The notes beneath the pieces were generated by a model. It had not been told where the DNA came from. It did no database searches and worked only from the letters and a program-made list of their open reading frames with translations. The position numbers and the translations under genes are program-made. A stretch of 64,000 bases of DNA from Rhodothermus profundi (GTDB lineage: Bacteria > Bacteroidota > Rhodothermia > Rhodothermales > Rhodothermaceae), in contig NZ_FRAU01000005.1 of assembly GCF_900142415.1 (NCBI RefSeq), positions 223,854 through 287,853 of the forward strand, read 5' to 3'. Below, piece after piece: positions 1 to 64,000 of the stretch; the first letter of the stretch is position 1; every line of letters starts with the position of its first letter.

Positions 1-161
1 AAGAATACTTCTTCGGCGACGGCATCAGCGTAGTGGAGTGGGCTGACCGCGTTGAACCGCTGCTACCACCACACGCGCTGCGCCTGCGCCTCGAACATCT
101 GGGAGGCGACCGCCGCCGCATTACCTGGCTGACCTCTTCTTCGGACTCCACCCGTCCGTAA
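1..161 (+). CDS. tsaE: C-terminal end of tRNA threonylcarbamoyladenosine ATPase TsaE (partial)
   Basis: The frame beginning at base 3 is open from the window edge and stops at TAA 159-161, giving 52 residues. It starts EYFFGDGISVVEWADRV and continues into a short Leu/Pro and Arg-rich tail. The glycine-aspartate-glycine plus VEWADR pattern is what the end of TsaE looks like, the P-loop ATPase that works with TsaB and TsaD in making the t6A modification of ANN-decoding tRNAs. The Walker A part lies outside the window. The next gene starts 78 bases downstream in the same direction. Identification rests only on this short tail. Confidence 0.68.
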   Translation, partial: EYFFGDGISVVEWADRVEPLLPPHALRLRLEHLGGDRRRITWLTSSSDSTRP

Positions 162-239
162 GGCTAATTCTTCCAGAAAAATTTTTCTATTCGTACCTTA
201 AGCAGCAAGCCGTCAACCAACCTGATAGGATCGACAACA

Positions 240-1910
240 ATGCGTCTGTCTCTGTGCTGCATACTGATCGGACTCCTTCCTCTGGCCTGCCAGACAGCCG
301 ACCCGATTCGGACAGCCCACGAAGCAATCACACCCGAGCTGCTGGCCGAGCACATCCAGGTACTGGCCTCCGATGCATTTCTGGGCCGCGCCCCGGCCTC
401 ACCAGGCGAAGAGAAGACCGTAACCTACCTGGTCGAGCAATTCCAGACGCTGGGCCTCCGCCCCGGGAACGGCGATCGCTATACCCAGGAAGTTCCACTG
501 AGTGAAATAACAGCCGATCCGTCCTCAGCGCAAATGGAAGTGCGCGGACGCCGAGGACGGCTGCAGTTTCGCTACGGAGATGAAGCCATGTTCTGGACCA
601 AACGGCTGGTATCGGACGTGTCGGTCACCGGCAGCGACATGGTGTTTGTGGGGTATGGAATCGTCGCGCCCGAGTACGGGTGGAACGACTATGCCGGGGT
701 GGACGTGCGCGGCAAGACCGTCGTCATGCTGGTAAACGATCCCGGCTATGCCACCGGCGATTCGACGCTGTTCACCGGCCGGGCCATGACGTACTACGGT
801 CGCTGGACCTACAAATTTGAAGAGGCAGCGCGGCAGGGCGCCGCCGCAGCGCTCATCATTCACGAGACCGGTCCGGCTGGCTACCCGTGGGCCGTAGTAG
901 AGGGCTCCTGGTCTGGTCCGCAGTTTACGCTGGTCAATGCACAGCAGAACCGGGACCGGTGTGCCATTGAGGGGTGGCTGACTTATGAGGCAGCGCAACG
1001 TCTGTTTGAGCTGGCCGGGCAAGACCTAACGCAGCTCAAAGCAGCGGCCGCCCGACCGGGCTTTCAAGCAGTGCCACTGAACCTTCGCTTTTCGGCGTCG
1101 CTCCGCAACACCATCCGAGAGGTGCGCTCGCAAAACGTGCTGGCCCTGCTGCCGGGCCGGGAGCGTCCCGACGAAGTGGTGATCTACACAGCGCACTGGG
1201 ATCATCTGGGCGTCGATCCGTCGCTGCCCGGCGACAGCATCTACAACGGCGCCCTCGACAATGCCACCGGCACAGCAGGCCTGCTGGCGCTGGCCCGGGC
1301 TTTCACGGCGCTCCCGGAGCCCCCTGCCCGCTCCGTGCTGTTTCTGGCCGTTACGGCCGAAGAACAGGGCCTGCTGGGCTCGGCCTATTACGCTACGCAT
1401 CCGGTCTTTCCCCCCGAAAAGACCGTAGCCGTGCTGAACATGGACGGCCTGAACGTGCTGGGCCCCATGCGCGACGTAACGGTGATCGGCTACGGCCTGT
1501 CGGAGCTGGACGATTATGCCGCAGCCGCTGCGGAGGCGCAGGGTCGCTACCTGCGACCTGATCCGGAACCGGAAAAGGGCTACTATTACCGCTCGGACCA
1601 CTTCAGCTTTGCCCGCGTGGGCATCCCGGCCCTGTACCTGGACGCCGGCATCGACCACGTCACGCACGGCTCGGAGTGGACGCTGGCCCGACGCGCTGAG
1701 TACGTCGAGCGCCATTATCACAAGCCTTCCGATGAATATGATCCGGCCTGGGACTTACGTGGAGCGGTTGAGGACCTGCGCCTGTTCTTCGACATCGGCT
1801 ATCGGCTGGCCAACGGCACCGACTTTCCCAACTGGCGCGAAGGCACGCCCTTCCGCGCTCTCCGCGACCGGCAACGCGCCCAGGCCACTGCTCCGCCAAC
1901 CACCCCTTAA
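240..1910 (+). CDS. Secreted M28-family zinc metallopeptidase with PA domain
   Basis: 556 residues. The N-terminus is a hydrophobic export signal ending in a lipobox-like LPLAC at Cys17, so the protein is probably an outer-surface or periplasmic lipoprotein (the Pro in the box makes this uncertain). Residues about 130-250 fit a protease-associated domain (YGIVAPEYGWNDYAG). The M28 catalytic core follows: AHWDHLG near residue 318, ALDNATG near 341, TAEEQG near 375, LNMDG near 403 and HYHKPSDEYD near 492, which supply the two-zinc ligands and the catalytic Glu. It should act as an aminopeptidase on extracellular peptides. Substrate preference cannot be read. It is a single gene with 240 bp before metH. 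Confidence 0.9.
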   Translation: MRLSLCCILIGLLPLACQTADPIRTAHEAITPELLAEHIQVLASDAFLGRAPASPGEEKTVTYLVEQFQTLGLRPGNGDRYTQEVPLSEITADPSSAQMEVRGRRGRLQFRYGDEAMFWTKRLVSDVSVTGSDMVFVGYGIVAPEYGWNDYAGVDVRGKTVVMLVNDPGYATGDSTLFTGRAMTYYGRWTYKFEEAARQGAAAALIIHETGPAGYPWAVVEGSWSGPQFTLVNAQQNRDRCAIEGWLTYEAAQRLFELAGQDLTQLKAAAARPGFQAVPLNLRFSASLRNTIREVRSQNVLALLPGRERPDEVVIYTAHWDHLGVDPSLPGDSIYNGALDNATGTAGLLALARAFTALPEPPARSVLFLAVTAEEQGLLGSAYYATHPVFPPEKTVAVLNMDGLNVLGPMRDVTVIGYGLSELDDYAAAAAEAQGRYLRPDPEPEKGYYYRSDHFSFARVGIPALYLDAGIDHVTHGSEWTLARRAEYVERHYHKPSDEYDPAWDLRGAVEDLRLFFDIGYRLANGTDFPNWREGTPFRALRDRQRAQATAPPTTP

Positions 1911-2150
1911 GGGAATTCATTCAGGCATTTGCCTGGCGTGTAAAATCTACAGGGCACTGCTGATCGCACTCCTTGCCCTCAAAAGTCAGCCTAGCGCCGC
2001 TGTCTGCTTAGCCCGAGGTGGTCGTTGCACCAGGGGAGGGTAGGATCTTTCTTTTCATATGCTCCGCTTCTGTGGCATAGCATTTGAAACGCCCCCTTAG
2101 AGGGCGCGTTAGAGCGGCACTGTTACCTGAACTTTCTGAGCGCGATTCCC

Positions 2151-5861
<3,711 letters not shown>

Positions 5862-6139
5862 GCGCCTCGGCAGCCTGCGCCCGACCTTTTTGCCCTGGGT
5901 CCCTACCATCCAGCAATCCTCTTTTGCGTTTAGAGAGGCGTGTTGGTTTGCTATGCCGATCAGCCGCGCACTGCCTTTCTTCAGCCCCCTACGGGGAGCA
6001 TTTTTCGAGTTGGCCTGAAGTTGACGGTTTTAGGCGGTAATGTCCGGGCTATTTCGACCGCGGCTCCCGACAGGTGGGCGTCTTCCGATCCCTTAACGAG
6101 GCGCTTCCAGCCACCCCTGTAGAAAAGCCTGCGAGCTAC

Positions 6140-8128
6140 TTACTCAGAGGCGTCAACTGCAACAGAGGCTGCCGGCAACCAGATGGTAAACCGGCTACCT
6201 TTGCCCGGCGTGCTCTCAGCAGCAATTCCTCCGCCCATAATTTCAACGAAGCGCCGCGCCACGGCCAGTCCCAGCCCCAGCCCTTCATGGGTACGGCTGA
6301 TGCCACTGGAAGCCTGCCAGAACTCGTCGAACACATGCGGCAACGCTTCTTTCGGAATACCAATCCCGGTGTCTTCTACAATGATTTCCACCTGTTCGGC
6401 TACCTGCCGAAAACGCACGGTTACCTCTCCGCGCTCGGTAAACTTGACTGCATTATCAAGGAGGTGTTCGACAACGCGCTCAAGCAGATCCGGATCAGCC
6501 CAGACCTCCACGATTGGCGCCTGCTGCACGCGTAGCTTCAGGCCTTTTTGTTCAGCCCGCGCGCGATACACGGAAATGAGGGGTTTAAGGTGTGCCGGTA
6601 GCCGAAGAAGCTGCCTCCGGGCGCGCAGCGTCTGCGCTTCGAGCTGGGCCAGATCCAGCACTTCCTCCAGCGTGCGCAGCAGGCGCCTACCGCCATCGGC
6701 AATCAATTGTGCAAACTCATGGAAGCTGGATCCTGGTGCGGCTTCTTCCCGAATCAGATCAGCAAAGCCAATCACTGTTGTGAGCGGCGTGCGTAGTTCG
6801 TGGCTCAAATTGGTGAGCAGCGTCGATTTAAGCCGACTCATCGCTTCGGCTTCTTCACGAGCACGGATCAGTTCGGCTTCGTAACGGAGCCGCTCAGTCA
6901 GATCCCGTACGATCAGGAGCGTGCCGGTGCTGGCTTCCTGCGTGATGACGGTAGCGGACAGCTCGGCCGTAAAGCGCGTGCCGTCGCATCGGACGGCGTC
7001 GACCTGCACCGGGGTTTCGGTCGACGCCGGTAGCTCCGACAGGCCAGGCAACAGTTGCGTGACGGGCTGGCAGAGCACTTCGTTGGCCCGACAGGCAAAG
7101 AGGCGTTCCGCTGCCTGGTTGAACAGCACGATCCGCTGCGTTTCATCCAGCAGCAGGATTGCATCGCCGGCCTGTTCAAGCACAGCGCGCAACTGCCGCT
7201 CTCGGGCCTGTAGCAATTCTTGCTGGCGCGACCGCTCCAGCGCCACAGCCGTCAGGTGGGTGGCCAGCGCCACCAGTTCGCGGTCCCGTTCATCAGGAGG
7301 CCGCGGCTCTCGATAATAGAGGGCAAACGTGCCCAGCACGGTACCATCGGAGGCAAGGATCGGCGTTGACCAGCAAGCCCGCAGGCCATGGGCTAGCGCA
7401 AAGTCCCGGTAGGGGGCCCAGCGCGGATCGGTGGCAATGTCTTCGACAATCACGGTGGTGCGATGATAGGCGGCCGTCCCGCATGAACCGGCAGCTGGTC
7501 CAATCCGTTGTCCATCAACCGCCTTTCGATAGGCTTCAGGCAGACTGGGTGCTGCCCCATGATAGACACGATCTCCCCGGAGGAGAAGAATAGAAGCAAG
7601 TGCTCCTGAGGTGCTTTCTGCTTCAATCCAGCACACAATTTCTTCCAGGACCGTCTGCAAGGACTGTCCCTGGGCAATTTTTTCCAGAATCGCTGCTTTC
7701 TGTTGCAGCAACCGCTTGAATCGTGCCTGACGCTGTCGCTCTAGCTCCTGCTGCCATGCATGACCGGCCAGCTCGGCCAGGGCTTCCAGTTGCAGGCGTT
7801 GCTCGGGCCCAAAGCGACGCGGGCGCACGTCGGCAAGTGATAGTACGCCAATGGTTTCCACAGGAACGCCGGCATAAAAGCGCAACGGGGCCCGACTGGA
7901 CGACTCGGTAACATCCTCCAGCACCAGGGGGGCGTGCCGCGCGCGCACCTGCGCATCTAACGCAGCGGTATCTAGCTGAAGGGATGTACAGGCCTCCGTT
8001 TCCCAGACAAGGCTTTCGGTCCGCAGGCGCACGCACGGCACCCGAAACACTCCAGCCGCAAGCGTTAACAGCAGACGAATGAGTTGGGTAAGGGCATGTC
8101 CTGTCGATGCTTCAGACCGTGGTTCCAT
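6140..8128 (-). CDS. Cytoplasmic hybrid-free sensor histidine kinase (GAF-GAF-PAS-HisKA-HATPase)
   Basis: 662 residues without any membrane segment or signal peptide. An N-terminal GAF-like stretch (about 15-135) and a clearer GAF domain (about 150-300) are followed by a PAS domain (about 310-425), a HisKA dimerisation helix with NLSHELRTPLTT (phospho-acceptor His near 443) and a HATPase_c domain with N box LLDNAVKF, DTGIGIP and GLGLGLAVARR. It senses a soluble signal and should phosphorylate a response regulator; no receiver is fused. The stand-alone receiver gene at 8466-8840 lies upstream on the same strand, 337 bp away, and is a plausible partner. The intervening A+T-rich stretch probably carries its own promoter. 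Confidence 0.92.
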   Translation of the reverse strand: MEPRSEASTGHALTQLIRLLLTLAAGVFRVPCVRLRTESLVWETEACTSLQLDTAALDAQVRARHAPLVLEDVTESSSRAPLRFYAGVPVETIGVLSLADVRPRRFGPEQRLQLEALAELAGHAWQQELERQRQARFKRLLQQKAAILEKIAQGQSLQTVLEEIVCWIEAESTSGALASILLLRGDRVYHGAAPSLPEAYRKAVDGQRIGPAAGSCGTAAYHRTTVIVEDIATDPRWAPYRDFALAHGLRACWSTPILASDGTVLGTFALYYREPRPPDERDRELVALATHLTAVALERSRQQELLQARERQLRAVLEQAGDAILLLDETQRIVLFNQAAERLFACRANEVLCQPVTQLLPGLSELPASTETPVQVDAVRCDGTRFTAELSATVITQEASTGTLLIVRDLTERLRYEAELIRAREEAEAMSRLKSTLLTNLSHELRTPLTTVIGFADLIREEAAPGSSFHEFAQLIADGGRRLLRTLEEVLDLAQLEAQTLRARRQLLRLPAHLKPLISVYRARAEQKGLKLRVQQAPIVEVWADPDLLERVVEHLLDNAVKFTERGEVTVRFRQVAEQVEIIVEDTGIGIPKEALPHVFDEFWQASSGISRTHEGLGLGLAVARRFVEIMGGGIAAESTPGKGSRFTIWLPAASVAVDASE

Positions 8129-8310
8129 TATGCCGACCCTCCCTGAACCTCCTCAGCATCCTCGCGCTACTCCCGAACGGCACTGCAGGTGAGCAGCACA
8201 GGGGTTGAAAGCTTAGGATGCTCAACGCTATTCTGCATGCGCAATTCTGCGTATAGAAGCTATTTTCTTACAAAGTTTTATATTCCTAAATATTGTTTTC
8301 AATAACGATA

Positions 8311-8332
8311 GCATCTATGAACTTATAGATGC
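8311..8332. promoter_or_regulatory. Operator-like inverted repeat upstream of the sensor kinase
   Basis: GCATCTAT, six bases, ATAGATGC: two perfect 8-bp arms that extend inward by a G-T and an A-T pair. It lies about 183 bp upstream of the start of the kinase gene at 8128 in an A+T-rich stretch. The size and spacing suit a dimeric regulator such as the NarL-type protein encoded at 8925-9578, but that link is a guess. Confidence 0.4.
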
Positions 8333-8369
8333 ATGAGACAGCGTCCACTTTGGCTGACGCGCGGCGTTG

Positions 8370-8390
8370 CAGCGGCTTGCGGAGCCGCTG
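8370..8390. terminator. GC-rich hairpin after the stand-alone receiver gene
   Basis: CAGCGGCT, five bases, AGCCGCTG: an 8-bp perfect stem 75 bp past the receiver stop codon. There is no T-tract on either side, so if it ends transcription it does not do so as a classical intrinsic terminator. Confidence 0.35.
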
Positions 8391-8465
8391 TTCAGCCAGT
8401 CTTTCCGTTAAAGAGGGGGATTCGGAGGTGCGAGGGCTCCGCGCCTGATCTTTAAGTCGGTGGCA

Positions 8466-8840
8466 TTAATCGGTTGCTCGTTCAAGAATGAGCTGCACCA
8501 GGCGATCCAGCACTTCATGTTTTGACACAAAGGCATCAGCGCCTCGCCGGCTTGCCTGCTCCTGGTACCATTCGCTGTCGTGCGAAGTCAGTACAATAAT
8601 GTAAGCGGAGGGGGCTGCGGCTCGCACTTGAGGTAGCACATCCATTCCGCTCTGGCCAGGCATGGAGAGGTCTAGCAAAATAACTTCGGGTTGCAGCGCC
8701 TGACTCAAGGTAATGGCTTCTTCTGCTTTATGGGCAACGCCGACCACTTCAATGCGTGGCTCTGTCCCCAGAAAACGGAGCAGATACTGCACAAAGAGGG
8801 GTTGATCGTCGATCAGCAAAACCGTCACCGCACCCGCCAT
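8466..8840 (-). CDS. Stand-alone response-regulator receiver domain
   Basis: 124 residues that make up one CheY-like domain and nothing else. The acidic pocket (LLIDDQP), phospho-acceptor Asp in LLDLSMPG, Thr in VLTSHD and Lys in FVSKHEV are all present, so it should be phosphorylated. With no output domain it probably passes phosphate on or acts by binding a partner. It is 84 bp downstream of the NarL-type regulator on the same strand and probably co-transcribed with it. A long hairpin (8844-8890) ends three bases before its ATG and no Shine-Dalgarno is visible outside that hairpin, which suggests translational control. Confidence 0.9.
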   Translation of the reverse strand: MAGAVTVLLIDDQPLFVQYLLRFLGTEPRIEVVGVAHKAEEAITLSQALQPEVILLDLSMPGQSGMDVLPQVRAAAPSAYIIVLTSHDSEWYQEQASRRGADAFVSKHEVLDRLVQLILERATD

Positions 8841-8843
8841 ATG

Positions 8844-8890
8844 GTGAAAGAGCGGTTTTTTTTCAAGAAAAAAGTAAACCCCTCTTTCAC
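8844..8890 (-). promoter_or_regulatory. Long hairpin abutting the receiver start codon
   Basis: A 9-bp perfect outer stem (8844-8852 with 8882-8890) is followed by a C-C mismatch, a 5-bp stem (8854-8858 with 8876-8880) and, past a 3-base bulge, a T-rich/A-rich stem (8859-8864 with 8867-8872). About 20 pairs form in 47 bases. In the mRNA (minus strand) the hairpin ends three bases before the ATG at 8840. Any ribosome site would be buried in it. Confidence 0.6.
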
Positions 8891-8924
8891 ACCCAATACG
8901 CAGGGCTACGTAAAGACAAAAGGG

Positions 8925-9578
8925 TTAGAACCGGCGGGGTTGCACCAGGCCACGTTGCACTGCATAGTGGATGAGCTCCGCCTGGCTATGCAAGCCGAGC
9001 TTGGCCATTAAGTTCTCTCGATGCTTTTCAACGGTACGAGGGCTAATGAAGAGACGCTCGGCAATTTCTCGGCTGGTATAGCCTTCGGCTGTCAGATGCA
9101 GGATCTGGCGTTCTCGGTCGGTAAGTGTTTCGTACGGATCTCGAGGTTCACGTTCCTCGTCGGCCTGCGCCAGCAGGCGTTCCGAAAGCGGGGCGCTCAG
9201 ATAGCGGCGCCCCTGGTAAAGCGCTTCCAGCGCACGGACCAGTTCTTCCACCGGACTCCCTTTCAGCACGTAGGCCATGGCACCGCTGCGCAGCGCTTCC
9301 ACCACGTAGGCATCGTCGTCATACATCGACAGCACCAGCACACGCATAGAGCGGGCCCGTCGACGCGCCTGCCGCAGCACTTCCAGTCCATTCAGTCCCT
9401 TGAGCGATAGATCCAGCAAAAGCAACCGAGGCCGGTGCGTTTCAATGAGCTGAAGCGCTTCCAGTCCATCCCCTGTCTCAGCTACGATCTGACACCCCTG
9501 TCGCTCCAGCAACATGCGCAATCCCTGTCGAACAATAGGATGATCCTCAACAATGATGGCCGTCCAGTTGTTATTCAT
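8925..9578 (-). CDS. NarL/FixJ-family response regulator
   Basis: 217 residues. Receiver domain in the first 120 (IIVEDHP acidic pair, LLLDLSLKG phospho-acceptor, LSMYDDD, VLKGSP), then a linker and a LuxR-type helix-turn-helix at about 150-212 ([39 protein letters not shown] pattern, shortened here in description). It is a DNA-binding regulator paired with the kinase directly upstream: its ATG overlaps the kinase stop in an ATGA at 9575-9578, the usual sign of translational coupling. Targets are unknown; autoregulation of this block is likely. Confidence 0.95.
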   Translation of the reverse strand: [217 protein letters not shown]

Positions 9579-11416
9579 AGCGAAACTTCTGTTGATACCA
9601 GACGATTGGCTTCTTCAGGAATCGGTAGCAGGGCGCTCAAGCGCGTCCCCTGTCCGGGTTGACTTGCAATTTCCAGCCGTCCGCCCAGCAATTCGATGCG
9701 TTCTCGCATAGCCGCCAGCCCCATGGATCGCCCGGCCGCAAATACCGCCTGGGGATCAAATCCTATTCCCTGATCTTCAACCGTCAGCAGAAGTTCCCGG
9801 CCGGTAAGGTGCAGACGCACTGTAACGTCTGAGGCCTGTGCGTGCCGGGCAACGTTTGTGAGGGCTTCTTGAACGAATCGATACGCTGTCAGTTCAACCA
9901 GTTCGGGCAGCCGGTCTTCAGGATTCAGAGCAGCCGTCAGATGCACCGTAATGCCTGTCTGCTTCTGGTAGCGGCCAATATACGCCTGCAAAGCTCCGAC
10001 CAGCCCCAGTTCATCCAGTAGCGGCGGGCGTAGCTGGAGCGTAAGTTGACGAATTTCCTGACTGAGCCGATCGATCAGCTCTCGCGCTTCTTGCAGGTTC
10101 TGGGCCAGCGCATGCTGCTCTGCCCGCACCTCCGGCTTCGCCATGCCCAGGCAAAGCTGCGCCGACGTTAACAGCGCACCCACTTCGTCATGCAACTCCC
10201 GGGCAATACGCCGCCGCTCCTCTTCATGGGCAATGAGTAGCCGCCGCGAAAGTCTGCGGAGTTGCATAAATAACCGGACATTTTGCAACAGCACCGATGC
10301 CAGCGCAGCCAGAGACTGGAGCAGCGCCCGCTCATAGGGTGCAAAAGCATCCGCCCGGGTGAAGCTGTCGGCGCAGATCACTCCCTCCAGGGTATCGTCC
10401 GTACGGATAGGCACTGCCAGAGCTGCCTTCAGATGCCGAAGCGCAGGTACCGTTCGGGCCTGCAGCACAGCCGCCTCCACTGGATCCAACGTGTCGATCG
10501 TCTCCAACCGATTAATCAATTCCGCCGTAAGGGGGAGCGCAAAGCCCGGTTTCAGTTCCTCAGGCCCTCCATTGCGCTGCACCAGCACAAACCGATCCCC
10601 TCGCCGCATCCAGAGCAACACCGCATCGGCCGAAGGCACAATTTTCCGCACCGTCGCCACCAGCTCTACCTGCAACCGCTCACAATCCGTTGCTTCGCTC
10701 ATAAGCTGCCGACTGACTTCCAGCAACCGCTCCAACCCTTCCCGATAGCGGGCATTTTCACGGGCAATGCGGTTACGCTCAGTCACATCCTGCACCAGCA
10801 CCAGCACAGCCGGCCTTCCCTCCCACTCAATCAGATGAGAGTCAATTTCCACCTCCAGCAGACGTCCATCCCGCGTTAAATGGCGCCAGGGTCCTGAATG
10901 CTTAAATGCCCCTCGCGGCGCCCAGGCACTGGCCGCCACCCTGGGCCGGTCCTCCTCTGGACGAATGTCCAGAATGGTCATGCGCCGAAATTCCTGCTCA
11001 TTGTACCCATAAAGCGCAACAGCCGCCCGGTTTACCGCCAGAAAACGGAGCGTCTCCAGATCATAGATCCACATAGGCCGAGGGTTGTGCTCAAACAACA
11101 GCCGATAGTTCGCCTCCGACTCCTTCAATCGCTTCGTCTGCTCCAGAAGCAACCGCCGCCCTATCTGCATCAATCCATAAAGCCCCAGCGCCGAAAGCGT
11201 CACAAACACAACCCCCTTGGCCGTCTGCCAACGCGTAAGCGTGGCCGGATCCACCCCGGCTTTCAATAAGAGATGATCCGAAAGGAAAACCCAGAGCAGT
11301 CCTACCCCCCAGTACAGCAACGCAATGCCCGCAGGGTCCATCCAGAAACGCCGTTTCTTTCGTCGCACACGCATGGGCTCTTGAACAGCCATGCCCGAAT
11401 GGACTATCTGTTTCAT
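9575..11416 (-). CDS. Membrane-bound NarX-type sensor histidine kinase (PAS-GAF-HisKA_3)
   Basis: 613 residues from the ATG at 11416; a TTG 51 bases earlier is also possible but would put a Lys/Phe-rich stretch in front. Two membrane segments (about 29-47 and 67-85) are followed by a PAS domain (about 98-215, ending in VQDVTERNRIA), a GAF domain (about 235-380), a HisKA_3 dimerisation domain with RRIARELHDEVG containing the phospho-acceptor His, and HATPase_c with QEALTNVARHA and DQGIGFD. This architecture goes with NarL-type regulators, and the partner follows with a 4-base overlap. The ligand is not evident; the short loop between the helices leaves little room for an extracytoplasmic sensor. 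Confidence 0.93.
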   Translation of the reverse strand: MKQIVHSGMAVQEPMRVRRKKRRFWMDPAGIALLYWGVGLLWVFLSDHLLLKAGVDPATLTRWQTAKGVVFVTLSALGLYGLMQIGRRLLLEQTKRLKESEANYRLLFEHNPRPMWIYDLETLRFLAVNRAAVALYGYNEQEFRRMTILDIRPEEDRPRVAASAWAPRGAFKHSGPWRHLTRDGRLLEVEIDSHLIEWEGRPAVLVLVQDVTERNRIARENARYREGLERLLEVSRQLMSEATDCERLQVELVATVRKIVPSADAVLLWMRRGDRFVLVQRNGGPEELKPGFALPLTAELINRLETIDTLDPVEAAVLQARTVPALRHLKAALAVPIRTDDTLEGVICADSFTRADAFAPYERALLQSLAALASVLLQNVRLFMQLRRLSRRLLIAHEEERRRIARELHDEVGALLTSAQLCLGMAKPEVRAEQHALAQNLQEARELIDRLSQEIRQLTLQLRPPLLDELGLVGALQAYIGRYQKQTGITVHLTAALNPEDRLPELVELTAYRFVQEALTNVARHAQASDVTVRLHLTGRELLLTVEDQGIGFDPQAVFAAGRSMGLAAMRERIELLGGRLEIASQPGQGTRLSALLPIPEEANRLVSTEVSL

Positions 11417-11866
11417 CAAATAAAAAAATGTGAAAAAATGCAAGTTCTTTTTCTCTTCTTTCGGCAAATTGATGTTTGTCCTATCTCCCGATAGGCTCTC
11501 TGACCTGCTCCAGCAAGTGCTCTCTCCTAGAAAAGCAATGGCACACGGGCCGGGCCTGTGCGCCCGTCAACACCAGCTTTCCCAACAAAAACAGCGCCAG
11601 CGTAAAACAGGCATTCTTCCGGTCCACTATGTTTTCCTCGAAGCCCAGGTGAGCACCTGCTCCGGCAAAAATTGCCCGCTACCTGCAACCTTGCCGCACG
11701 GACCCAGGCGACTTCGCATGTAAGCAACGACCGCTGCTGGCATGCCCTGCACCTCTTCGCCCGCTAACGCGCAGTTATCCTACGCTCCGAAACGACCGGA
11801 CCCGCATACGAATCGACAGGAGCTGCACGTTAGGCAAATAGTCGACTTAGCATACCCTGAGATGCA
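11417..11866. other. Divergent intergenic region
   Basis: About 450 bp between the minus-strand kinase and the plus-strand secreted genes. The 60 bp next to the kinase are A/T-rich and probably hold its promoter. Around 11541-11562 a GC-rich hairpin can form (GCACA with TGTGC around a GGCC-type centre). No open frame here has convincing composition or a start. Confidence 0.5.
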
Positions 11867-12307
11867 ATGCGACCGACACGGTACGTGCTCCTGATATGCG
11901 CATTGCCCTTGCTGAATGGATGGGCGCAAGACGAACCCCGCCTTTTTCAATTCCGGCTGTTTTCCAGAGGAGCCTGCCCCTGTCCTCCCGGTGAAGTGCT
12001 CACGCAGCCCCCGGTTGATCGGGCCATGATCCGAACGCCGCGCACGCGCTACCATCCGCACATACGCCTGGTTCGGCCGGCACCCGCCGTACAGCCGCAT
12101 TTCCGTAACCTGGCCTGTCGTCCTCTGCGCCAATGGGCCAAACGCACCGCGCCTCAGCGGCCTGAACGCTGGCTCAAAAAATGGAGGCCTTTTTCCAATC
12201 AGTCACGACAGAACCTCCCGAATGAATCGGTACGCTTCATTTTCCCGTCGATCTTGAAGCAATCCGCAACGTCCGCTGTAAAAAATGCCCCTGCCGGACC
12301 CACCTGA
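11867..12307 (+). CDS. Possible small secreted protein, unknown function
   Basis: 146 codons. The first 21 residues (charged start, VLLICALPLL, then GWAQ-D) look like a clean Sec signal peptide, which is the main reason to keep it. The rest is rich in Arg and Pro with a C-P-C-P motif near residue 37 and matches no family I recognise. It lies 48 bp ahead of another secreted protein on the same strand. The Arg/Pro-rich body could also be a chance frame behind a fortuitous signal. Confidence 0.42.
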   Translation: MRPTRYVLLICALPLLNGWAQDEPRLFQFRLFSRGACPCPPGEVLTQPPVDRAMIRTPRTRYHPHIRLVRPAPAVQPHFRNLACRPLRQWAKRTAPQRPERWLKKWRPFSNQSRQNLPNESVRFIFPSILKQSATSAVKNAPAGPT

Positions 12308-12355
12308 CCGCTTCGCCGTTCTGCTCTCGAAGTAGCTAACCCGTGCGACACCCTT

Positions 12356-13534
12356 ATGCACAACCGGCGACGGTGCCTCCTTATCTGGGTACTGCTGCTC
12401 GGAAGCCTGCACGGAGCCGCCGCGCGAGGCCAATCGGTTCCAGCGGCTTCCGTGCTGGACGACCCGCTGGTTCGCGCCGAAGGTCGCGCCGGATTAGAGC
12501 GTCTCTACGACCTCGACTTTGCAGGCGCCCAGCAGCATTTTGCACGCATTACCCAACGCTACCCGGACCATCCCATCGGGCCGTTTCTGACCGGCCTGAA
12601 CCTCTGGTGGCAGATCCTGCTCGACCTGTCCGACCGATCCCGAGACCAGGCCTTCTATGAGCTGATGGAAGCTGTGCTCCAACGATGCGAACGCATCTTG
12701 CGCCACGATCCGGACAACCTCGACGCCCTCTTTTTCAAAAGTGCCGCTTTAGGCTTCCGAGGACGGCTTCGCGCTAATCGTGGCGACTGGTTCCGAGCCG
12801 CGCTCGATGGCAAACGCGCACTCGATGCCGTCATGGCCCTGGCACGCCGACGCCCCCAGAATCCTGACTTTCGCTTTGGGAAAGCACTCTACGACTACTA
12901 CGCCGCTGTCATCCCAAAACGCTACCCTTTTGTTAAACCGGTCATGCTCTTTTTCCCCGCCGGCAATCGCGAAGCCGGCCTGCGCCAACTGGAGGCCACC
13001 GCCCAAAACGGCTACTACATCCAGGCAGAAGCCGTCTATTTTCTGGCGCAGATCTATTACCTTTTTGAGGAAGACTACGCGCGCACTATAAAACACGTGC
13101 GCTGGCTGCGCACCCACTTTCCCAACAACGGCTACTTCCACGCCCTGGAAGGACGCGTCTACATTCGCTGGGGCTACTGGCAACAGGGGCGCCAGACCTT
13201 CAAAGCCGTGCTGGCCCGCTTTCAGGAAGGCCACCGAGGCTATAGCGCCGCACTGGCAGAACAGGCCCTGTATTTCTTAGCACTTTCGTATATGCTCGAA
13301 CGCCGCTACCAGACCGCACTGGACTATCTCCTCAAACTGGAAGCCCTCACCGCTCGTCGCAACGAAGACACGTATTTCAGGGTTATGGGACGGTTGCGAC
13401 AGGGGATGGCCTACGATGCGCTGGGACAGCGCGAAATTGCTATCCTGCGCTATCGCGAAGTATTGCAAATGAAGGATTTTGGTCGCGCCCACGAACGCGC
13501 CCGGCAATACCTGAAAACGCCCTACCGGGGCTGA
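12356..13534 (+). CDS. Secreted TPR-repeat protein
   Basis: 392 residues. A signal peptide (CLLIWVLLLGSLHGAAARGQ) leads to a periplasmic or surface domain. Repeated helical pairs with the TPR spacing are visible, for example around 45-75 (DLDFAGAQQHFARITQRYPDHP), 225-260 (YFLAQIYYLFEEDYARTIKH), 262-295 and 305-390. TPR solenoids bind other proteins, so an assembly or scaffold role is likely, with no enzyme motif. It precedes the von Willebrand A gene by 47 bp and may be in its operon. Confidence 0.8.
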   Translation: MHNRRRCLLIWVLLLGSLHGAAARGQSVPAASVLDDPLVRAEGRAGLERLYDLDFAGAQQHFARITQRYPDHPIGPFLTGLNLWWQILLDLSDRSRDQAFYELMEAVLQRCERILRHDPDNLDALFFKSAALGFRGRLRANRGDWFRAALDGKRALDAVMALARRRPQNPDFRFGKALYDYYAAVIPKRYPFVKPVMLFFPAGNREAGLRQLEATAQNGYYIQAEAVYFLAQIYYLFEEDYARTIKHVRWLRTHFPNNGYFHALEGRVYIRWGYWQQGRQTFKAVLARFQEGHRGYSAALAEQALYFLALSYMLERRYQTALDYLLKLEALTARRNEDTYFRVMGRLRQGMAYDALGQREIAILRYREVLQMKDFGRAHERARQYLKTPYRG

Positions 13535-13581
13535 ACCTCCTCTGCTTCCGGTCGTAATGCACCATAACCCAACGGCAGAGC

Positions 13582-14694
13582 GTGGCCCAGACCATGTGGA
13601 TTCGTTATACGCAATGGGACCCCCGGCGACACGGCCAGCATCTATCAACCTTTGACCGACTCTTCGAACTCTTCAGACAACTGCTCCATTTTACCGCCGG
13701 AGACGCAGCCGAAGCACTCCGCTGGCTCAGCCAGCTCGACCAGGAGTACGGGCTCACCGATGAAGAAATGGGGCTGGGCGACTTTATTGAGGAGCTCAAA
13801 CGCCGCGGCTATCTGCAGGACGACGCACGCACAGGCGTTGTGCACCTGACTCCGCGTATGGAGCGCACGCTGCGCCAGAGCGCCCTCGAAGAAATCTTTC
13901 GCAAGCTGCGGCGAGGCAGCCCGGGCCAGCACAAAACCCCCTATGCAGGGCAGGGAGATGAGCGCCTACCCGAAACACGCCCCTGGCAGTTCGGTGACGA
14001 CCCGCACCGGCTGGACCTGACGGGCACCCTGTCCAATGCCTTCCGCCGCAGCGGCCTCGACCAGTGGTCGCTGCGTGAAGAAGACCTGGAAGTGTATGAA
14101 ACCGACCATCACACAAGTGTGGCAACCGTACTGCTGATCGACCTGTCGCATTCCATGGTACTCTACGGCGAAGATCGCATTACGCCAGCCCGCAAAACAG
14201 CACTGGCCCTGGCTGAACTGATTACCACCCATTATCCCAAAGATACGCTCGACATTGTAGCTTTTGGCAACGACGCCTGGGAAGTGTCGCTCAAAGAACT
14301 GCCCTATCTGCAGGTCGGCCCCTACTACACAAACACCCGGGCAGCTCTTCAACGCGCACGCCAGATTCTGCACCGCCGCAAAAACCGTAACAAGCAGATC
14401 TTCCTGATTACCGACGGTAAACCAAGCTGTCACTTCGAAAACGGCCGCATGTACCGCAACGCCTTCGGCCTGGATCGCCGCATTGTCAACAAAGTGCTCG
14501 ACGAAGCCGTGCGCTGCCGCCGCGAAGGAATCACAATCACTACGTTCATGGTAGCACGCGATCCCTATCTACAGCAGTTTGTCCGGCAACTCACCCGAGC
14601 CAACCGAGGACGCGCCTACTACGCCAGTCTGGACCGGCTTGGCACCTACCTGTTTGAAGACTACGTGCGCAACCGCCGCAAACATCTGCGCTGA
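13582..14694 (+). CDS. von Willebrand factor A domain protein
   Basis: 370 residues if the GTG at 13582 is the start; an ATG 12 bases on is equally possible. It is cytoplasmic. The N-terminal 150 residues are helical and charged. The vWA fold follows from about 175, with an intact metal-ion site DLSHS near residue 190, then the TNT segment near 255 and LITDGKPS near 275. The closing part (FMVARDPYLQQFVRQL) is conserved among CoxE/BatA-like bacterial vWA proteins, which usually work with a MoxR-type AAA ATPase; none lies in the window. It ends 5 bases before ksgA. Confidence 0.85.
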   Translation: MAQTMWIRYTQWDPRRHGQHLSTFDRLFELFRQLLHFTAGDAAEALRWLSQLDQEYGLTDEEMGLGDFIEELKRRGYLQDDARTGVVHLTPRMERTLRQSALEEIFRKLRRGSPGQHKTPYAGQGDERLPETRPWQFGDDPHRLDLTGTLSNAFRRSGLDQWSLREEDLEVYETDHHTSVATVLLIDLSHSMVLYGEDRITPARKTALALAELITTHYPKDTLDIVAFGNDAWEVSLKELPYLQVGPYYTNTRAALQRARQILHRRKNRNKQIFLITDGKPSCHFENGRMYRNAFGLDRRIVNKVLDEAVRCRREGITITTFMVARDPYLQQFVRQLTRANRGRAYYASLDRLGTYLFEDYVRNRRKHLR

Positions 14695-14699
14695 ACCCC

Positions 14700-15602
14700 A
14701 TGCCCGCCCCTTTCCGTCCCCGCAAGCGCCTGGGCCAGCACTTTCTGGTGGATCCCAACGTTGCTCGCAAAATAGTCGAGGCGCTGCAGGCCTCACCTGA
14801 ACAACCGGTGGTTGAGATTGGTCCGGGCACCGGAGCCCTGACAGGCCTCCTACTGGAACGCTACCCCCGTCTAACTGCCCTAGAAATCGACCCCCGCGCT
14901 ATAGCCACGCTGCAAACCCGATGGCCGGCACTGGACGTACGCCACGCCGACGTGCTCACCGTAAACTGGGCTGAGCTGGCTGCCGAAAAAGGAGAAAAAC
15001 TTCATGTAATTGGCAATCTTCCGTACTACATCACCAGTCCCATCCTGTTTGCGCTGCTGGACGCCCGCGACGTGCTCGCCGAAGCCGTGCTCATGATGCA
15101 ACGCGAAGTGGCCGAACGCCTTGTTGCTTCGCCCGGTAGCAAAACCTACGGCATCCTGAGCGTCATCGCCCAGCTCTGGGCCACTCCTGCGCTGTTGTTT
15201 CCCGTCTCGCGTCACGTCTTTCGGCCCAGGCCCCGCGTCGAAAGCGCCGTCGTCCGCCTGACCTTCGCCCAGCCGCTTCCTGACGTCGATCCCACGCTGC
15301 TGCGCCAGGTGATTCGCACGGCCTTCAACCAGCGCCGCAAGACGCTGCGTAACAGCCTGCGCCGTCTGCTACCACCCGGACAAACACTCCCCGCGCCCTG
15401 GTCTCAGGCCCGCGCTGAAATGCTTACGCCGGCCGACTATGTGGCCCTGACCCGCTGGCTTCAACGATCCTCCCCGCCGTTCTCTCCGAAAGGCCTCCCT
15501 TCACCCATCTCCGATCCTCTGAAGCGGCAGCCCCAGTCCCATGCAGCCACTCCCTGTTCTCCGGCAGAAACGGAAGCCTCCGACCCTCCGTTATCCGAAT
15601 AG
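14700..15602 (+). CDS. rsmA: 16S rRNA dimethyladenosine transferase (KsgA/RsmA)
   Basis: 300 residues. It dimethylates two adjacent adenines in helix 45 of 16S rRNA late in small-subunit assembly. SAM-binding motif I (VEIGPGTGALT near 38), the acidic LEIDPRA, and the catalytic NLPYYITSP near 111 are intact; FNQRRKTLRNSL near 220 is the usual C-terminal signature. After residue about 255 there is a low-complexity Pro/Ser tail of some 45 residues that is not part of the family and has no fold I can see. It starts 5 bases after the vWA gene. Confidence 0.96.
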   Translation: MPAPFRPRKRLGQHFLVDPNVARKIVEALQASPEQPVVEIGPGTGALTGLLLERYPRLTALEIDPRAIATLQTRWPALDVRHADVLTVNWAELAAEKGEKLHVIGNLPYYITSPILFALLDARDVLAEAVLMMQREVAERLVASPGSKTYGILSVIAQLWATPALLFPVSRHVFRPRPRVESAVVRLTFAQPLPDVDPTLLRQVIRTAFNQRRKTLRNSLRRLLPPGQTLPAPWSQARAEMLTPADYVALTRWLQRSSPPFSPKGLPSPISDPLKRQPQSHAATPCSPAETEASDPPLSE

Positions 15603-15674
15603 AAAAAGGCTCCATATAGCAAAAGCCGTACGTGTCCCGTATTTTGTCCAGGTAAATTACGTCCCTGTGAAACT

Positions 15675-16355
15675 ATGCCCATGGAACCCCTGATTTTGCG
15701 GCATGGCGGCTCGGTCGGCTGGATTGAGGTGATCTGCGGCTCCATGTTCAGTGGCAAAACCGAAGAGCTGATTCGCAGGTTGCGTCGCGCGCAGATCGCT
15801 CGCCAGCGCGTAGAAGTCTTCAAGCCGCGGATGGACCGGCGCTATAGTGAAACAGAGGTTGTCTCGCACGACGAGAACGCTCTGCGTTCTACTCCGGTCG
15901 ACAACGCCGAGCAGATCCTGCTACTGGCCGGATCAGCCGACGTGGTAGGAATCGATGAAGCCCAGTTTTTCGACATGACGCTGGTGGACGTATGCCAGCA
16001 ACTGGCCAACGACGGGAAACGGGTGATTGTAGCGGGGCTGGACCAGGACTACATGGGCCGACCGTTTGAACCTATACCGCAGCTTATGGCCGTGGCCGAG
16101 TACGTCACCAAGCTACATGCCATCTGCGCCGTCTGTGGAGCCCCGGCCAACCACTCCCAGCGCCTGACCAATGAGGAAGGGCGCGTGGTGCTGGGCGCAG
16201 CCGATCGCTATGAACCCCGCTGCCGCCGCTGCTTTCAGCCGCCCCGTCCCTCTGCGGAGCGTCCTTTCAGAGCAGTGGCTCCGGAGGCGGCGCCGCGTTC
16301 CGACGCTCCGCAAGCTCTACCAGCCGCTTCAAGTGCTCGGCCATGTGAAAAATGA
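15675..16355 (+). CDS. tdk: Thymidine kinase (type II)
   Basis: 226 residues. It phosphorylates thymidine in the salvage pathway. P-loop GSMFSGKT at 22-29, DEAQFFD with the catalytic Glu near 97, the lid segment and a zinc site made of CAVCG near 153 and CRRCF near 186. The conserved enzyme ends at about residue 190. The remaining 35 residues are Ala/Pro-rich and are read from bases that also encode, on the other strand, the tail of the DUF4282 protein (16267-16599); the two genes overlap by 89 bp at their 3' ends. Confidence 0.95.
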
Positions 16356-16599
16356 CCACGATCAGTTCCAGATAAATCCGAATGCCAATAGCCCCCAGCA
16401 CAAACAGCAGAGGAGCCGCCATCAGATACAGCAGGCCCAGCTCTATGCCCAGCGTAAATCCGGTCCCTACCATAACAACCATAGAGAAGCCCCACGCAAT
16501 GAGCGCCAGTCCATAAAGGAATCGAATAAGGCGAGACGTAATGAAGTCCGAGAAAGAAAAGTCAAATAGCGTGGCCAGAAAACCTTTACGGGATTCCAT
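16267..16599 (-). CDS. DUF4282-type small membrane protein
   Basis: 110 residues with two membrane helices (about 27-50 and 55-82), preceded by FFDFSF-like [18 protein letters not shown], the conserved start of DUF4282 proteins. Function unknown. Convergent with tdk and overlapping it tail to tail; divergent from dnaX, with 142 bp between. The start ATG at 16599 agrees with the family N-terminus, so it is the overlap at its end, not its reality, that is odd. Confidence 0.85.
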
Positions 16600-16741
16600 G
16601 AATCGCCCGGGTTTTGTTAACGAACAGGACCGTGCTTCACAAGATATTCGCCCCGGGATCCACGCGCAAACCGGGCGATCCTTTTGCCGGGTAGATCGTT
16701 CTGGAAAAGAAACCCTGCGTCCCTGACCCCCGCCTTGCGTT

Positions 16742-18571
16742 ATGCAGGAACAGCGTTACCTGGTAGCTGCCCGTAAGTACCGCCCGCAGCTTTTTCGCGA
16801 ACTGGTCGCCCAGGAACACGTAACGGAAACGCTAAAAAATGCGCTTCGCCTGAACCGCCTGGGACACGCCTATCTGTTCAGCGGTCCGCGCGGGGTAGGA
16901 AAAACAACGGCCGCCCGCCTGCTGGCCAAAGCCATTAACTGCCAGACCCCCCTGGAAGCCCGCGAGGACGGCGCCGAACCCTGCCGCCAGTGCGAGGCGT
17001 GCATCGCTTTTGAGGAAGGGCGTAGCCTGAACGTGTTTGAAATCGATGCGGCCTCGAACAACAAGGTGGAAGACGTTCGGGAGTTGCGGGAGACGGTTCG
17101 GGTTCCCCCGCAGGGCGCGCGCAAGAAGGTCTACATCATTGACGAAGTGCACATGCTTTCCAACGCGGCCTTTAACGCCCTGCTCAAGACCCTCGAAGAG
17201 CCTCCTCCTCATGCCCTGTTCATTTTCGCTACCACAGAACCCCACAAGGTGCTGCCCACCATCCTTTCTCGGTGCCAGCGTTTCGATTTTCGACGCATTC
17301 CTGTAGACGCTATTGTAGCGCGGCTGCGCGAAATCTGCGCAGCCGAGGGCGTGGAAGCCGACGACGAGTCGCTTATGCTACTGGCCCGCAAAGGGGACGG
17401 TGCCCTGCGCGATGCTCTTTCAGCGTTTGATCAGGCGGTTTCCCTTTGCGGTACCACGCTACGCTACGCCGAACTGGCGCAGGCGCTGGGCGTGGTAGAT
17501 CTTGACCTTTACTTTACGGTAACCGAACACGTCCAGGCAGGCAACGGGGCCGGCATGCTTGCCGTGGTTGAGCAGGTAGTACGCGCCGGCTATGACTTGC
17601 AGGAGTTTGCGCTCGGGCTGGCAGAACACCTTCGCAATTTGCTGGTGGCCCGCACAATGCCTGACCTTTCTCTCATCGAAGCGGGTGAAGCCACGCGTCG
17701 ACGGTACGCCGAAGCAGCCAGCGCCTTTGAAGAGGCAGATCTGCTGCGCCTGCTGGGCCTGGTGGCCGATCTGGAGACGCGCCTGAAAAGTAGCGCGCAG
17801 CCCCGGCTGCAACTGGAGTTGACGCTTCTGCGCATGGCCAGCCTACCCCATGCCATCGATCTGCGCCGGGCGCTCGCGTTGTTGGACCAACTGTCCCAAA
17901 CGCCGCCGCGCCTTGACTCGGGAAGTCCGCCCCCTGCCCGCTCGACTGCCAGCGGAACAGGCACTCCACCGACTCCGCCAGCAACTCCGCGCCCAGATCC
18001 CACGCCTTCTGCCCGCCCGAATCTCGCTGCCGACACAACCCGTCTGTTTGGCCCGCCTGCTCTGGAAACCCTGAAACATGCCCGTCCTGAACGTCCAAGT
18101 GGCCAGGCCGCGCTGGCCACTGCCTCCGAAACCGACGTGCTGGTTGCCGACGCGCCTTCTACCCTGTTGGAAACGCTGCGGATGCGCTGGTCCACCTTTG
18201 TGGAGCATGTCCTGCAGGTTCGCCGCCACGTAGGCATGGTGCTAACCGATACCCATCCTGAAGCAATTGAGGGCTCCCGGCTCTGGATCAGGGTTCAGGA
18301 CCGGGCCTATGAACGATTGCTGCAAAACCAGGCCGACTTTCTGTTACAGCAGCTCCACGCCTTCTTCGAGGAAACAAGATGCCTTACGGGCCTGCGCTTT
18401 CGCGCTGCCGAATCCGCTCCGGAAGCATCTGGACCGGAGCCTTCCATGGCCCCAGCGCCTGAGCCGGAAGACCCCACGCAGGTGCTGGAACGCCTGCGCC
18501 GCACGTCGCCCGTCGTGCAGAAACTCCTTGAGCAGTTTGGCTGCGAGCTGTTCTGGGGCAACGGCCGTTGA
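16742..18571 (+). CDS. dnaX: DNA polymerase III subunit gamma/tau
   Basis: 609 residues. It is the clamp-loader ATPase of the replisome. Walker A GPRGVGKT near 48, zinc ligands in CRQCEAC near 82, Walker B IIDEVHM near 130, sensor 1 TTEPHK and the SRC motif ILSRCQRF near 178. After about 370 comes a Pro/Thr-rich linker (about 385-450), then a tau-like C-terminal domain to the end. No slippery heptamer with a following hairpin was seen after the ATPase part, so a shorter gamma form by frameshifting is not supported. First gene of the common dnaX-ybaB-recR group. Confidence 0.97.
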   Translation: MQEQRYLVAARKYRPQLFRELVAQEHVTETLKNALRLNRLGHAYLFSGPRGVGKTTAARLLAKAINCQTPLEAREDGAEPCRQCEACIAFEEGRSLNVFEIDAASNNKVEDVRELRETVRVPPQGARKKVYIIDEVHMLSNAAFNALLKTLEEPPPHALFIFATTEPHKVLPTILSRCQRFDFRRIPVDAIVARLREICAAEGVEADDESLMLLARKGDGALRDALSAFDQAVSLCGTTLRYAELAQALGVVDLDLYFTVTEHVQAGNGAGMLAVVEQVVRAGYDLQEFALGLAEHLRNLLVARTMPDLSLIEAGEATRRRYAEAASAFEEADLLRLLGLVADLETRLKSSAQPRLQLELTLLRMASLPHAIDLRRALALLDQLSQTPPRLDSGSPPPARSTASGTGTPPTPPATPRPDPTPSARPNLAADTTRLFGPPALETLKHARPERPSGQAALATASETDVLVADAPSTLLETLRMRWSTFVEHVLQVRRHVGMVLTDTHPEAIEGSRLWIRVQDRAYERLLQNQADFLLQQLHAFFEETRCLTGLRFRAAESAPEASGPEPSMAPAPEPEDPTQVLERLRRTSPVVQKLLEQFGCELFWGNGR

Positions 18572-18629
18572 ACCCGGAATTATGCCAGGCGTTCATCCTC
18601 TGTAACGCACCAGCAAGCACAGCAAACCC

Positions 18630-18974
18630 ATGGACGGATCGCTGAATTTAGGCGACGTGTTTGGCAAGGTGTTAGAATTGCAGCAGCGCCTTGCGGAAAC
18701 GCAGCAGACGCTGGGTAACCGCACAGTTACAGTCGAGACGGGCGGCGGGCTTGTGCGCGTCACAGCCAACGGTTTGCAGCGTATCGTCCGCATTGAGGTA
18801 GATCCGGAGGCCTTCCGCACTGAAGAGCAGGACATGCTGGAAGATCTCATTGTAGCCGGCGTCAACAAGGCGCTGGAAGAAGCGGCACAACTGACCCGCG
18901 AAGAAATGCAGAAAGCGGCCGGATCTGTGCTCCCCCCGGGTCTGAACATTGATTTGAGCGCACTGGGTCTGTGA
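18630..18974 (+). CDS. YbaB/EbfC nucleoid-associated protein
   Basis: 114 residues, close to the family's usual 100-110. The dimer folds into tweezers that bind DNA without sequence preference. A coiled N-terminal helix (LGDVFGKVLELQQRLAETQ) is followed by the conserved sheet (VETGGGLVRVTANGLQRIVRIEVDPE) and a long second helix. It sits between dnaX and recR, with 3 bases to recR, as in very many bacteria. Confidence 0.95.
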   Translation: MDGSLNLGDVFGKVLELQQRLAETQQTLGNRTVTVETGGGLVRVTANGLQRIVRIEVDPEAFRTEEQDMLEDLIVAGVNKALEEAAQLTREEMQKAAGSVLPPGLNIDLSALGL

Positions 18975-18977
18975 GCA

Positions 18978-19625
18978 ATGAGCTTCACGTCTCCGTCGGT
19001 TGAAGCCCTCGTTGAGCAGCTCATGCGGCTGCCCACCATTGGGCGCAAAACCGCCCAGCGGTTGGCAGCATACATTTTGAAGATGCCCCGCGAAGAGGTT
19101 GAAGCACTGGCCCAGGCCCTGCTTGCCGTTAAGGATCGGGTGCGCCACTGCGCGATCTGTTTCAATGTGACCGACGAAGTGGTCTGCACGATCTGCCGCT
19201 CCCCCCGTCGCGACCACACAACCATTTGCGTGGTCGAAGAGCCCAGCGATGTGCTAGCGCTGGAGCGTACGGGTGAGTACCGAGGCGTGTATCACGTGCT
19301 CGGCGGCGTTATCTCGCCCCTGGATGGTATTGGCCCAGACGACCTGCGCATTCGGGAACTTGTGGAGCGGGTAGCCCCTGCTTCCAACGATCCAGAGCGG
19401 GCTGCGCACTACCCGGACGGCCAGATCCCTCGCATTCAGGAAGTGATTCTAGCGCTGAATCCCAACGTTGAAGGCGACACCACCGCCTACTATCTTGCCC
19501 AACTGCTCAAGCCTTTAGGCGTTCGCGTCACCCGTATTGCGCGCGGCTTGCCCATAGGGGGCGACCTGGAGTATGCCGACGAAGCGACGCTCTCGCGCGC
19601 GCTGGAAGGACGCCTGGCGCTTTAG
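18978..19625 (+). CDS. recR: Recombination mediator RecR
   Basis: 215 residues. Works with RecO (and RecF) to load RecA on gapped DNA. Helix-hairpin-helix near 10-35 ([16 protein letters not shown]), a C4 zinc finger ([16 protein letters not shown] at about 56-71), and the Toprim domain ([27 protein letters not shown]). The C-terminal [19 protein letters not shown]-type ending is diagnostic. Third gene of its operon; probably read from the dnaX promoter. Confidence 0.97.
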
Positions 19626-19760
19626 CCGAACGAACCGCCGTAATGTGTAAAGCCTTTTCGAACTGCACAATTTGGTCTTAAAAATGGATGTTTCTGGCCG
19701 TATCTTTGAGCGAATCCGTCATCGCCTGGCCCCCTGCAAGCTGTCTCATAACAAGCCATC

Positions 19761-21023
19761 ATGCGCCTGACAATCATTGGAGCCGGAGCTATTGGTTCGG
19801 CCATTGCCTCGTTTCTGGTGCGGCAGCCTGAAGTCACGCAGGTACAGGTTTGCGACGCCCGCGCGCGCAACTTACAGGAGCTGCACGACCGGCTCCAGAC
19901 AAGCCGGCTGCGTTCTTTCCAGATTGACGCGCGCGACCACGGCGTGCTGGAACCCATTCTGCGAGGTAGCCAAGTCGTCATCAGTGCGGCGCCTCCGCAG
20001 CTTAACCCGGCCCTGGCGCGTCTATGCCTGGAACTGGGTGTCCACTTCTGCGACATGGGGGGTAACGATCAGACGGTGCGCCAGGAGCTAGCCCTGCACG
20101 AAGAGGCGGTCCAGCGAGCGGTCTGGATTGTACCGAACTGCGGACTGGCTCCGGGACTGGTCAACATTCTCTGCCTTCATGGCATCGATCAGTTTGACGA
20201 AGTGGAAGCCGCCTACCTGCGCGTGGGCGATGTGCCGCTGGATCCCCATCCGTTCAACTTTCGCATTTCCTGGTCTGCCGAAAAAGTGATCGAAGACTAC
20301 ACGAACCCTGTCCAGATCATTCGCGAAGGGCAGGTGCAGACCGTGGAACCTCTAACCGGCATGGAACGCATTCGCTTCGGCGAGCCGTTTGGTGAAATGG
20401 AAGCGTTCTACACCGCCGGCGGACTCTCCACGCTAACCGACCAACTGGCGGGACGGCTTCAGGTACTCGACTACAAAAGCATTCGCTGGCCCTGTCATGC
20501 CAGCCAGATGCGTTTTGTGTTGGGACTAGGCTTTGGCGAGCCACGCACCATCGACGTGCGCACGCACCTTACCTATCGCGACGTGCTGGTGCGGCGCATG
20601 CGCCAGCGGCTGGGCGGCCACTACGAAGACGCTGTGCTGCTCCGCGTCGCCATTCACGGGCGCAACGCAGGTCAGCCCTATACGCTGCTTTATGAAATGG
20701 TAGATCGGTATAACCAGGAACACCAGATCAGCGCGATGCGCCGCTGCACGGCCATTCCTACAGCCCTGGTAGCTCTCATGATCGCCTCAGGCGAGGTGAA
20801 GGGCGGTGGCGCGTTACCGCCTGAGCAGGTGGTACCACGAGACCGTTTCTACCAGCGCCTCACGGAACATGGCCTCCCCCTGACCCACCGCTGGTACGAA
20901 GGCTATATCGAGGTTACCCATCCGGACCCCGAACGCCTGCTGGCCCGGGCACCTGCGTCCCAAAAGTCAGCCGCCGCGCGGAAAAAAAGCCGAAAGCGCC
21001 AGGCGGCTTCCAGTTCGCAATGA
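19761..21023 (+). CDS. Saccharopine dehydrogenase-like NAD(P)-dependent oxidoreductase
   Basis: 420 residues. N-terminal Rossmann fold with GAGAIGSA at 7-14 and a GGND-type active-site region near 95; the family acts on amino-acid imines (saccharopine dehydrogenase, carboxynorspermidine or lysine 6-dehydrogenase types). The NCGLAPGLVN segment near 130 is shared with lysine 6-dehydrogenase-like members. The last 20 residues are Lys/Arg/Ala/Ser-rich and probably disordered. The true substrate cannot be assigned from sequence. It stands alone, convergent with the SDR gene. Confidence 0.85.
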   Translation: MRLTIIGAGAIGSAIASFLVRQPEVTQVQVCDARARNLQELHDRLQTSRLRSFQIDARDHGVLEPILRGSQVVISAAPPQLNPALARLCLELGVHFCDMGGNDQTVRQELALHEEAVQRAVWIVPNCGLAPGLVNILCLHGIDQFDEVEAAYLRVGDVPLDPHPFNFRISWSAEKVIEDYTNPVQIIREGQVQTVEPLTGMERIRFGEPFGEMEAFYTAGGLSTLTDQLAGRLQVLDYKSIRWPCHASQMRFVLGLGFGEPRTIDVRTHLTYRDVLVRRMRQRLGGHYEDAVLLRVAIHGRNAGQPYTLLYEMVDRYNQEHQISAMRRCTAIPTALVALMIASGEVKGGGALPPEQVVPRDRFYQRLTEHGLPLTHRWYEGYIEVTHPDPERLLARAPASQKSAAARKKSRKRQAASSSQ

Positions 21024-21063
21024 GCCTTCAGAGGCGTCTGCCGCGCACCTACCCGGGCATGCG

Positions 21064-21759
21064 TTAAAATCCGCGGCCGTAAGCGCGCAGCACGGTACCG
21101 TTTAACGCAGCACCGGCAGCCGAACACAGATAAACGCAGAGCTCCGCCAGCTTGTCTGCTTCGACACCGGACGTTCCTTCCTGCCCGTCGTACCGAATGA
21201 CCGAAGGAGCAATGACGTGCGCTGTAATGCCCTGCGCCGCCAGCTCACTACCTATTGCCTCAACCAACCGCACGAGCCCCCCCTTAGCAGCTGAGTAAGC
21301 TGCCTGCCGGGCGCGTCCACGGTCGGCTCCCTGCATCGACGCAAAGGCAATCAACCGACCATTGGGGCGCCCGCGCATCAGGCGAGCTGCTTCGCGAAAG
21401 CAGAGAAACGTCGAAGTCAGATTGGCATCCAGCAACGCGCGCCAGTCGTCCAGCGTCATCTCCAGGAAAGGCCGCTCTGCCCACAGCCCGGCCGCATGCA
21501 CCAGCACATCAACATAGCCAAAACTGTCCCAGATCTTGCCAAAGCAGGCAGCTACCTGCGCCTCATCGGCCAGCTCTGCGTGGAAAACTGCTCCTTCAGC
21601 CCCTTCCGGCAACTGAAACTGCCGGGCCTGGTCTGCCGTGCGCACCACCGCCGCCAGACGCGCCCCTTCTCGAGCAAAACGCTGCAGGATGGCCTGGCCC
21701 AGTCGCCCACCCGCACCGGTGACCACCACCACTTTATGCGTAAGCGAACGGGTTTCCAT
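21064..21759 (-). CDS. SDR-family oxidoreductase
   Basis: 231 residues from the ATG at 21759; a GTG 30 bases earlier is also in frame. Classical short-chain dehydrogenase: cofactor motif TGAGGRLGQ near residue 14, NAG-like HAAG near 87, catalytic Ser in FASMQGAD and YSAAKGG (Tyr-x-x-x-Lys) near 155. The dimer keeps no lengthening insert. It is the last gene of the minus-strand carbohydrate operon, 55 bp after the glycosyltransferase, so a sugar or polyol substrate is possible, but nothing in the active site says which. Confidence 0.88.
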   Translation of the reverse strand: METRSLTHKVVVVTGAGGRLGQAILQRFAREGARLAAVVRTADQARQFQLPEGAEGAVFHAELADEAQVAACFGKIWDSFGYVDVLVHAAGLWAERPFLEMTLDDWRALLDANLTSTFLCFREAARLMRGRPNGRLIAFASMQGADRGRARQAAYSAAKGGLVRLVEAIGSELAAQGITAHVIAPSVIRYDGQEGTSGVEADKLAELCVYLCSAAGAALNGTVLRAYGRGF

Positions 21760-21814
21760 CGCACCGGTTGGTTGGTTACACCTGTCCACAAGATAGGCGA
21801 CACGTGAAAATGGC

Positions 21815-22846
21815 TCAAGCAGCCGAACGAGTCCGGTGCCGACGCAGCACTTCCTCGTACACTTTCACGTAATCATCTACCATGCGTTCGCGGCTGAAGC
21901 GACGCGCGGCATAGGCCCGAATCTTCGCCCGATCCATCTGCCGCAACCGGGGGAGCGCAGCTACCGCCTCTTCTACCGATTGCACCAGCACACCGGTTTC
22001 GCCATCCTGGATAATTTCCGGCATAGATCCTCGCGGACGTGCCACCACAGGCGTCCCGCACGCCATTGCTTCTACAACACTGAGCCCGAACGGCTCGTCA
22101 AAGTTAATCAGATGCAGCAGCGCATAGGCTTCGCCCAGGAGGCGATCCCGTTCGGCCGGTCCGACCGACCCCAGATACTGAATCTGCGCACCATCGATAA
22201 ACGGCGCCACTTCTTGCTCGAAGTACGTGCGATCCTGAATAATGCCCGCCATCTTCAGCGGCATACCGCTTCGACGCGCCACCTCAATCGCTTCCCGGGC
22301 GCCCTTGTCGGGATGAATGCGTCCAAAAAAGAGCAGATAGTCGCCCGGTTCGGTGCGTAGCGTAAAGGCGTCCAGATCGATTCCGTGATAGACGGTAGCA
22401 ATGTACTCCAGATCAGGATGCCGGTCCGCGTGGCTAATTGAGACGTAGTAGGTGCGTCCATTATACTTGCGATAGACCGGCAAAATGCGCTCCGACGAAA
22501 AGCCATGAATGGTGGTCAGCACCGGCGTGCGAACCAGGCTACTGTAGCTCAGCGGTAGAAAATCAAAGTGGTTATGGATCAGGTCAAACTCATCCGCCCG
22601 TTCAAAAACCTCACTGATGTGCAGACACTCCCAGACCTTGGGGTCCAGCGAGGGATCTTCTTCGTAGGGGCGTGGGCAGACACCGATAAGCCGGGCGCGC
22701 GTCTGGGAATCGGCCGTAGCAAACAGCGTGACGTCAACGCCCCGGTCTACGAGTCCTTCTGTTAGCAGCCACACGACCCGCTCCCAGGGACCATAATGAC
22801 GAGGCGGCACGCGCCAGGCAATCGGAGCCAGCATGGCAATGCGCAT
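21815..22846 (-). CDS. GT4-family glycosyltransferase
   Basis: 343 residues with a GT-B fold: N-terminal acceptor domain (LAPIAWRVPPRHYGPWERV), C-terminal nucleotide-sugar domain with FFGRIHPDKG near 175 and the EX7E motif FDEPFGLSVVEAMACGTPVVA near 255. Retaining transfer from a nucleotide- or phospho-sugar is expected. It starts 3 bases after the single GH130 gene, so it is co-translated with the phosphorylases; that pairing suggests it builds a mannose- or glucose-containing glycoside whose breakdown or recycling uses GH130. Confidence 0.92.
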   Translation of the reverse strand: MRIAMLAPIAWRVPPRHYGPWERVVWLLTEGLVDRGVDVTLFATADSQTRARLIGVCPRPYEEDPSLDPKVWECLHISEVFERADEFDLIHNHFDFLPLSYSSLVRTPVLTTIHGFSSERILPVYRKYNGRTYYVSISHADRHPDLEYIATVYHGIDLDAFTLRTEPGDYLLFFGRIHPDKGAREAIEVARRSGMPLKMAGIIQDRTYFEQEVAPFIDGAQIQYLGSVGPAERDRLLGEAYALLHLINFDEPFGLSVVEAMACGTPVVARPRGSMPEIIQDGETGVLVQSVEEAVAALPRLRQMDRAKIRAYAARRFSRERMVDDYVKVYEEVLRRHRTRSAA

Positions 22847-22849
22847 CGC

Positions 22850-23839
22850 TCAACGCTGCGCTTGTCCATTATAGTGACCGTTCAAAAGCCAATCGAGCAA
22901 CTCGCTCAGCCGCGCCTCGGCCACGGCCACGCATGTATCGGCGGCGCCATAATAGAGCCGCAACGTGTCGCCATCCAGCACATAGCCGCACGGAAAGACC
23001 ACGTTAGACACGTCTCCCACGCGTTCGTACGGGGCCCGCGGTCCCAGGATCCAACCAGGCGCCCGCCGGATGACGCGCGTGGGATTCTCCAGATCCAGCA
23101 GCGCCATGCCAACCCGATAAATGTCGCCGGCTACCGTCGTGCGAACGCCGTGGTAGATGAGGAGCCAGCCTTCTGGTGTCTCAATAGGAGGCGGACCGGC
23201 CCCTATCCGCACATGGTCCCACCAGATTCCCGGACGCGGGCGCAACACCACCCGCGGACCACTCCAGTGCCGCAGATCCGGCGACCGGCTCAGCCAGATA
23301 GCCGGACGCGTCTCACGCCGCATGCTGGAGGTGCGATGTAACAATATCCAGTACCCTCCAATTTTCCGCGGGAGCAGCACGCCATTTTTGTCTTCAGGCG
23401 GCATAATCAAGCCGCGCCGCTCAAAATGCTTAAAATCATCGGTCAACGCCAGCGCAATAGCTGGACCCTCCTCCGAAAAGGCGGTGTACGTGACGGCATA
23501 ACATCCCATCTCTTCAAGCCATACAATGCGCGGATCTTCGATCCCCCAGGCTTCCTCAGGCCAATGCGCTGGATCGGGCACCAGCGTTGGCTCGGGATCA
23601 ATCGTCCAGTCGGTCAACCCATTGGGGCTACGTGCTACCGTCAAATGAGACACGCCGCGATGGTCCTCTACGCGCACCAGCAGCAGCGTTTCCCCCGTGT
23701 CTAAACGGACAGCGGCTGGATTAAAGACAGCATTGCACGGGTAGGGCCAGTCCTCGGCGGTCAGAATCGGATTCCCTTCATAGCGCCGAAATAACTCGCC
23801 CACCTGCTGGGGCGCTGGCAGTACTTCATGATCCCGCAT
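22850..23839 (-). CDS. GH130 glycoside phosphorylase (single domain)
   Basis: 329 residues forming one five-bladed propeller of family GH130, whose characterised members phosphorolyse beta-mannosides (mannosyl-glucose, manno-oligosaccharides). Visible family signatures: NPAAV near 36, the catalytic Asp in GIEDPR near 108, phosphate-site DKNGVLLP near 156 with HRTSS, GAGPPPIETPEGWLLIYHG near 217 and FPCGYV/LYYGAAD near the end. Enzymes of this family are known from Rhodothermus marinus. Exact linkage cannot be told from sequence alone. It lies 9 bases after the double-domain GH130 gene. Confidence 0.92.
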   Translation of the reverse strand: MRDHEVLPAPQQVGELFRRYEGNPILTAEDWPYPCNAVFNPAAVRLDTGETLLLVRVEDHRGVSHLTVARSPNGLTDWTIDPEPTLVPDPAHWPEEAWGIEDPRIVWLEEMGCYAVTYTAFSEEGPAIALALTDDFKHFERRGLIMPPEDKNGVLLPRKIGGYWILLHRTSSMRRETRPAIWLSRSPDLRHWSGPRVVLRPRPGIWWDHVRIGAGPPPIETPEGWLLIYHGVRTTVAGDIYRVGMALLDLENPTRVIRRAPGWILGPRAPYERVGDVSNVVFPCGYVLDGDTLRLYYGAADTCVAVAEARLSELLDWLLNGHYNGQAQR

Positions 23840-23848
23840 AGCCCAGTG

Positions 23849-26017
23849 CTAGGATGGTTTGACAGCAGATACGGCCAATTCTTCTGTAGAGCATTGATGC
23901 AACGCCGCTATTAACGCATGCATCGGAATGCGCGCCCCGAAAATGCGGCTGTCGGCTGCCGCATAAGGTATAATCAGGTTATTCTGCCACACATAATTTG
24001 CACACGCAAATAGTACATTATCCACTCCTAACTCTGAATCCCCTACCTTTTCAGCATCCCCACAGGGTCGCATAAGCGGCTCCAACCGAGCGGTTACGGG
24101 ACGGGGACAGTTAAAATCCAGCAGAGCCACAGCCAGATCGTACTCACGGCGTCCGTCCCAGTCCAAGTGGCCCTGATGATAGACCATCAGGAAGCGTTGA
24201 TCTCCCAGCGCAATAGGTGGCCCACCGGCTCCAATCCAGGAGCGGGCAAACTCCTGATAGCGATAGCTGGCCATCAACAATCCTCGACTGTAGAAAGGAC
24301 CTTCCGGTTGGTCGGCCTCCGCCAGATGAATAGCCATGGGATGCCGCCCGTCGAGAGGGCGATGCAGCAAGAGCCATTTGCCATTGACCGGCTCAGGCAA
24401 AAGCGCTGCATTTTTATTGTCCACTTCATTTACATTGCCGGCAATCGGTCCATGCAACTCCCAATGCACAAAATCCTGCGTCGTGGCCAGGCAGATATGC
24501 ACGCGCCCTACAAATGAAGGAAAGCGAGGCTGTTCACTGGAGTAGCCGGTATAAAACAGGTAATAGGTATCACCAATTTTTGTGCACCGCGCATCTTCAG
24601 CGCCCAGGTCATGGAAGACGGCCTCCGGGCGAATAACCGGTTCTGGCCAACGCCGCACCAACTCCAGCATGGGCGTCAGTACGGCCAGTCCCAGCGATGA
24701 CGGAGCATGCCCGGCAGGACTTCCCTTTGCCCCTTGTGCCCGGTAGATCATCACACAGGCACCACCCGCCTTGCGGAGCCGCTCGCGCTCTGCGTCAGGA
24801 AGCTGCCAGGCGTCCATAAGGCGCTCCAGCTCCTCCCCGGCTTCCACAAGCACGGCAGCAGGATTTAACACCACGCGCGACTCCCAGGGATGCTGCGGAT
24901 CTGGCTCCAGTATCGGTTGGCCCCCATGCAGGCGTTCGACAGAAACGGACGCTGACGCTTCAATCGTGCGCAGGGCACGCCCCCGATCACAGGGCATCAT
25001 GTAAACCCGTGGCATGGTCCAGGTGCGCCGCTGCACCTCCAGCACAAAGTCAACGACATCTTGTAAAGGAGCCTGCGCATGCCCGATTACCCTGTCGGCT
25101 GCCCCGTAGTAGAGATGAAGCTGGCCATCAATTACAACCGCTCCCTCCGGAAACACCACATTGGGCACGTCGCCTTCCCGCTCGAAAGGAAGCTGAGGCT
25201 CCAGCACAGGCATGGGAGCCCACGCGATGACCCGCTGCGGATCGTCCAGATCCAACAGGGCCACCCCTGCCCGGTACGTATAGGTTTCGTCCACTCCGTG
25301 ATAAATCAAAAGCCACCCTTCAGGCGTTTCAATGGGAGGCGGTCCGACGCCAACCTTCTTGCGCTCCCAGCGTCGGGACGGACGCAGCACCACGTGTTCG
25401 TCCAGATCAGCCAGGTGCCTGTTCCATCGTTCAGGATTGCGCAGCTCTTCCCAGTCCCTGAAGTAAACGATCTGAATGTCCGGCTCAATGCGGTGCAGCA
25501 GCGCCAGTTTGCCTCTGATGCGGCGCGGAAAGAGCGCAGCGTCTTTGTCCCGCACCGGTGGCCCGATCACACCGTGCTTTTCGACTTGCACAAAATCGGT
25601 CGTTGACGCCAGTCCAATGCGCACGCCGTCGCCCGGTCCAAATGCCGGCGTGCTTAGCACGGTGTGCACGATCCAGTAGCGTCCCTCTAAGAAGGTCAGA
25701 CGTGGGTCTTCCAGGCCATAGCAGTCGAAGGGTTCGCCTGGCGTCAGCAGTGGCGTTTCGCGCCAGGTGAAATGCACGCCGTCCGTGCTGGTCGCATAGC
25801 CCAGCGATGAGATGTAAGGCGCAAAGCCATAGGTAGGTTCGCCGGGCCGCGCCGCTGGCAACCGAAAGCGCCGGTATCCGGCCGGAACGGCCCGAAAGAC
25901 CAGGTGTACCTGCCGACCGTCGTACCAGGCGCCTGGATTAAAAACGGCGCCCGAAGCCCACGTCAGGTCAGCGCGCGGTGCGAGAATGGGAACGTTTGTC
26001 CGTTGAAACAGCGACAT
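23849..26017 (-). CDS. Tandem double-domain GH130 protein
   Basis: 722 residues containing two complete GH130 propellers in one chain. Domain 1 (about 1-335) has NPGAW, GLEDPR, KDAALFPRR, GVGPPPIETPEGWLLIYHG and LYYGAAD. Domain 2 (about 345-715) has NPAAV, GAEDAR, DNKNAALLPEP, GAGGPPIALGDQRFLMVYHQG and a closing PYAAAD. Both keep the catalytic Asp and the phosphate-site Lys-Asn/Asp pair, though domain 2 has EDAR instead of EDPR. Known GH130 enzymes are single-domain chains of about 320-400 residues. No signal peptide: cytoplasmic. Same operon as the single GH130. Confidence 0.88.
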   Translation of the reverse strand: MSLFQRTNVPILAPRADLTWASGAVFNPGAWYDGRQVHLVFRAVPAGYRRFRLPAARPGEPTYGFAPYISSLGYATSTDGVHFTWRETPLLTPGEPFDCYGLEDPRLTFLEGRYWIVHTVLSTPAFGPGDGVRIGLASTTDFVQVEKHGVIGPPVRDKDAALFPRRIRGKLALLHRIEPDIQIVYFRDWEELRNPERWNRHLADLDEHVVLRPSRRWERKKVGVGPPPIETPEGWLLIYHGVDETYTYRAGVALLDLDDPQRVIAWAPMPVLEPQLPFEREGDVPNVVFPEGAVVIDGQLHLYYGAADRVIGHAQAPLQDVVDFVLEVQRRTWTMPRVYMMPCDRGRALRTIEASASVSVERLHGGQPILEPDPQHPWESRVVLNPAAVLVEAGEELERLMDAWQLPDAERERLRKAGGACVMIYRAQGAKGSPAGHAPSSLGLAVLTPMLELVRRWPEPVIRPEAVFHDLGAEDARCTKIGDTYYLFYTGYSSEQPRFPSFVGRVHICLATTQDFVHWELHGPIAGNVNEVDNKNAALLPEPVNGKWLLLHRPLDGRHPMAIHLAEADQPEGPFYSRGLLMASYRYQEFARSWIGAGGPPIALGDQRFLMVYHQGHLDWDGRREYDLAVALLDFNCPRPVTARLEPLMRPCGDAEKVGDSELGVDNVLFACANYVWQNNLIIPYAAADSRIFGARIPMHALIAALHQCSTEELAVSAVKPS

Positions 26018-26196
26018 TTTCCTTTTGCTTTCGGGCCTTGGCGGGCGAAGCGAGCCAATCGCTTAAGCCCTCAGCTATGTTCCACCGAGAAGTCCGGCGA
26101 ACGCCACTTTTCACGTAAAGGTTGCGTCCAAAAACATGCCGGGATTCGGCACGCAGCCAAACCCCGGCCCGGATTTCCCACCGACGTCCAGAAGGG

Positions 26197-28044
26197 TCAA
26201 TAAGTCAGGCCATATCCATAGGGGAACAGCGGCGCATAAGGCTCGTCGCCCACATTGAGTGGAATCTGCTCCATGGAGCGCGGCCAGGTAAACGGCAGCT
26301 TCCCTGTCGGGGCATAGTCTCCAAAGATCACATCGGCCACGCCATCACCTTCGCTGCCGGGCAGCCAGGCTGCAATAAAGGCGTCCGCCATTTCTAACAC
26401 CTCGTTGATGATCATAGGACGCCCTGAAATCAGAATAACCACCACAGGCACTCCCGCCTCCTTCAACCGACGCACCACGGCTACATCATCGGAATCCAGT
26501 GAAAGGTCGGAGCGGTCTCCCAGAAACTCAGCATAGGGCTGCTCGCCAATTACTGCGATCGCTACATCGGCACCAGCAGCGCCGGATCCGTCTTCCGAGT
26601 ACGTCACTGTAGTCCGGGAGCTTACGGCCTTCCGAATGGCTTCCAGGATCGTGGTCCCCTCCGTAATGTCTCCACTCCCCCCCTGCCAGTCGATCGTCCA
26701 CCCACCCATCTGATAGCCCAGGTTGTCGGCATGCAGGCCCGCCACATGGATACGGCTAAGATCTTTGGCCAGGGGTAGCGTCCGATTTTCATTTTTCAGG
26801 AGCACCAGCGATTTTCGCACCGCCTCCCTTGCAACCGCCCGGTGCTCCGCCGCACCAAATTTTGCCCACAGACGCCGATCAGCAAACACGCGCGACGCCC
26901 CATCCATCAGCCCCAGAGCAAACTTGACCCGCAGAATGCGCAGCACGGCATCGTCGATGCGCTCCACAGGCACCCGCCCCTCCTCAACCAGCGATTTTAA
27001 GAGTTGGAAGAATTCCCGATAGCGAGTGGGCACCATGGCCATGTCAATTCCTGCATTTATGGCGATCTCAATTGCCGTTTTGTAGTCGGGGTGTACCTGG
27101 TCGATCGCGTTGTAGTCCGAGATGACGATCCCCTCAAAACCCAACTCCTTTTTGAGCACCTCGGTAAGCATGTACTTATGCCCCGTCATCTTGACCCCAT
27201 TCCAGCTACTGTAGGAGACCATGATGGCTCCTACACCTGCCTGAATGGCGTCGAGATAAGGACGGATGTGAATGCGGCGAAAAGTTGTTTCGTCTAGCTG
27301 CACGTCCCCCTGGTCCAGCAGGGCCCCTTGCGGCCCTCCGGTGCCAAATGCCGTGCCGCCATCGCCTGCAAAATGCTTGGCTGTAGCCAGCACAGCCAGT
27401 GGATGCTGCAACCCCCCGTTTTGCAACCCGCGTATCGCAGCCGCGCCCAACGTAGCAACCAACTCGGGATCTTCCGAAAAGCTCTCGTAGGTGCGCCCCC
27501 AGCGCTCATCGCGCGCCACTGCAATGCACGGCGCAAAATTCCAATGGATACCGGTAGCCCGCATTTCAATAGCGGTAATGCGGTAGACGCGCTCTACCAG
27601 GTCCGGGTCACGCGTGGCGCCCAACCCGATATGGTGCGGGAAAATGACCGCGCCCTCAACGTTGCTGTGGCCATGCACCGCATCAATACCGTAGAGCAGC
27701 GGAATGCCCAGGCGCGTGCGCAGGGCAATAGCCTGCAGACTATCGTACACTTCTGTCCAGGCCTCCAGGCTGTTGCCAGCGGCCGGATCTGAATTGCCCC
27801 CACTCAGAATAGATCCCAGGTAATAGGTCTGAATATCATAAGGATCCTGAAGAAACGCCTGCTCTGCTTGAATCATCTGGCCGATCTTTTCCTCAAGCGT
27901 CATCTGCTCCAGCAGCGCGCGCGCCTGCTCGTCATAACGGGAAAGCGGTGGAAACGCGGCCGCAGCGTCTGTCTGCTGATCTACCTGACGACAGCCGGCC
28001 GCTACAAGTCCAAGCATAAGGCAGCCAATTACCAAGCGCTTCAT
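26197..28044 (-). CDS. GH3-family beta-glucosidase, lipoprotein
   Basis: 615 residues from the ATG at 28044; an upstream in-frame start would add 21 residues in front of the signal and is rejected. The N-terminus has a lipobox LVAAGC at Cys18, so it is anchored to the outer or inner membrane, facing out. The (beta/alpha)8 domain carries KHFAGDGGT and the nucleophile Asp in [10 protein letters not shown] near 300; the second domain (about 385-600) ends in PYGYGLTY. There is no fibronectin-like third domain. It releases glucose from beta-glucans; first gene of the operon, about 180 bp before the double GH130. Confidence 0.93.
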
Positions 28045-28353
28045 GACATCCTGAAAGATTGGGGTGGAGCATGGCAACGCCGCTGTCCAGCCATCCACCC
28101 GCAACATCGTTCAAAGAAAGGCTGGACTAGCTCCCGAAAATCAATCGATGATCAATTCTTTTTACTTAAAGAGAGTTTATTAAAAACAGAGCATAAACGC
28201 AACATGCATCTGGCTTTCTGGAACCAGCGCTGTCCAGTGCGACGAAAAGAATTTTGTCAGAGAGCAGAAACAACACGAGCCGCTTGCCATTCTCTGGCCC
28301 GAACCCTTGGTCTGCTGAGATTATTGGCTAAGAATCAGTCCTGGGCTCTGCGC
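28045..28353. other. Divergent promoter region between the GH3 operon and the methyltransferase
   Basis: About 309 bp, with an A+T-rich core at 28140-28205 that probably holds promoters for both sides. The plus-strand frame of the methyltransferase is open through it, but the translation there lacks family similarity and overlaps the GH3 start on the other strand, so I treat it as non-coding. Confidence 0.5.
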
Positions 28354-29289
28354 GTGCAGCCAGTAGCGGAACGGAATCAGATACCGTCGGCTTTTTTACG
28401 GTACCGCCCAATCGTCGACGACTGGGAGGCCTTCGTCGAGGCCCTGCGGCGGCCGCTGCCGGTGTGCGTGTGGACCAACACGCTCCGCACGACGCCTGCG
28501 CAAGTGAAGGCGGCCCTGGAGGCCGAAGGGCTACAGCCGGAGCCGCTCGCGTGGCGCCGCGATGCCTTTCGTCTGCCGCCGGACAGTCAGCCCGGCAACC
28601 GGTTGGCCTACGTGCTGGGCCACTACCATGTGCAGGAAGAAGTCTCGCTGCTGCCCGTGCCACTGCTCGACCCGCAGCCCGGCGAACGCATCCTGGACCT
28701 GTGCGCTGCCCCGGGCGGCAAAACCGCCCAGATCGCTGTCCAGATGCAAAATCGAGGAACTATCGTGGCCAACGATCGCAACCCCCTGCGCCTGCGCCAG
28801 CTCTCCGGCACCATCGAACGCCTGGGACTGCTGAACGTCACTACCACGCTGCACGACGGCGCTGACTTTCCCCTGAACAGCGGACCATTTGATCGGGTGC
28901 TGGTCGATGTCCCCTGCTCCTGCGAAGGCAATTTCCGGAAAGATCAGAAAGTAGCCGACGCGTTTGCCGGGGCGCCCGAGCTCTGCGGACAGCAGACGGC
29001 TCTCCTGCATCGGGCGGTTATGCTATGCCGGCCAGGCGGACGCATTGTCTACGCCACCTGCACGTTCGCTCCGGAAGAAAACGAGCTGGTTGTCGATACC
29101 GTGCTGCGACGCTGGGGCACCGCGCTGCGTTTGCTGCCGGCTCGCATTGAGGGGTTCCGGGGAAGCCCGGGACTCACCGAATGGAACGGTCGTCGTTTGC
29201 ATCCCTCGCTGGAACGCACCCTGCGCGTCTGGCCCCACCTGAATGATACCGGTGGGTTTTTTGTAGCCGTTCTGGAACGACAGGCGTAA
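28354..29289 (+). CDS. RsmB/RsmF-type rRNA cytosine-C5 methyltransferase, catalytic domain only
   Basis: About 311 residues from a GTG at 28354; the start is uncertain because the frame stays open for 480 bases more and has no ATG close to the conserved part. NOL1/NOP2/Sun fold: substrate-recognition FLRYRPIVDDWEAF at the N-terminus, SAM motif LCAAPGGKTAQIA, the first catalytic Cys in DVPCSCEGNFR and the second in YATCTF. Both Cys are present, so it should form 5-methylcytosine in rRNA. The PUA-like domain that ends RsmF in other bacteria is not fused; it is the next gene, 14 bases on. Confidence 0.85.
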   Translation: MQPVAERNQIPSAFLRYRPIVDDWEAFVEALRRPLPVCVWTNTLRTTPAQVKAALEAEGLQPEPLAWRRDAFRLPPDSQPGNRLAYVLGHYHVQEEVSLLPVPLLDPQPGERILDLCAAPGGKTAQIAVQMQNRGTIVANDRNPLRLRQLSGTIERLGLLNVTTTLHDGADFPLNSGPFDRVLVDVPCSCEGNFRKDQKVADAFAGAPELCGQQTALLHRAVMLCRPGGRIVYATCTFAPEENELVVDTVLRRWGTALRLLPARIEGFRGSPGLTEWNGRRLHPSLERTLRVWPHLNDTGGFFVAVLERQA

Positions 29290-29303
29290 CGTTGTCCGTT
29301 GCC

Positions 29304-29819
29304 ATGCAGACCACCCCGGAATTGCAGCAGGCTGTCCGAGTCGTCGATCCCACCCCGTACTTCCGCTACCTGGAGGAGCGGTTTGGCATACCGCCCGCCA
29401 CGTTTGACGGATACGTGCTCGTGCAACCGGGCCGTAAGAAAGTGTATATCGTGACGGCCGATCACCGGCCGCCTGCTCATCCGCGTCCCCGCACCGTGGG
29501 CCTTCCTTTCCTGCGCATCTACTTGAAGTTTCCCAAGCTATCAACGGCCGCCGCCCAGCAATTCGGGCACGCTGCGACGCGCAACGTGATCGATACTGAA
29601 CCACCTCAGGCGGAAGCCTTCCTGACGCGCCGGACCTTTCGCGCCCGCCCGGAGCAACTGGCGCGCTGCACCGGCCGGGGATATGTGCTGATCCGCTACC
29701 AGGGACACACGCTGGGCGTCGGCTTCCTTATTCCGGACGAAGCGGGTGGTCGCGTCGAAAGCATGCTGCCCAAATCGTGGGCGCGGGATCCTTCCTCGTT
29801 CAGTCTATTGGCGGAGTGA
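29304..29819 (+). CDS. PUA-like RNA-binding partner of the RsmF-type methyltransferase
   Basis: 171 residues from the ATG at 29304. The C-terminal half, RGYVLIRYQGHTLGVGFL then ESMLPKSWARD, follows the pattern of the PUA-like domain at the end of E. coli RsmF (YQG...G, ...LP...RD). The N-terminal 90 residues resemble a pre-PUA domain (FRYLEERFGIP). It is therefore read as the RNA-binding half of a split RsmF, translated right after the catalytic half. It overlaps the amine oxidase stop by 20 bp tail to tail. Confidence 0.72.
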   Translation: MQTTPELQQAVRVVDPTPYFRYLEERFGIPPATFDGYVLVQPGRKKVYIVTADHRPPAHPRPRTVGLPFLRIYLKFPKLSTAAAQQFGHAATRNVIDTEPPQAEAFLTRRTFRARPEQLARCTGRGYVLIRYQGHTLGVGFLIPDEAGGRVESMLPKSWARDPSSFSLLAE

Positions 29820-31122
29820 TCGGCACGCCCGCCTGCGTTGCCAGCAGATCACGGGCCGCCCGGTAGCCGCTCTGCAGGGCTCCGGCGACGGTAGCAGGCT
29901 CTTCGGGATCGGTTGCCTCTCCGGCCAGAAAAATTGTGTCGTGAACAGGGCGGCGCAGGACCCGCCGGGCTTTTATCCCGCCCGGACGCACGTAGCTGTA
30001 GGCGCCCTGCGCAAAAGGATCACGCTGCCAGTCGCAAAGGCAGGCGCTGACCAGATAGCGTCCCGGGTCCTGAATGCCGTAGAGCCGCCCGATGGTGCGC
30101 AGTGCTTCCTGGATCACCGCTTCTTCCGGCCAGTCGGCCAACCGGCGGGCTGCCGGTCCCCCGGCCCAGGCCAGCAGCACCGGCACGCGCAGCGGCAACG
30201 GTTGCCAGATGGTCGTAAAGCGCTCGTCGGGCGCGTGGATAAAAGCCAGTTCCCGAAGCGCCGCATGGGTTTCCCAGAAGGCTTCCCGGAAGCACAGGTT
30301 CACGCGCACGGCCGCGCCCATCTCCAGTTGCGCCAGCGCGTTCCGCCAGGGTTCAGGTAAGGGAGGATCGACATGAAGGGCCGGCGTTTGATCCCCCTGC
30401 AGCAAGGGAAGCGGTACGGTCAGAATCAGCGCGCGAGCCTGAAAGACGCGGGGCTGCCCAAGCTGCTGCGCATGCACTTCGACCCGTCCCGGCTCCCAGC
30501 GCACCCCTGTAACTACCGTCTGCAGATGCACCCGGACCCGCGTAAGGTTAAGGCGGCGGTACAGGGTTTCTACCAGGCGATCATATCCTCCTACTGGACG
30601 AAACTGGGGATAGTCGGCTGCTTCGTTGGCCCGCACGCGCCAGTCTTCGGCCAGCGCCTGCAGGCTGAGTTGCTCAGGATCGGCGGCCTCAAAGCTTTCG
30701 GCCACGATGCGAGCCAGCGCCCGCGTCGCCGTCTGTTCCTGCGGTAGCGCCTGCTCCAGAAAGGCGGCAAACGCACTGTCGGGCGCTTCAGGCGGGGGCA
30801 GTTGCTCCAGCAGCGGACGAAGGGTCCGCACCAGGTCGATGGCCTGGACCCGTCCCTCCAGGAACAGGCCGTGCGTTTCGGGCACCTGCATCAATCCGAT
30901 ACCGCCCTGACGAAGAAGTCGGAGCGTCACGGCCGGTCGACCATGAACGAACTCCGCCCCCAGTTCCACCGGAATCGGAAAAATGGAATCGCGCCAGGTG
31001 TAGATGCGTCCTCCTATGCGATTTCGCGCTTCCACTAACAAAACGGTGCGGCCGGCCCGGCCCAGCATTTCAGCAGCAGCCAGGCCAGCCGCACCGGCAC
31101 CAACTACAACGACATCCCACAT
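29800..31122 (-). CDS. FAD-dependent amine oxidase family protein
   Basis: 440 residues from the ATG at 31122, which gives MWDVVVVGAGAAGLAAAEML, the standard FAD-binding start; the frame continues upstream across the ferritin-like gene but that part is antisense-like noise. RNRIGGRIYT near 38 and the C-terminal FLAGEATDP near 405 complete the FAD site of flavin monoamine oxidases. Substrate is unknown; the nearby spermidine genes are 13 kb away and give no support for a polyamine. It starts 13 bases after the ferritin-like gene and is probably in its operon. Confidence 0.9.
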   Translation of the reverse strand: MWDVVVVGAGAAGLAAAEMLGRAGRTVLLVEARNRIGGRIYTWRDSIFPIPVELGAEFVHGRPAVTLRLLRQGGIGLMQVPETHGLFLEGRVQAIDLVRTLRPLLEQLPPPEAPDSAFAAFLEQALPQEQTATRALARIVAESFEAADPEQLSLQALAEDWRVRANEAADYPQFRPVGGYDRLVETLYRRLNLTRVRVHLQTVVTGVRWEPGRVEVHAQQLGQPRVFQARALILTVPLPLLQGDQTPALHVDPPLPEPWRNALAQLEMGAAVRVNLCFREAFWETHAALRELAFIHAPDERFTTIWQPLPLRVPVLLAWAGGPAARRLADWPEEAVIQEALRTIGRLYGIQDPGRYLVSACLCDWQRDPFAQGAYSYVRPGGIKARRVLRRPVHDTIFLAGEATDPEEPATVAGALQSGYRAARDLLATQAGVPITPPID

Positions 31123-31135
31123 AGTAGGATACGGC

Positions 31136-31585
31136 TCAATGCTCTCCGATGCCGCGCAGCAGTTTTTCGGTTTCCTCCTTGTGGCGCGTCTCGTCGCTGA
31201 TAATCTCTTCCAGGTCGTTGACCAGGCCGTAATCGCCCAGCGCTTCGGCCTGCTTCCGTCGCTGCACGTAGCGGGCAATCGTTTCCTCTTCAGCCTTCAG
31301 CACTGCTTCCAGCATGGCCCGGTTGCTGTCGGCCAGCTTTACCGGCGCGGGCTTCGTGGTGGGCAGTCCCCCCAGCGCCGTGATTTTGTTGGCCAGAAAC
31401 TGCGCATGCCGCAGCTCTTCCGGGATTTCGCGCTCGAAGAATTCCTTCAGGAACGGCCGGTGAATGCCACTGGCCATGGCCGCATAGGTCGCGTACATCA
31501 CAATGGCCTGGTACTCGTGCGCCAGGTCCTCGTTGAGCCCTTTGATGAGCTGTTCGCGGGTGACTGTTTTGATTTCCGTTTCCAT
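31136..31585 (-). CDS. Ferritin-like di-iron protein (bacterioferritin family)
   Basis: 149 residues, a four-helix bundle. Likely iron ligands: Glu/His in NEDLAHEYQAI near 19-24, EELRHAQF near 56-59, EEETIARY near 103 and EEIISDETRHKEE near 130-137. No haem Met is evident. AGGAG lies 7 bases before the ATG. Short bundles like this store iron or detoxify peroxide; a stress role fits the oxidase next door, but the neighbourhood alone does not prove it. Confidence 0.88.
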   Translation of the reverse strand: METEIKTVTREQLIKGLNEDLAHEYQAIVMYATYAAMASGIHRPFLKEFFEREIPEELRHAQFLANKITALGGLPTTKPAPVKLADSNRAMLEAVLKAEEETIARYVQRRKQAEALGDYGLVNDLEEIISDETRHKEETEKLLRGIGEH

Positions 31586-31751
31586 GATGCGCTCCTGCGG
31601 TCTTTGAGTACAGGTTCCTATAGAGATAGGAATGTGCCCCTTGGCGTAAAGTTTGCCCTCAAATGCAACCGTTGCGGAAAGATTACAGAGGGCCTCGCAC
31701 TAAAAGCCTTCCGGTGGAGCTCCCCCGCATGCATCCCGGAACCGCCCCTCC

Positions 31752-32452
31752 TCAGGCGGACGCCGCACGTTTTTTCAGCAGATACACGAACTGACCGCTG
31801 GCGGGCAGCACGTTCAGCACGGTAAAGAGCACCGAACTCCCGATCAGATCGTATGGCCGCACCCATTGAAGGGGCGGCTGCGCATACGGGGAATCAGGCG
31901 AAAGGATCAGCCAGAACATGCCCCCCAGGAAAAGCAGCGCTGCGACGCCGAACAGCAGGGCTCCCCCACCATTATCTGGAACCGCGTGGGCGACGAGGGC
32001 ACCTTCAGGTACAGGAGCCACAGGATGCTATGAAGCAGCGTGCCGGTCGCCAGTGGTAAGAGCAGCAGTAGCCGCGCCCCGAGCGCACTCCAGGTCAGTC
32101 CGACCAGCACCCCCAGCAGCAACCCGGCCATAGCACCGCTAAACCGCCGCAATCGTCTGAAGACCTGACGGCTTACAGGAAGAGGCGGCGGGAGCTCAGC
32201 CGTCGACGGATCCTCTTCAGGCCAGGCCACAGGTAGTCTCAGCAAAACCATACTCAACACAAGCCACACGACCTTCCAGAGAGCAAACTCAGAAAATCCT
32301 ATTAAAAATCCTATCAAATAGAAGGATGCAACCAGGCCTGCATAAAACCAAGCCAATCTTCTTATTACTTTAATTTTATATGTTTTAATAGGACGAAATA
32401 AATAGAATAAAATATAATTATTATCGTAATCTAATTTTGCATCAATAAACAA
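31752..32452 (-). pseudogene. Frameshifted multi-pass membrane protein gene
   Basis: Two overlapping minus-strand frames read one protein. The first (to 31907) has helices at about 35-52, 55-72, 107-127 and 133-150 and then runs into a Cys-rich nonsense tail. The second (from 32021, no ATG, only a GTG) carries two more helices, beginning inside the last part of the first. Adding one base in the C5 run at 31963-31967 (G5 in the coding sense) joins them into about 233 residues with six helices. The start is also unclear: only TTG at 32452, with the frame open back to about 32531. The first 130 bp are strongly A+T-rich. Family not recognised. Confidence 0.6.
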
Positions 32453-32565
32453 ATCTCGTGATAAACTATAGAAATAGAAAAAAGGAATCTGAAACAGGAT
32501 GTCAATATACCTTATATACTGTGATCGAAATCATGGCGCGCCTTGGTATAATAAATGAGGAGTTT

Positions 32566-32777
32566 TCAGTTGAGGTCTCCGTATTGCCGGGCGCAGGCAA
32601 TGATTCCCTGAAGCGTAGTGCCACAGCAATGGCCGATCACCTCGCCATTTGCCGTCACCGGTACACAGGTAAACCCGCCGCCTCCACCCCGAGGCCATCC
32701 CGGCGGAGAATCGCCCAGAGAATGGGAAGCAGCATCATCTCCTATCTCTTTTGAACTGAAGGGGTGTTAAGAGTCAT
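32566..32777 (-). pseudogene. Frameshifted small Cys/Gly-rich peptide gene
   Basis: From ATG 32777 an 11-codon frame (MTLNTPSVQKR) stops. In the next frame 60 codons run without a stop to TGA 32566: an acidic stretch EIGDDAASHSLGD, then PPGWPRGGGGG and a segment with four cysteines (FTCVPV, GHCCGTT, IACARQYG). One extra base in the A4 run (T4 on the plus strand, 32749-32752) would join them into one 70-residue peptide. The second frame has no ATG, GTG or TTG start of its own. It lies just upstream of the broken membrane protein gene and reads the same way. It resembles the leader-core form of a ribosomally made peptide, but no family is recognised. Confidence 0.4.
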
Positions 32778-32863
32778 TATTTGTTAACTTCAGGTAAAAA
32801 AATAAAACAAGCTAACGTCTTCTTTTCAATCGAGTGGTCTTGCAGAGGCATCCAATCAAACAG

Positions 32864-33724
32864 CTACGCGTCGGGCTGGCCCTGCCAGCATTGAAGTCCT
32901 CGCTGCCGGGCTGCTATGGCAGCGGCCTCGGCGAGGCTGCGTTCTGTAAAGACACCGAACAGGGCCGAGCCGGAACCGGAAAGCGCGGCGTACGCCGCGC
33001 CGCGTTGCCGTAGCCATTGTTTGAGGGCTTTCAGTTCCGGATACCGTGCAAACAGCGGTGCCTCAAAGTCGTTCTGGAGTTCCCGCTGCCAGCGCTCTGG
33101 ATCGTTGGACGTGACGATTTCAGCAAGCGAAGGCCCTTGCGATGCACGGGGTTGCACCAGCCGGTAGGCCTCGGCCGTGGCAATCCGAAACGAGGGTACC
33201 AGAACAACCAGGTGAAAGGGAAACTGGTAGGCCGACAGGGGCTGCAGTTGCTCGCCTCGTCCTGTAGCCAGGGCTGCCGGTGCAGGCAGCAGAAAGAACG
33301 GCACATCTGAGCCCAGATCGGCCGCCAGCCGATGCAGCACGTCCGGCGCGAGGGAGGTGCGTTGCTGCCGCAGCAGCAGTTGAAGCGTGGCCGCTGCATC
33401 ACTGGATCCGCTGCCCAGCCCCGCTCCATAAGGCACCCGTTTGTCCAGATGCAGCCATCCCGTGAGCGGTTGATGCAGCAGATTGGCCAGGCGCCCGGCT
33501 GCCCGCACGCACAGGTTGCGTTCGTCGGTCGGCAGCGCCGGGTCGGAGCAGGTAAAGGTAAAGCGATCCGCCGGCGTCAGCGTCAATCGATCGGTCCACG
33601 GAATGCGAAGCAGCACGGTTTCGATGTCATGGTAGCCGTCCGGTCGCCGGCGAAGCACGCGCAGGCCCAGATTAATTTTGGCCGGTGCGAGCTGCACCAG
33701 GGGTTGCTCCTCCAACTTTCGCAT
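32864..33724 (-). CDS. ispE: 4-diphosphocytidyl-2-C-methyl-D-erythritol kinase
   Basis: 286 residues. It phosphorylates CDP-methylerythritol in the non-mevalonate isoprenoid pathway. GHMP-kinase signatures: substrate loop LAPAKINLGLRVLRRRPDGYHDIET at 12-36 with catalytic Lys and Asp region, ATP loop PYGAGLGSGSSDAA near 98, and LSGSGSALFG near 253. It is divergent from the SLBB gene, with about 130 bp between, and stands alone. Confidence 0.96.
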   Translation of the reverse strand: MRKLEEQPLVQLAPAKINLGLRVLRRRPDGYHDIETVLLRIPWTDRLTLTPADRFTFTCSDPALPTDERNLCVRAAGRLANLLHQPLTGWLHLDKRVPYGAGLGSGSSDAAATLQLLLRQQRTSLAPDVLHRLAADLGSDVPFFLLPAPAALATGRGEQLQPLSAYQFPFHLVVLVPSFRIATAEAYRLVQPRASQGPSLAEIVTSNDPERWQRELQNDFEAPLFARYPELKALKQWLRQRGAAYAALSGSGSALFGVFTERSLAEAAAIAARQRGLQCWQGQPDA

Positions 33725-33856
33725 GAATTCGTTGCGTACGGTTGCAGATTATCGTAGCTTAGCCTCAAGTAAAGCACCCGCCAAGTTATTGCCTATCGCA
33801 CGCAGATTGCCACCATTACGCACGCATTGCTTCACAACGATGATGAAGTTTTCCTT

Positions 33857-35575
33857 ATGGGTCGCATGCACTGGTTAAGCATTACGGGTGGGCTTTTATT
33901 GCTCTGCGCCTCTTCTCTTTATGGGCAAGAACTCCCTCCCGCGCAACGGCAAACGCTGCCGCTTCCTTTTCAGCAACTGCTGCAGCGGCAACTGGAACGA
34001 TCTGCCGAAGGACTTGCCCTGGAGGGTCCGGTTCGACCAGAAGCCTATCGTGTCGGTCCCGGCGATGTCCTCACGATCCTGATCGGGGGTGCCTTTGGCC
34101 AGAAGCTACGGGTGGAAGTCTCCGCCGAAGGCAAACTAACCCTGGCTGAAATCGGCGTGTTACCTGTGGCCGGGAAGTCCCTGGCTGCCGTGCGGGATAC
34201 CGTACAACGCTTTCTGCGGCCCCATTTTGCAAACGTCCCTATTGAAGTCACGCTGAGCAGACCGCGCTCTTTTTACGTCCACATTACCGGAGCGGTACCC
34301 AGACCAGGACGCGTGCGCGCATCGGCTACTGCACGCGTCAGCGATATCATTGAAGCGGCCTTTGAATCCCCTTCGGAGATTACCCCACCGCCTTCTTCCG
34401 AAGTTGCTCAAGAGTCGCCAGCCTTGCTTTCCGCTCCGTTTTTACGGACGTATCGTGCTGAATCCTCGTCCGACTTTATGCCCGCCCTCCGCAACGTCTT
34501 GCTACACCGCCGCGACAGTACCACCCTGCGCATCGACCTGTTGCGCTACTACACGACGGGCACGCTGGCGCACAATCCTTATTTGCAGGATGGTGACGTC
34601 ATTGAGGTACCTTCCTTTCATGTGCAGCGCGATGCGGTAATTGTACAGGGCCCCGTTCCCTATCCCGGAGCCTACGATGTGCGCCCTGACGATACGGTGC
34701 TCGATCTTCTTGTAGTGGCAGCAGGACGCGACGGCTTACACCACCTCACCGAAGTCCGGCTCATCCGCAAACCCGCTGCAGCCGATACAGCGACAGCCTC
34801 CCAGCTTATTACAATCGACTCCTTGCTGCAGCATCCGACGCGGGCCCCTCGGCTCCGGCCAGGTGATCGCGTGATGGTTCTTGAACCAGAGATGGCCACA
34901 GCCGCAGCCTACGGTTTTGTGCGCTACCCTGGCACCTACCCCATCACGCATGGCAAAACCACGGTGCGTCAGCTCATCAAAATGGCCGGAGGCCTCCTGC
35001 CCGAAGCCAACCCCCGCGTTGCTTACATTGAGCGAACCCGCTCGTTCTACTTTAAAGGTACGGCTCAGGCCACCGACCTGGATTTCTTTGGCCGCGCATA
35101 CCTGCGCCAATCTCTGCAGACGAACCGAATTGTCGTCAATGTCGCGGATATTCTGGAGGGGAAGGCCCCCGACCTGCCCCTGTATGACGGCGACCGCGTG
35201 GTGATTCCCCGGAATGAACAAACGGTTTTTGTAGCAGGCCATGTCGCTAAACCAGGCTATGTGCCCTATCAACCTGGCCAGCCTGCCCGCTACTATATCC
35301 TGCAGGCAGGAGGCCTGGGCCCCCAGGCCCGAGCCGTGTACGTTTTCGATGCCGGCACTGGACAGGTGCGGCGTGGACTGGAGGCCCCGGTTTATTCCGG
35401 CGATACGATCTTTGTGGATCGTCAGCCAATGGCCGACACGCCAGAAATTGCGCAGTTGGTGCTGAACGACCAGATTTCCCGCCGTCAACATCGCATTCTG
35501 ACCGTTCAGACCATCCTGACCGGAATTTCGACCATTGTCGGCATCATCACTGCCTATGCCGCCATTACCCGTTGA
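33857..35575 (+). CDS. Polysaccharide export outer-membrane protein (Wza-like, SLBB repeats)
   Basis: 572 residues from ATG 33857. A signal peptide (ITGGLLLLCASSLYGQ) is followed by the Poly_export domain (YRVGPGDVLTILIGGAFG, VSAEGKLTLAEIGVLPVAGKSL, VTLSRPRSFYVHITGAV) and at least three SLBB repeats (VIVQGPVPYPGAYDV, AYGFVRYPGTYPIT, VFVAGHVAKPGYVPY). A hydrophobic C-terminal helix (TILTGISTIVGIITAYAAI) would cross the outer membrane, as in Wza. It forms the exit channel for an exopolysaccharide. The Wzz-like gene follows at once. Confidence 0.93.
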   Translation: MGRMHWLSITGGLLLLCASSLYGQELPPAQRQTLPLPFQQLLQRQLERSAEGLALEGPVRPEAYRVGPGDVLTILIGGAFGQKLRVEVSAEGKLTLAEIGVLPVAGKSLAAVRDTVQRFLRPHFANVPIEVTLSRPRSFYVHITGAVPRPGRVRASATARVSDIIEAAFESPSEITPPPSSEVAQESPALLSAPFLRTYRAESSSDFMPALRNVLLHRRDSTTLRIDLLRYYTTGTLAHNPYLQDGDVIEVPSFHVQRDAVIVQGPVPYPGAYDVRPDDTVLDLLVVAAGRDGLHHLTEVRLIRKPAAADTATASQLITIDSLLQHPTRAPRLRPGDRVMVLEPEMATAAAYGFVRYPGTYPITHGKTTVRQLIKMAGGLLPEANPRVAYIERTRSFYFKGTAQATDLDFFGRAYLRQSLQTNRIVVNVADILEGKAPDLPLYDGDRVVIPRNEQTVFVAGHVAKPGYVPYQPGQPARYYILQAGGLGPQARAVYVFDAGTGQVRRGLEAPVYSGDTIFVDRQPMADTPEIAQLVLNDQISRRQHRILTVQTILTGISTIVGIITAYAAITR

Positions 35576-35582
35576 TGGCCCT

Positions 35583-36800
35583 ATGGCTGCCCAACCTACA
35601 TCCAATGCGCAGCACGAACGAACGTGGGAGGCATTGCGCCACCTTTACGGGGCGCGTCGCTGGATCGCTGGAATCACCGCACTGGCTGCTATCGGATCGC
35701 TTATTGTCAGCCTGCTGCTGCCCAACTGGTACCGGGCCACTGCCCGCGTACTCCCCCCGGCCGGCGCTGGCCTCAGCCCTCTGGCCTCGCAGCTATTAAA
35801 CAATCTGCCCGGCTTTCTCGGAGGGATGCTGGGAGGGGGCAGCACGGCCGGTTACGAGCGCTACCTGAGCATTCTCTCCAGCCGAACGATGCAGGAGCGA
35901 CTGGTCGACCACTTCAATCTGATCGCAGTCTATGGATTGGAGGATGAGGAGCATCCCCGCGAGGCAGCCATTGAAGAGCTGCGCGACAATATTTCCTTCG
36001 ACGTAGACCCCGACTTTGAGTACCTCGAGATCTCGGTGCTTGACCGCGACCCGCAACGAGCAGCCGACATGGCCAACTTCATGGTAGCGGAGCTCAACCG
36101 GATCAACGCGGATCTGCTCACGCAAAGTGCTCGGCGCTACCGAGCGTACGTCGAACGACGCTACCGGGAAGCGCTGGCCCGCCTCGACTCGGTACTGGAC
36201 GCCCAGCAAGCCTTCCACGAGCAATACGGTCTGTTCGATCTGGAAGCGCAGGCGCGCGGCTTCCTGGAGTACGTGGCCACGCTCCGCGCCGAGGCACTTC
36301 AGACGGAAATGCAGTACGAGGCGCTCCGCACCCAGTTTGGCGACGAAAATCCCCAGGTGCGCGTGCTGGCAAAAATGAAAGCAACGGCCGAACGGCGCTA
36401 CCAGGAAGCCCTGGAAGGCCAGGAACGCCTCCTCCCGGTTCCCCAGCAGGAAATTCCGGCCGCTTTGCGTCAGTATTTCGAGCTGGAACGTGAGCGATTG
36501 CTCCAGACGCGCATTCTGGAAGTGCTGGCACCGCTCTACGAACAGGCCCGCTTCGAGGAAGAGCGGCGCGTTGAGGCCGTGCAGGTAGTTGACCCGGCCG
36601 TTCCTCCAGTTAAAAAAGCCTGGCCACGCCGGTCGCTTATCGTGCTGGGCATCACCCTGGCTGCGCTTGCCCTGAGCATTCTGTTCGTGCTGGCCCACGC
36701 CTGGTGGCAGACGCAGCGCGAATTACTTCGTCAGCATGTATTCCAGCCTCCAACGGCTACTTCTTCCAGCCCCCAGCCTCAATCTGCCGAGCAAGCGTAA
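35583..36800 (+). CDS. Wzz/GumC-type chain-length determinant protein
   Basis: 405 residues from the ATG at 35583, 8 bases after the SLBB gene; an earlier in-frame ATG overlaps that gene and is less likely. Two membrane helices (about 28-48 and 355-377) enclose a long periplasmic coiled coil (about 165-300, many Arg/Glu heptads). PAVPPVKKAWPRRS before the second helix is the usual Pro-rich signature. No tyrosine-kinase domain is fused. It controls polymer length with the SLBB exporter; the polymerase and transferases are elsewhere. Confidence 0.9.
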   Translation: MAAQPTSNAQHERTWEALRHLYGARRWIAGITALAAIGSLIVSLLLPNWYRATARVLPPAGAGLSPLASQLLNNLPGFLGGMLGGGSTAGYERYLSILSSRTMQERLVDHFNLIAVYGLEDEEHPREAAIEELRDNISFDVDPDFEYLEISVLDRDPQRAADMANFMVAELNRINADLLTQSARRYRAYVERRYREALARLDSVLDAQQAFHEQYGLFDLEAQARGFLEYVATLRAEALQTEMQYEALRTQFGDENPQVRVLAKMKATAERRYQEALEGQERLLPVPQQEIPAALRQYFELERERLLQTRILEVLAPLYEQARFEEERRVEAVQVVDPAVPPVKKAWPRRSLIVLGITLAALALSILFVLAHAWWQTQRELLRQHVFQPPTATSSSPQPQSAEQA

Positions 36801-36866
36801 CTTTTACGCCATTTATTTCGTATTTTTTTAGTATCTGGGTTCCCCTCTAAACCATCAGGACAGGCT

Positions 36867-38120
36867 ATGTGGCTGCTCGTTGCTCTGGCGCTGCTACTCG
36901 CCTCGCCCTCCGACTCAACCCGACGCAACGAGATCGTTCCCGGACTGCACCTGAGTACCAGCCGGTGCGAAGCGCTCTGGGAGCTGGACTGTCGGCGCCC
37001 ACGACCACTGGCCGCCTTTGCCGGCGATTTTCCCCATCGCTGGCCCTTCCGCGAAACCGCCCTGTACCGCTCGCTGCCAGGCCTCCGTTACAACCGTGTA
37101 GAGGGGCTGGTGTTGGGACTGGGCACCGAACCGCTGGAATGGACCGAGTACGACCGCGTGCGGCTGCTCGGACAACTGGCCTATGCCTTTGCGTTGCGTC
37201 GCTGGCGCTACGAAGTTGGCGCCGAAACGGTGCTCAATCCGGCCCGCCATGAAGCGTTCTACCTCAAGCTGGGCGGTGGCTACTATCGCACCACCCGCAC
37301 CGACGACCTGTGGAAAACCACCCCGCTGGAAAACACGCTGGCCGCCTTCTTTTTCGGCAATGATTTCTATGCGCTCTACTACGAAACCGAAGGCTGGCAG
37401 CTCTACGCTGTGCAACGCCTGACGCGCTACGCACAACTGGGCCTGGGCTTCCGCGCCGAAGCCCACCGGGCGCTCTCTCAGAAAACCCGCTGGGCGCTGT
37501 TCGCCCGCCAGGCGGCGGACTTTAACCTGCCTGCACGGGAAGGCCGCCGGCATGCCCTCGTGCTGACGCTGGACGCCGGCCGCATTCTGGCCTACAAAGA
37601 CCTGCCAACCGGATGGGCCCTCCGTCTCCAGGCAGAGCTGGGACGCCACCTGGGAGGTGAGCTTCTCTACAACCGCTATGTAGCTGACGGGCGCCTTTAC
37701 CTCCCAATGGGCCACTACAGCCGACTGAACCTGCGGGTGCGTGGCGGATGGGCCGACGCCACCGCCCCTATCCAGCAGCAATTCTTCCTGGGCGGTATCG
37801 GGTCGGTGCGGGGCTATGCGCAGAATGCATACGTTGGCACGCGCATGCTGCTGGGTAATGCCGAACTGGTCATTCAGGGAGTGTCGCTGGTGCCCGGCGA
37901 AGTGATCGAAGACCTGGTCTTCCTGGCGTTTTTCGATGCCGGATGGGTCAATGCATTTGGCACCGATACCTTCCGGAGTCGCGACATGCTAAGCGCCGCC
38001 GGCATTGGCCTGGGACTGGACGAAGGCCGAAGCATACGTCTGGAGCTGGCCTGGCCGCTTCGCGACCTGGGTCAGGGATACCGACCATCGCTCTGGTTCC
38101 GCATCAGTCCGGCCTTTTAA
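36867..38120 (+). CDS. BamA/TamA-like outer-membrane barrel (surface antigen D15 family)
   Basis: 417 residues. A short signal (LLVALALLLAS) precedes a barrel made of alternating hydrophobic strands with many aromatic residues. The conserved VRGY of loop 6 is in GGIGSVRGYAQ near 312, and the chain ends in Phe, as outer-membrane barrels do. No POTRA repeats are present before it, so it is a barrel-only member and not BamA itself. It may share transcription with the export pair, 66 bp upstream, and could help move a lipid or exported polymer. Confidence 0.82.
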   Translation: MWLLVALALLLASPSDSTRRNEIVPGLHLSTSRCEALWELDCRRPRPLAAFAGDFPHRWPFRETALYRSLPGLRYNRVEGLVLGLGTEPLEWTEYDRVRLLGQLAYAFALRRWRYEVGAETVLNPARHEAFYLKLGGGYYRTTRTDDLWKTTPLENTLAAFFFGNDFYALYYETEGWQLYAVQRLTRYAQLGLGFRAEAHRALSQKTRWALFARQAADFNLPAREGRRHALVLTLDAGRILAYKDLPTGWALRLQAELGRHLGGELLYNRYVADGRLYLPMGHYSRLNLRVRGGWADATAPIQQQFFLGGIGSVRGYAQNAYVGTRMLLGNAELVIQGVSLVPGEVIEDLVFLAFFDAGWVNAFGTDTFRSRDMLSAAGIGLGLDEGRSIRLELAWPLRDLGQGYRPSLWFRISPAF

Positions 38121-38122
38121 AC

Positions 38123-38150
38123 AAGGAGGGGGCCAGGCGGCCCCCTCCTT
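38123..38150. terminator. Bidirectional intrinsic terminator between the barrel gene and dut
   Basis: A perfect 12-bp stem (38123-38134 with 38139-38150) and an AGGC loop, flanked by A and T bases so that it reads AAGGAGG...CCTCCTT on both strands. It lies 2 bases past the plus-strand stop and 5 before the minus-strand stop of dut. The T-tail is short on both sides. Confidence 0.8.
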
Positions 38151-38155
38151 TGCGC

Positions 38156-38638
38156 TCAATGCCTTCCGGTTGAACCAAAGCCGCCTGCGCCGCGCTCGGT
38201 TTCGTCCAGCGAAGCGCGTTCATCCCACGAAACCCGGGCATGGCGTGCCACCACCAGTTGGGCAATACGTTCACCGCGCCGGATCACAAAAGGCTCTGAG
38301 CCCAGGTTGATCAGCAACACCTTGACCTCGCCCCGGTAATCCGCATCAATCGTTCCCGGACTGTTCAGCACCGTGACGCCATGCCGGGCTGCCAGGCCAC
38401 TGCGCGGCCGCACCTGGCCTTCGTAACCCGGAGGAAGGGCCAGCACCAGCCCGGTGGGAACCAGCGCCCAGCGTCCCGGCTCCAGCACCAGGGGCTCGTC
38501 TTCCGGAACCGCCGCCCGCAGATCCATCCCAGCGCTGTACGGAGTTGCGTATTCAGGCAGCGCCAGTCCTTCGGCATGCGGCAGTCGCTGAATCGGCACA
38601 ACCAGCGCGTCGATCTCGGTAAGCGTCTTCGTTTCCAT
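38156..38638 (-). CDS. dut: Deoxyuridine 5'-triphosphate nucleotidohydrolase
   Basis: 160 residues. It splits dUTP to dUMP and pyrophosphate and so keeps uracil out of DNA. All five trimeric dUTPase motifs are present: AGMDLRA near 37, [10 protein letters not shown] near 79, [11 protein letters not shown] near 96, [10 protein letters not shown] near 121 and [10 protein letters not shown] at the end. It is 22 bp after the peptide transporter on the same strand and convergent with the barrel gene. Confidence 0.97.
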
Positions 38639-38660
38639 CAGGATACTGGTTTTGCTGCTT

Positions 38661-40187
38661 TTAATCTACCTGTCCCATCAAACGCCGCACCGCCGGGCTC
38701 ACCAGGAGCGCAATCAGGCCAGCCGCTCCGGTAATCATCGCCACGCTCCGGAAAAGCTCCGCGGGCATCAGCGTCTCCAACTGACCGGCCACCAGCCCTG
38801 CAAACAGGTTCCCCAGCGCCGCTGCAATGAACCAGAAGCCCATCATCTGGCCTACCCGTCCGCGCGGCGCCAGCTTCGTAATCGACGACAGCCCAACAGG
38901 CGACAGGCACAGCTCGCCTACCGTATGTAGAAAATACGTTACCACCAGCCAGGCGGGCGAGACCGGATTTTCGGGCGTGGCGTGAGCCGCTCCCCAGGAA
39001 AGCACAAAAAAGCCCGCCGCCAGCCCCAGCAACCCCAGCGCAAACTTCACCGGAATGGAAGGATTTGCCCGGCGCTGCGCCAGCCAGGTCCACAGCCAGC
39101 CAAAAACTGGTGCAAAAATGATAATGAACAGGGGATTAATGTTCTGGAGCATGCTGGCCGGCATCTCCCAACCGCCGAACTGACGGTCCGTCAGATCGCG
39201 CGCAAACAGGTTCAGCGATGAGCCGGCCTGCTCAAAGCCCGACCAGAACAAGCCTGCCAGAATAACCAGCCACAGGATCACGACGAGCCGCCGCTTTTCC
39301 AGGGCTGTATGGCCGCCGAAGAAGAAAATATAGGCGAAAAACAACAGCGTGATAATGACCACGCCCACGCCCAGACTCTGAGCCAGCGTCTCCAGCGAAA
39401 GAGGAAACTGCCCGGTAGCCAGCAGATAGCCGCAGAAAACTACCAGGGCAGCGGCAATGCCGGCACCAGTGTAGAAGCGCTGGGCCCGCCGTGCCAGTAC
39501 GGTTTCATCTTCACCTGGTGCTGGCCGAAAGAGACCGGCTTCGCCCAGATATTTCTCGCCGACTTTGTAGGAAATCAGGCCAGCCACCATGCCAATACCT
39601 GCCAGCGAAAAGCCCAGGTGCCAGTTGTAGCCTTCCCCCAGCAGGCCGCACAGCGTGGGTCCCAGCACAGCGCCAATATTGATCCCCATGTAAAAGATGG
39701 AAAAGCCGGCATCGCGCCGCGCACCGCCTTCTGGATACAGCTCTCCCACGATCGTGCTGACGTTGGGCTTAAGCAGACCGGTGCCGATTACGATGAGGGC
39801 CAGTCCTAGAAAAAACGTCAACTGCGTCGGAATGGCCATGGAGAAATGCCCCATGGCAATAATGACACCGCCTACGAAAATGGCTTTGCGCTGCCCCCAG
39901 AGCTTATCGGCCAACCAGCCGCCCGGCAGCGAAAGAACATAAACAAAGAACGTGTACAGACCATAGATGGCCGTAGCCGTGCCAATGTCGAACCCCAGTC
40001 CCGGGTTTGCCTCCGTAACCGCCGTGGTCATAAACAGCACCAGAAGCGCTCGCATGCCATAGTAGCTGAAGCGCTCCCAGAGCTCCGTAAAAAACAGGGT
40101 GGCCAGACCGCGGGGATGCCCGAAAAAGCTTGTATCATTTACAAGCGCCGAGGCGCTGGCCGCCATTCCTTCCGGTTTGTTTGACAT
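38661..40187 (-). CDS. POT-family proton-coupled oligopeptide transporter
   Basis: 508 residues from the ATG at 40187, which has GGAGGG ten bases upstream; 11 further codons upstream are ignored. Fourteen or so membrane helices. PTR2 signatures: [20 protein letters not shown] near 27-46, with the ExxER motif that couples protons, and [16 protein letters not shown] near 150. It takes up di- and tripeptides, which agrees with the secreted peptidases of the window. The 22-bp spacing to dut suggests one transcript. Confidence 0.94.
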
Positions 40188-40403
40188 AGTTGCAGTCCCT
40201 CCAATTGGTACAACATCCACCTATTGCGGCTAAGCTTAGTAAATCTCCTGAAAAAAAAGTAAGAGGCCGGTCCCGAACCCCCTGTGAAACCGGAGCGCGG
40301 CCGTTTTTTTAGAAGGTATTCGCTATGAATCGAACCGGCATCGCCGTATATTCGCGCGGTTGTATAGCTTGTCCGGGGACCATCACTTAGCGGAGGAAAC
40401 TGC

Positions 40404-42272
<1,869 letters not shown>

Positions 42273-42318
42273 CCGGACCGTTTGCAACGCGCCCCGTTAC
42301 CTGGTGCAGAACCTGCTG

Positions 42319-42334
42319 ATGCGCATATGCGCAT
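42319..42334. repeat. Perfect 16-bp palindrome in the aspS-pyrophosphatase gap
   Basis: ATGCGCATATGCGCAT equals its own reverse complement over all 16 bases. It lies 47 bp past the aspS stop. A spacer-less palindrome suits a dimeric DNA-binding protein better than an RNA hairpin. Confidence 0.6.
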
Positions 42335-42401
42335 TGTCTGCGCGCATCAAGGCGGTCCTGTCCTATGAGCCCCGCATTTGAGCGAATCGATCCCGGGCGC
42401 G

Positions 42402-42417
42402 GCAGGGCATGCCCTGC
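42402..42417. repeat. Second perfect 16-bp palindrome in the same gap
   Basis: GCAGGGCATGCCCTGC is fully self-complementary, 67 bp after the first palindrome. Its sequence differs from the first, so it is not a copy of the same site. As RNA it could only form with four or more central bases unpaired. Confidence 0.55.
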
Positions 42418-42500
42418 TTTGCCAGAAGTCCTTTTCCCCTTGAAGCGGGGCACATTCTTCCTCATATTGCCAGCCTGGGACAGAGCGCCAGCCGAGAGTT

Positions 42501-42524
42501 TTCTGCAAAACCTGCTTTGCAGAA
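42501..42524 (+). promoter_or_regulatory. Hairpin covering the ribosome site of the pyrophosphatase-like gene
   Basis: TTCTGCAAA, six bases, TTTGCAGAA: two perfect 9-bp arms that end four bases before the ATG at 42529. No Shine-Dalgarno lies outside it. Confidence 0.6.
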
Positions 42525-42528
42525 CATC

Positions 42529-42942
42529 ATGTCCACCACCTACCGCCCTGCTTTCCTGGAGCTGTTTGCCCGGCGTTTTCATTGGGATGCCTGGGAGCAG
42601 ATAATCCGGCAACAGGGCTGGACGATCGACCGTCCGTACCGAAGTCGGCATCCCCTCTTTCCAGAAGTCATCTACCCGATCGACTATGGGTACATAAACG
42701 GCACGTGCAGCAGCGACGGAGAGCCCATTGATCTGTTTGTGGGACAGGGCCGTCGTGGTCTGGTAGGGGCGCTTCTGACCATTGATCGACGGCGACATAA
42801 GCGCGAAGTAAAACTGCTGTACAATTGCACGGCCGAAGAGGTGTACCTGGTGAATGGGTTTATCAACTTCGACCGGCGGTTTCTGGAAGGCTTTCTGGTG
42901 CTCCGCTATCCTATGTCGTTGCTGTGGAGCGACTCTGGGTGA
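42529..42942 (+). CDS. Inorganic pyrophosphatase-like protein
   Basis: 137 residues from the ATG at 42529; the frame is open 40 codons further up but that part covers the palindromes and is not family-like. It has HPLFPEVIYPIDYGYI and DGEPIDLFVG, the substrate and metal segments of soluble family I pyrophosphatases (core E..YP.DYG and D.D.D region), in a shorter chain than the usual 175. The DGD-type triad is not complete (DGEPID), so another phosphate ester may be the substrate. It overlaps speE tail to tail by 37 bp. Confidence 0.75.
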   Translation: MSTTYRPAFLELFARRFHWDAWEQIIRQQGWTIDRPYRSRHPLFPEVIYPIDYGYINGTCSSDGEPIDLFVGQGRRGLVGALLTIDRRRHKREVKLLYNCTAEEVYLVNGFINFDRRFLEGFLVLRYPMSLLWSDSG

Positions 42943-43835
42943 GCCGGGCGGCTACGAGCATCTGCAAACAGGCGCCGGACAAAGCTGGGCAGAGCAAACG
43001 CAGCCCGATGCAGCTCAACATTGTAGTAGCGCAGACGATTGGCGAAAGGCGCCAGGCGACGCGCAGCCTGCTCTGAATCGAAATCGTCTACGGGATGCAG
43101 CCGTTTGCTGGCCAGCATGAAGGACCAGAGTCCCATTGGATAGGTAGGAATATGGGCCAGATACATATGCACCTGAGAAAAAAGCCGTCCCAGCATGGCG
43201 TGGGCTGCCTGAATGGAAGCCTGAAACGTCTGATCGAACGGCGATTCACTCTGCGTAACCAGCATGCCGTCTTCGCGCAAGAGACGGGCACAGTCCCGGT
43301 AGAATGATTCGCCAAAAAGCCCTTCGGCAAACTTCACCGGGTCGGTAGAATCCACGATGATTAGATCGTACGTAGCAGGCGCTGCTTCTCGCACAAAGGC
43401 GGCCCCATCAGCCACGTGCAACCTGGCTCTTGGATCGTCAAAGGCCCGGCTGAGCTCCGGGAAACAGGTTCGAGCGGCCTCAATTACGACCTCATCAATT
43501 TCTACCAGATCTACCTGCTCGATTTCGGCATAGCGGAGCACTTCCCGTAGCGTGCCGCCGTCGCCCCCGCCCACGATGAGCACCCGCCTTGGATGGGGCA
43601 AAAGACACAGGGCCGGATGGCAGATCATTTCGTGATAGACAAATTCATCCCGCTCGGTGAGCATCACCAGCCCATCCAGCGTCAGCACCCGTCCAAAAGC
43701 GTCTGTCTGCAACACCTGCACCTGCTGGTAGGCACTCTGTCGGTTAAACAGAATGCGTTCAACGCCAAAGCTCAGTCCGGTTCGTCCCTGCCAGAACTCG
43801 GTGTACTGAAACTGATATTGTTTGGGTGCTGCCAT
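42906..43835 (-). CDS. speE: Spermidine synthase
   Basis: 309 residues. It transfers the aminopropyl group from decarboxylated SAM to putrescine. The N-terminal strand domain is followed by the Rossmann part with VGGGDGGTLREVL near 89, the acidic VEIDEVVIEA near 113, DGAAF near 143, and the catalytic DSTDP near 160. It is directly downstream of speD, the source of its substrate, with a hairpin between them that could set their ratio. Confidence 0.96.
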   Translation of the reverse strand: MAAPKQYQFQYTEFWQGRTGLSFGVERILFNRQSAYQQVQVLQTDAFGRVLTLDGLVMLTERDEFVYHEMICHPALCLLPHPRRVLIVGGGDGGTLREVLRYAEIEQVDLVEIDEVVIEAARTCFPELSRAFDDPRARLHVADGAAFVREAAPATYDLIIVDSTDPVKFAEGLFGESFYRDCARLLREDGMLVTQSESPFDQTFQASIQAAHAMLGRLFSQVHMYLAHIPTYPMGLWSFMLASKRLHPVDDFDSEQAARRLAPFANRLRYYNVELHRAAFALPSFVRRLFADARSRPAHPESLHSNDIG

Positions 43836-43842
43836 GATTACG

Positions 43843-43900
43843 GTTGATTAAAACAGAAGCGGCGTGGTGCCTCTTCTCCCTGGAAGCTACACCACGCCGC
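43843..43900 (-). terminator. Hairpin plus T-rich tail between speD and speE
   Basis: An 11-bp perfect stem (43859-43869 with 43890-43900) encloses a 20-base loop that itself can pair CTTC with GAAG. On the transcribed minus strand it is followed by TTCTGTTTT. It lies 30 bp past the speD stop and 24 bp before the speE ATG, so it looks like a partial terminator inside the operon. Confidence 0.65.
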
Positions 43901-43929
43901 GAGTACGGTTCATGGGATGCTGCGCGGAC

Positions 43930-44325
43930 TCAGGCGGTTGCCGCCTCTTCAAGCACGGGTTTGTGGGGCACGCGCTCAGGAAAGAGCCCTCGTTTGAGCT
44001 CCATGCTGGAAACGTTCCGTGCCCGGAACTGCTCCTCCAGGTACTGCTGAATGATCCAGGGGTCAATGGTATCGCCGCATGTAAAAATATCAACCGCGGC
44101 ATAGCCGTGCTCCGGCCAGGTGTGGATGGCTACATGCGACTCAGCAATAACCACGACGCCACTAACGCCGTGGGGACTGAAGGAGTGAAACGTGTCGGTA
44201 ATGACAGTGGCACGGGATCGACGCGCGCCCTCAATCAAAATTTCCCGAATCAGGGCCTCGTTGTTGAGCACCTCTCGGTCGCAGTCATAGAACTCGACCA
44301 AGATCTGCCTTCCGAGTGCTTGCAT
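43930..44325 (-). CDS. speD: S-adenosylmethionine decarboxylase proenzyme
   Basis: 131 residues, the short bacterial/archaeal SpeH type. It cleaves itself at Glu62-Ser63 in AESHVAIHTWPE, turning the Ser into the pyruvoyl cofactor; His68 and Cys83 (FTCGDT) complete the active site. It makes decarboxylated SAM for SpeE. GGAGGG lies 8 bases before the ATG. Its 5' side is a long gene-free stretch with nested inverted repeats (44340-44562). Confidence 0.96.
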   Translation of the reverse strand: MQALGRQILVEFYDCDREVLNNEALIREILIEGARRSRATVITDTFHSFSPHGVSGVVVIAESHVAIHTWPEHGYAAVDIFTCGDTIDPWIIQQYLEEQFRARNVSSMELKRGLFPERVPHKPVLEEAATA

Positions 44326-44351
44326 CGGCTACCCTCCTTTTGGTTTGCACC

Positions 44352-44513
44352 CCCCGTCTGCCACAAACGGGGAAACATTGTATGGTGAACAATTAATGCC
44401 TCCTGACGGAGGCACCCCATACAACCGCAGTCCTGGCGAGCGAAGGGTAGGAGGACGCCGGAAGACGTTGGCCACGCTACAGACGCGTCCTCTTTAGCTT
44501 ACGAACTCGCCAG
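44352..44513 (-). promoter_or_regulatory. Candidate structured RNA leader of speD-speE
   Basis: Reading in the speD direction: an 8-bp stem (44506-44513 with 44433-44440) encloses a second 8-bp stem (44485-44492 with 44451-44458); next a 6-bp stem (44417-44422 with 44380-44385) encloses a 7-bp stem with a GTCA loop (44408-44414 with 44397-44403); last a 6-bp hairpin (44367-44372 with 44352-44357) stands 26 bases before the ATG. All are perfect pairings. A further 7-bp stem (44525-44531 with 44555-44561) lies upstream. It does not fit the SAM-I, SAM-II, SAH, TPP, cobalamin or preQ1 consensus as I know them. Confidence 0.55.
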
Positions 44514-45066
44514 CCGCTAGCGCATCACGAGCACGCCCTGCCTGAGCAGAACGCCTCGTGAAAAGACGCATTCAAAGAACGCGGGCGTTGCGGTTCAGGA
44601 TCGTACCTGGTGGCAGCAGGCCCTTTCCTGAAGCAGGAACAACAGTAAAAACTAAGCAGCAGAACGATCTTTGTAAAACCCAGTCTTCCCCGACTTTATT
44701 TTTTCACAAACCCCCCGCGCCACTGGGCGGCCAATGAACGACCCCCCTATCACGGAGTTCCTTTTTGCTCCCCTTTAGCACCGCCCCACAAGGGGCCATT
44801 TAGCAATTTTTTACGATGCTGAACTCACAAATGATATGAAACGGCCGGAACCCTCTCGTCTGCTATGCGTTGCCCGCTTCAAACCGAAAGCAGGCGAAGT
44901 TACAGGCTCTCCTTTTCATCTGTTCGACTTAACCAGCTACCAGCCATGAAGCATCGGCCCACTCCAGTGTATCTGGCCTGGCAGCACGGCGGGCATTTCC
45001 AGACCACGGCCATGCTGCAGGTAGCGGGTCGATGTTGCTGTATGGGCTGATCGCCTCTCCACACTT

Positions 45067-45164
45067 CCGGTCTGTCTGATAATTCCCTTAGTCCTTGCTA
45101 TAGGCAGAAGGGGATAGTTGTATCCCGCTCAAAGTAAGCGGGACCCCTGATCCGTTCAGACCGG
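45067..45164 (+). promoter_or_regulatory. Candidate structured leader of the sulfate-assimilation operon
   Basis: An 8-bp closing stem CCGGTCTG (45067-45074) with CAGACCGG (45157-45164) encloses 82 bases. Inside, CCCTT (45085-45089) can pair with AAGGG (45108-45112). Then two hairpins exclude each other: GGGATA-gttg-TATCCC (45111-45126) and TCCCGCT-caaagta-AGCGGGA (45123-45143) share bases 45123-45126. It ends 86 bp before the reductase ATG. No known riboswitch consensus matched by eye. Confidence 0.5.
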
Positions 45165-45250
45165 CCGTCTCGAACAGGGTATCTGTTGCATCCCGGCATA
45201 CTGCGGGTTGTGTCCACTTTGTCCACCGTCCACCAACGCATTGCTGGCTT

Positions 45251-47182
45251 ATGTCTGCGCCTAAAACGTTCGTTCGCTACGGCCGCCGCACCCAGGAGCT
45301 CACCTGGGAACTGGTCCTCAAACGCAACAGCATTGAACGCTTAAAACAGGAGCGGCCCCCCCTGCGCGTCGTCGAGGAGCTTCCGGCGCTAATTGCGCGG
45401 GGCTACGAAGCCATTCCGGAAGAGGATATTGTGCGCCTGTACTGGTATGGCATCGCGCACGACAAGCCCAAGGTGGGCACCTTCATGGTGCGCGTCAAGG
45501 TGCCGGGGGGCCTGCTACAGCCCCATCAGCTCCGGGCCCTCGGCGAAATTGCTGGACGCTACGGGCGCGACTACGGCGAGCTGACCACGCGCCAGGGCAT
45601 CCAGCTTCACTGGGTAACCATGGATAAACTCCCCGAGGTGCTGGAAGCCATCGCGCAGGCTGGTCTGACCACGGTCGGCGCCGAAGGCGACACCGTCCGC
45701 AATATTACCAGTTGCCCGGTCAATGGAATCAATCCGGCCGAATTGTTTGACGTCCGGCCGGTCATCGAAGCAGCCGCCCGCTTTTTCTGGGGCAATCCGG
45801 ACTACTCCAACCTGCCGCGCAAACACAAATTCACGATTAGCAGTTGCCCCCATCAGTGCAACGCACCGGAAATCCACGATATCGCGCTGATCGGGGTTAT
45901 TAAGGACGGCCAACCGGGCTTTGCCGTCAAGGTGGGAGGGGGCCTGTCCGCTACACCCCGACTGGCCCGGGACCTGGGCGTTTTCGTGCCTGTCGATGAG
46001 GCCGTCGAAGTACTGGCCGCCATCACCGACGTCTGGCAGCACAACCTGCGCTACCGCCTGAGCCGGGCCAAGTCGCGCATCAAGTTTCTGGTAGACGACT
46101 ACGGCCCGGAAGGAGTGCGCCAGATGGTGGAAGAACGCCTGGGACGTAAGCTGGAAGACTTTCGCGCTCCCGACCCGCTGCCAGGTGGCAACCACCTGGG
46201 CGTCCATCGTCAGAAGCAGGACGGCTTTTACTACGCAGGATTTCCAGTACCTTCAGGACGGGTAACCGGTACCCAGCTCCGCCAGATTGCCGACATCCTG
46301 GAGAGCGTCGGAGGCGACATTCGCTTTACGCGCGAGCAGAACTTTATCCTGGGCAACCTCCCCGAGGAGCGCCTTGCCTGGGTGCTCGATCAGATGCGGG
46401 CCATCGGCTTTCCCATTGAACGTCATCGCCTCTACGGGACTTCAACCGCCTGCACCAGCCATCAATTCTGCAACTACTCTGTTGCCGAAACCAAAGAAAA
46501 ACTCGACGAAATCATTGAGGCCCTGGAGACGCGCTACGGTGACGAAGTGCAAGATCTGACGATTTATATGGACGGCTGCCCTCACGCCTGCGCCCACCAT
46601 TGGGTTGGCGACATCGGGCTGCAGGGCACGCGCACAGCCGGTCCAAACGGCACCAAGATCGAAGCCTATGACGTAACGCTCCGAGGAGGACTGGGCGTGC
46701 GCGCGGCCATTGGCCGTCCTATCCTGCGCCGCATTCCCGCCACCGAAATCAGTCAGGCTATTGTCCGCCTGGTAGGCGCCTGGCTGCAGGAACGCCGTCG
46801 CCGGGGCGCGCACTACACGTTTCAGGCCTTCTGTGAGGCGCACTCCAACGAAACCCTGCAGGCTATCGCCCTGGGTAAAATGACGGTTGAAGCGACAGAA
46901 GCGACCGATGCCGCCCGCATCCGCATTCCTGGTCCGCTTCTGGAGCTGACCGACGGTAGTGACGTGATTGAAGTCAACGCTCCTACCGTCCGCGCCGCTC
47001 TGGAACAGGCAGGCCAGCGCTACCCCAAACTCCAGGCCGCTGTGCTGACGCCGGACGGCCAGATCAATGAAGCCTTTACCCTCTACGTGAACGAAGAGGA
47101 CATCCAGGGCCTTCAGGGCCTCAATACCCCGCTCAAGCCGGGGGATGAATTGCTCATCCTTATGGCAATGTCCGGAGGTTAA
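45251..47182 (+). CDS. Ferredoxin-dependent sulfite reductase fused to a sulfur-carrier domain
   Basis: 643 residues. Residues 1-545 are a NirA-type reductase with siroheme and a [4Fe-4S] cluster held by Cys401, Cys407 (CTSHQFC), Cys443 and Cys447 (GCPHACAHH); it reduces sulfite to sulfide in assimilation. Nitrite reductase is the alternative, but cysH next door favours sulfite. From about 556 a separate domain begins that is like ThiS/MoaD/CysO: LYVNEEDIQGLQGLNTPL, then KPGDELLILMAMSGG at the very end. The terminal Gly-Gly is the part that is made into a thiocarboxylate in such carriers. First gene of the operon. Confidence 0.93.
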   Translation: MSAPKTFVRYGRRTQELTWELVLKRNSIERLKQERPPLRVVEELPALIARGYEAIPEEDIVRLYWYGIAHDKPKVGTFMVRVKVPGGLLQPHQLRALGEIAGRYGRDYGELTTRQGIQLHWVTMDKLPEVLEAIAQAGLTTVGAEGDTVRNITSCPVNGINPAELFDVRPVIEAAARFFWGNPDYSNLPRKHKFTISSCPHQCNAPEIHDIALIGVIKDGQPGFAVKVGGGLSATPRLARDLGVFVPVDEAVEVLAAITDVWQHNLRYRLSRAKSRIKFLVDDYGPEGVRQMVEERLGRKLEDFRAPDPLPGGNHLGVHRQKQDGFYYAGFPVPSGRVTGTQLRQIADILESVGGDIRFTREQNFILGNLPEERLAWVLDQMRAIGFPIERHRLYGTSTACTSHQFCNYSVAETKEKLDEIIEALETRYGDEVQDLTIYMDGCPHACAHHWVGDIGLQGTRTAGPNGTKIEAYDVTLRGGLGVRAAIGRPILRRIPATEISQAIVRLVGAWLQERRRRGAHYTFQAFCEAHSNETLQAIALGKMTVEATEATDAARIRIPGPLLELTDGSDVIEVNAPTVRAALEQAGQRYPKLQAAVLTPDGQINEAFTLYVNEEDIQGLQGLNTPLKPGDELLILMAMSGG

Positions 47183-47218
47183 GCGCGTCGTTCACCCACA
47201 AACAACCTGACCGGGACT

Positions 47219-48025
47219 ATGGCTCGCCAACCCCTGTTTGACGATCTGGAAATCGGCGAAATCGCCCTCCAGTTAGATGACCAGGAGCCCGAAGATGTGA
47301 TTGCCTGGGCGCTGGACACTTTTGACGAAGACCGCATCGCCATTGTCACGGCACTCCAGGCCGACGGCATGGTGATCCTGGACATGGCCTACCGGATGAA
47401 ACCCAACATCCGGGTAATGACGGTCGACACAGGGCGCTTGCCCCAGGCCACTTACACCTTCTATGATCAGGTGCGCGAACGCTATCCGGAAGCACGCTTC
47501 GAAGTGCTGTTTCCGGATTATCGGGAGGTGGAAGAAATGGTGCGCCGCCACGGCATCAACCTGTTCTACAAGTCGGTGCCGCTGCGCCTGCTCTGCTGCC
47601 ACGTACGGAAAGTGCGGCCCCTCATCCGGGCCCTGGGCCAGTTGGACGCCTGGTTCACGGGCCTGCGTCGTGACCAGTGGGCCTCACGCGCAGCCATCCG
47701 CAAAGTAGAAATCGACCACGACCACGATGGCGTGATCAAGATTAACCCCCTGGCCGACTGGACGAAAGAGGATGTGTGGGCGTACATCGAAGAATTTGAC
47801 GTGCCCACGCATCCGCTTTACGCCGAAGGCTACACCAGCATCGGCTGCGCTCCCTGCACCCGTCCGATTCAGCCGGGCGAAGATGACCGAGCAGGCCGCT
47901 GGTGGTGGGAAACCAATGCGCCTAAGGAATGCGGCATCCACTGCCCCATCGAAACCGGCGGCTTTGAACACGAAATGGAAGCCATTGTAGGCCACGGATC
48001 CCCCGAAAACGGACCGGTTCACTAA
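47219..48025 (+). CDS. cysH: Adenylyl-sulfate / phosphoadenylyl-sulfate reductase
   Basis: 268 residues. It reduces activated sulfate to sulfite, the substrate of the preceding enzyme. The N-terminal domain is the usual PP-loop fold (VTALQADGMVILDM, VDTGRLPQATY). The iron-sulfur type is shown by the Cys pairs CCHVRKV near 122 and GCAPCTRP near 208, with the catalytic Cys in KECGIH near the C-terminus; this Cys set goes with thioredoxin-dependent use of adenylyl sulfate. 36 bp after the sulfite reductase. Confidence 0.94.
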   Translation: MARQPLFDDLEIGEIALQLDDQEPEDVIAWALDTFDEDRIAIVTALQADGMVILDMAYRMKPNIRVMTVDTGRLPQATYTFYDQVRERYPEARFEVLFPDYREVEEMVRRHGINLFYKSVPLRLLCCHVRKVRPLIRALGQLDAWFTGLRRDQWASRAAIRKVEIDHDHDGVIKINPLADWTKEDVWAYIEEFDVPTHPLYAEGYTSIGCAPCTRPIQPGEDDRAGRWWWETNAPKECGIHCPIETGGFEHEMEAIVGHGSPENGPVH

Positions 48026-48040
48026 AAACCCCAATCCAGG

Positions 48041-48496
48041 ATGCCGCTAACCATTCCTGAAGCAGCGCGAGAGCCGCTGGTGCAGGAGCTGACGCGTTTT
48101 GCAGCTTCCATGCCGGACCCCGAAACGCGCGCCCTGTACCAGCGGCTCCTGGAAGCTGCTGCGGCTGGCGAAATCGACGAGACGTTAGACGAAGCGCTGG
48201 GACGCTTCCTGGAAGTGGCCCTCCAGACCGGCCGCATTCGGCACCAGCATGGCCCCCACGAAGAGAAGATGCTGCGGGCGCTGTTTCATCAGACGCAACG
48301 CGGCCGCCAGATTCTAAGCGCCGTCCAGCAGGCAAACCAGGCGCTTCGCGCGCTGGAAGGCCACACGTTGCGTGAACTGACCTTCACGCCGCAAAATCCC
48401 GGGACCTATCGCCTGACGCTCGCTACCGACCAGGTGCGTCTGACGCTAGAAATCAGCGCCCAGGGAGTCTGGGTCGAAAACCTCACGGTAGGCTGA
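48041..48496 (+). CDS. Unknown protein in the sulfate-assimilation operon
   Basis: 151 residues, not recognised. The first 110 are alpha-helical and acidic (EAAREPLVQELTRFAASMPDPETRALYQRLLEA, in part), the last 40 form a small beta section (LTFTPQNPGTYRLTLATDQVRLTLEI). No signal peptide, membrane helix or Cys. It lies 15 bp after cysH and its last base is the first of the next ATG, so it is certainly translated with the operon. Confidence 0.8.
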   Translation: MPLTIPEAAREPLVQELTRFAASMPDPETRALYQRLLEAAAAGEIDETLDEALGRFLEVALQTGRIRHQHGPHEEKMLRALFHQTQRGRQILSAVQQANQALRALEGHTLRELTFTPQNPGTYRLTLATDQVRLTLEISAQGVWVENLTVG

Positions 48497-49539
48497 TGAT
48501 GAACGCTTTTATCCCTTACGTGCAGGCAGTCGGTCGCGGCGAAAAGCTCAAGCGTGACCTGACGCGCGAAGAGGCCCGCGATGCTATGCACCTGATCCTG
48601 GACCGAACTGCTACGCCCGCCCAGATCGGTGCATTTCTGGTTACGCAGCGCGTAAAGGGCGAGACATCGGACGAAATCGTGGGCTTTGTCGAAGCAGCCC
48701 GAACGTTCTGCCACCGCATACAGCCGCGCGTTGCGCGCCTGCTGGACCTGGGCGTGCCCTACGACGGCAAAGCACGCACGCCCCAACTGGCCCCGGCCAT
48801 TGCCCTGATGGTGGCCGCGGCTGGCCAGCCTGTTGTGCTACACGGCGCACCCGACATTCCAACCAAGCAGGGTGTTACGCCAGCCGATGTGATCCAGGCA
48901 CTGGGAATCTCCGTCGATCAACCACCAGACACCGTCGCCCGCCAGATCGAAACCCTGGGAATTGGCTACCTGCATGCCCCCCGCTTCGCGCCAGCCTGGC
49001 ATGCCCTGACCCCCATCCGCCAGCAGTTTGGCCTGCGCACCGCCCTCAACACCGTGGAAAAACTGCTCAATCCGGCCCTTGCTTCCTGCAGCGTGGCCGG
49101 GTTCTTTCACCGGAATTATCTGCTCCGAATGCGTCCGGCCGTCCGGCAGCTTTTCCCCCAGGGCTGGCTCGCGCAGGGAATCGAAGGCTCCATTGAATGC
49201 CGCGCTGGACGCACCACCCGGTTGTATCCGGCCGATGAGACCGCCGCACCGCTTATCGTCGAAGCGGCCGCGCTTGGCTTTCCGGAACCAGACAACTCCG
49301 AGGTGCCGGCCGATCCGACACTCCACGCCGAAATAACCCGGCACATTCTGAGCAACCAGGCCATTCCCGCCCGGGATACCGCGCTCCTAACAGCCGGCGT
49401 ATTGCTTCACCTGAGCGGCCACGCCGACAGCCTGACGGTCGGAATCGAACAGGCCCGCGACGCGCTTGCCAGCGGAAAAGCTTTCCGCCTGCTTCGCTAC
49501 TGGGAAGAGTGGACGCAAGCAGCACGGGCGGCCGGCTAA
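48496..49539 (+). CDS. TrpD2/YbiB-like member of the anthranilate phosphoribosyltransferase family
   Basis: 347 residues. The fold is that of TrpD: N-terminal helices (LTREEARDAMHLIL), then the phosphoribosyl part. The TrpD signatures are altered: GTGGD, which binds PRPP, is replaced by LDLGVPYDGK, and KHGN by LHGAPDIPTKQG. That fits the TrpD2/YbiB branch, which binds nucleic acid and lacks anthranilate transferase activity. It ends the sulfate operon. A role in sulfur metabolism is not known for this branch; the link is by position. Confidence 0.78.
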   Translation: MMNAFIPYVQAVGRGEKLKRDLTREEARDAMHLILDRTATPAQIGAFLVTQRVKGETSDEIVGFVEAARTFCHRIQPRVARLLDLGVPYDGKARTPQLAPAIALMVAAAGQPVVLHGAPDIPTKQGVTPADVIQALGISVDQPPDTVARQIETLGIGYLHAPRFAPAWHALTPIRQQFGLRTALNTVEKLLNPALASCSVAGFFHRNYLLRMRPAVRQLFPQGWLAQGIEGSIECRAGRTTRLYPADETAAPLIVEAAALGFPEPDNSEVPADPTLHAEITRHILSNQAIPARDTALLTAGVLLHLSGHADSLTVGIEQARDALASGKAFRLLRYWEEWTQAARAAG

Positions 49540-49545
49540 CGCCCC

Positions 49546-50106
49546 CTACCCGGCCTGCTGTTCGGCCACTACCTGCCGGCAGAAAGATAACACTAACCGC
49601 ACGTGCGCGTGCAACATAGGAACCAGTTCAAGCCGGTCCATACGTTCCTGGGGTAACTCTGGAAGTCCGGGCGGACTGATACGCCCCATCCAGAGCCCCA
49701 TCTTGTCGCGCAACAGGCGCTCTCCGGGAAACTGGCCAGCCGGCAGATGCGCTTCGTAGAACGTCTGCTTGCGCTGCAACCGGCCGTACACCTCGCGCCC
49801 GATCTCCTCCAGTACGTGCTGATCGGTCTGATGGAGCAACCAACTCCCCAGCAAATAATCCCGATAGGTAAAAGGCAGTGCCTGCAAAGCTGACCCCACC
49901 GCCTGCTTTAGTGCCGGTTGCTCTCGAAGCCCTGCTTCAGCCGCCCGCGCCGTCGCCACCGCCACCAGACAGAGCGTCTCTTCAGTTACCAGCTCAGGAT
50001 CTGCCATATCCATCGCGTCAAGCACGCGTCCAATCAGTTCTTGCGTGGTGTGCAGCGTGCCTACCGTACCAAACGCAGCAATCCGGGCGGCCTGTGCTTC
50101 CAGCAT
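49546..50106 (-). CDS. Unknown helical protein
   Basis: 186 residues from the ATG at 50106 (MLEAQAARIAAFGTVGTLHTTQELIGRVLDAM, in part); 25 codons upstream are open but lack character. It is mostly alpha-helical and Leu/Ala/Glu-rich, with a VATARAAEAGL segment near 62. No signal, membrane helix or metal motif, and no family recognised. It is convergent with the TrpD2-like gene (6 bp gap) and divergent from the exopolysaccharide operon. Confidence 0.7.
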   Translation of the reverse strand: MLEAQAARIAAFGTVGTLHTTQELIGRVLDAMDMADPELVTEETLCLVAVATARAAEAGLREQPALKQAVGSALQALPFTYRDYLLGSWLLHQTDQHVLEEIGREVYGRLQRKQTFYEAHLPAGQFPGERLLRDKMGLWMGRISPPGLPELPQERMDRLELVPMLHAHVRLVLSFCRQVVAEQQAG

Positions 50107-50468
50107 GATGCCACGTGTTCTAGTGACGGCTGCTACAGAAGGTCCGGGCCTTCGCGCGTAAGCAAACGACTCGCCACGCACTACGATGCGTTTGCGCGCC
50201 GTTTCCTCTACTGGCTGTCCGCACCTTCAGAGGCTGTTCTCAAGCGCACCGATCCTCAGCGACCCTGTTACGCACGCGTCTCCGAAACGGTCGCCCTTCG
50301 ACGCACAACCATTTGGCCGGTACGCCTCATGTCTCTTCTATCAGAGGCTCTGCACTGGCCAGTTGCCATTACATGCCTGGCGGATCGAAAGGGTCCAGGC
50401 GCCTTCCTTTAAACGGCATGCGTTTTGATCCTCCCTATCATTGCTTTCTGCAACAGCCTGCCTCGTGG
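50107..50468. other. Divergent intergenic region before the exopolysaccharide operon
   Basis: 362 bp. No convincing gene. The regulator frame is open through part of it (from 50313), but that translation is low in family similarity. I see no c-di-GMP riboswitch pattern and no strong hairpin. Promoters for both sides should lie here. Confidence 0.5.
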
Positions 50469-52100
50469 ATGTCTTCTGTCAAACATAAGGCTGCAACCTC
50501 CAGCGACCGAGCTGTTCCACTCCTGCCCCCGGGCCAGCGCAAGGGACAACTGGAAGAATTGCTGGCCTTGCTTGATGTGCTGGAAGTCGTGCAGGCAGGC
50601 CTGAAAGATGGGTCAGCGGAGGCCTTCTCCTCCTTACAGCGTCTGCTGCAGGCGCTGCATGGAATTGCCCGGCGCTATCCTTCCCTTCGTCTACGCCAGG
50701 CTTTACAGGCAATCTCAGGGCACGCCCACCGAAATGACCCCAACGCCCTGGAACAACTGCTAAAGCAGCTTACCGACGTAGTGGCTGCCCTGCAGGAGAT
50801 CATTGAGCAGATGGCTATCCCCGAATCCCATCTACTGCTCATTGAGCCCGATGAAGAGACGGCTGCTCTGCTTCAAACCATGCTGACCGGACCTGGGCGA
50901 ACCGTTAGCGTAGCGCGCACCGCAGCCGAAGCACGTAATCTGCTGCAGCAGACGCCTGCCACGTTGATTATCATGGAACTGAACCTTCCCGACGAAGATG
51001 GACGCAACCTGTTGCTCTGGCTGCGCGGGCGCTCGCTAACAGCTTCCACCCCTGTCATTATCCTGTCGGATCGTACGGAGCCGCACGTCAAGGCAGAATG
51101 CTATGCCCTGGGAGCCGATGCCTACTTTGAAAAACCTTTTGATCCGGTCAATTTTATGGCGACCGTTACGGCCCACCTGACGCACCACACCGTACGACAC
51201 GGCGTTGATCCCCTGACCGGTGTGCTGGACCGCGCAGCCCTCGAAGAAGCCTTTCTGCACGCCCGCAAGGTCTATCCGCCCGATCGCTTCCCTATCTGCA
51301 TAGCCCTGATCGACTTCGATAATCTTCAGGCCATCAACCGCCGTCATGGTCCCGATCTTGCTGACGCGGTCCTCCAGCAAGGCGTGCAGCTTCTGGCTTC
51401 TGTCCTTCGTCCCTCTGATCTAATCGGTCGGTGGACCTCGGATACCTTTTGCGTCCTCTTTTTGAACACGCCCCTGGAAGAGGCCATGCGTTGCCTGGAA
51501 CGCGCGCTCATGGCACTGCGCCAGACGCCTTTCCAGGGGCATCAGGGCCAGCCCTTCTTTGCCACTTTTTCAGCCTGCGTGCTCCAAGTTCGCCCCTCAC
51601 ACGATTCGTTAGCCCAACTGGTTGCCGAAGCCCAGCGCTGCCTGGAACGCCTGGGAGACCGCCGGCAAGGGCGTCTCATCACACCGGAGACGACTATTAC
51701 CCCTGAAAAACGCCGAGTATTAGTAGTCGAAGACGATGAAGACATTGCGACGCTGATTCATTACCGGTTAACGCGCGACGGCTTTGAGGTCGTGCACTTT
51801 GCCAATGGGCGCGAAGCGCTCACGTGGGCCCGGCAAAACGTTGCCGATCTGGTTATCCTTGACCTCAAGTTACCTGGAATGGATGGGTTTGAACTTCTGC
51901 ACCACCTGCGCCAGCTTCCAGCATATACCGCAACGCCGATTATCATTCTGACCTGCCTGAACCAGGAGCAACATGTACTGCGGGGGTTCGAACTGGGGGC
52001 CGACGACTACATGGTCAAACCGTTCTCTCCGGTTGAGCTAAGCGCCCGGGTCCGTCGTCTTCTGGAACGCCATCCCACGCCTACCTCAATGGACGATTGA
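50469..52100 (+). CDS. Receiver - degenerate GGDEF - receiver regulatory protein
   Basis: 543 residues from the ATG at 50469 (an ATG 51 bases earlier is possible). N-terminal helical bundle (about 28-115), then receiver 1 (about 121-235), GGDEF fold (about 245-400, starting DPLTGVLDRAALEEAF), and receiver 2 (about 417-535). Receiver 1 has Glu170 (MELNLPDEDG) where the phospho-acceptor Asp should be. The GGDEF signature is TSDTF at 324-328, so it cannot make c-di-GMP. Receiver 2 keeps its acceptor Asp466 (ILDLKLPGMDG) and should be phosphorylated. It heads a four-gene operon for a surface polymer and probably acts by contact with the synthase. Confidence 0.9.
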   Translation: MSSVKHKAATSSDRAVPLLPPGQRKGQLEELLALLDVLEVVQAGLKDGSAEAFSSLQRLLQALHGIARRYPSLRLRQALQAISGHAHRNDPNALEQLLKQLTDVVAALQEIIEQMAIPESHLLLIEPDEETAALLQTMLTGPGRTVSVARTAAEARNLLQQTPATLIIMELNLPDEDGRNLLLWLRGRSLTASTPVIILSDRTEPHVKAECYALGADAYFEKPFDPVNFMATVTAHLTHHTVRHGVDPLTGVLDRAALEEAFLHARKVYPPDRFPICIALIDFDNLQAINRRHGPDLADAVLQQGVQLLASVLRPSDLIGRWTSDTFCVLFLNTPLEEAMRCLERALMALRQTPFQGHQGQPFFATFSACVLQVRPSHDSLAQLVAEAQRCLERLGDRRQGRLITPETTITPEKRRVLVVEDDEDIATLIHYRLTRDGFEVVHFANGREALTWARQNVADLVILDLKLPGMDGFELLHHLRQLPAYTATPIIILTCLNQEQHVLRGFELGADDYMVKPFSPVELSARVRRLLERHPTPTSMDD

Positions 52101-52118
52101 ACGGCTCGAACGTCTTCC

Positions 52119-53222
52119 ATGAAGTGGTTCGATCCGACACGCTTTTTCTCTCTTTCGTACGACGCCCTGCTCTTCCGCCTGGTGATCGATCTACTGATCG
52201 TGCTGTCGGGGCTGGCTTCAGGGCTTGTCGTGCTGGCCATCCTGCTACGCATTCGCAACGACCGGCTCCAGCAGACGCGCAAGCAACTGGAAGCAATGTG
52301 GCGACCGCTCCTGATGAAAGTGTTAATGGGAGAGTGCCCGCCTGCCGAGCTGCAACAGCGCATCGCTCCAGCGCACCGGTTCTTTTTTCTGGAATTTGTC
52401 TATCGCTACGCTCGTCGCGTGCAGGGTCAGGATTTCCAGACACTCTGCTTGTTGGCCCGTCCTTTCCTGCCCTATATCCGCGATGAACTGAAAAAAGCGG
52501 CGCCGGAAGAACGGGCACGACGACTTCAAATTCTGGGATTACTTGGGTTTGAAGACTACCAGGAGGATCTGATTGCCGCCCTGGACGATCCCTCTCCCCT
52601 GGTAGCTATTGTAGCGTTTCGGCAACTGGCGCGAGGCGACCGTCCCGAATTTGCTCCGCTACTGGTAGCCAAACTGGACCGCGTCCGGCACTTCAGTCAT
52701 GAAATGCTGGCTTCCCTTCTGGCCAGCATGGGTGGTTGCGTGTTGCCCCCGCTCCGGGAGATACTCCGCGACCCCTCGCAGCCTGCCTGGAGACGAGCTA
52801 TCGCCGCCAACGTACTGGCCCGCCTGAACGACGCGACAGCCGGTCCGCTGGCTGCGCAGGCGCTGCAAACCCCGGAGCTGCCCGGCGCCCTGCTCGTTGC
52901 CCTGCTGCGCCTGCTGGGCACGGTAGGCACCCCGGAAATGCTCCCCGTGCTCCGTGTCTATCTGACACACCCAGAGGAAGAAGTTCGCGCCGAAGCAGTT
53001 CGCGCCCTTGGTCAAATCGGAGGTTCGCAAGCCGTTCCGTTGTTGGTGAAAGCCCTGGACGATCCTTCCCCCTGGGTGGCGTTTTTTGCCGCCGCGGGTC
53101 TGCGTCGGGCCGGTCAGAACACCCTGCTCCGCCAGATTGCTAACAGCAAGCATCCGCGGCACGATCTTGTCCGTCAGGTCCTGGCCGAGGAACGACTACC
53201 CTCCGACACTGTCTCTCCATGA
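52119..53222 (+). CDS. Membrane-anchored HEAT-repeat protein
   Basis: 367 residues. One membrane helix near the N-terminus (VIDLLIVLSGLASGLVVLAIL at about 22-42) followed by a helical region (45-125) and five to six HEAT repeats (about 135-350, for example DDPSPLVAIVAFRQLARG, HPEEEVRAEAVRALGQIGG, DDPSPWVAFFAAAGLRRAG). HEAT solenoids bind proteins, so it could link the cytoplasmic regulator before it to the synthase after it. Its stop overlaps the GT2 start in an ATGA at 53219-53222. Confidence 0.88.
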   Translation: MKWFDPTRFFSLSYDALLFRLVIDLLIVLSGLASGLVVLAILLRIRNDRLQQTRKQLEAMWRPLLMKVLMGECPPAELQQRIAPAHRFFFLEFVYRYARRVQGQDFQTLCLLARPFLPYIRDELKKAAPEERARRLQILGLLGFEDYQEDLIAALDDPSPLVAIVAFRQLARGDRPEFAPLLVAKLDRVRHFSHEMLASLLASMGGCVLPPLREILRDPSQPAWRRAIAANVLARLNDATAGPLAAQALQTPELPGALLVALLRLLGTVGTPEMLPVLRVYLTHPEEEVRAEAVRALGQIGGSQAVPLLVKALDDPSPWVAFFAAAGLRRAGQNTLLRQIANSKHPRHDLVRQVLAEERLPSDTVSP

Positions 53223-54628
53223 AAGAGGCTTTCCTGGCTTTTCTTGCAGTTTTTCACGGAATTGTCCTGGTGTACTATGTGGTGCTCAACGGGTATTATC
53301 TGATCACCAGTCTGTTTGCATTCTGGGCGCTTCGTCGCCATGCTCGCCGCGAAGCCTCTATGGATATCGACGACCTGATTGCCACAGCCGGTGCTCCCGC
53401 TGTAACGCTCATCGTGCCCACCTATAACGAAGCAGCTACCATTGAAGAAGCCTGCCGCTCGCTGCTCAGCCTTCAATATCCGGAGTATGAAATCCTGATC
53501 GTCAATGACGGCTCTACCGACAACACCCTGGAGGTGCTACGCCAGACCTATCACCTTATCCCGACTCCCCGGTACCCCCTGGCCCGCATTCCAACAGCCC
53601 GCGTGCGCGCGACCTATCAGAGCCGCACCCATCCTAACCTGTGGGTCATTGACAAAGAAAACGGTAAACGAGCCGACGCAATCAATGCGGGCATCAACTT
53701 TTGTCGCACGCCCCTGCTCTGCATTGTAGATGCCGATGGGATTCTGGAACGCGACGCCCTGATTCGCATTGTTCGTCCCTTCCTTGAGGATGACCGGACG
53801 ATCGCGACCGGAGGGATCATCCGAATTGTCAATGGCTGCGTGGTCCGGGATGGCGTTGTACAGGAAGTGCGCCTGCCTCGAAATATGCTGGCCAAGTTTC
53901 AGGTATTGGAATACCTGCGGGCCTTTCTGGCTGGCCGCGTCGGATGGGATGCCTTAAAGATTATGCTGCTCATTTCCGGTGCTTTTGGCATGTTTCGCCG
54001 ATCCCTGGTGGTCGCTGTGGGCGGTCTGGCGCGCGACAGCATCGGAGAAGACCTGGAGCTGACCGTTCGCCTGCATCGCTACTGCCGAGAACGGGGCCTG
54101 CCCTATGCGATCCATTTTGTCCCAGACCCTGTAGCCTGGACGGAAGTGCCAGAAACAATCGCAACTCTGGGGCGACAACGCGACCGCTGGCATCGAGGAT
54201 TGATCGACACCATGCGGCGTCATCTTCGCCTGCTGCTCAATCCACGTTATGGCCGCATTGGTATGGTCGCCTTCCCATACTTTTTCTTTTTTGAGATGAT
54301 AGGCCCGCTGATTGAGTTTATGGGATACATTGTCTTTACCGTAGTGCTGCTGCTGGGCCTTGCTCACCTGCCTTTTGTGCTGCTGTTTCTGACGGTTACC
54401 ATCCTGTTAGGAGCCGTAATTTCTTTTGCAGCCGTAGGGCTGGAAGAACTGAGCTTTCGCCGCTACCCACGCATTCGAGACCTGCTGGAGCTATTTTTAC
54501 TGGCCTTTCTGGAGAACTTTGGCTATCGCCAGCTGCACACCTACTTTCGGTTTCGGGGCTTTATTTCCTACTTCCGGGGCCAGACCGGCTGGGGTCATAT
54601 GGAACGAAAAGGATTCCAAACAGCCTGA
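53219..54628 (+). CDS. Processive GT2 glycosyltransferase (PgaC/BcsA-like)
   Basis: 469 residues. N-terminal membrane helix (about 10-35), GT2 domain with VPTYNEAATIEEA near 66, VNDGSTDNT near 98, DADG (DxD) near 167, the catalytic Asp in GEDLEL near 280 and QRDRWHRG near 322, then four C-terminal membrane helices (about 350-440). The Q-x-x-R-W motif marks enzymes that build long beta-linked polymers such as poly-N-acetylglucosamine or glucan. There is no PilZ domain. It is translationally coupled to the HEAT gene. Confidence 0.94.
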   Translation: MKEAFLAFLAVFHGIVLVYYVVLNGYYLITSLFAFWALRRHARREASMDIDDLIATAGAPAVTLIVPTYNEAATIEEACRSLLSLQYPEYEILIVNDGSTDNTLEVLRQTYHLIPTPRYPLARIPTARVRATYQSRTHPNLWVIDKENGKRADAINAGINFCRTPLLCIVDADGILERDALIRIVRPFLEDDRTIATGGIIRIVNGCVVRDGVVQEVRLPRNMLAKFQVLEYLRAFLAGRVGWDALKIMLLISGAFGMFRRSLVVAVGGLARDSIGEDLELTVRLHRYCRERGLPYAIHFVPDPVAWTEVPETIATLGRQRDRWHRGLIDTMRRHLRLLLNPRYGRIGMVAFPYFFFFEMIGPLIEFMGYIVFTVVLLLGLAHLPFVLLFLTVTILLGAVISFAAVGLEELSFRRYPRIRDLLELFLLAFLENFGYRQLHTYFRFRGFISYFRGQTGWGHMERKGFQTA

Positions 54629-54633
54629 TACCC

Positions 54634-55383
54634 ATGCGCTTGCTGCTTGCCATTGGCCTGGGATACCTGATGGTGCTTCCATCAGTTGCACAGAAACAGT
54701 CCCATTGGCACCTCTTCACGTTTTACTCCTACGAAGCCCTCAACCAGCAGCGCCCAGCCTGGCACGTGTGGCACCTTGGACTTCAACGGCGTCTTGCCCG
54801 TCAGACCGTGATCGCCGATGTTACCGTGCACCAGCGATTCAACCGACGCGACGTAGCCTGGGCGCTCGATAGCTGGTCTACCCTGTGGTCAAAAGCCTAC
54901 GGCAACCTGCGGCTGCAGTATGCGCCAACCCCGCAGTTTTTACCCGCTGCAGAGGTTTATCTTGAACTCTATCAGGGCCTGGGAGCCTGGGAAGTGGCGC
55001 TTTCCGCACGCTCGCGCTTCTTTTCGGACAATACGGTGCCTACCCTGGGACTGGCCCTGGCGCGCTATGAAGCCAACTGGTACCTGCGTACCCGTACCAT
55101 GCTGACGACCCTGGCAGGCCACCTGAACTGGACGCAGACGTTTATGGCCCGCCGCTACTGGCGTCCTCCTCAGGAGTTTATAGATCTGCAGGTGGGGATA
55201 GGCCGCGGCGTAGAAATCATTGACGTGGGGCCCGTGCTGCAGGCTGTTCGCACCTACTTCGTGGCCATCCGCCTGCAACGGTTCCTAAGGCCCTCCCTGG
55301 GCATCTCGGTCGGGCTTACCTACAGCAACGACGACCTGTTTACGCGGCGAGGCATTCTGCTGGGATTGCTACAGCGCTGGTAG
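54634..55383 (+). CDS. YaiO-type outer-membrane beta-barrel protein
   Basis: 249 residues with a signal peptide (LLLAIGLGYLMVLPSVAQ). The rest is alternating strands rich in Trp, Tyr and Arg, ending in an aromatic residue (LLQRW). The pattern of matching strands (WHVWHLGLQRRLARQTVIADVTVHQRF, in part) is that of YaiO/PgaA-C-terminal barrels. It starts 5 bases after the synthase and would be the exit for its polymer. It is convergent with floA, 3 bases apart. Confidence 0.8.
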   Translation: MRLLLAIGLGYLMVLPSVAQKQSHWHLFTFYSYEALNQQRPAWHVWHLGLQRRLARQTVIADVTVHQRFNRRDVAWALDSWSTLWSKAYGNLRLQYAPTPQFLPAAEVYLELYQGLGAWEVALSARSRFFSDNTVPTLGLALARYEANWYLRTRTMLTTLAGHLNWTQTFMARRYWRPPQEFIDLQVGIGRGVEIIDVGPVLQAVRTYFVAIRLQRFLRPSLGISVGLTYSNDDLFTRRGILLGLLQRW

Positions 55384-55386
55384 CGC

Positions 55387-56376
55387 TCACGCGCCCTCGG
55401 CTTCTTCCTCGGAAGCCCCTCCAATCGCCCGGCGCATTTCAGTGTCGGCTTGAATATTGCGCAGGTTGTAGTAGTCGAGCACGCCCAGATTGCCCTTGCG
55501 AAGCGCTTCGGCAATGGCCTTGGGGATTTCCGCTTCGGCCTCAACCACCTTGGCGCGCATCTCCTGCACCAGCGCCCGCATTTCCTGCTCACGCGCTACA
55601 GCGGCTGCCCGCCGCTCTTCGGCCTTGGCCCGGGCCACGCGCAGGTCCGCTTCCGCCTGATCGGTTTGCAGCTTGGCCCCGATGTTTTCGCCTACGTCCA
55701 CGTCGGCAATATCGATTGACAGAATTTCAAAGGCCGTGCCGGCGTCCAGTCCTTTTTCGAGCACCGTTTTCGAGATACGATCTGGATTTTCCAGCACTTC
55801 CTTGTGCGTTTCTGCCGACCCGATAGTTGACACGATGCCTTCGCCTACGCGGGCGATGATGGTTTCCTCTCCAGCACCGCCTACCAGACGTTCAATGTCA
55901 GCGCGCACGGTTACCCGTGCAATGGCCCGGACCTGAATGCCATCTTTCGCGACGGCCGAAACCGGGGGTGTTTCAATCACTTTGGGATTGACCGACACCT
56001 GCACGGCCTCGTACACGTCGCGTCCGGCCAGATCAATCGCAGCAGCCCGTTCAAAGCTCAGGTCAATATTCGCTTTATCTGCCGAAATCAACGCATTGAC
56101 AACCTTTTGCACGTTACCACCGGCCAGGTAGTGCGCTTCAAGCTGAGCGGTTTCCAGATGAATTCCTGCTTTATGCGCGGTAATTAGAGGCTTAACAATC
56201 ACGTGCGGCGGCACTTTGCGCAGCCGCATGCCCACCAGATCACGCACCAGTTTGAGCCGAACGCCTGAAAAGTAGGCGGTAATCCAGAGGCCGACCGGCA
56301 CAAAGTAGAAAAACAGGGCCACACCTGCCACGATCAGAATCAGCAGGATCAGGCCAGACGAGAATAGCAGTTCCAT
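55387..56376 (-). CDS. floA: Flotillin-like protein FloA
   Basis: 329 residues. A hydrophobic re-entrant or membrane segment ([27 protein letters not shown] at 6-32) is followed by an SPFH-like domain and a helical Glu/Ala-repeat region (about 235-305). This is the YqfA/FloA branch, which organises membrane microdomains. AGGAGG stands 7 bases before the ATG, one of the best ribosome sites in the window. No NfeD partner is next to it. Confidence 0.93.
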
Positions 56377-56455
56377 GGCGACCTCCTAAAAAATTAGCCG
56401 CGGGTGCTGTAAGCTACCACGCGGCATGTACGAGCGCAACAGCCCAGAAGTTGCT

Positions 56456-56965
56456 TCAGCGTGCCGTTGTCTTTCGATAGTCTCCGCTGGCGCCTCCGGT
56501 TTTAGCCAACAACTGAATATCTGTGATAACAATCTCCTTAGAGAGCGACTTGCACATGTCGTAGATCGTCAGCGCTGCAATGGAGACCGCCGTCAGCGCC
56601 TCCATCTCCACGCCTGTGGGTCCAGTTGCCTTGGTGTAGGCGCGAATTTCAATACTGTTGGTTTCCTGGTTAGGCTTCAGCTCCAGGTCAATGGCGGTCA
56701 GGTTAACGTGATGGCAGAGTGGAATCAGGAGGCTGGTCTGCTTGGCCCCCATGATGCCCGCAAGCTGTGCGACCGTCAGCACATCCCCTTTCCGCACCTC
56801 ATGGGCCGTGATGGCCCGCAGCACTTCGGGTGGCACGACCACGCGTCCGCTTGCTACGGCAGTCCGCACGGTTGGCCCCTTGGCTGAGACATCCACCATA
56901 CGCACCCCGCCTTCCGGATCCAGGTGCGTCAGCGCATACGAGGGCGTCTGCAGTTCCTCCGGCAT
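56456..56965 (-). CDS. moaC: Cyclic pyranopterin monophosphate synthase MoaC
   Basis: 169 residues. It forms cyclic pyranopterin monophosphate, the second step of molybdenum cofactor synthesis. LTHLDPEGGVRMVDVSAK near 14, KGDVLTVAQLAGIMGAK near 60, the active-site LCHHVNLT near 83 and the KALTIYDMCK-like AALTIYDMCKSLSK with KTGGASGDY at the end are all intact. No other moa gene is beside it. Confidence 0.96.
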   Translation of the reverse strand: MPEELQTPSYALTHLDPEGGVRMVDVSAKGPTVRTAVASGRVVVPPEVLRAITAHEVRKGDVLTVAQLAGIMGAKQTSLLIPLCHHVNLTAIDLELKPNQETNSIEIRAYTKATGPTGVEMEALTAVSIAALTIYDMCKSLSKEIVITDIQLLAKTGGASGDYRKTTAR

Positions 56966-57046
56966 TGCGGTTCTGATTTTGGTTGCGGGCTATGAAAAGT
57001 ATCGTCGTCAATACTGGCCGAATAAACAGCCAACCCGAAAGGAAGT

Positions 57047-58744
57047 TCACCGCGGAGCAGGACACAGCGCAGCAGCTTCCGGATCGGCATAGACGCATTG
57101 GCCGCCCAGAAAGGTCGCCAGCACGCGTGTCTGGAGAATTTGCGCTGGCGGCACGGTCATAATGTCGTGTGAAAGCACGACGAAATCGGCATACTTACCG
57201 GGCGTCAGCGAGCCCAGCTCATGCTCTTGAAACGCCGCATAGGCAGCGTCCAGGGTAAAGGCCCGCAGTGCTTCTTCGCGCGTAAGCCGCTGCTCGGGAT
57301 ACCAGCCACCCTCCGGCCAGCCATCGGCGTCTTGCCGCGTAATAGCTGCATAAAACCCCAGCAGCGGATTGACCGACTCAACCGGAAAGTCGGATCCAAA
57401 AGCCAGGCGCACGCCATGCTGCAGCAACGTGCGCCAGGCGTACGCCCCCTGCACGCGCTCAGGGCCAAGCCGGTCTTCGGCCCAGTACATATCGCTGGTA
57501 GCGTGCGTGGGTTGCATCGACGCGATTATGTTCAGTTGTGCAAAGCGAGCAAAATCTTCGGGTGCAATTACCTGCGCGTGCTCTACCCGATGGCGTCCCA
57601 CCGTGCGCCCCAGCGTCTGCAAAGCCTTCTCGTAAACATCCAGCACCACACGTACGCCCCGATCACCGATAGCATGCGTGTTGACCTGAAAGCCACATTG
57701 CATAGCCCGCGCGACCATCTGCGCAAACGCTTCCGGCTCATAGCGTAGCAGTCCCCGATTACCGGGATCATCGCTATAGTCGGCCAGCAGGGCGGCCCCT
57801 CGGCTTCCCAGCGCTCCGTCAATGTACAGCTTGACCGAACGCACCGTCAGACGCCCGCCATAATTCAACAACGGTCCCTGAGCGCAGAAGTGCTGAAACG
57901 CCTCTCCCAGCCCATCCACCATCACATACAGACGTAACGTAAGCGTCCCGGCATCTACTGCCTGCTGGTAGCGCCGGATCGTCGCCAGGCTGGTGCCAGC
58001 ATCATGCACCCCTGTCAACCCGAAACGATTGGCCTCGGCAACAGCCCGGCGCAGCGCCTCGTCCAACTCGGCTTCTGAAGGCGGCGGAATGTGCCGCGCT
58101 ATCAGATCCATAGCTGCGTCGATAAACACACCGGTCGGACGTCCCTCGGCATCCCGCACGATGTGTCCCCCTTCGGGGTCTGGAACGGCTTCTGTCAGCA
58201 GGGCCGGGTAGGCCCTGCGGATGGCAGCGGTGTTTGCCCAGGCGGCATGCCCGTCAATGCGCACCAGCCAGACGGGCCGTTCTGGAAAGACCGCGTCCAG
58301 CATCTGGCGGGTGGGGAATTCTTTGACCGGCCAGTCGTTTTGATCCCAGCCACGTCCCAGCAGCCAGGCATCCCGGGGCAACTGCTGCGCAAACGTCTCC
58401 AGCCGCTCCAGAATCTCCTGGACGGAACGCGTGCCCGTCAGATCGGCCCGCATGCGGTTCAGGCCCAGCCCCATCAGATGCGCATGGGCATCGATAAACC
58501 CGGGTACTACCACGCGTCCTTCCAGATCAATATGGGGAGCATCGGGGTAGACATCTGTAAGCTGGGCCGTGGTACCAACCATCAGGATGCGGTCGCCTCG
58601 AACCGCCATCGCCTCGGCCACCGGCTGGGCCGGGTCGACCGTGTACAACCGTCCGTTGATCAGCACATAGTCGGCCTGCCCCTGCGCCTGGCGGGTGCTT
58701 ACAAGCATGGCGCCCATCGCCAGCAAGATGTAGGCATACTTCAT
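57047..58744 (-). CDS. Exported amidohydrolase (YtcJ-like)
   Basis: 565 residues with a signal peptide (YILLAMGAMLVSTRQAQG). Metal-dependent amidohydrolase family 3: GFIDAHAHL near 78 gives two His ligands; the mid-chain Lys is not evident; NTHAIGDRG near 355, EHAQVI near 385 and FGSDFPVE near 447 complete the site. These enzymes hydrolyse amides or N-formyl groups; the substrate is unknown. Its start overlaps the dtd stop by one base. Confidence 0.88.
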   Translation of the reverse strand: MKYAYILLAMGAMLVSTRQAQGQADYVLINGRLYTVDPAQPVAEAMAVRGDRILMVGTTAQLTDVYPDAPHIDLEGRVVVPGFIDAHAHLMGLGLNRMRADLTGTRSVQEILERLETFAQQLPRDAWLLGRGWDQNDWPVKEFPTRQMLDAVFPERPVWLVRIDGHAAWANTAAIRRAYPALLTEAVPDPEGGHIVRDAEGRPTGVFIDAAMDLIARHIPPPSEAELDEALRRAVAEANRFGLTGVHDAGTSLATIRRYQQAVDAGTLTLRLYVMVDGLGEAFQHFCAQGPLLNYGGRLTVRSVKLYIDGALGSRGAALLADYSDDPGNRGLLRYEPEAFAQMVARAMQCGFQVNTHAIGDRGVRVVLDVYEKALQTLGRTVGRHRVEHAQVIAPEDFARFAQLNIIASMQPTHATSDMYWAEDRLGPERVQGAYAWRTLLQHGVRLAFGSDFPVESVNPLLGFYAAITRQDADGWPEGGWYPEQRLTREEALRAFTLDAAYAAFQEHELGSLTPGKYADFVVLSHDIMTVPPAQILQTRVLATFLGGQCVYADPEAAALCPAPR

Positions 58745-59202
58745 CAGGATCCTGCTTTTGGCTTGCGTTCTACCCAGAGCGTTACCGGCCCATCATTTAC
58801 CAGACGTACCCGCATCATAGCCCCGAAGATACCGGTCGGCACAGGCCTGCCCAGCGCTTTTGCCAGTTGCTCCACAAAGTACCGGTAAAGCGGCTCCGCC
58901 TTTTCAGGCGGGGCCGACTCGGTAAACGACGGTCGATGTCCGCGCGAGGCATCCCCATAGAGCGTAAACTGGGACACGACCAGCGCCTCTCCCTGCACAT
59001 CACGCAGCGAACGGTTCATTCTTCCGCTTTCATCCGAAAAGATACGCAGGTTGGCGCACTTGCGGGCCAACCAGTCGGCTTCTGCCCGAGTATCGTGCCG
59101 GTGCACGCCCAGCAGAATGAGCAACCCCGGTCCAATAGCACCGGTGATCTGGCCGTTCACTTCCACAGATGCTTCGGAGACGCGCTGCACGAGAGCAACC
59201 AT
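58744..59202 (-). CDS. dtd: D-aminoacyl-tRNA deacylase
   Basis: 152 residues from the ATG at 59202, which gives [18 protein letters not shown], the usual start; an upstream start overlapping rdgB is rejected. It removes D-amino acids (and glycine) from mischarged t[20 protein letters not shown] near 75 holds the SQF.L and the GxRPSF catalytic stretch; the cross-subunit GP of [10 protein letters not shown] near 138 is present. It starts 2 bases after rdgB. Confidence 0.95.
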
Positions 59203-59204
59203 CT

Positions 59205-59825
59205 TCACCTGGACTGTTCCTTCAACCATTGGTGCAGAAAGCTAACAAATGCCCGCAACGCCTGCCCTCGATGACTGAGGCGGTTTTTCTCTTCCATGGA
59301 CATTTCAGCAAATGTTTGCGTATGCCCCTCCGGCACGAACAGGGGATCGTACCCGAATCCGCCACAGCCGCGCGCCTCTTCTACAATCCAACCTGGACAG
59401 ACCCCCTCAAACAGGTAGAACGTACGGGCGTCTGGCGCAAAAGCCAGCACCGTTCGGAAGCGGGCGCGGCGGTTTTTCATGCCCTGCAGCCGCTGCAGCA
59501 GCAACGCCCGATTGTCGGCATCGGTCGCTTTCGGACCGGCAAAACGCGCAGAGTGCACCCCCGGCGCCCCTCCCAGCGCTTCTACCTCCAGACCGGTGTC
59601 GTCGGCCAGCGTTGGCAATCCCGTAAACGCCTGCAACGCCCGGGCTTTTCGGATCGCATTACCCTCCAACGTGGCCGCATCTTCAATCACTTCTGGAGCG
59701 CCCGGAAACTCTGCAGCGGCGCGCAGCGTGATCGGAAGATCCGCCAGAAGCTTCCGCAATTCAGCCAGCTTGCCTGGATTGCGCGTGGCCAGCACGAGCG
59801 TAATAGCGGGTCGAGATTTTTCCAT
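59205..59825 (-). CDS. rdgB: dITP/XTP pyrophosphatase (RdgB/HAM1)
   Basis: 206 residues. It removes non-canonical purine triphosphates. [17 protein letters not shown] near 11, [21 protein letters not shown] near 74 (in part), [12 protein letters not shown] near 155 and [11 protein letters not shown] near 181 are the standard segments. First gene of rdgB-dtd-amidohydrolase, which are coupled by 2-base and 1-base junctions. Confidence 0.97.
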
Positions 59826-59975
59826 GAATGGTCGAACAACCTGCCATTTAACAGAGGTTTCATGGGGATCAGGTCGAAACCTCCGAACGCTTTGCTTGTT
59901 GCAGCACCTGCTGTTTACGAACGATGGCTTTTAATTTAACGAACGGAATCTCAAAACCAAACAAACGGAGGTACC

Positions 59976-60176
59976 TTGGCACGCCCAGGCGTTGGTATCA
60001 AAGTACGAGAGAACGAACCGATCGACCGCGTTCTGCGTCGCTTTAAACGCGCGGTCAACCGCAGCAAGGTATTGCGGGAGTATCGCCAGCATATGTTCTA
60101 CATCAAGCCCTCAGAACGGCGGCGCATCGAGCGCCAGAAGGCGCTGCGCAATGCACGTCGGCATTCTCAGTCCTGA
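59976..60176 (+). CDS. rpsU: Small ribosomal subunit protein bS21
   Basis: 66 residues, very basic. [23 protein letters not shown] leads to [18 protein letters not shown] and an Arg-rich tail. The start is TTG, not ATG, with CGGAGG six bases upstream, a strong anti-anti-Shine-Dalgarno match. In Bacteroidota bS21 helps hide the 16S anti-Shine-Dalgarno, and a strong site on rpsU is thought to let the cell sense bS21 shortage; that fits here but is an inference for this phylum. A good terminator follows. Confidence 0.93.
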
Positions 60177-60201
60177 CCCATTGGTAGAACGCACCACGGA
60201 G

Positions 60202-60230
60202 GCGACCTGCGCAGGGTAGGTCGCTTTTTT
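60202..60230 (+). terminator. Intrinsic terminator of rpsU
   Basis: GCGACCT, nine bases, AGGTCGC followed directly by TTTTTT: a 7-bp perfect stem and a T6 tail, 25 bp after the rpsU stop. Confidence 0.88.
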
Positions 60231-60285
60231 ATTGGCGGTTACTGGTCTGTTCCTGTTCAGATAGTTTGCTGCGGTTTCCTTTGCT

Positions 60286-63210
60286 TCAGGCCAGCGCCTG
60301 CCGCAGAATCTCTGCAGGATGCCATGCCCGCCGGCCCGTTGTCTCCTGAATCTGCGCGCGGCAAGAGGTGCCTGGTGCGGCAATGAGCGTTTGATCGTCG
60401 GCGGCCCGCACGGCCGGAGCCAATCGTCGCTCTGCCATCTTCAGGGAAATATCCACGTGCTCTTTTTCGTATCCAAAGGCGCCGGCCATCCCACAGCAGC
60501 TCGTGTCGAGCACTTCGACCGTATAGCCAGGCGGCAGCGACAATACCTGCGCCGCCGCTTCTGTCCCAACCAGCGCTTTCTGGTGGCAGTGCACGTGCAG
60601 CAGCACGTTTCGAGCGGCATCGGTCCAGCGCACGCGGTCAAGCCTCCCTTCGTCGGCCAGCCGTGCGACATATTCCTCAAAGGTAAGCACGCCGCGCGCC
60701 AGGGCACGTGCTCGCGGATCGCCGGGTAGCAGGCTGAGCAGCTCATCCCGAAACGTCAAAATGCAGCTCGGTTCGAGCCCGACAATGGGCCATCCCTGCT
60801 CTACATAGGGATACAACCGTTCCAACGCGTCGAGCACCTGCTGCTGCGCTTCGCTGATCAACCCTTTAGAGATCAGCGGACGTCCGCAGCAGGCCTTTTC
60901 GTCGGGCACCACTACCTGGAGTCCCAGATGCCAGAAGAACTCGGTGGCAGCCTGCGCGACCTCAGGGTGATGATAGTTGTTAAAGGTATCCACAAAAAGA
61001 ACCACAGTGGGTCCCTCAAGCGCACGTTGCTGCTTCCGAAACCATTGCGTGAAAGGCTCTGCCGCAAAGAGCGGAAGCTGTCGCCGGGCACTGATGCCCA
61101 GCAAGCGATCCATCCCCCAGCGCACCAGCGGATTGCGCAGGCTCAGGTTGGCCAGTCGCGCCTTCCATCCGCCCCCGATCCAGCGGGCCAGTCGAGGCTG
61201 GTGAGCAAACAGCCGCGCGCGCAGCGGCATCCCATTGGCTTCCCAGTACTTGGCCAGCCATTCCGTTTTCATCTTGGCCATGTCTACATTGGACGGGCAT
61301 TCAGTCTTGCAGGCCTTGCATTGCACGCACAGTTCCATCACCTCATAGAGCGCCGGACCGGTCAACTCCTCAATCGGCAGGGCTCCCGACATGACCGACC
61401 GCAGCGCGTTGGCGCGTCCGCGCGTTGTATGCCGCTCATCGCGCGTGGCCATATAGCTCGGACACATCGCGCCGCTTTCCAGCTTGCGGCAGGCACCGTT
61501 ACCGTTGCACTGTTCAACCGCCCGTGCAAAGCCCCCTTCTACCGACCAATCCAACTCTTCGATCAGCTCAATGGTATGGTAGGTAGGTCCCATGCGCAGG
61601 TTTTCCGTTAGCGGCGGCGTGTCAATAATTCTGCCCGGATTAAGCAGACCATTTGGATCAAAGATGCGCTTGAGCTGGCGGTAGACTTCGTAGAGCTCGG
61701 ATCCCAGAAATGCCCGGTTGAGCGCCCCCCGCACAATCCCGTCGCCATGTTCGGACGACAGCACACCTCCGTATTTTTTGACCAGCTCCATAGAGCCCGT
61801 AGCAATCTCGCGCATCTTCTCCACCTCCCGCGCGTCCTTCGTATTGATAAAGGGGCGAATGTGCAAGCAGCCGGCCGAAGCATGCGCGTAGAAGACGGCT
61901 CGGGTGTTTGTCTGCTGCAGCAGTTGCTCCAGATCGGCTACGTAGTCCGCCAGATGTTCAACCGGTACTGCGGCGTCTTCGATGAGGGGGATGGGCTTGT
62001 AGTCGCCCTTGACCCCCATAACCAGCCCCACGCCTTCACTGCGAACACTCCAGACATTCCGAATATGCGCCGGCTGAAGCGCTCGCACCACGGCATACCC
62101 CTGACCGGCTCGCCGCAATGTGGCTTCCAGCACGTCCAGTCGATGACGCAGCTCTGCGTCATCTTCTCCGAAGTACTCGGTGATCAGCACCGCACCTGGA
62201 TCTCCCTGAATAAAGGTGGCCAGGCGGGGGGCATAGCCTGGCGCTTGACGCGTTGCCTCGATAGCTACGCCGTCAAAGAGTTCAACAGCCGACGGTCGGG
62301 TCTCCAGGATGGTCGTTACCGCCCGGAGCGCTTCATCGCGCGTATGGAAGTGCACCACGCCCAGCGCCGTCCGCTTAGGACGGGGCACCAGATTTACGGT
62401 CAGCTCTGTGACAACAGCCAGCGTGCCTTCACTGCCGCAGAGGAGTTGCGCCAGATTGCGTTCTGGAGCATCCAACAGATATTCAAGCCGATAGCCGCTG
62501 TTGCGCCGCCAGTGGCGGGGCGTCTCGCGCGCAATGACTGCCTCTTTTTCGCGCAGCAGCGCGTCCAGTTCGCGATAGAGCCGGCCTTCGGAACCATCGC
62601 GGCGCATGCGCTCGGCCCAGGCCTCAGGCGTTAGCGCTTCAAAACGCACAGGCGTCCCATCGGCCAGTAACACCTGCGCCGAACGCACATGCCGAATCAT
62701 GTTGCCATACAGGATGGAGTGCGCGCCTGTAGCGTTGTTCGCCAGCATTCCCCCCAGGGTCGCCCGGCTACCACTGGCCGGATCGGGTCCCACCATTAGC
62801 CCATACGGTTTGAGCACAACGTTGAGCTGCTCCAGCGGGCAGCCAGGCTCTACGCGCACCCAGCGTTCCTCCGGATTGACCTCTAAGACCCGATGCAGAT
62901 GGGGCGTAAAATCTATGACCAACGCTTCATTCACAGCTTGCCCGGCCAGCGACGACCCGCCGCCCCGCGGCAGTACGGGTATCCCAAATGCCTGCGCCAT
63001 CTCCAGAGCTGCCTGCACATCGTCCACATGCGCCGGCAGCAACACCCCCACGGGCTCCATGCGGTAGATGCTGGCATCGGTGGCATAAAGCGCCCGCGTC
63101 ATGGGATCCATGCAGAGTGCACCGCGAAGGTGAGGGCGCAGCCGGGCAGCAAACTCTTCCAGGCGCTCAGTTGAAAGGATGGGACGGGTGGGACGAACCA
63201 GCGTTTCCAT
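60286..63210 (-). CDS. FAD- and Fe-S-binding oxidoreductase (D-2-hydroxyacid dehydrogenase type)
   Basis: 974 residues from the ATG at 63210 (AGGAAG 8 bases upstream). N-terminal FAD-binding domain (PRGGGSSLAGQAVNE near 81), FAD-linked oxidase C-terminal domain (about 260-525, HGDGIVRG near 495), two 4Fe-4S Cys sets (CNGNGACRK...MCPSY near 570 and CVQCKACKTECP near 630), then a GlpC-like part with CCG motifs (KACCGRPL near 780 and SCCGMAGAFGYE near 900). This fusion of GlcD- and GlcF-like parts is the YdiJ type, which oxidises D-lactate or D-2-hydroxyglutarate into the quinone pool. Substrate choice is open. Confidence 0.92.
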   Translation of the reverse strand: METLVRPTRPILSTERLEEFAARLRPHLRGALCMDPMTRALYATDASIYRMEPVGVLLPAHVDDVQAALEMAQAFGIPVLPRGGGSSLAGQAVNEALVIDFTPHLHRVLEVNPEERWVRVEPGCPLEQLNVVLKPYGLMVGPDPASGSRATLGGMLANNATGAHSILYGNMIRHVRSAQVLLADGTPVRFEALTPEAWAERMRRDGSEGRLYRELDALLREKEAVIARETPRHWRRNSGYRLEYLLDAPERNLAQLLCGSEGTLAVVTELTVNLVPRPKRTALGVVHFHTRDEALRAVTTILETRPSAVELFDGVAIEATRQAPGYAPRLATFIQGDPGAVLITEYFGEDDAELRHRLDVLEATLRRAGQGYAVVRALQPAHIRNVWSVRSEGVGLVMGVKGDYKPIPLIEDAAVPVEHLADYVADLEQLLQQTNTRAVFYAHASAGCLHIRPFINTKDAREVEKMREIATGSMELVKKYGGVLSSEHGDGIVRGALNRAFLGSELYEVYRQLKRIFDPNGLLNPGRIIDTPPLTENLRMGPTYHTIELIEELDWSVEGGFARAVEQCNGNGACRKLESGAMCPSYMATRDERHTTRGRANALRSVMSGALPIEELTGPALYEVMELCVQCKACKTECPSNVDMAKMKTEWLAKYWEANGMPLRARLFAHQPRLARWIGGGWKARLANLSLRNPLVRWGMDRLLGISARRQLPLFAAEPFTQWFRKQQRALEGPTVVLFVDTFNNYHHPEVAQAATEFFWHLGLQVVVPDEKACCGRPLISKGLISEAQQQVLDALERLYPYVEQGWPIVGLEPSCILTFRDELLSLLPGDPRARALARGVLTFEEYVARLADEGRLDRVRWTDAARNVLLHVHCHQKALVGTEAAAQVLSLPPGYTVEVLDTSCCGMAGAFGYEKEHVDISLKMAERRLAPAVRAADDQTLIAAPGTSCRAQIQETTGRRAWHPAEILRQALA

Positions 63211-63240
63211 AGAGCTTCCTAGATGAAACAATCGGCTACA

Positions 63241-64000
63241 TCATAATTCTAACGGCTGACCAGAGCGGGGCAGCCATACGTTCACCTCTGGATAGAAAAA
63301 CTGAATATTGTCGGCCATCCATTCGCGTGCTTCTTCGTCCCCATGCACTAAGATCACATGGACCGGCTTCAGCCGTTCGACCAGGCGCAACAGGTCGCGG
63401 CGATGACTGTGCCCACTGAAGCGAAAGCGTGCCACTTCGCATCGCAACGGCTGCGGACCTCGTTGTTCGTCCAGCACAATTTCTTCAGCACCCGACTCGG
63501 CGGCTTCGAGCAATCGCCCGGCCGGTGAATCTTCCTTTGCAAAACCTACCAGAAAGATCCCATGACGCTCATCTTCCACCAGGAGCTGCGCCATTCGATT
63601 AGAGAGCGACCGCTCAAACATCATCCCGCTGCTCAGTACGTAAATGGCCGGCTCCGTCAACGCAGCCCGCACAGCTTCCAGCCGTCGGGGCAGCCGCCGC
63701 TGCTCAACCCGAAACACCTCGAACGACGGATCCAGACGAGGCGTCACGAAACGCGTCCGGTCATACAGATCTGCAATAGCCCGCATCGTACCGGCTGTAT
63801 AGACTGGCACATCGGCCGGCAATGCCTTTTCTCGCTTGAGCCGGTCGATCACGGCCAGCACTTCCTGCGCCCTTCCTAACGCAAAGGCCGGCACCAGCAC
63901 GCTTCCCCCCCGATCCAGCACGCGCCGCACTGCCTCCCCAAAGCGTTCTTCTTCCAGCCGCCGCGTGGTGCGCTCCGCCTCTGGATCTGCTCCGGCCGTT
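63241..64000 (-). CDS. Beta-CASP metallo-beta-lactamase-fold nuclease (C-terminal part)
   Basis: 253 codons are open to the right edge with no stop, so the protein's N-terminal metal-site part lies outside. Visible are the beta-CASP section (GGSVLVPAFALGRAQEVLAV, SSGMMFERSLS) and the RNA-specifying KD/HxH end (FRFSGHSHRRDLLRLVERLKP, HGD). This fits the CPSF73/YSH1-like RNA-processing group rather than RNase J. It lies 30 bp upstream of the dehydrogenase on the same strand. Confidence 0.88.
   Translation of the reverse strand, partial: TAGADPEAERTTRRLEEERFGEAVRRVLDRGGSVLVPAFALGRAQEVLAVIDRLKREKALPADVPVYTAGTMRAIADLYDRTRFVTPRLDPSFEVFRVEQRRLPRRLEAVRAALTEPAIYVLSSGMMFERSLSNRMAQLLVEDERHGIFLVGFAKEDSPAGRLLEAAESGAEEIVLDEQRGPQPLRCEVARFRFSGHSHRRDLLRLVERLKPVHVILVHGDEEAREWMADNIQFFYPEVNVWLPRSGQPLEL

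Follow-up and report, generated by a model that had tools for sequence, protein, structure and literature searches.

A conserved structured RNA leader before speD-speE in Rhodothermus, a candidate translational riboswitch

The polyamine operon speD-speE of Rhodothermus profundi raises the question of whether the sequence ahead of speD acts as a regulatory RNA and, if so, how it might work and what it might sense. Within the window (the whole stretch of 64,000 nucleotides that was analysed), the original prediction had placed a densely paired and apparently undescribed leader RNA at 44340-44562, and had proposed that it is a ligand-binding riboswitch. Our comparison of homologous loci supported the reading as a structured regulatory leader, and its further reading as a ligand-binding riboswitch is plausible.

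The operon and the extent of its leader

The identities of both genes are firm, as the TIGR03330 and TIGR00417 models each scored above their curated cut-offs, and the N-terminus of SpeE lay approximately 490-585 nt past the speD start in 10 of 10 homologous loci. The operon and its upstream signals are as follows.

42906-43835, minus strand: speE, which comes second in the operon and encodes spermidine synthase (NCBIfam TIGR00417, 284.9 bits, cut-off 249.55; NF002010, 345.3 bits)
43930-44325, minus strand: speD, S-adenosylmethionine decarboxylase, 131 aa, the gene under the proposed regulation (NCBIfam TIGR03330 equivalog, 150 bits against a cut-off of 75.65)
44326-44640, minus strand: structured leader RNA of speD-speE, from leader identity within the genus and a fold z-score of -4.28; the 5' end is an estimate
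44648-44678, minus strand: putative promoter TTTTACA ... TAGTTTT, kept in seven of seven Rhodothermus

The predicted leader proved real, but its interval was too short at the 5' end: conservation reaches approximately 44640 and takes in an extra hairpin at 44594-44632. This extent of conservation argues against a transcription start downstream of 44380. The putative promoter at 44648-44678 was missed by a sigma-70 consensus scan. Most Rhodothermus also carry a conserved imperfect palindrome, TTTGTGAAAA...TTTTACAAA, at 44670-44711, where the sulfite reductase and speD operons diverge, possibly an operator or overlapping promoters. A further element kept in the genus, at 44567-44583 on the minus strand, consists of a CGCGTTCTTTGAATGCG hairpin followed by TCTTTT (TTTTTT in other Rhodothermus) and resembles a terminator. 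Terminator-based control at speD was rejected, the only candidate being this weak 7-bp hairpin and T-run (44583-44567), which lies upstream of the core and was not seen in locus L008.

Structure, covariation and distribution of the leader RNA

Folding of 320 nt of the leader gave -142.3 kcal/mol, compared with -119.9 ± 5.2 kcal/mol for 100 dinucleotide shuffles, not one of which folded as well (z = -4.28). With the Shine-Dalgarno sequence (SD) left unpaired, the minimum free energy folds of all 10 homologous sequences shared a four-helix junction, P1-P2/P3-P4-P5, in which an internal loop separates P2 from P3. The elements of the leader, listed from the 5' end, are the following.

44594-44632, minus strand: 5' hairpin P0, outside the interval of the original prediction
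44525-44561, minus strand: variable hairpin HB, directly 5' of P1; homologues have a hairpin of different sequence at the same place
44519-44523, minus strand: P1 5' strand GCGCT, weak, pairing with GGTGC at 44347-44351; invariant in 10 sequences and predicted in 10 of 10 with the SD free
44506-44517, minus strand: P2 5' strand GCGG-CTGGCGAG; four P2 pairs with two-sided changes, 100% of cells paired
44451-44492, minus strand: P3 hairpin GAGGACG/CGTCCTC; two-sided changes in up to five of seven pairs
44442-44450, minus strand: anti-Shine-Dalgarno element CTACCCTTC (RNA: CUACCCUUC) in the P2/P3 internal loop
44427-44440, minus strand: P2 3' strand CTCGCCAG-GA-CTGC, sharing the P2 covariation
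44378-44424, minus strand: P4 hairpin TTGTATGG/CCATACAA, with its apical stem P4b at 44397-44414
44352-44372, minus strand: P5 hairpin CCCCGT/ACGGGG with loop TTGTGGCAG; one pair with two-sided changes, 100% of cells paired
44347-44351, minus strand: P1 3' strand GGTGC, 9 nt ahead of the SD
44329-44337, minus strand: extended SD of speD, GGAGGGTAG (RNA: GGAGGGUAG), with 9 nt complementary to the conserved CTACCCTTC

The five inverted repeats from which the leader had been predicted all occur at their positions on the minus (speD-sense) strand: TCACGAG/CTCGTGA (44555-44561 with 44525-44531), CTGGCGAG/CTCGCCAG (44506-44513 with 44433-44440), GAGGACGC/GCGTCCTC (44485-44492 with 44451-44458), CCCCGT/ACGGGG (44367-44372 with 44352-44357) and the 44380/44417 repeat, which is present but spans 8 bp (44417-44424 with 44378-44385) rather than the 6 bp proposed; the 7-bp GTCA hairpin lies at 44397-44414. 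An alternative long-range pairing found by eye in Rhodothermus, AACCGCA/TGCGGTT, was discarded as a competitor of P2 and P4.

The covarying base pairs on which the original prediction had staked its case were found in the homologues. In a model-fitted alignment of the 10 homologues, two-sided changes occurred at 13 pairs (21 cells) and 98.2% of cells were paired, against 4.3 pairs and 4.9 cells in shuffled controls and at most three pairs when the partners were slid by 1-3 columns. As such an alignment is biased towards its own structure, a sequence-only alignment of the same homologues was scored alongside and gave 10 two-sided pairs, 18 cells and 94.8% of cells paired. P2 in Rhodothermus reads GCGG-CUGGYGAG with CUCRCCAG-GA-CUGC, and the apical part of P3 has shrunk to a 9-nt loop in L008. 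P4 (UUGUAUGG/CCAUACAA as RNA) showed one-sided changes involving G-U pairs, and its apical stem P4b three two-sided pairs. P1 (GCGCU/GGUGC), which contains two G-U pairs, is invariant among the 10 homologues and thus without covariation support. The structure can be assigned to the speD-sense strand because G-U pairs there, such as those arising from UA to UG changes in P4, would be A-C mismatches on the opposite strand. The homologues settle that the leader is a real, conserved, structured RNA, and its role as a cis-regulatory RNA is well supported.

From the core (178 positions) we built a covariance model and ran it on 245 genomes from the class and 394 from the phylum. It matched, once per genome, seven Rhodothermus (E-values of 4e-55 to 2e-51), one member of another family of the order (G015, 4e-26) and two members of another family of the class (G243, 1.6e-18; G244, 8.6e-17), amounting to three families and three genera. 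No further copies appeared among these 245 and 394 genomes, a refined model returned the same set, and no second copy of the leader was found in the genome of the window itself. In 10 of 10 loci, the RNA stands directly before speD-speE, the only genomic setting found. The window and the six other Rhodothermus share 89.5-95.3% identity in the leader but only 63-78% at the third codon positions of speD, and the leader is therefore under tighter constraint than synonymous sites in the gene that it precedes.

Outside these three lineages the RNA was not found before related genes. The model had no match in 85 genomes of the class whose SpeD is 54-71% identical, and the RNA was absent from 20 of 20 loci in families f16-f20, with SpeD up to 71% identical. 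Two covariance models gave only chance-level scores at 84 speD loci from other phyla and from distant SpeD relatives in the order. A pattern match on a viral contig (L114) matched neither covariance model and was taken as chance.

Other arrangements were seen before speD in the class. Seven loci of family f20 (L122:1330-1503 on the plus strand, L123, L124, L129, L131, L133 and L136) share a different speD leader of approximately 170 nt, with a mean column identity of 83%. Its consensus fold has several hairpins, three two-sided pairs and a GGGGTGG that is complementary to CCACCC, an invariant sequence close to the start codon; it had no Rfam match at gathering level and none to the Rhodothermus model. 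The existence of this different leader suggests that the class may have evolved RNA control of speD on more than one occasion. In six loci of families f16-f18 (L118, L119, L120, L127, L134 and L135), a GCGAC...GTYGC repeat followed by a T run, recognised by eye, precedes speD and looks terminator-like, which suggests that speD may be under transcription attenuation in these families.

The extra 5' hairpin offers a possible tertiary contact. The apical loop of P0 (CTGCCAC, 44610-44616) is the exact complement of the 7-nt GTGGCAG in the P5 loop (44358-44364). P0 was seen when the window leader was folded entire, and six of seven Rhodothermus showed it when the 5' domain was folded separately; taken by itself, the 5' domain of the window favoured another hairpin. 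The P0 loop reads UUGCCAC in L007; in L008, the loop of a similar hairpin carries AUGCCA(C) and P5 carries GUGGCA. These modelled folds suggest a kissing contact between P0 and P5, which may brace the core in Rhodothermus and in the f10 relative. Family f21 (L112, L113) has no P0 hairpin and neither of the complementary loops, and the contact is thus not essential.

Masking of the speD Shine-Dalgarno sequence and competing mechanisms

The element most suggestive of function is the conserved internal-loop sequence CUACCCUUC, which was the top pairing partner of the SD in 10 of 10 homologues, always at the same structural position. The SD/anti-SD duplex comprises 9 bp at -14.7 kcal/mol in nine homologues and 11 bp at -21.3 kcal/mol in L008, where the anti-SD element carries two differences (A to G, T to C) with pairing kept in both. 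Shuffled leaders matched this energy in 0 of 300 cases for L008 and in 1-9% for the others, so that, L008 apart, each match taken individually is a 1-9% event; any SD will readily find a CCCUCC-like stretch to pair with. When the SD pairing was forced as a nested fold, P1 and P2 opened and P3-P5 were kept. By nearest-neighbour energies at 37 °C, which are rough for thermophiles and for RNAs of approximately 200 nt, the SD-masked and SD-free folds lay within 0.2-2.5 kcal/mol of each other in six of seven Rhodothermus; the masked fold was 3.0-5.3 kcal/mol above the free one in L007, L112 and L113 and 6.9 kcal/mol below it in L008, giving a gap of at most approximately 7 kcal/mol across the homologues. 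The conserved complementarity, together with the alternative fold of similar energy, predicts an expression platform able to mask the SD, and masking of the speD SD is likely. Two mutually exclusive folds of similar energy, one with the SD free and one with it masked, suggest a translational switch.

We therefore favour, at a probability of roughly 0.58, a translational riboswitch-like cis-acting RNA that would alternate between these two folds. In the first state, the junction of P1, P2/P3, P4 and P5 would form and leave the speD SD, just past P1, free. In the second, CUACCCUUC of the P2/P3 internal loop would pair with GGAGGGUAG, P1 and P2 would open, and speD translation would be blocked. 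Most likely, a signal from the polyamine/SAM pathway would bind the junction core and shift the balance; under such a nested switch, binding to the core may make it an ON switch. We infer the interconversion of the folds, the sensing of a small molecule, its identity and the direction of the response. Given the gene context, a SAM decarboxylase followed by a spermidine synthase, the natural candidates for a ligand are SAM, decarboxylated SAM, MTA or a polyamine, and SAM is not the automatic choice because the genome already has two SAM-I riboswitches.

The closest competitor is a metabolite-binding OFF riboswitch of the SAM-II or preQ1 type, whose core would stay folded while the SD pairs with it in a pseudoknot; an end product of the pathway, for instance spermidine, or else decarboxylated SAM would repress translation. 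The same SD/anti-SD complementarity would serve this switch, and end-product repression follows the logic of the validated spermidine riboswitch (PMC10853860). The linker between P1 and the SD measures 9 nt in Rhodothermus, 7 nt in L008 and 5-6 nt in family f21 (L112, L113), and A-form geometry indicates that 5-6 nt would probably be too short to cross the approximately 17 bp of P1 and P2 to the P2/P3 loop. This favours exclusive, nested states, and we consider the pseudoknot rather unlikely, if the strongest of the alternatives.

Less probable still is a protein-binding leader, in which SpeD, SpeE, a ribosomal protein or another RNA-binding protein would recognise the core in autoregulation. 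The narrow distribution, the single target operon and the strongly conserved unpaired blocks would fit such a site as well, but SpeD relatives in families f16-f20 lack the RNA. A 200-nt multi-helix junction is also large in comparison with protein autoregulatory sites. An RNA thermometer or simple stability element, with the SD masked at low temperature and opened in these thermophiles, would be in line with the computed balance in Rhodothermus, where the two folds are nearly equal at 37 °C and the SD-free one is favoured at 65 °C; it is nonetheless improbable, as L008 is SD-masked at both temperatures and invariant unpaired sequence across families would be unexpected. Leader-peptide control by an upstream open reading frame (uORF) of the speFL or odc1 type can be set aside: short frames of the form ATG CGT TTT TTC (CTT TTC in the window) do occur in the Rhodothermus leader, but 1-nt length differences (47, 48 and 49 nt up to GCGCTAGCGG) break the frame, the ATG frame has no preceding SD, the ATG is missing from L112, those frames that carry an SD-like motif are not the same in the three lineages, and no uORF is conserved, length and register varying among the homologues.

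Relation to known RNAs and implications

The leader matched no known family, as the original prediction had supposed. Rfam 15 gave no match above the gathering cut-off in the window, and permissive searches with the window leader and two homologues returned chance-level matches only. The SAM-I model (RF00162) did not reach gathering level in the window, and relaxing the threshold to E = 10 for 44100-44800 and to E = 5 for L113 and L008 brought up no SAM-I match; the same model found two copies above cut-off elsewhere in the genome, at G000:C9:79387-79513 (L137) and G000:C6:46972-47082 (L138). SAM-I thus offers SAM-pathway control in the same genome, but the junction and conserved nucleotides of the speD leader differ from it. 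No description of a speD RNA leader in Rhodothermus or its relatives was found in the open literature, in which the 224 candidate RNAs of a 2017 report were covered only via Rfam. The absence of an Rfam match, the covarying pairs and the confinement to positions before speD-speE together bear out the description of a densely paired, undescribed leader.

Two polyamine-related leaders invite comparison. The spermidine riboswitch is a rare SAM-I variant of Gram-positive genera, with the SAM-I four-stem architecture and a spermidine KD near 0.7 mM, which lies in the leader of polyamine genes including speD and speE, exerts feedback (end-product) repression and does so through transcription termination where its action has been studied (PMC10853860); it was the only class of polyamine riboswitch with convincing evidence in the literature searched. 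Both RNAs precede polyamine genes, but the speD leader is not SAM-I-like and has no terminator near speD. The odc1 motif, a leader that incorporates a uORF and precedes ornithine decarboxylase genes (PMC8632094), also belongs to polyamine synthesis, whereas the speD leader lacks a conserved uORF and its downstream gene encodes SpeD. With translational riboswitches in general, the speD leader shares a multi-helix junction, conserved unpaired residues, an alternative anti-SD pairing and a site directly before a biosynthetic operon; unlike them, it is confined to three lineages, and ligand binding is hypothesised.

Collectively, an orphan riboswitch-like leader with a narrow but clean phylogenetic record is the best reading of this locus. 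That it represents a new riboswitch class unrelated to SAM-I, which in Rhodothermia would sense decarboxylated SAM, a polyamine or another pathway intermediate and control speD translation through a two-state SD switch, is a more tentative proposal, to which we give somewhat less than even odds. In Rhodothermus marinus, the aminopropyltransferases APT01 and APT02 make spermidine and spermine (PMC11107197). Whether any RNA is dedicated to sensing decarboxylated SAM or polyamines is a question that can now be posed on a defined 200-nt RNA. If the proposal is true, the leader would be a second polyamine-riboswitch candidate, structurally unrelated to the SAM-I variant and dedicated to speD-speE in thermophiles.
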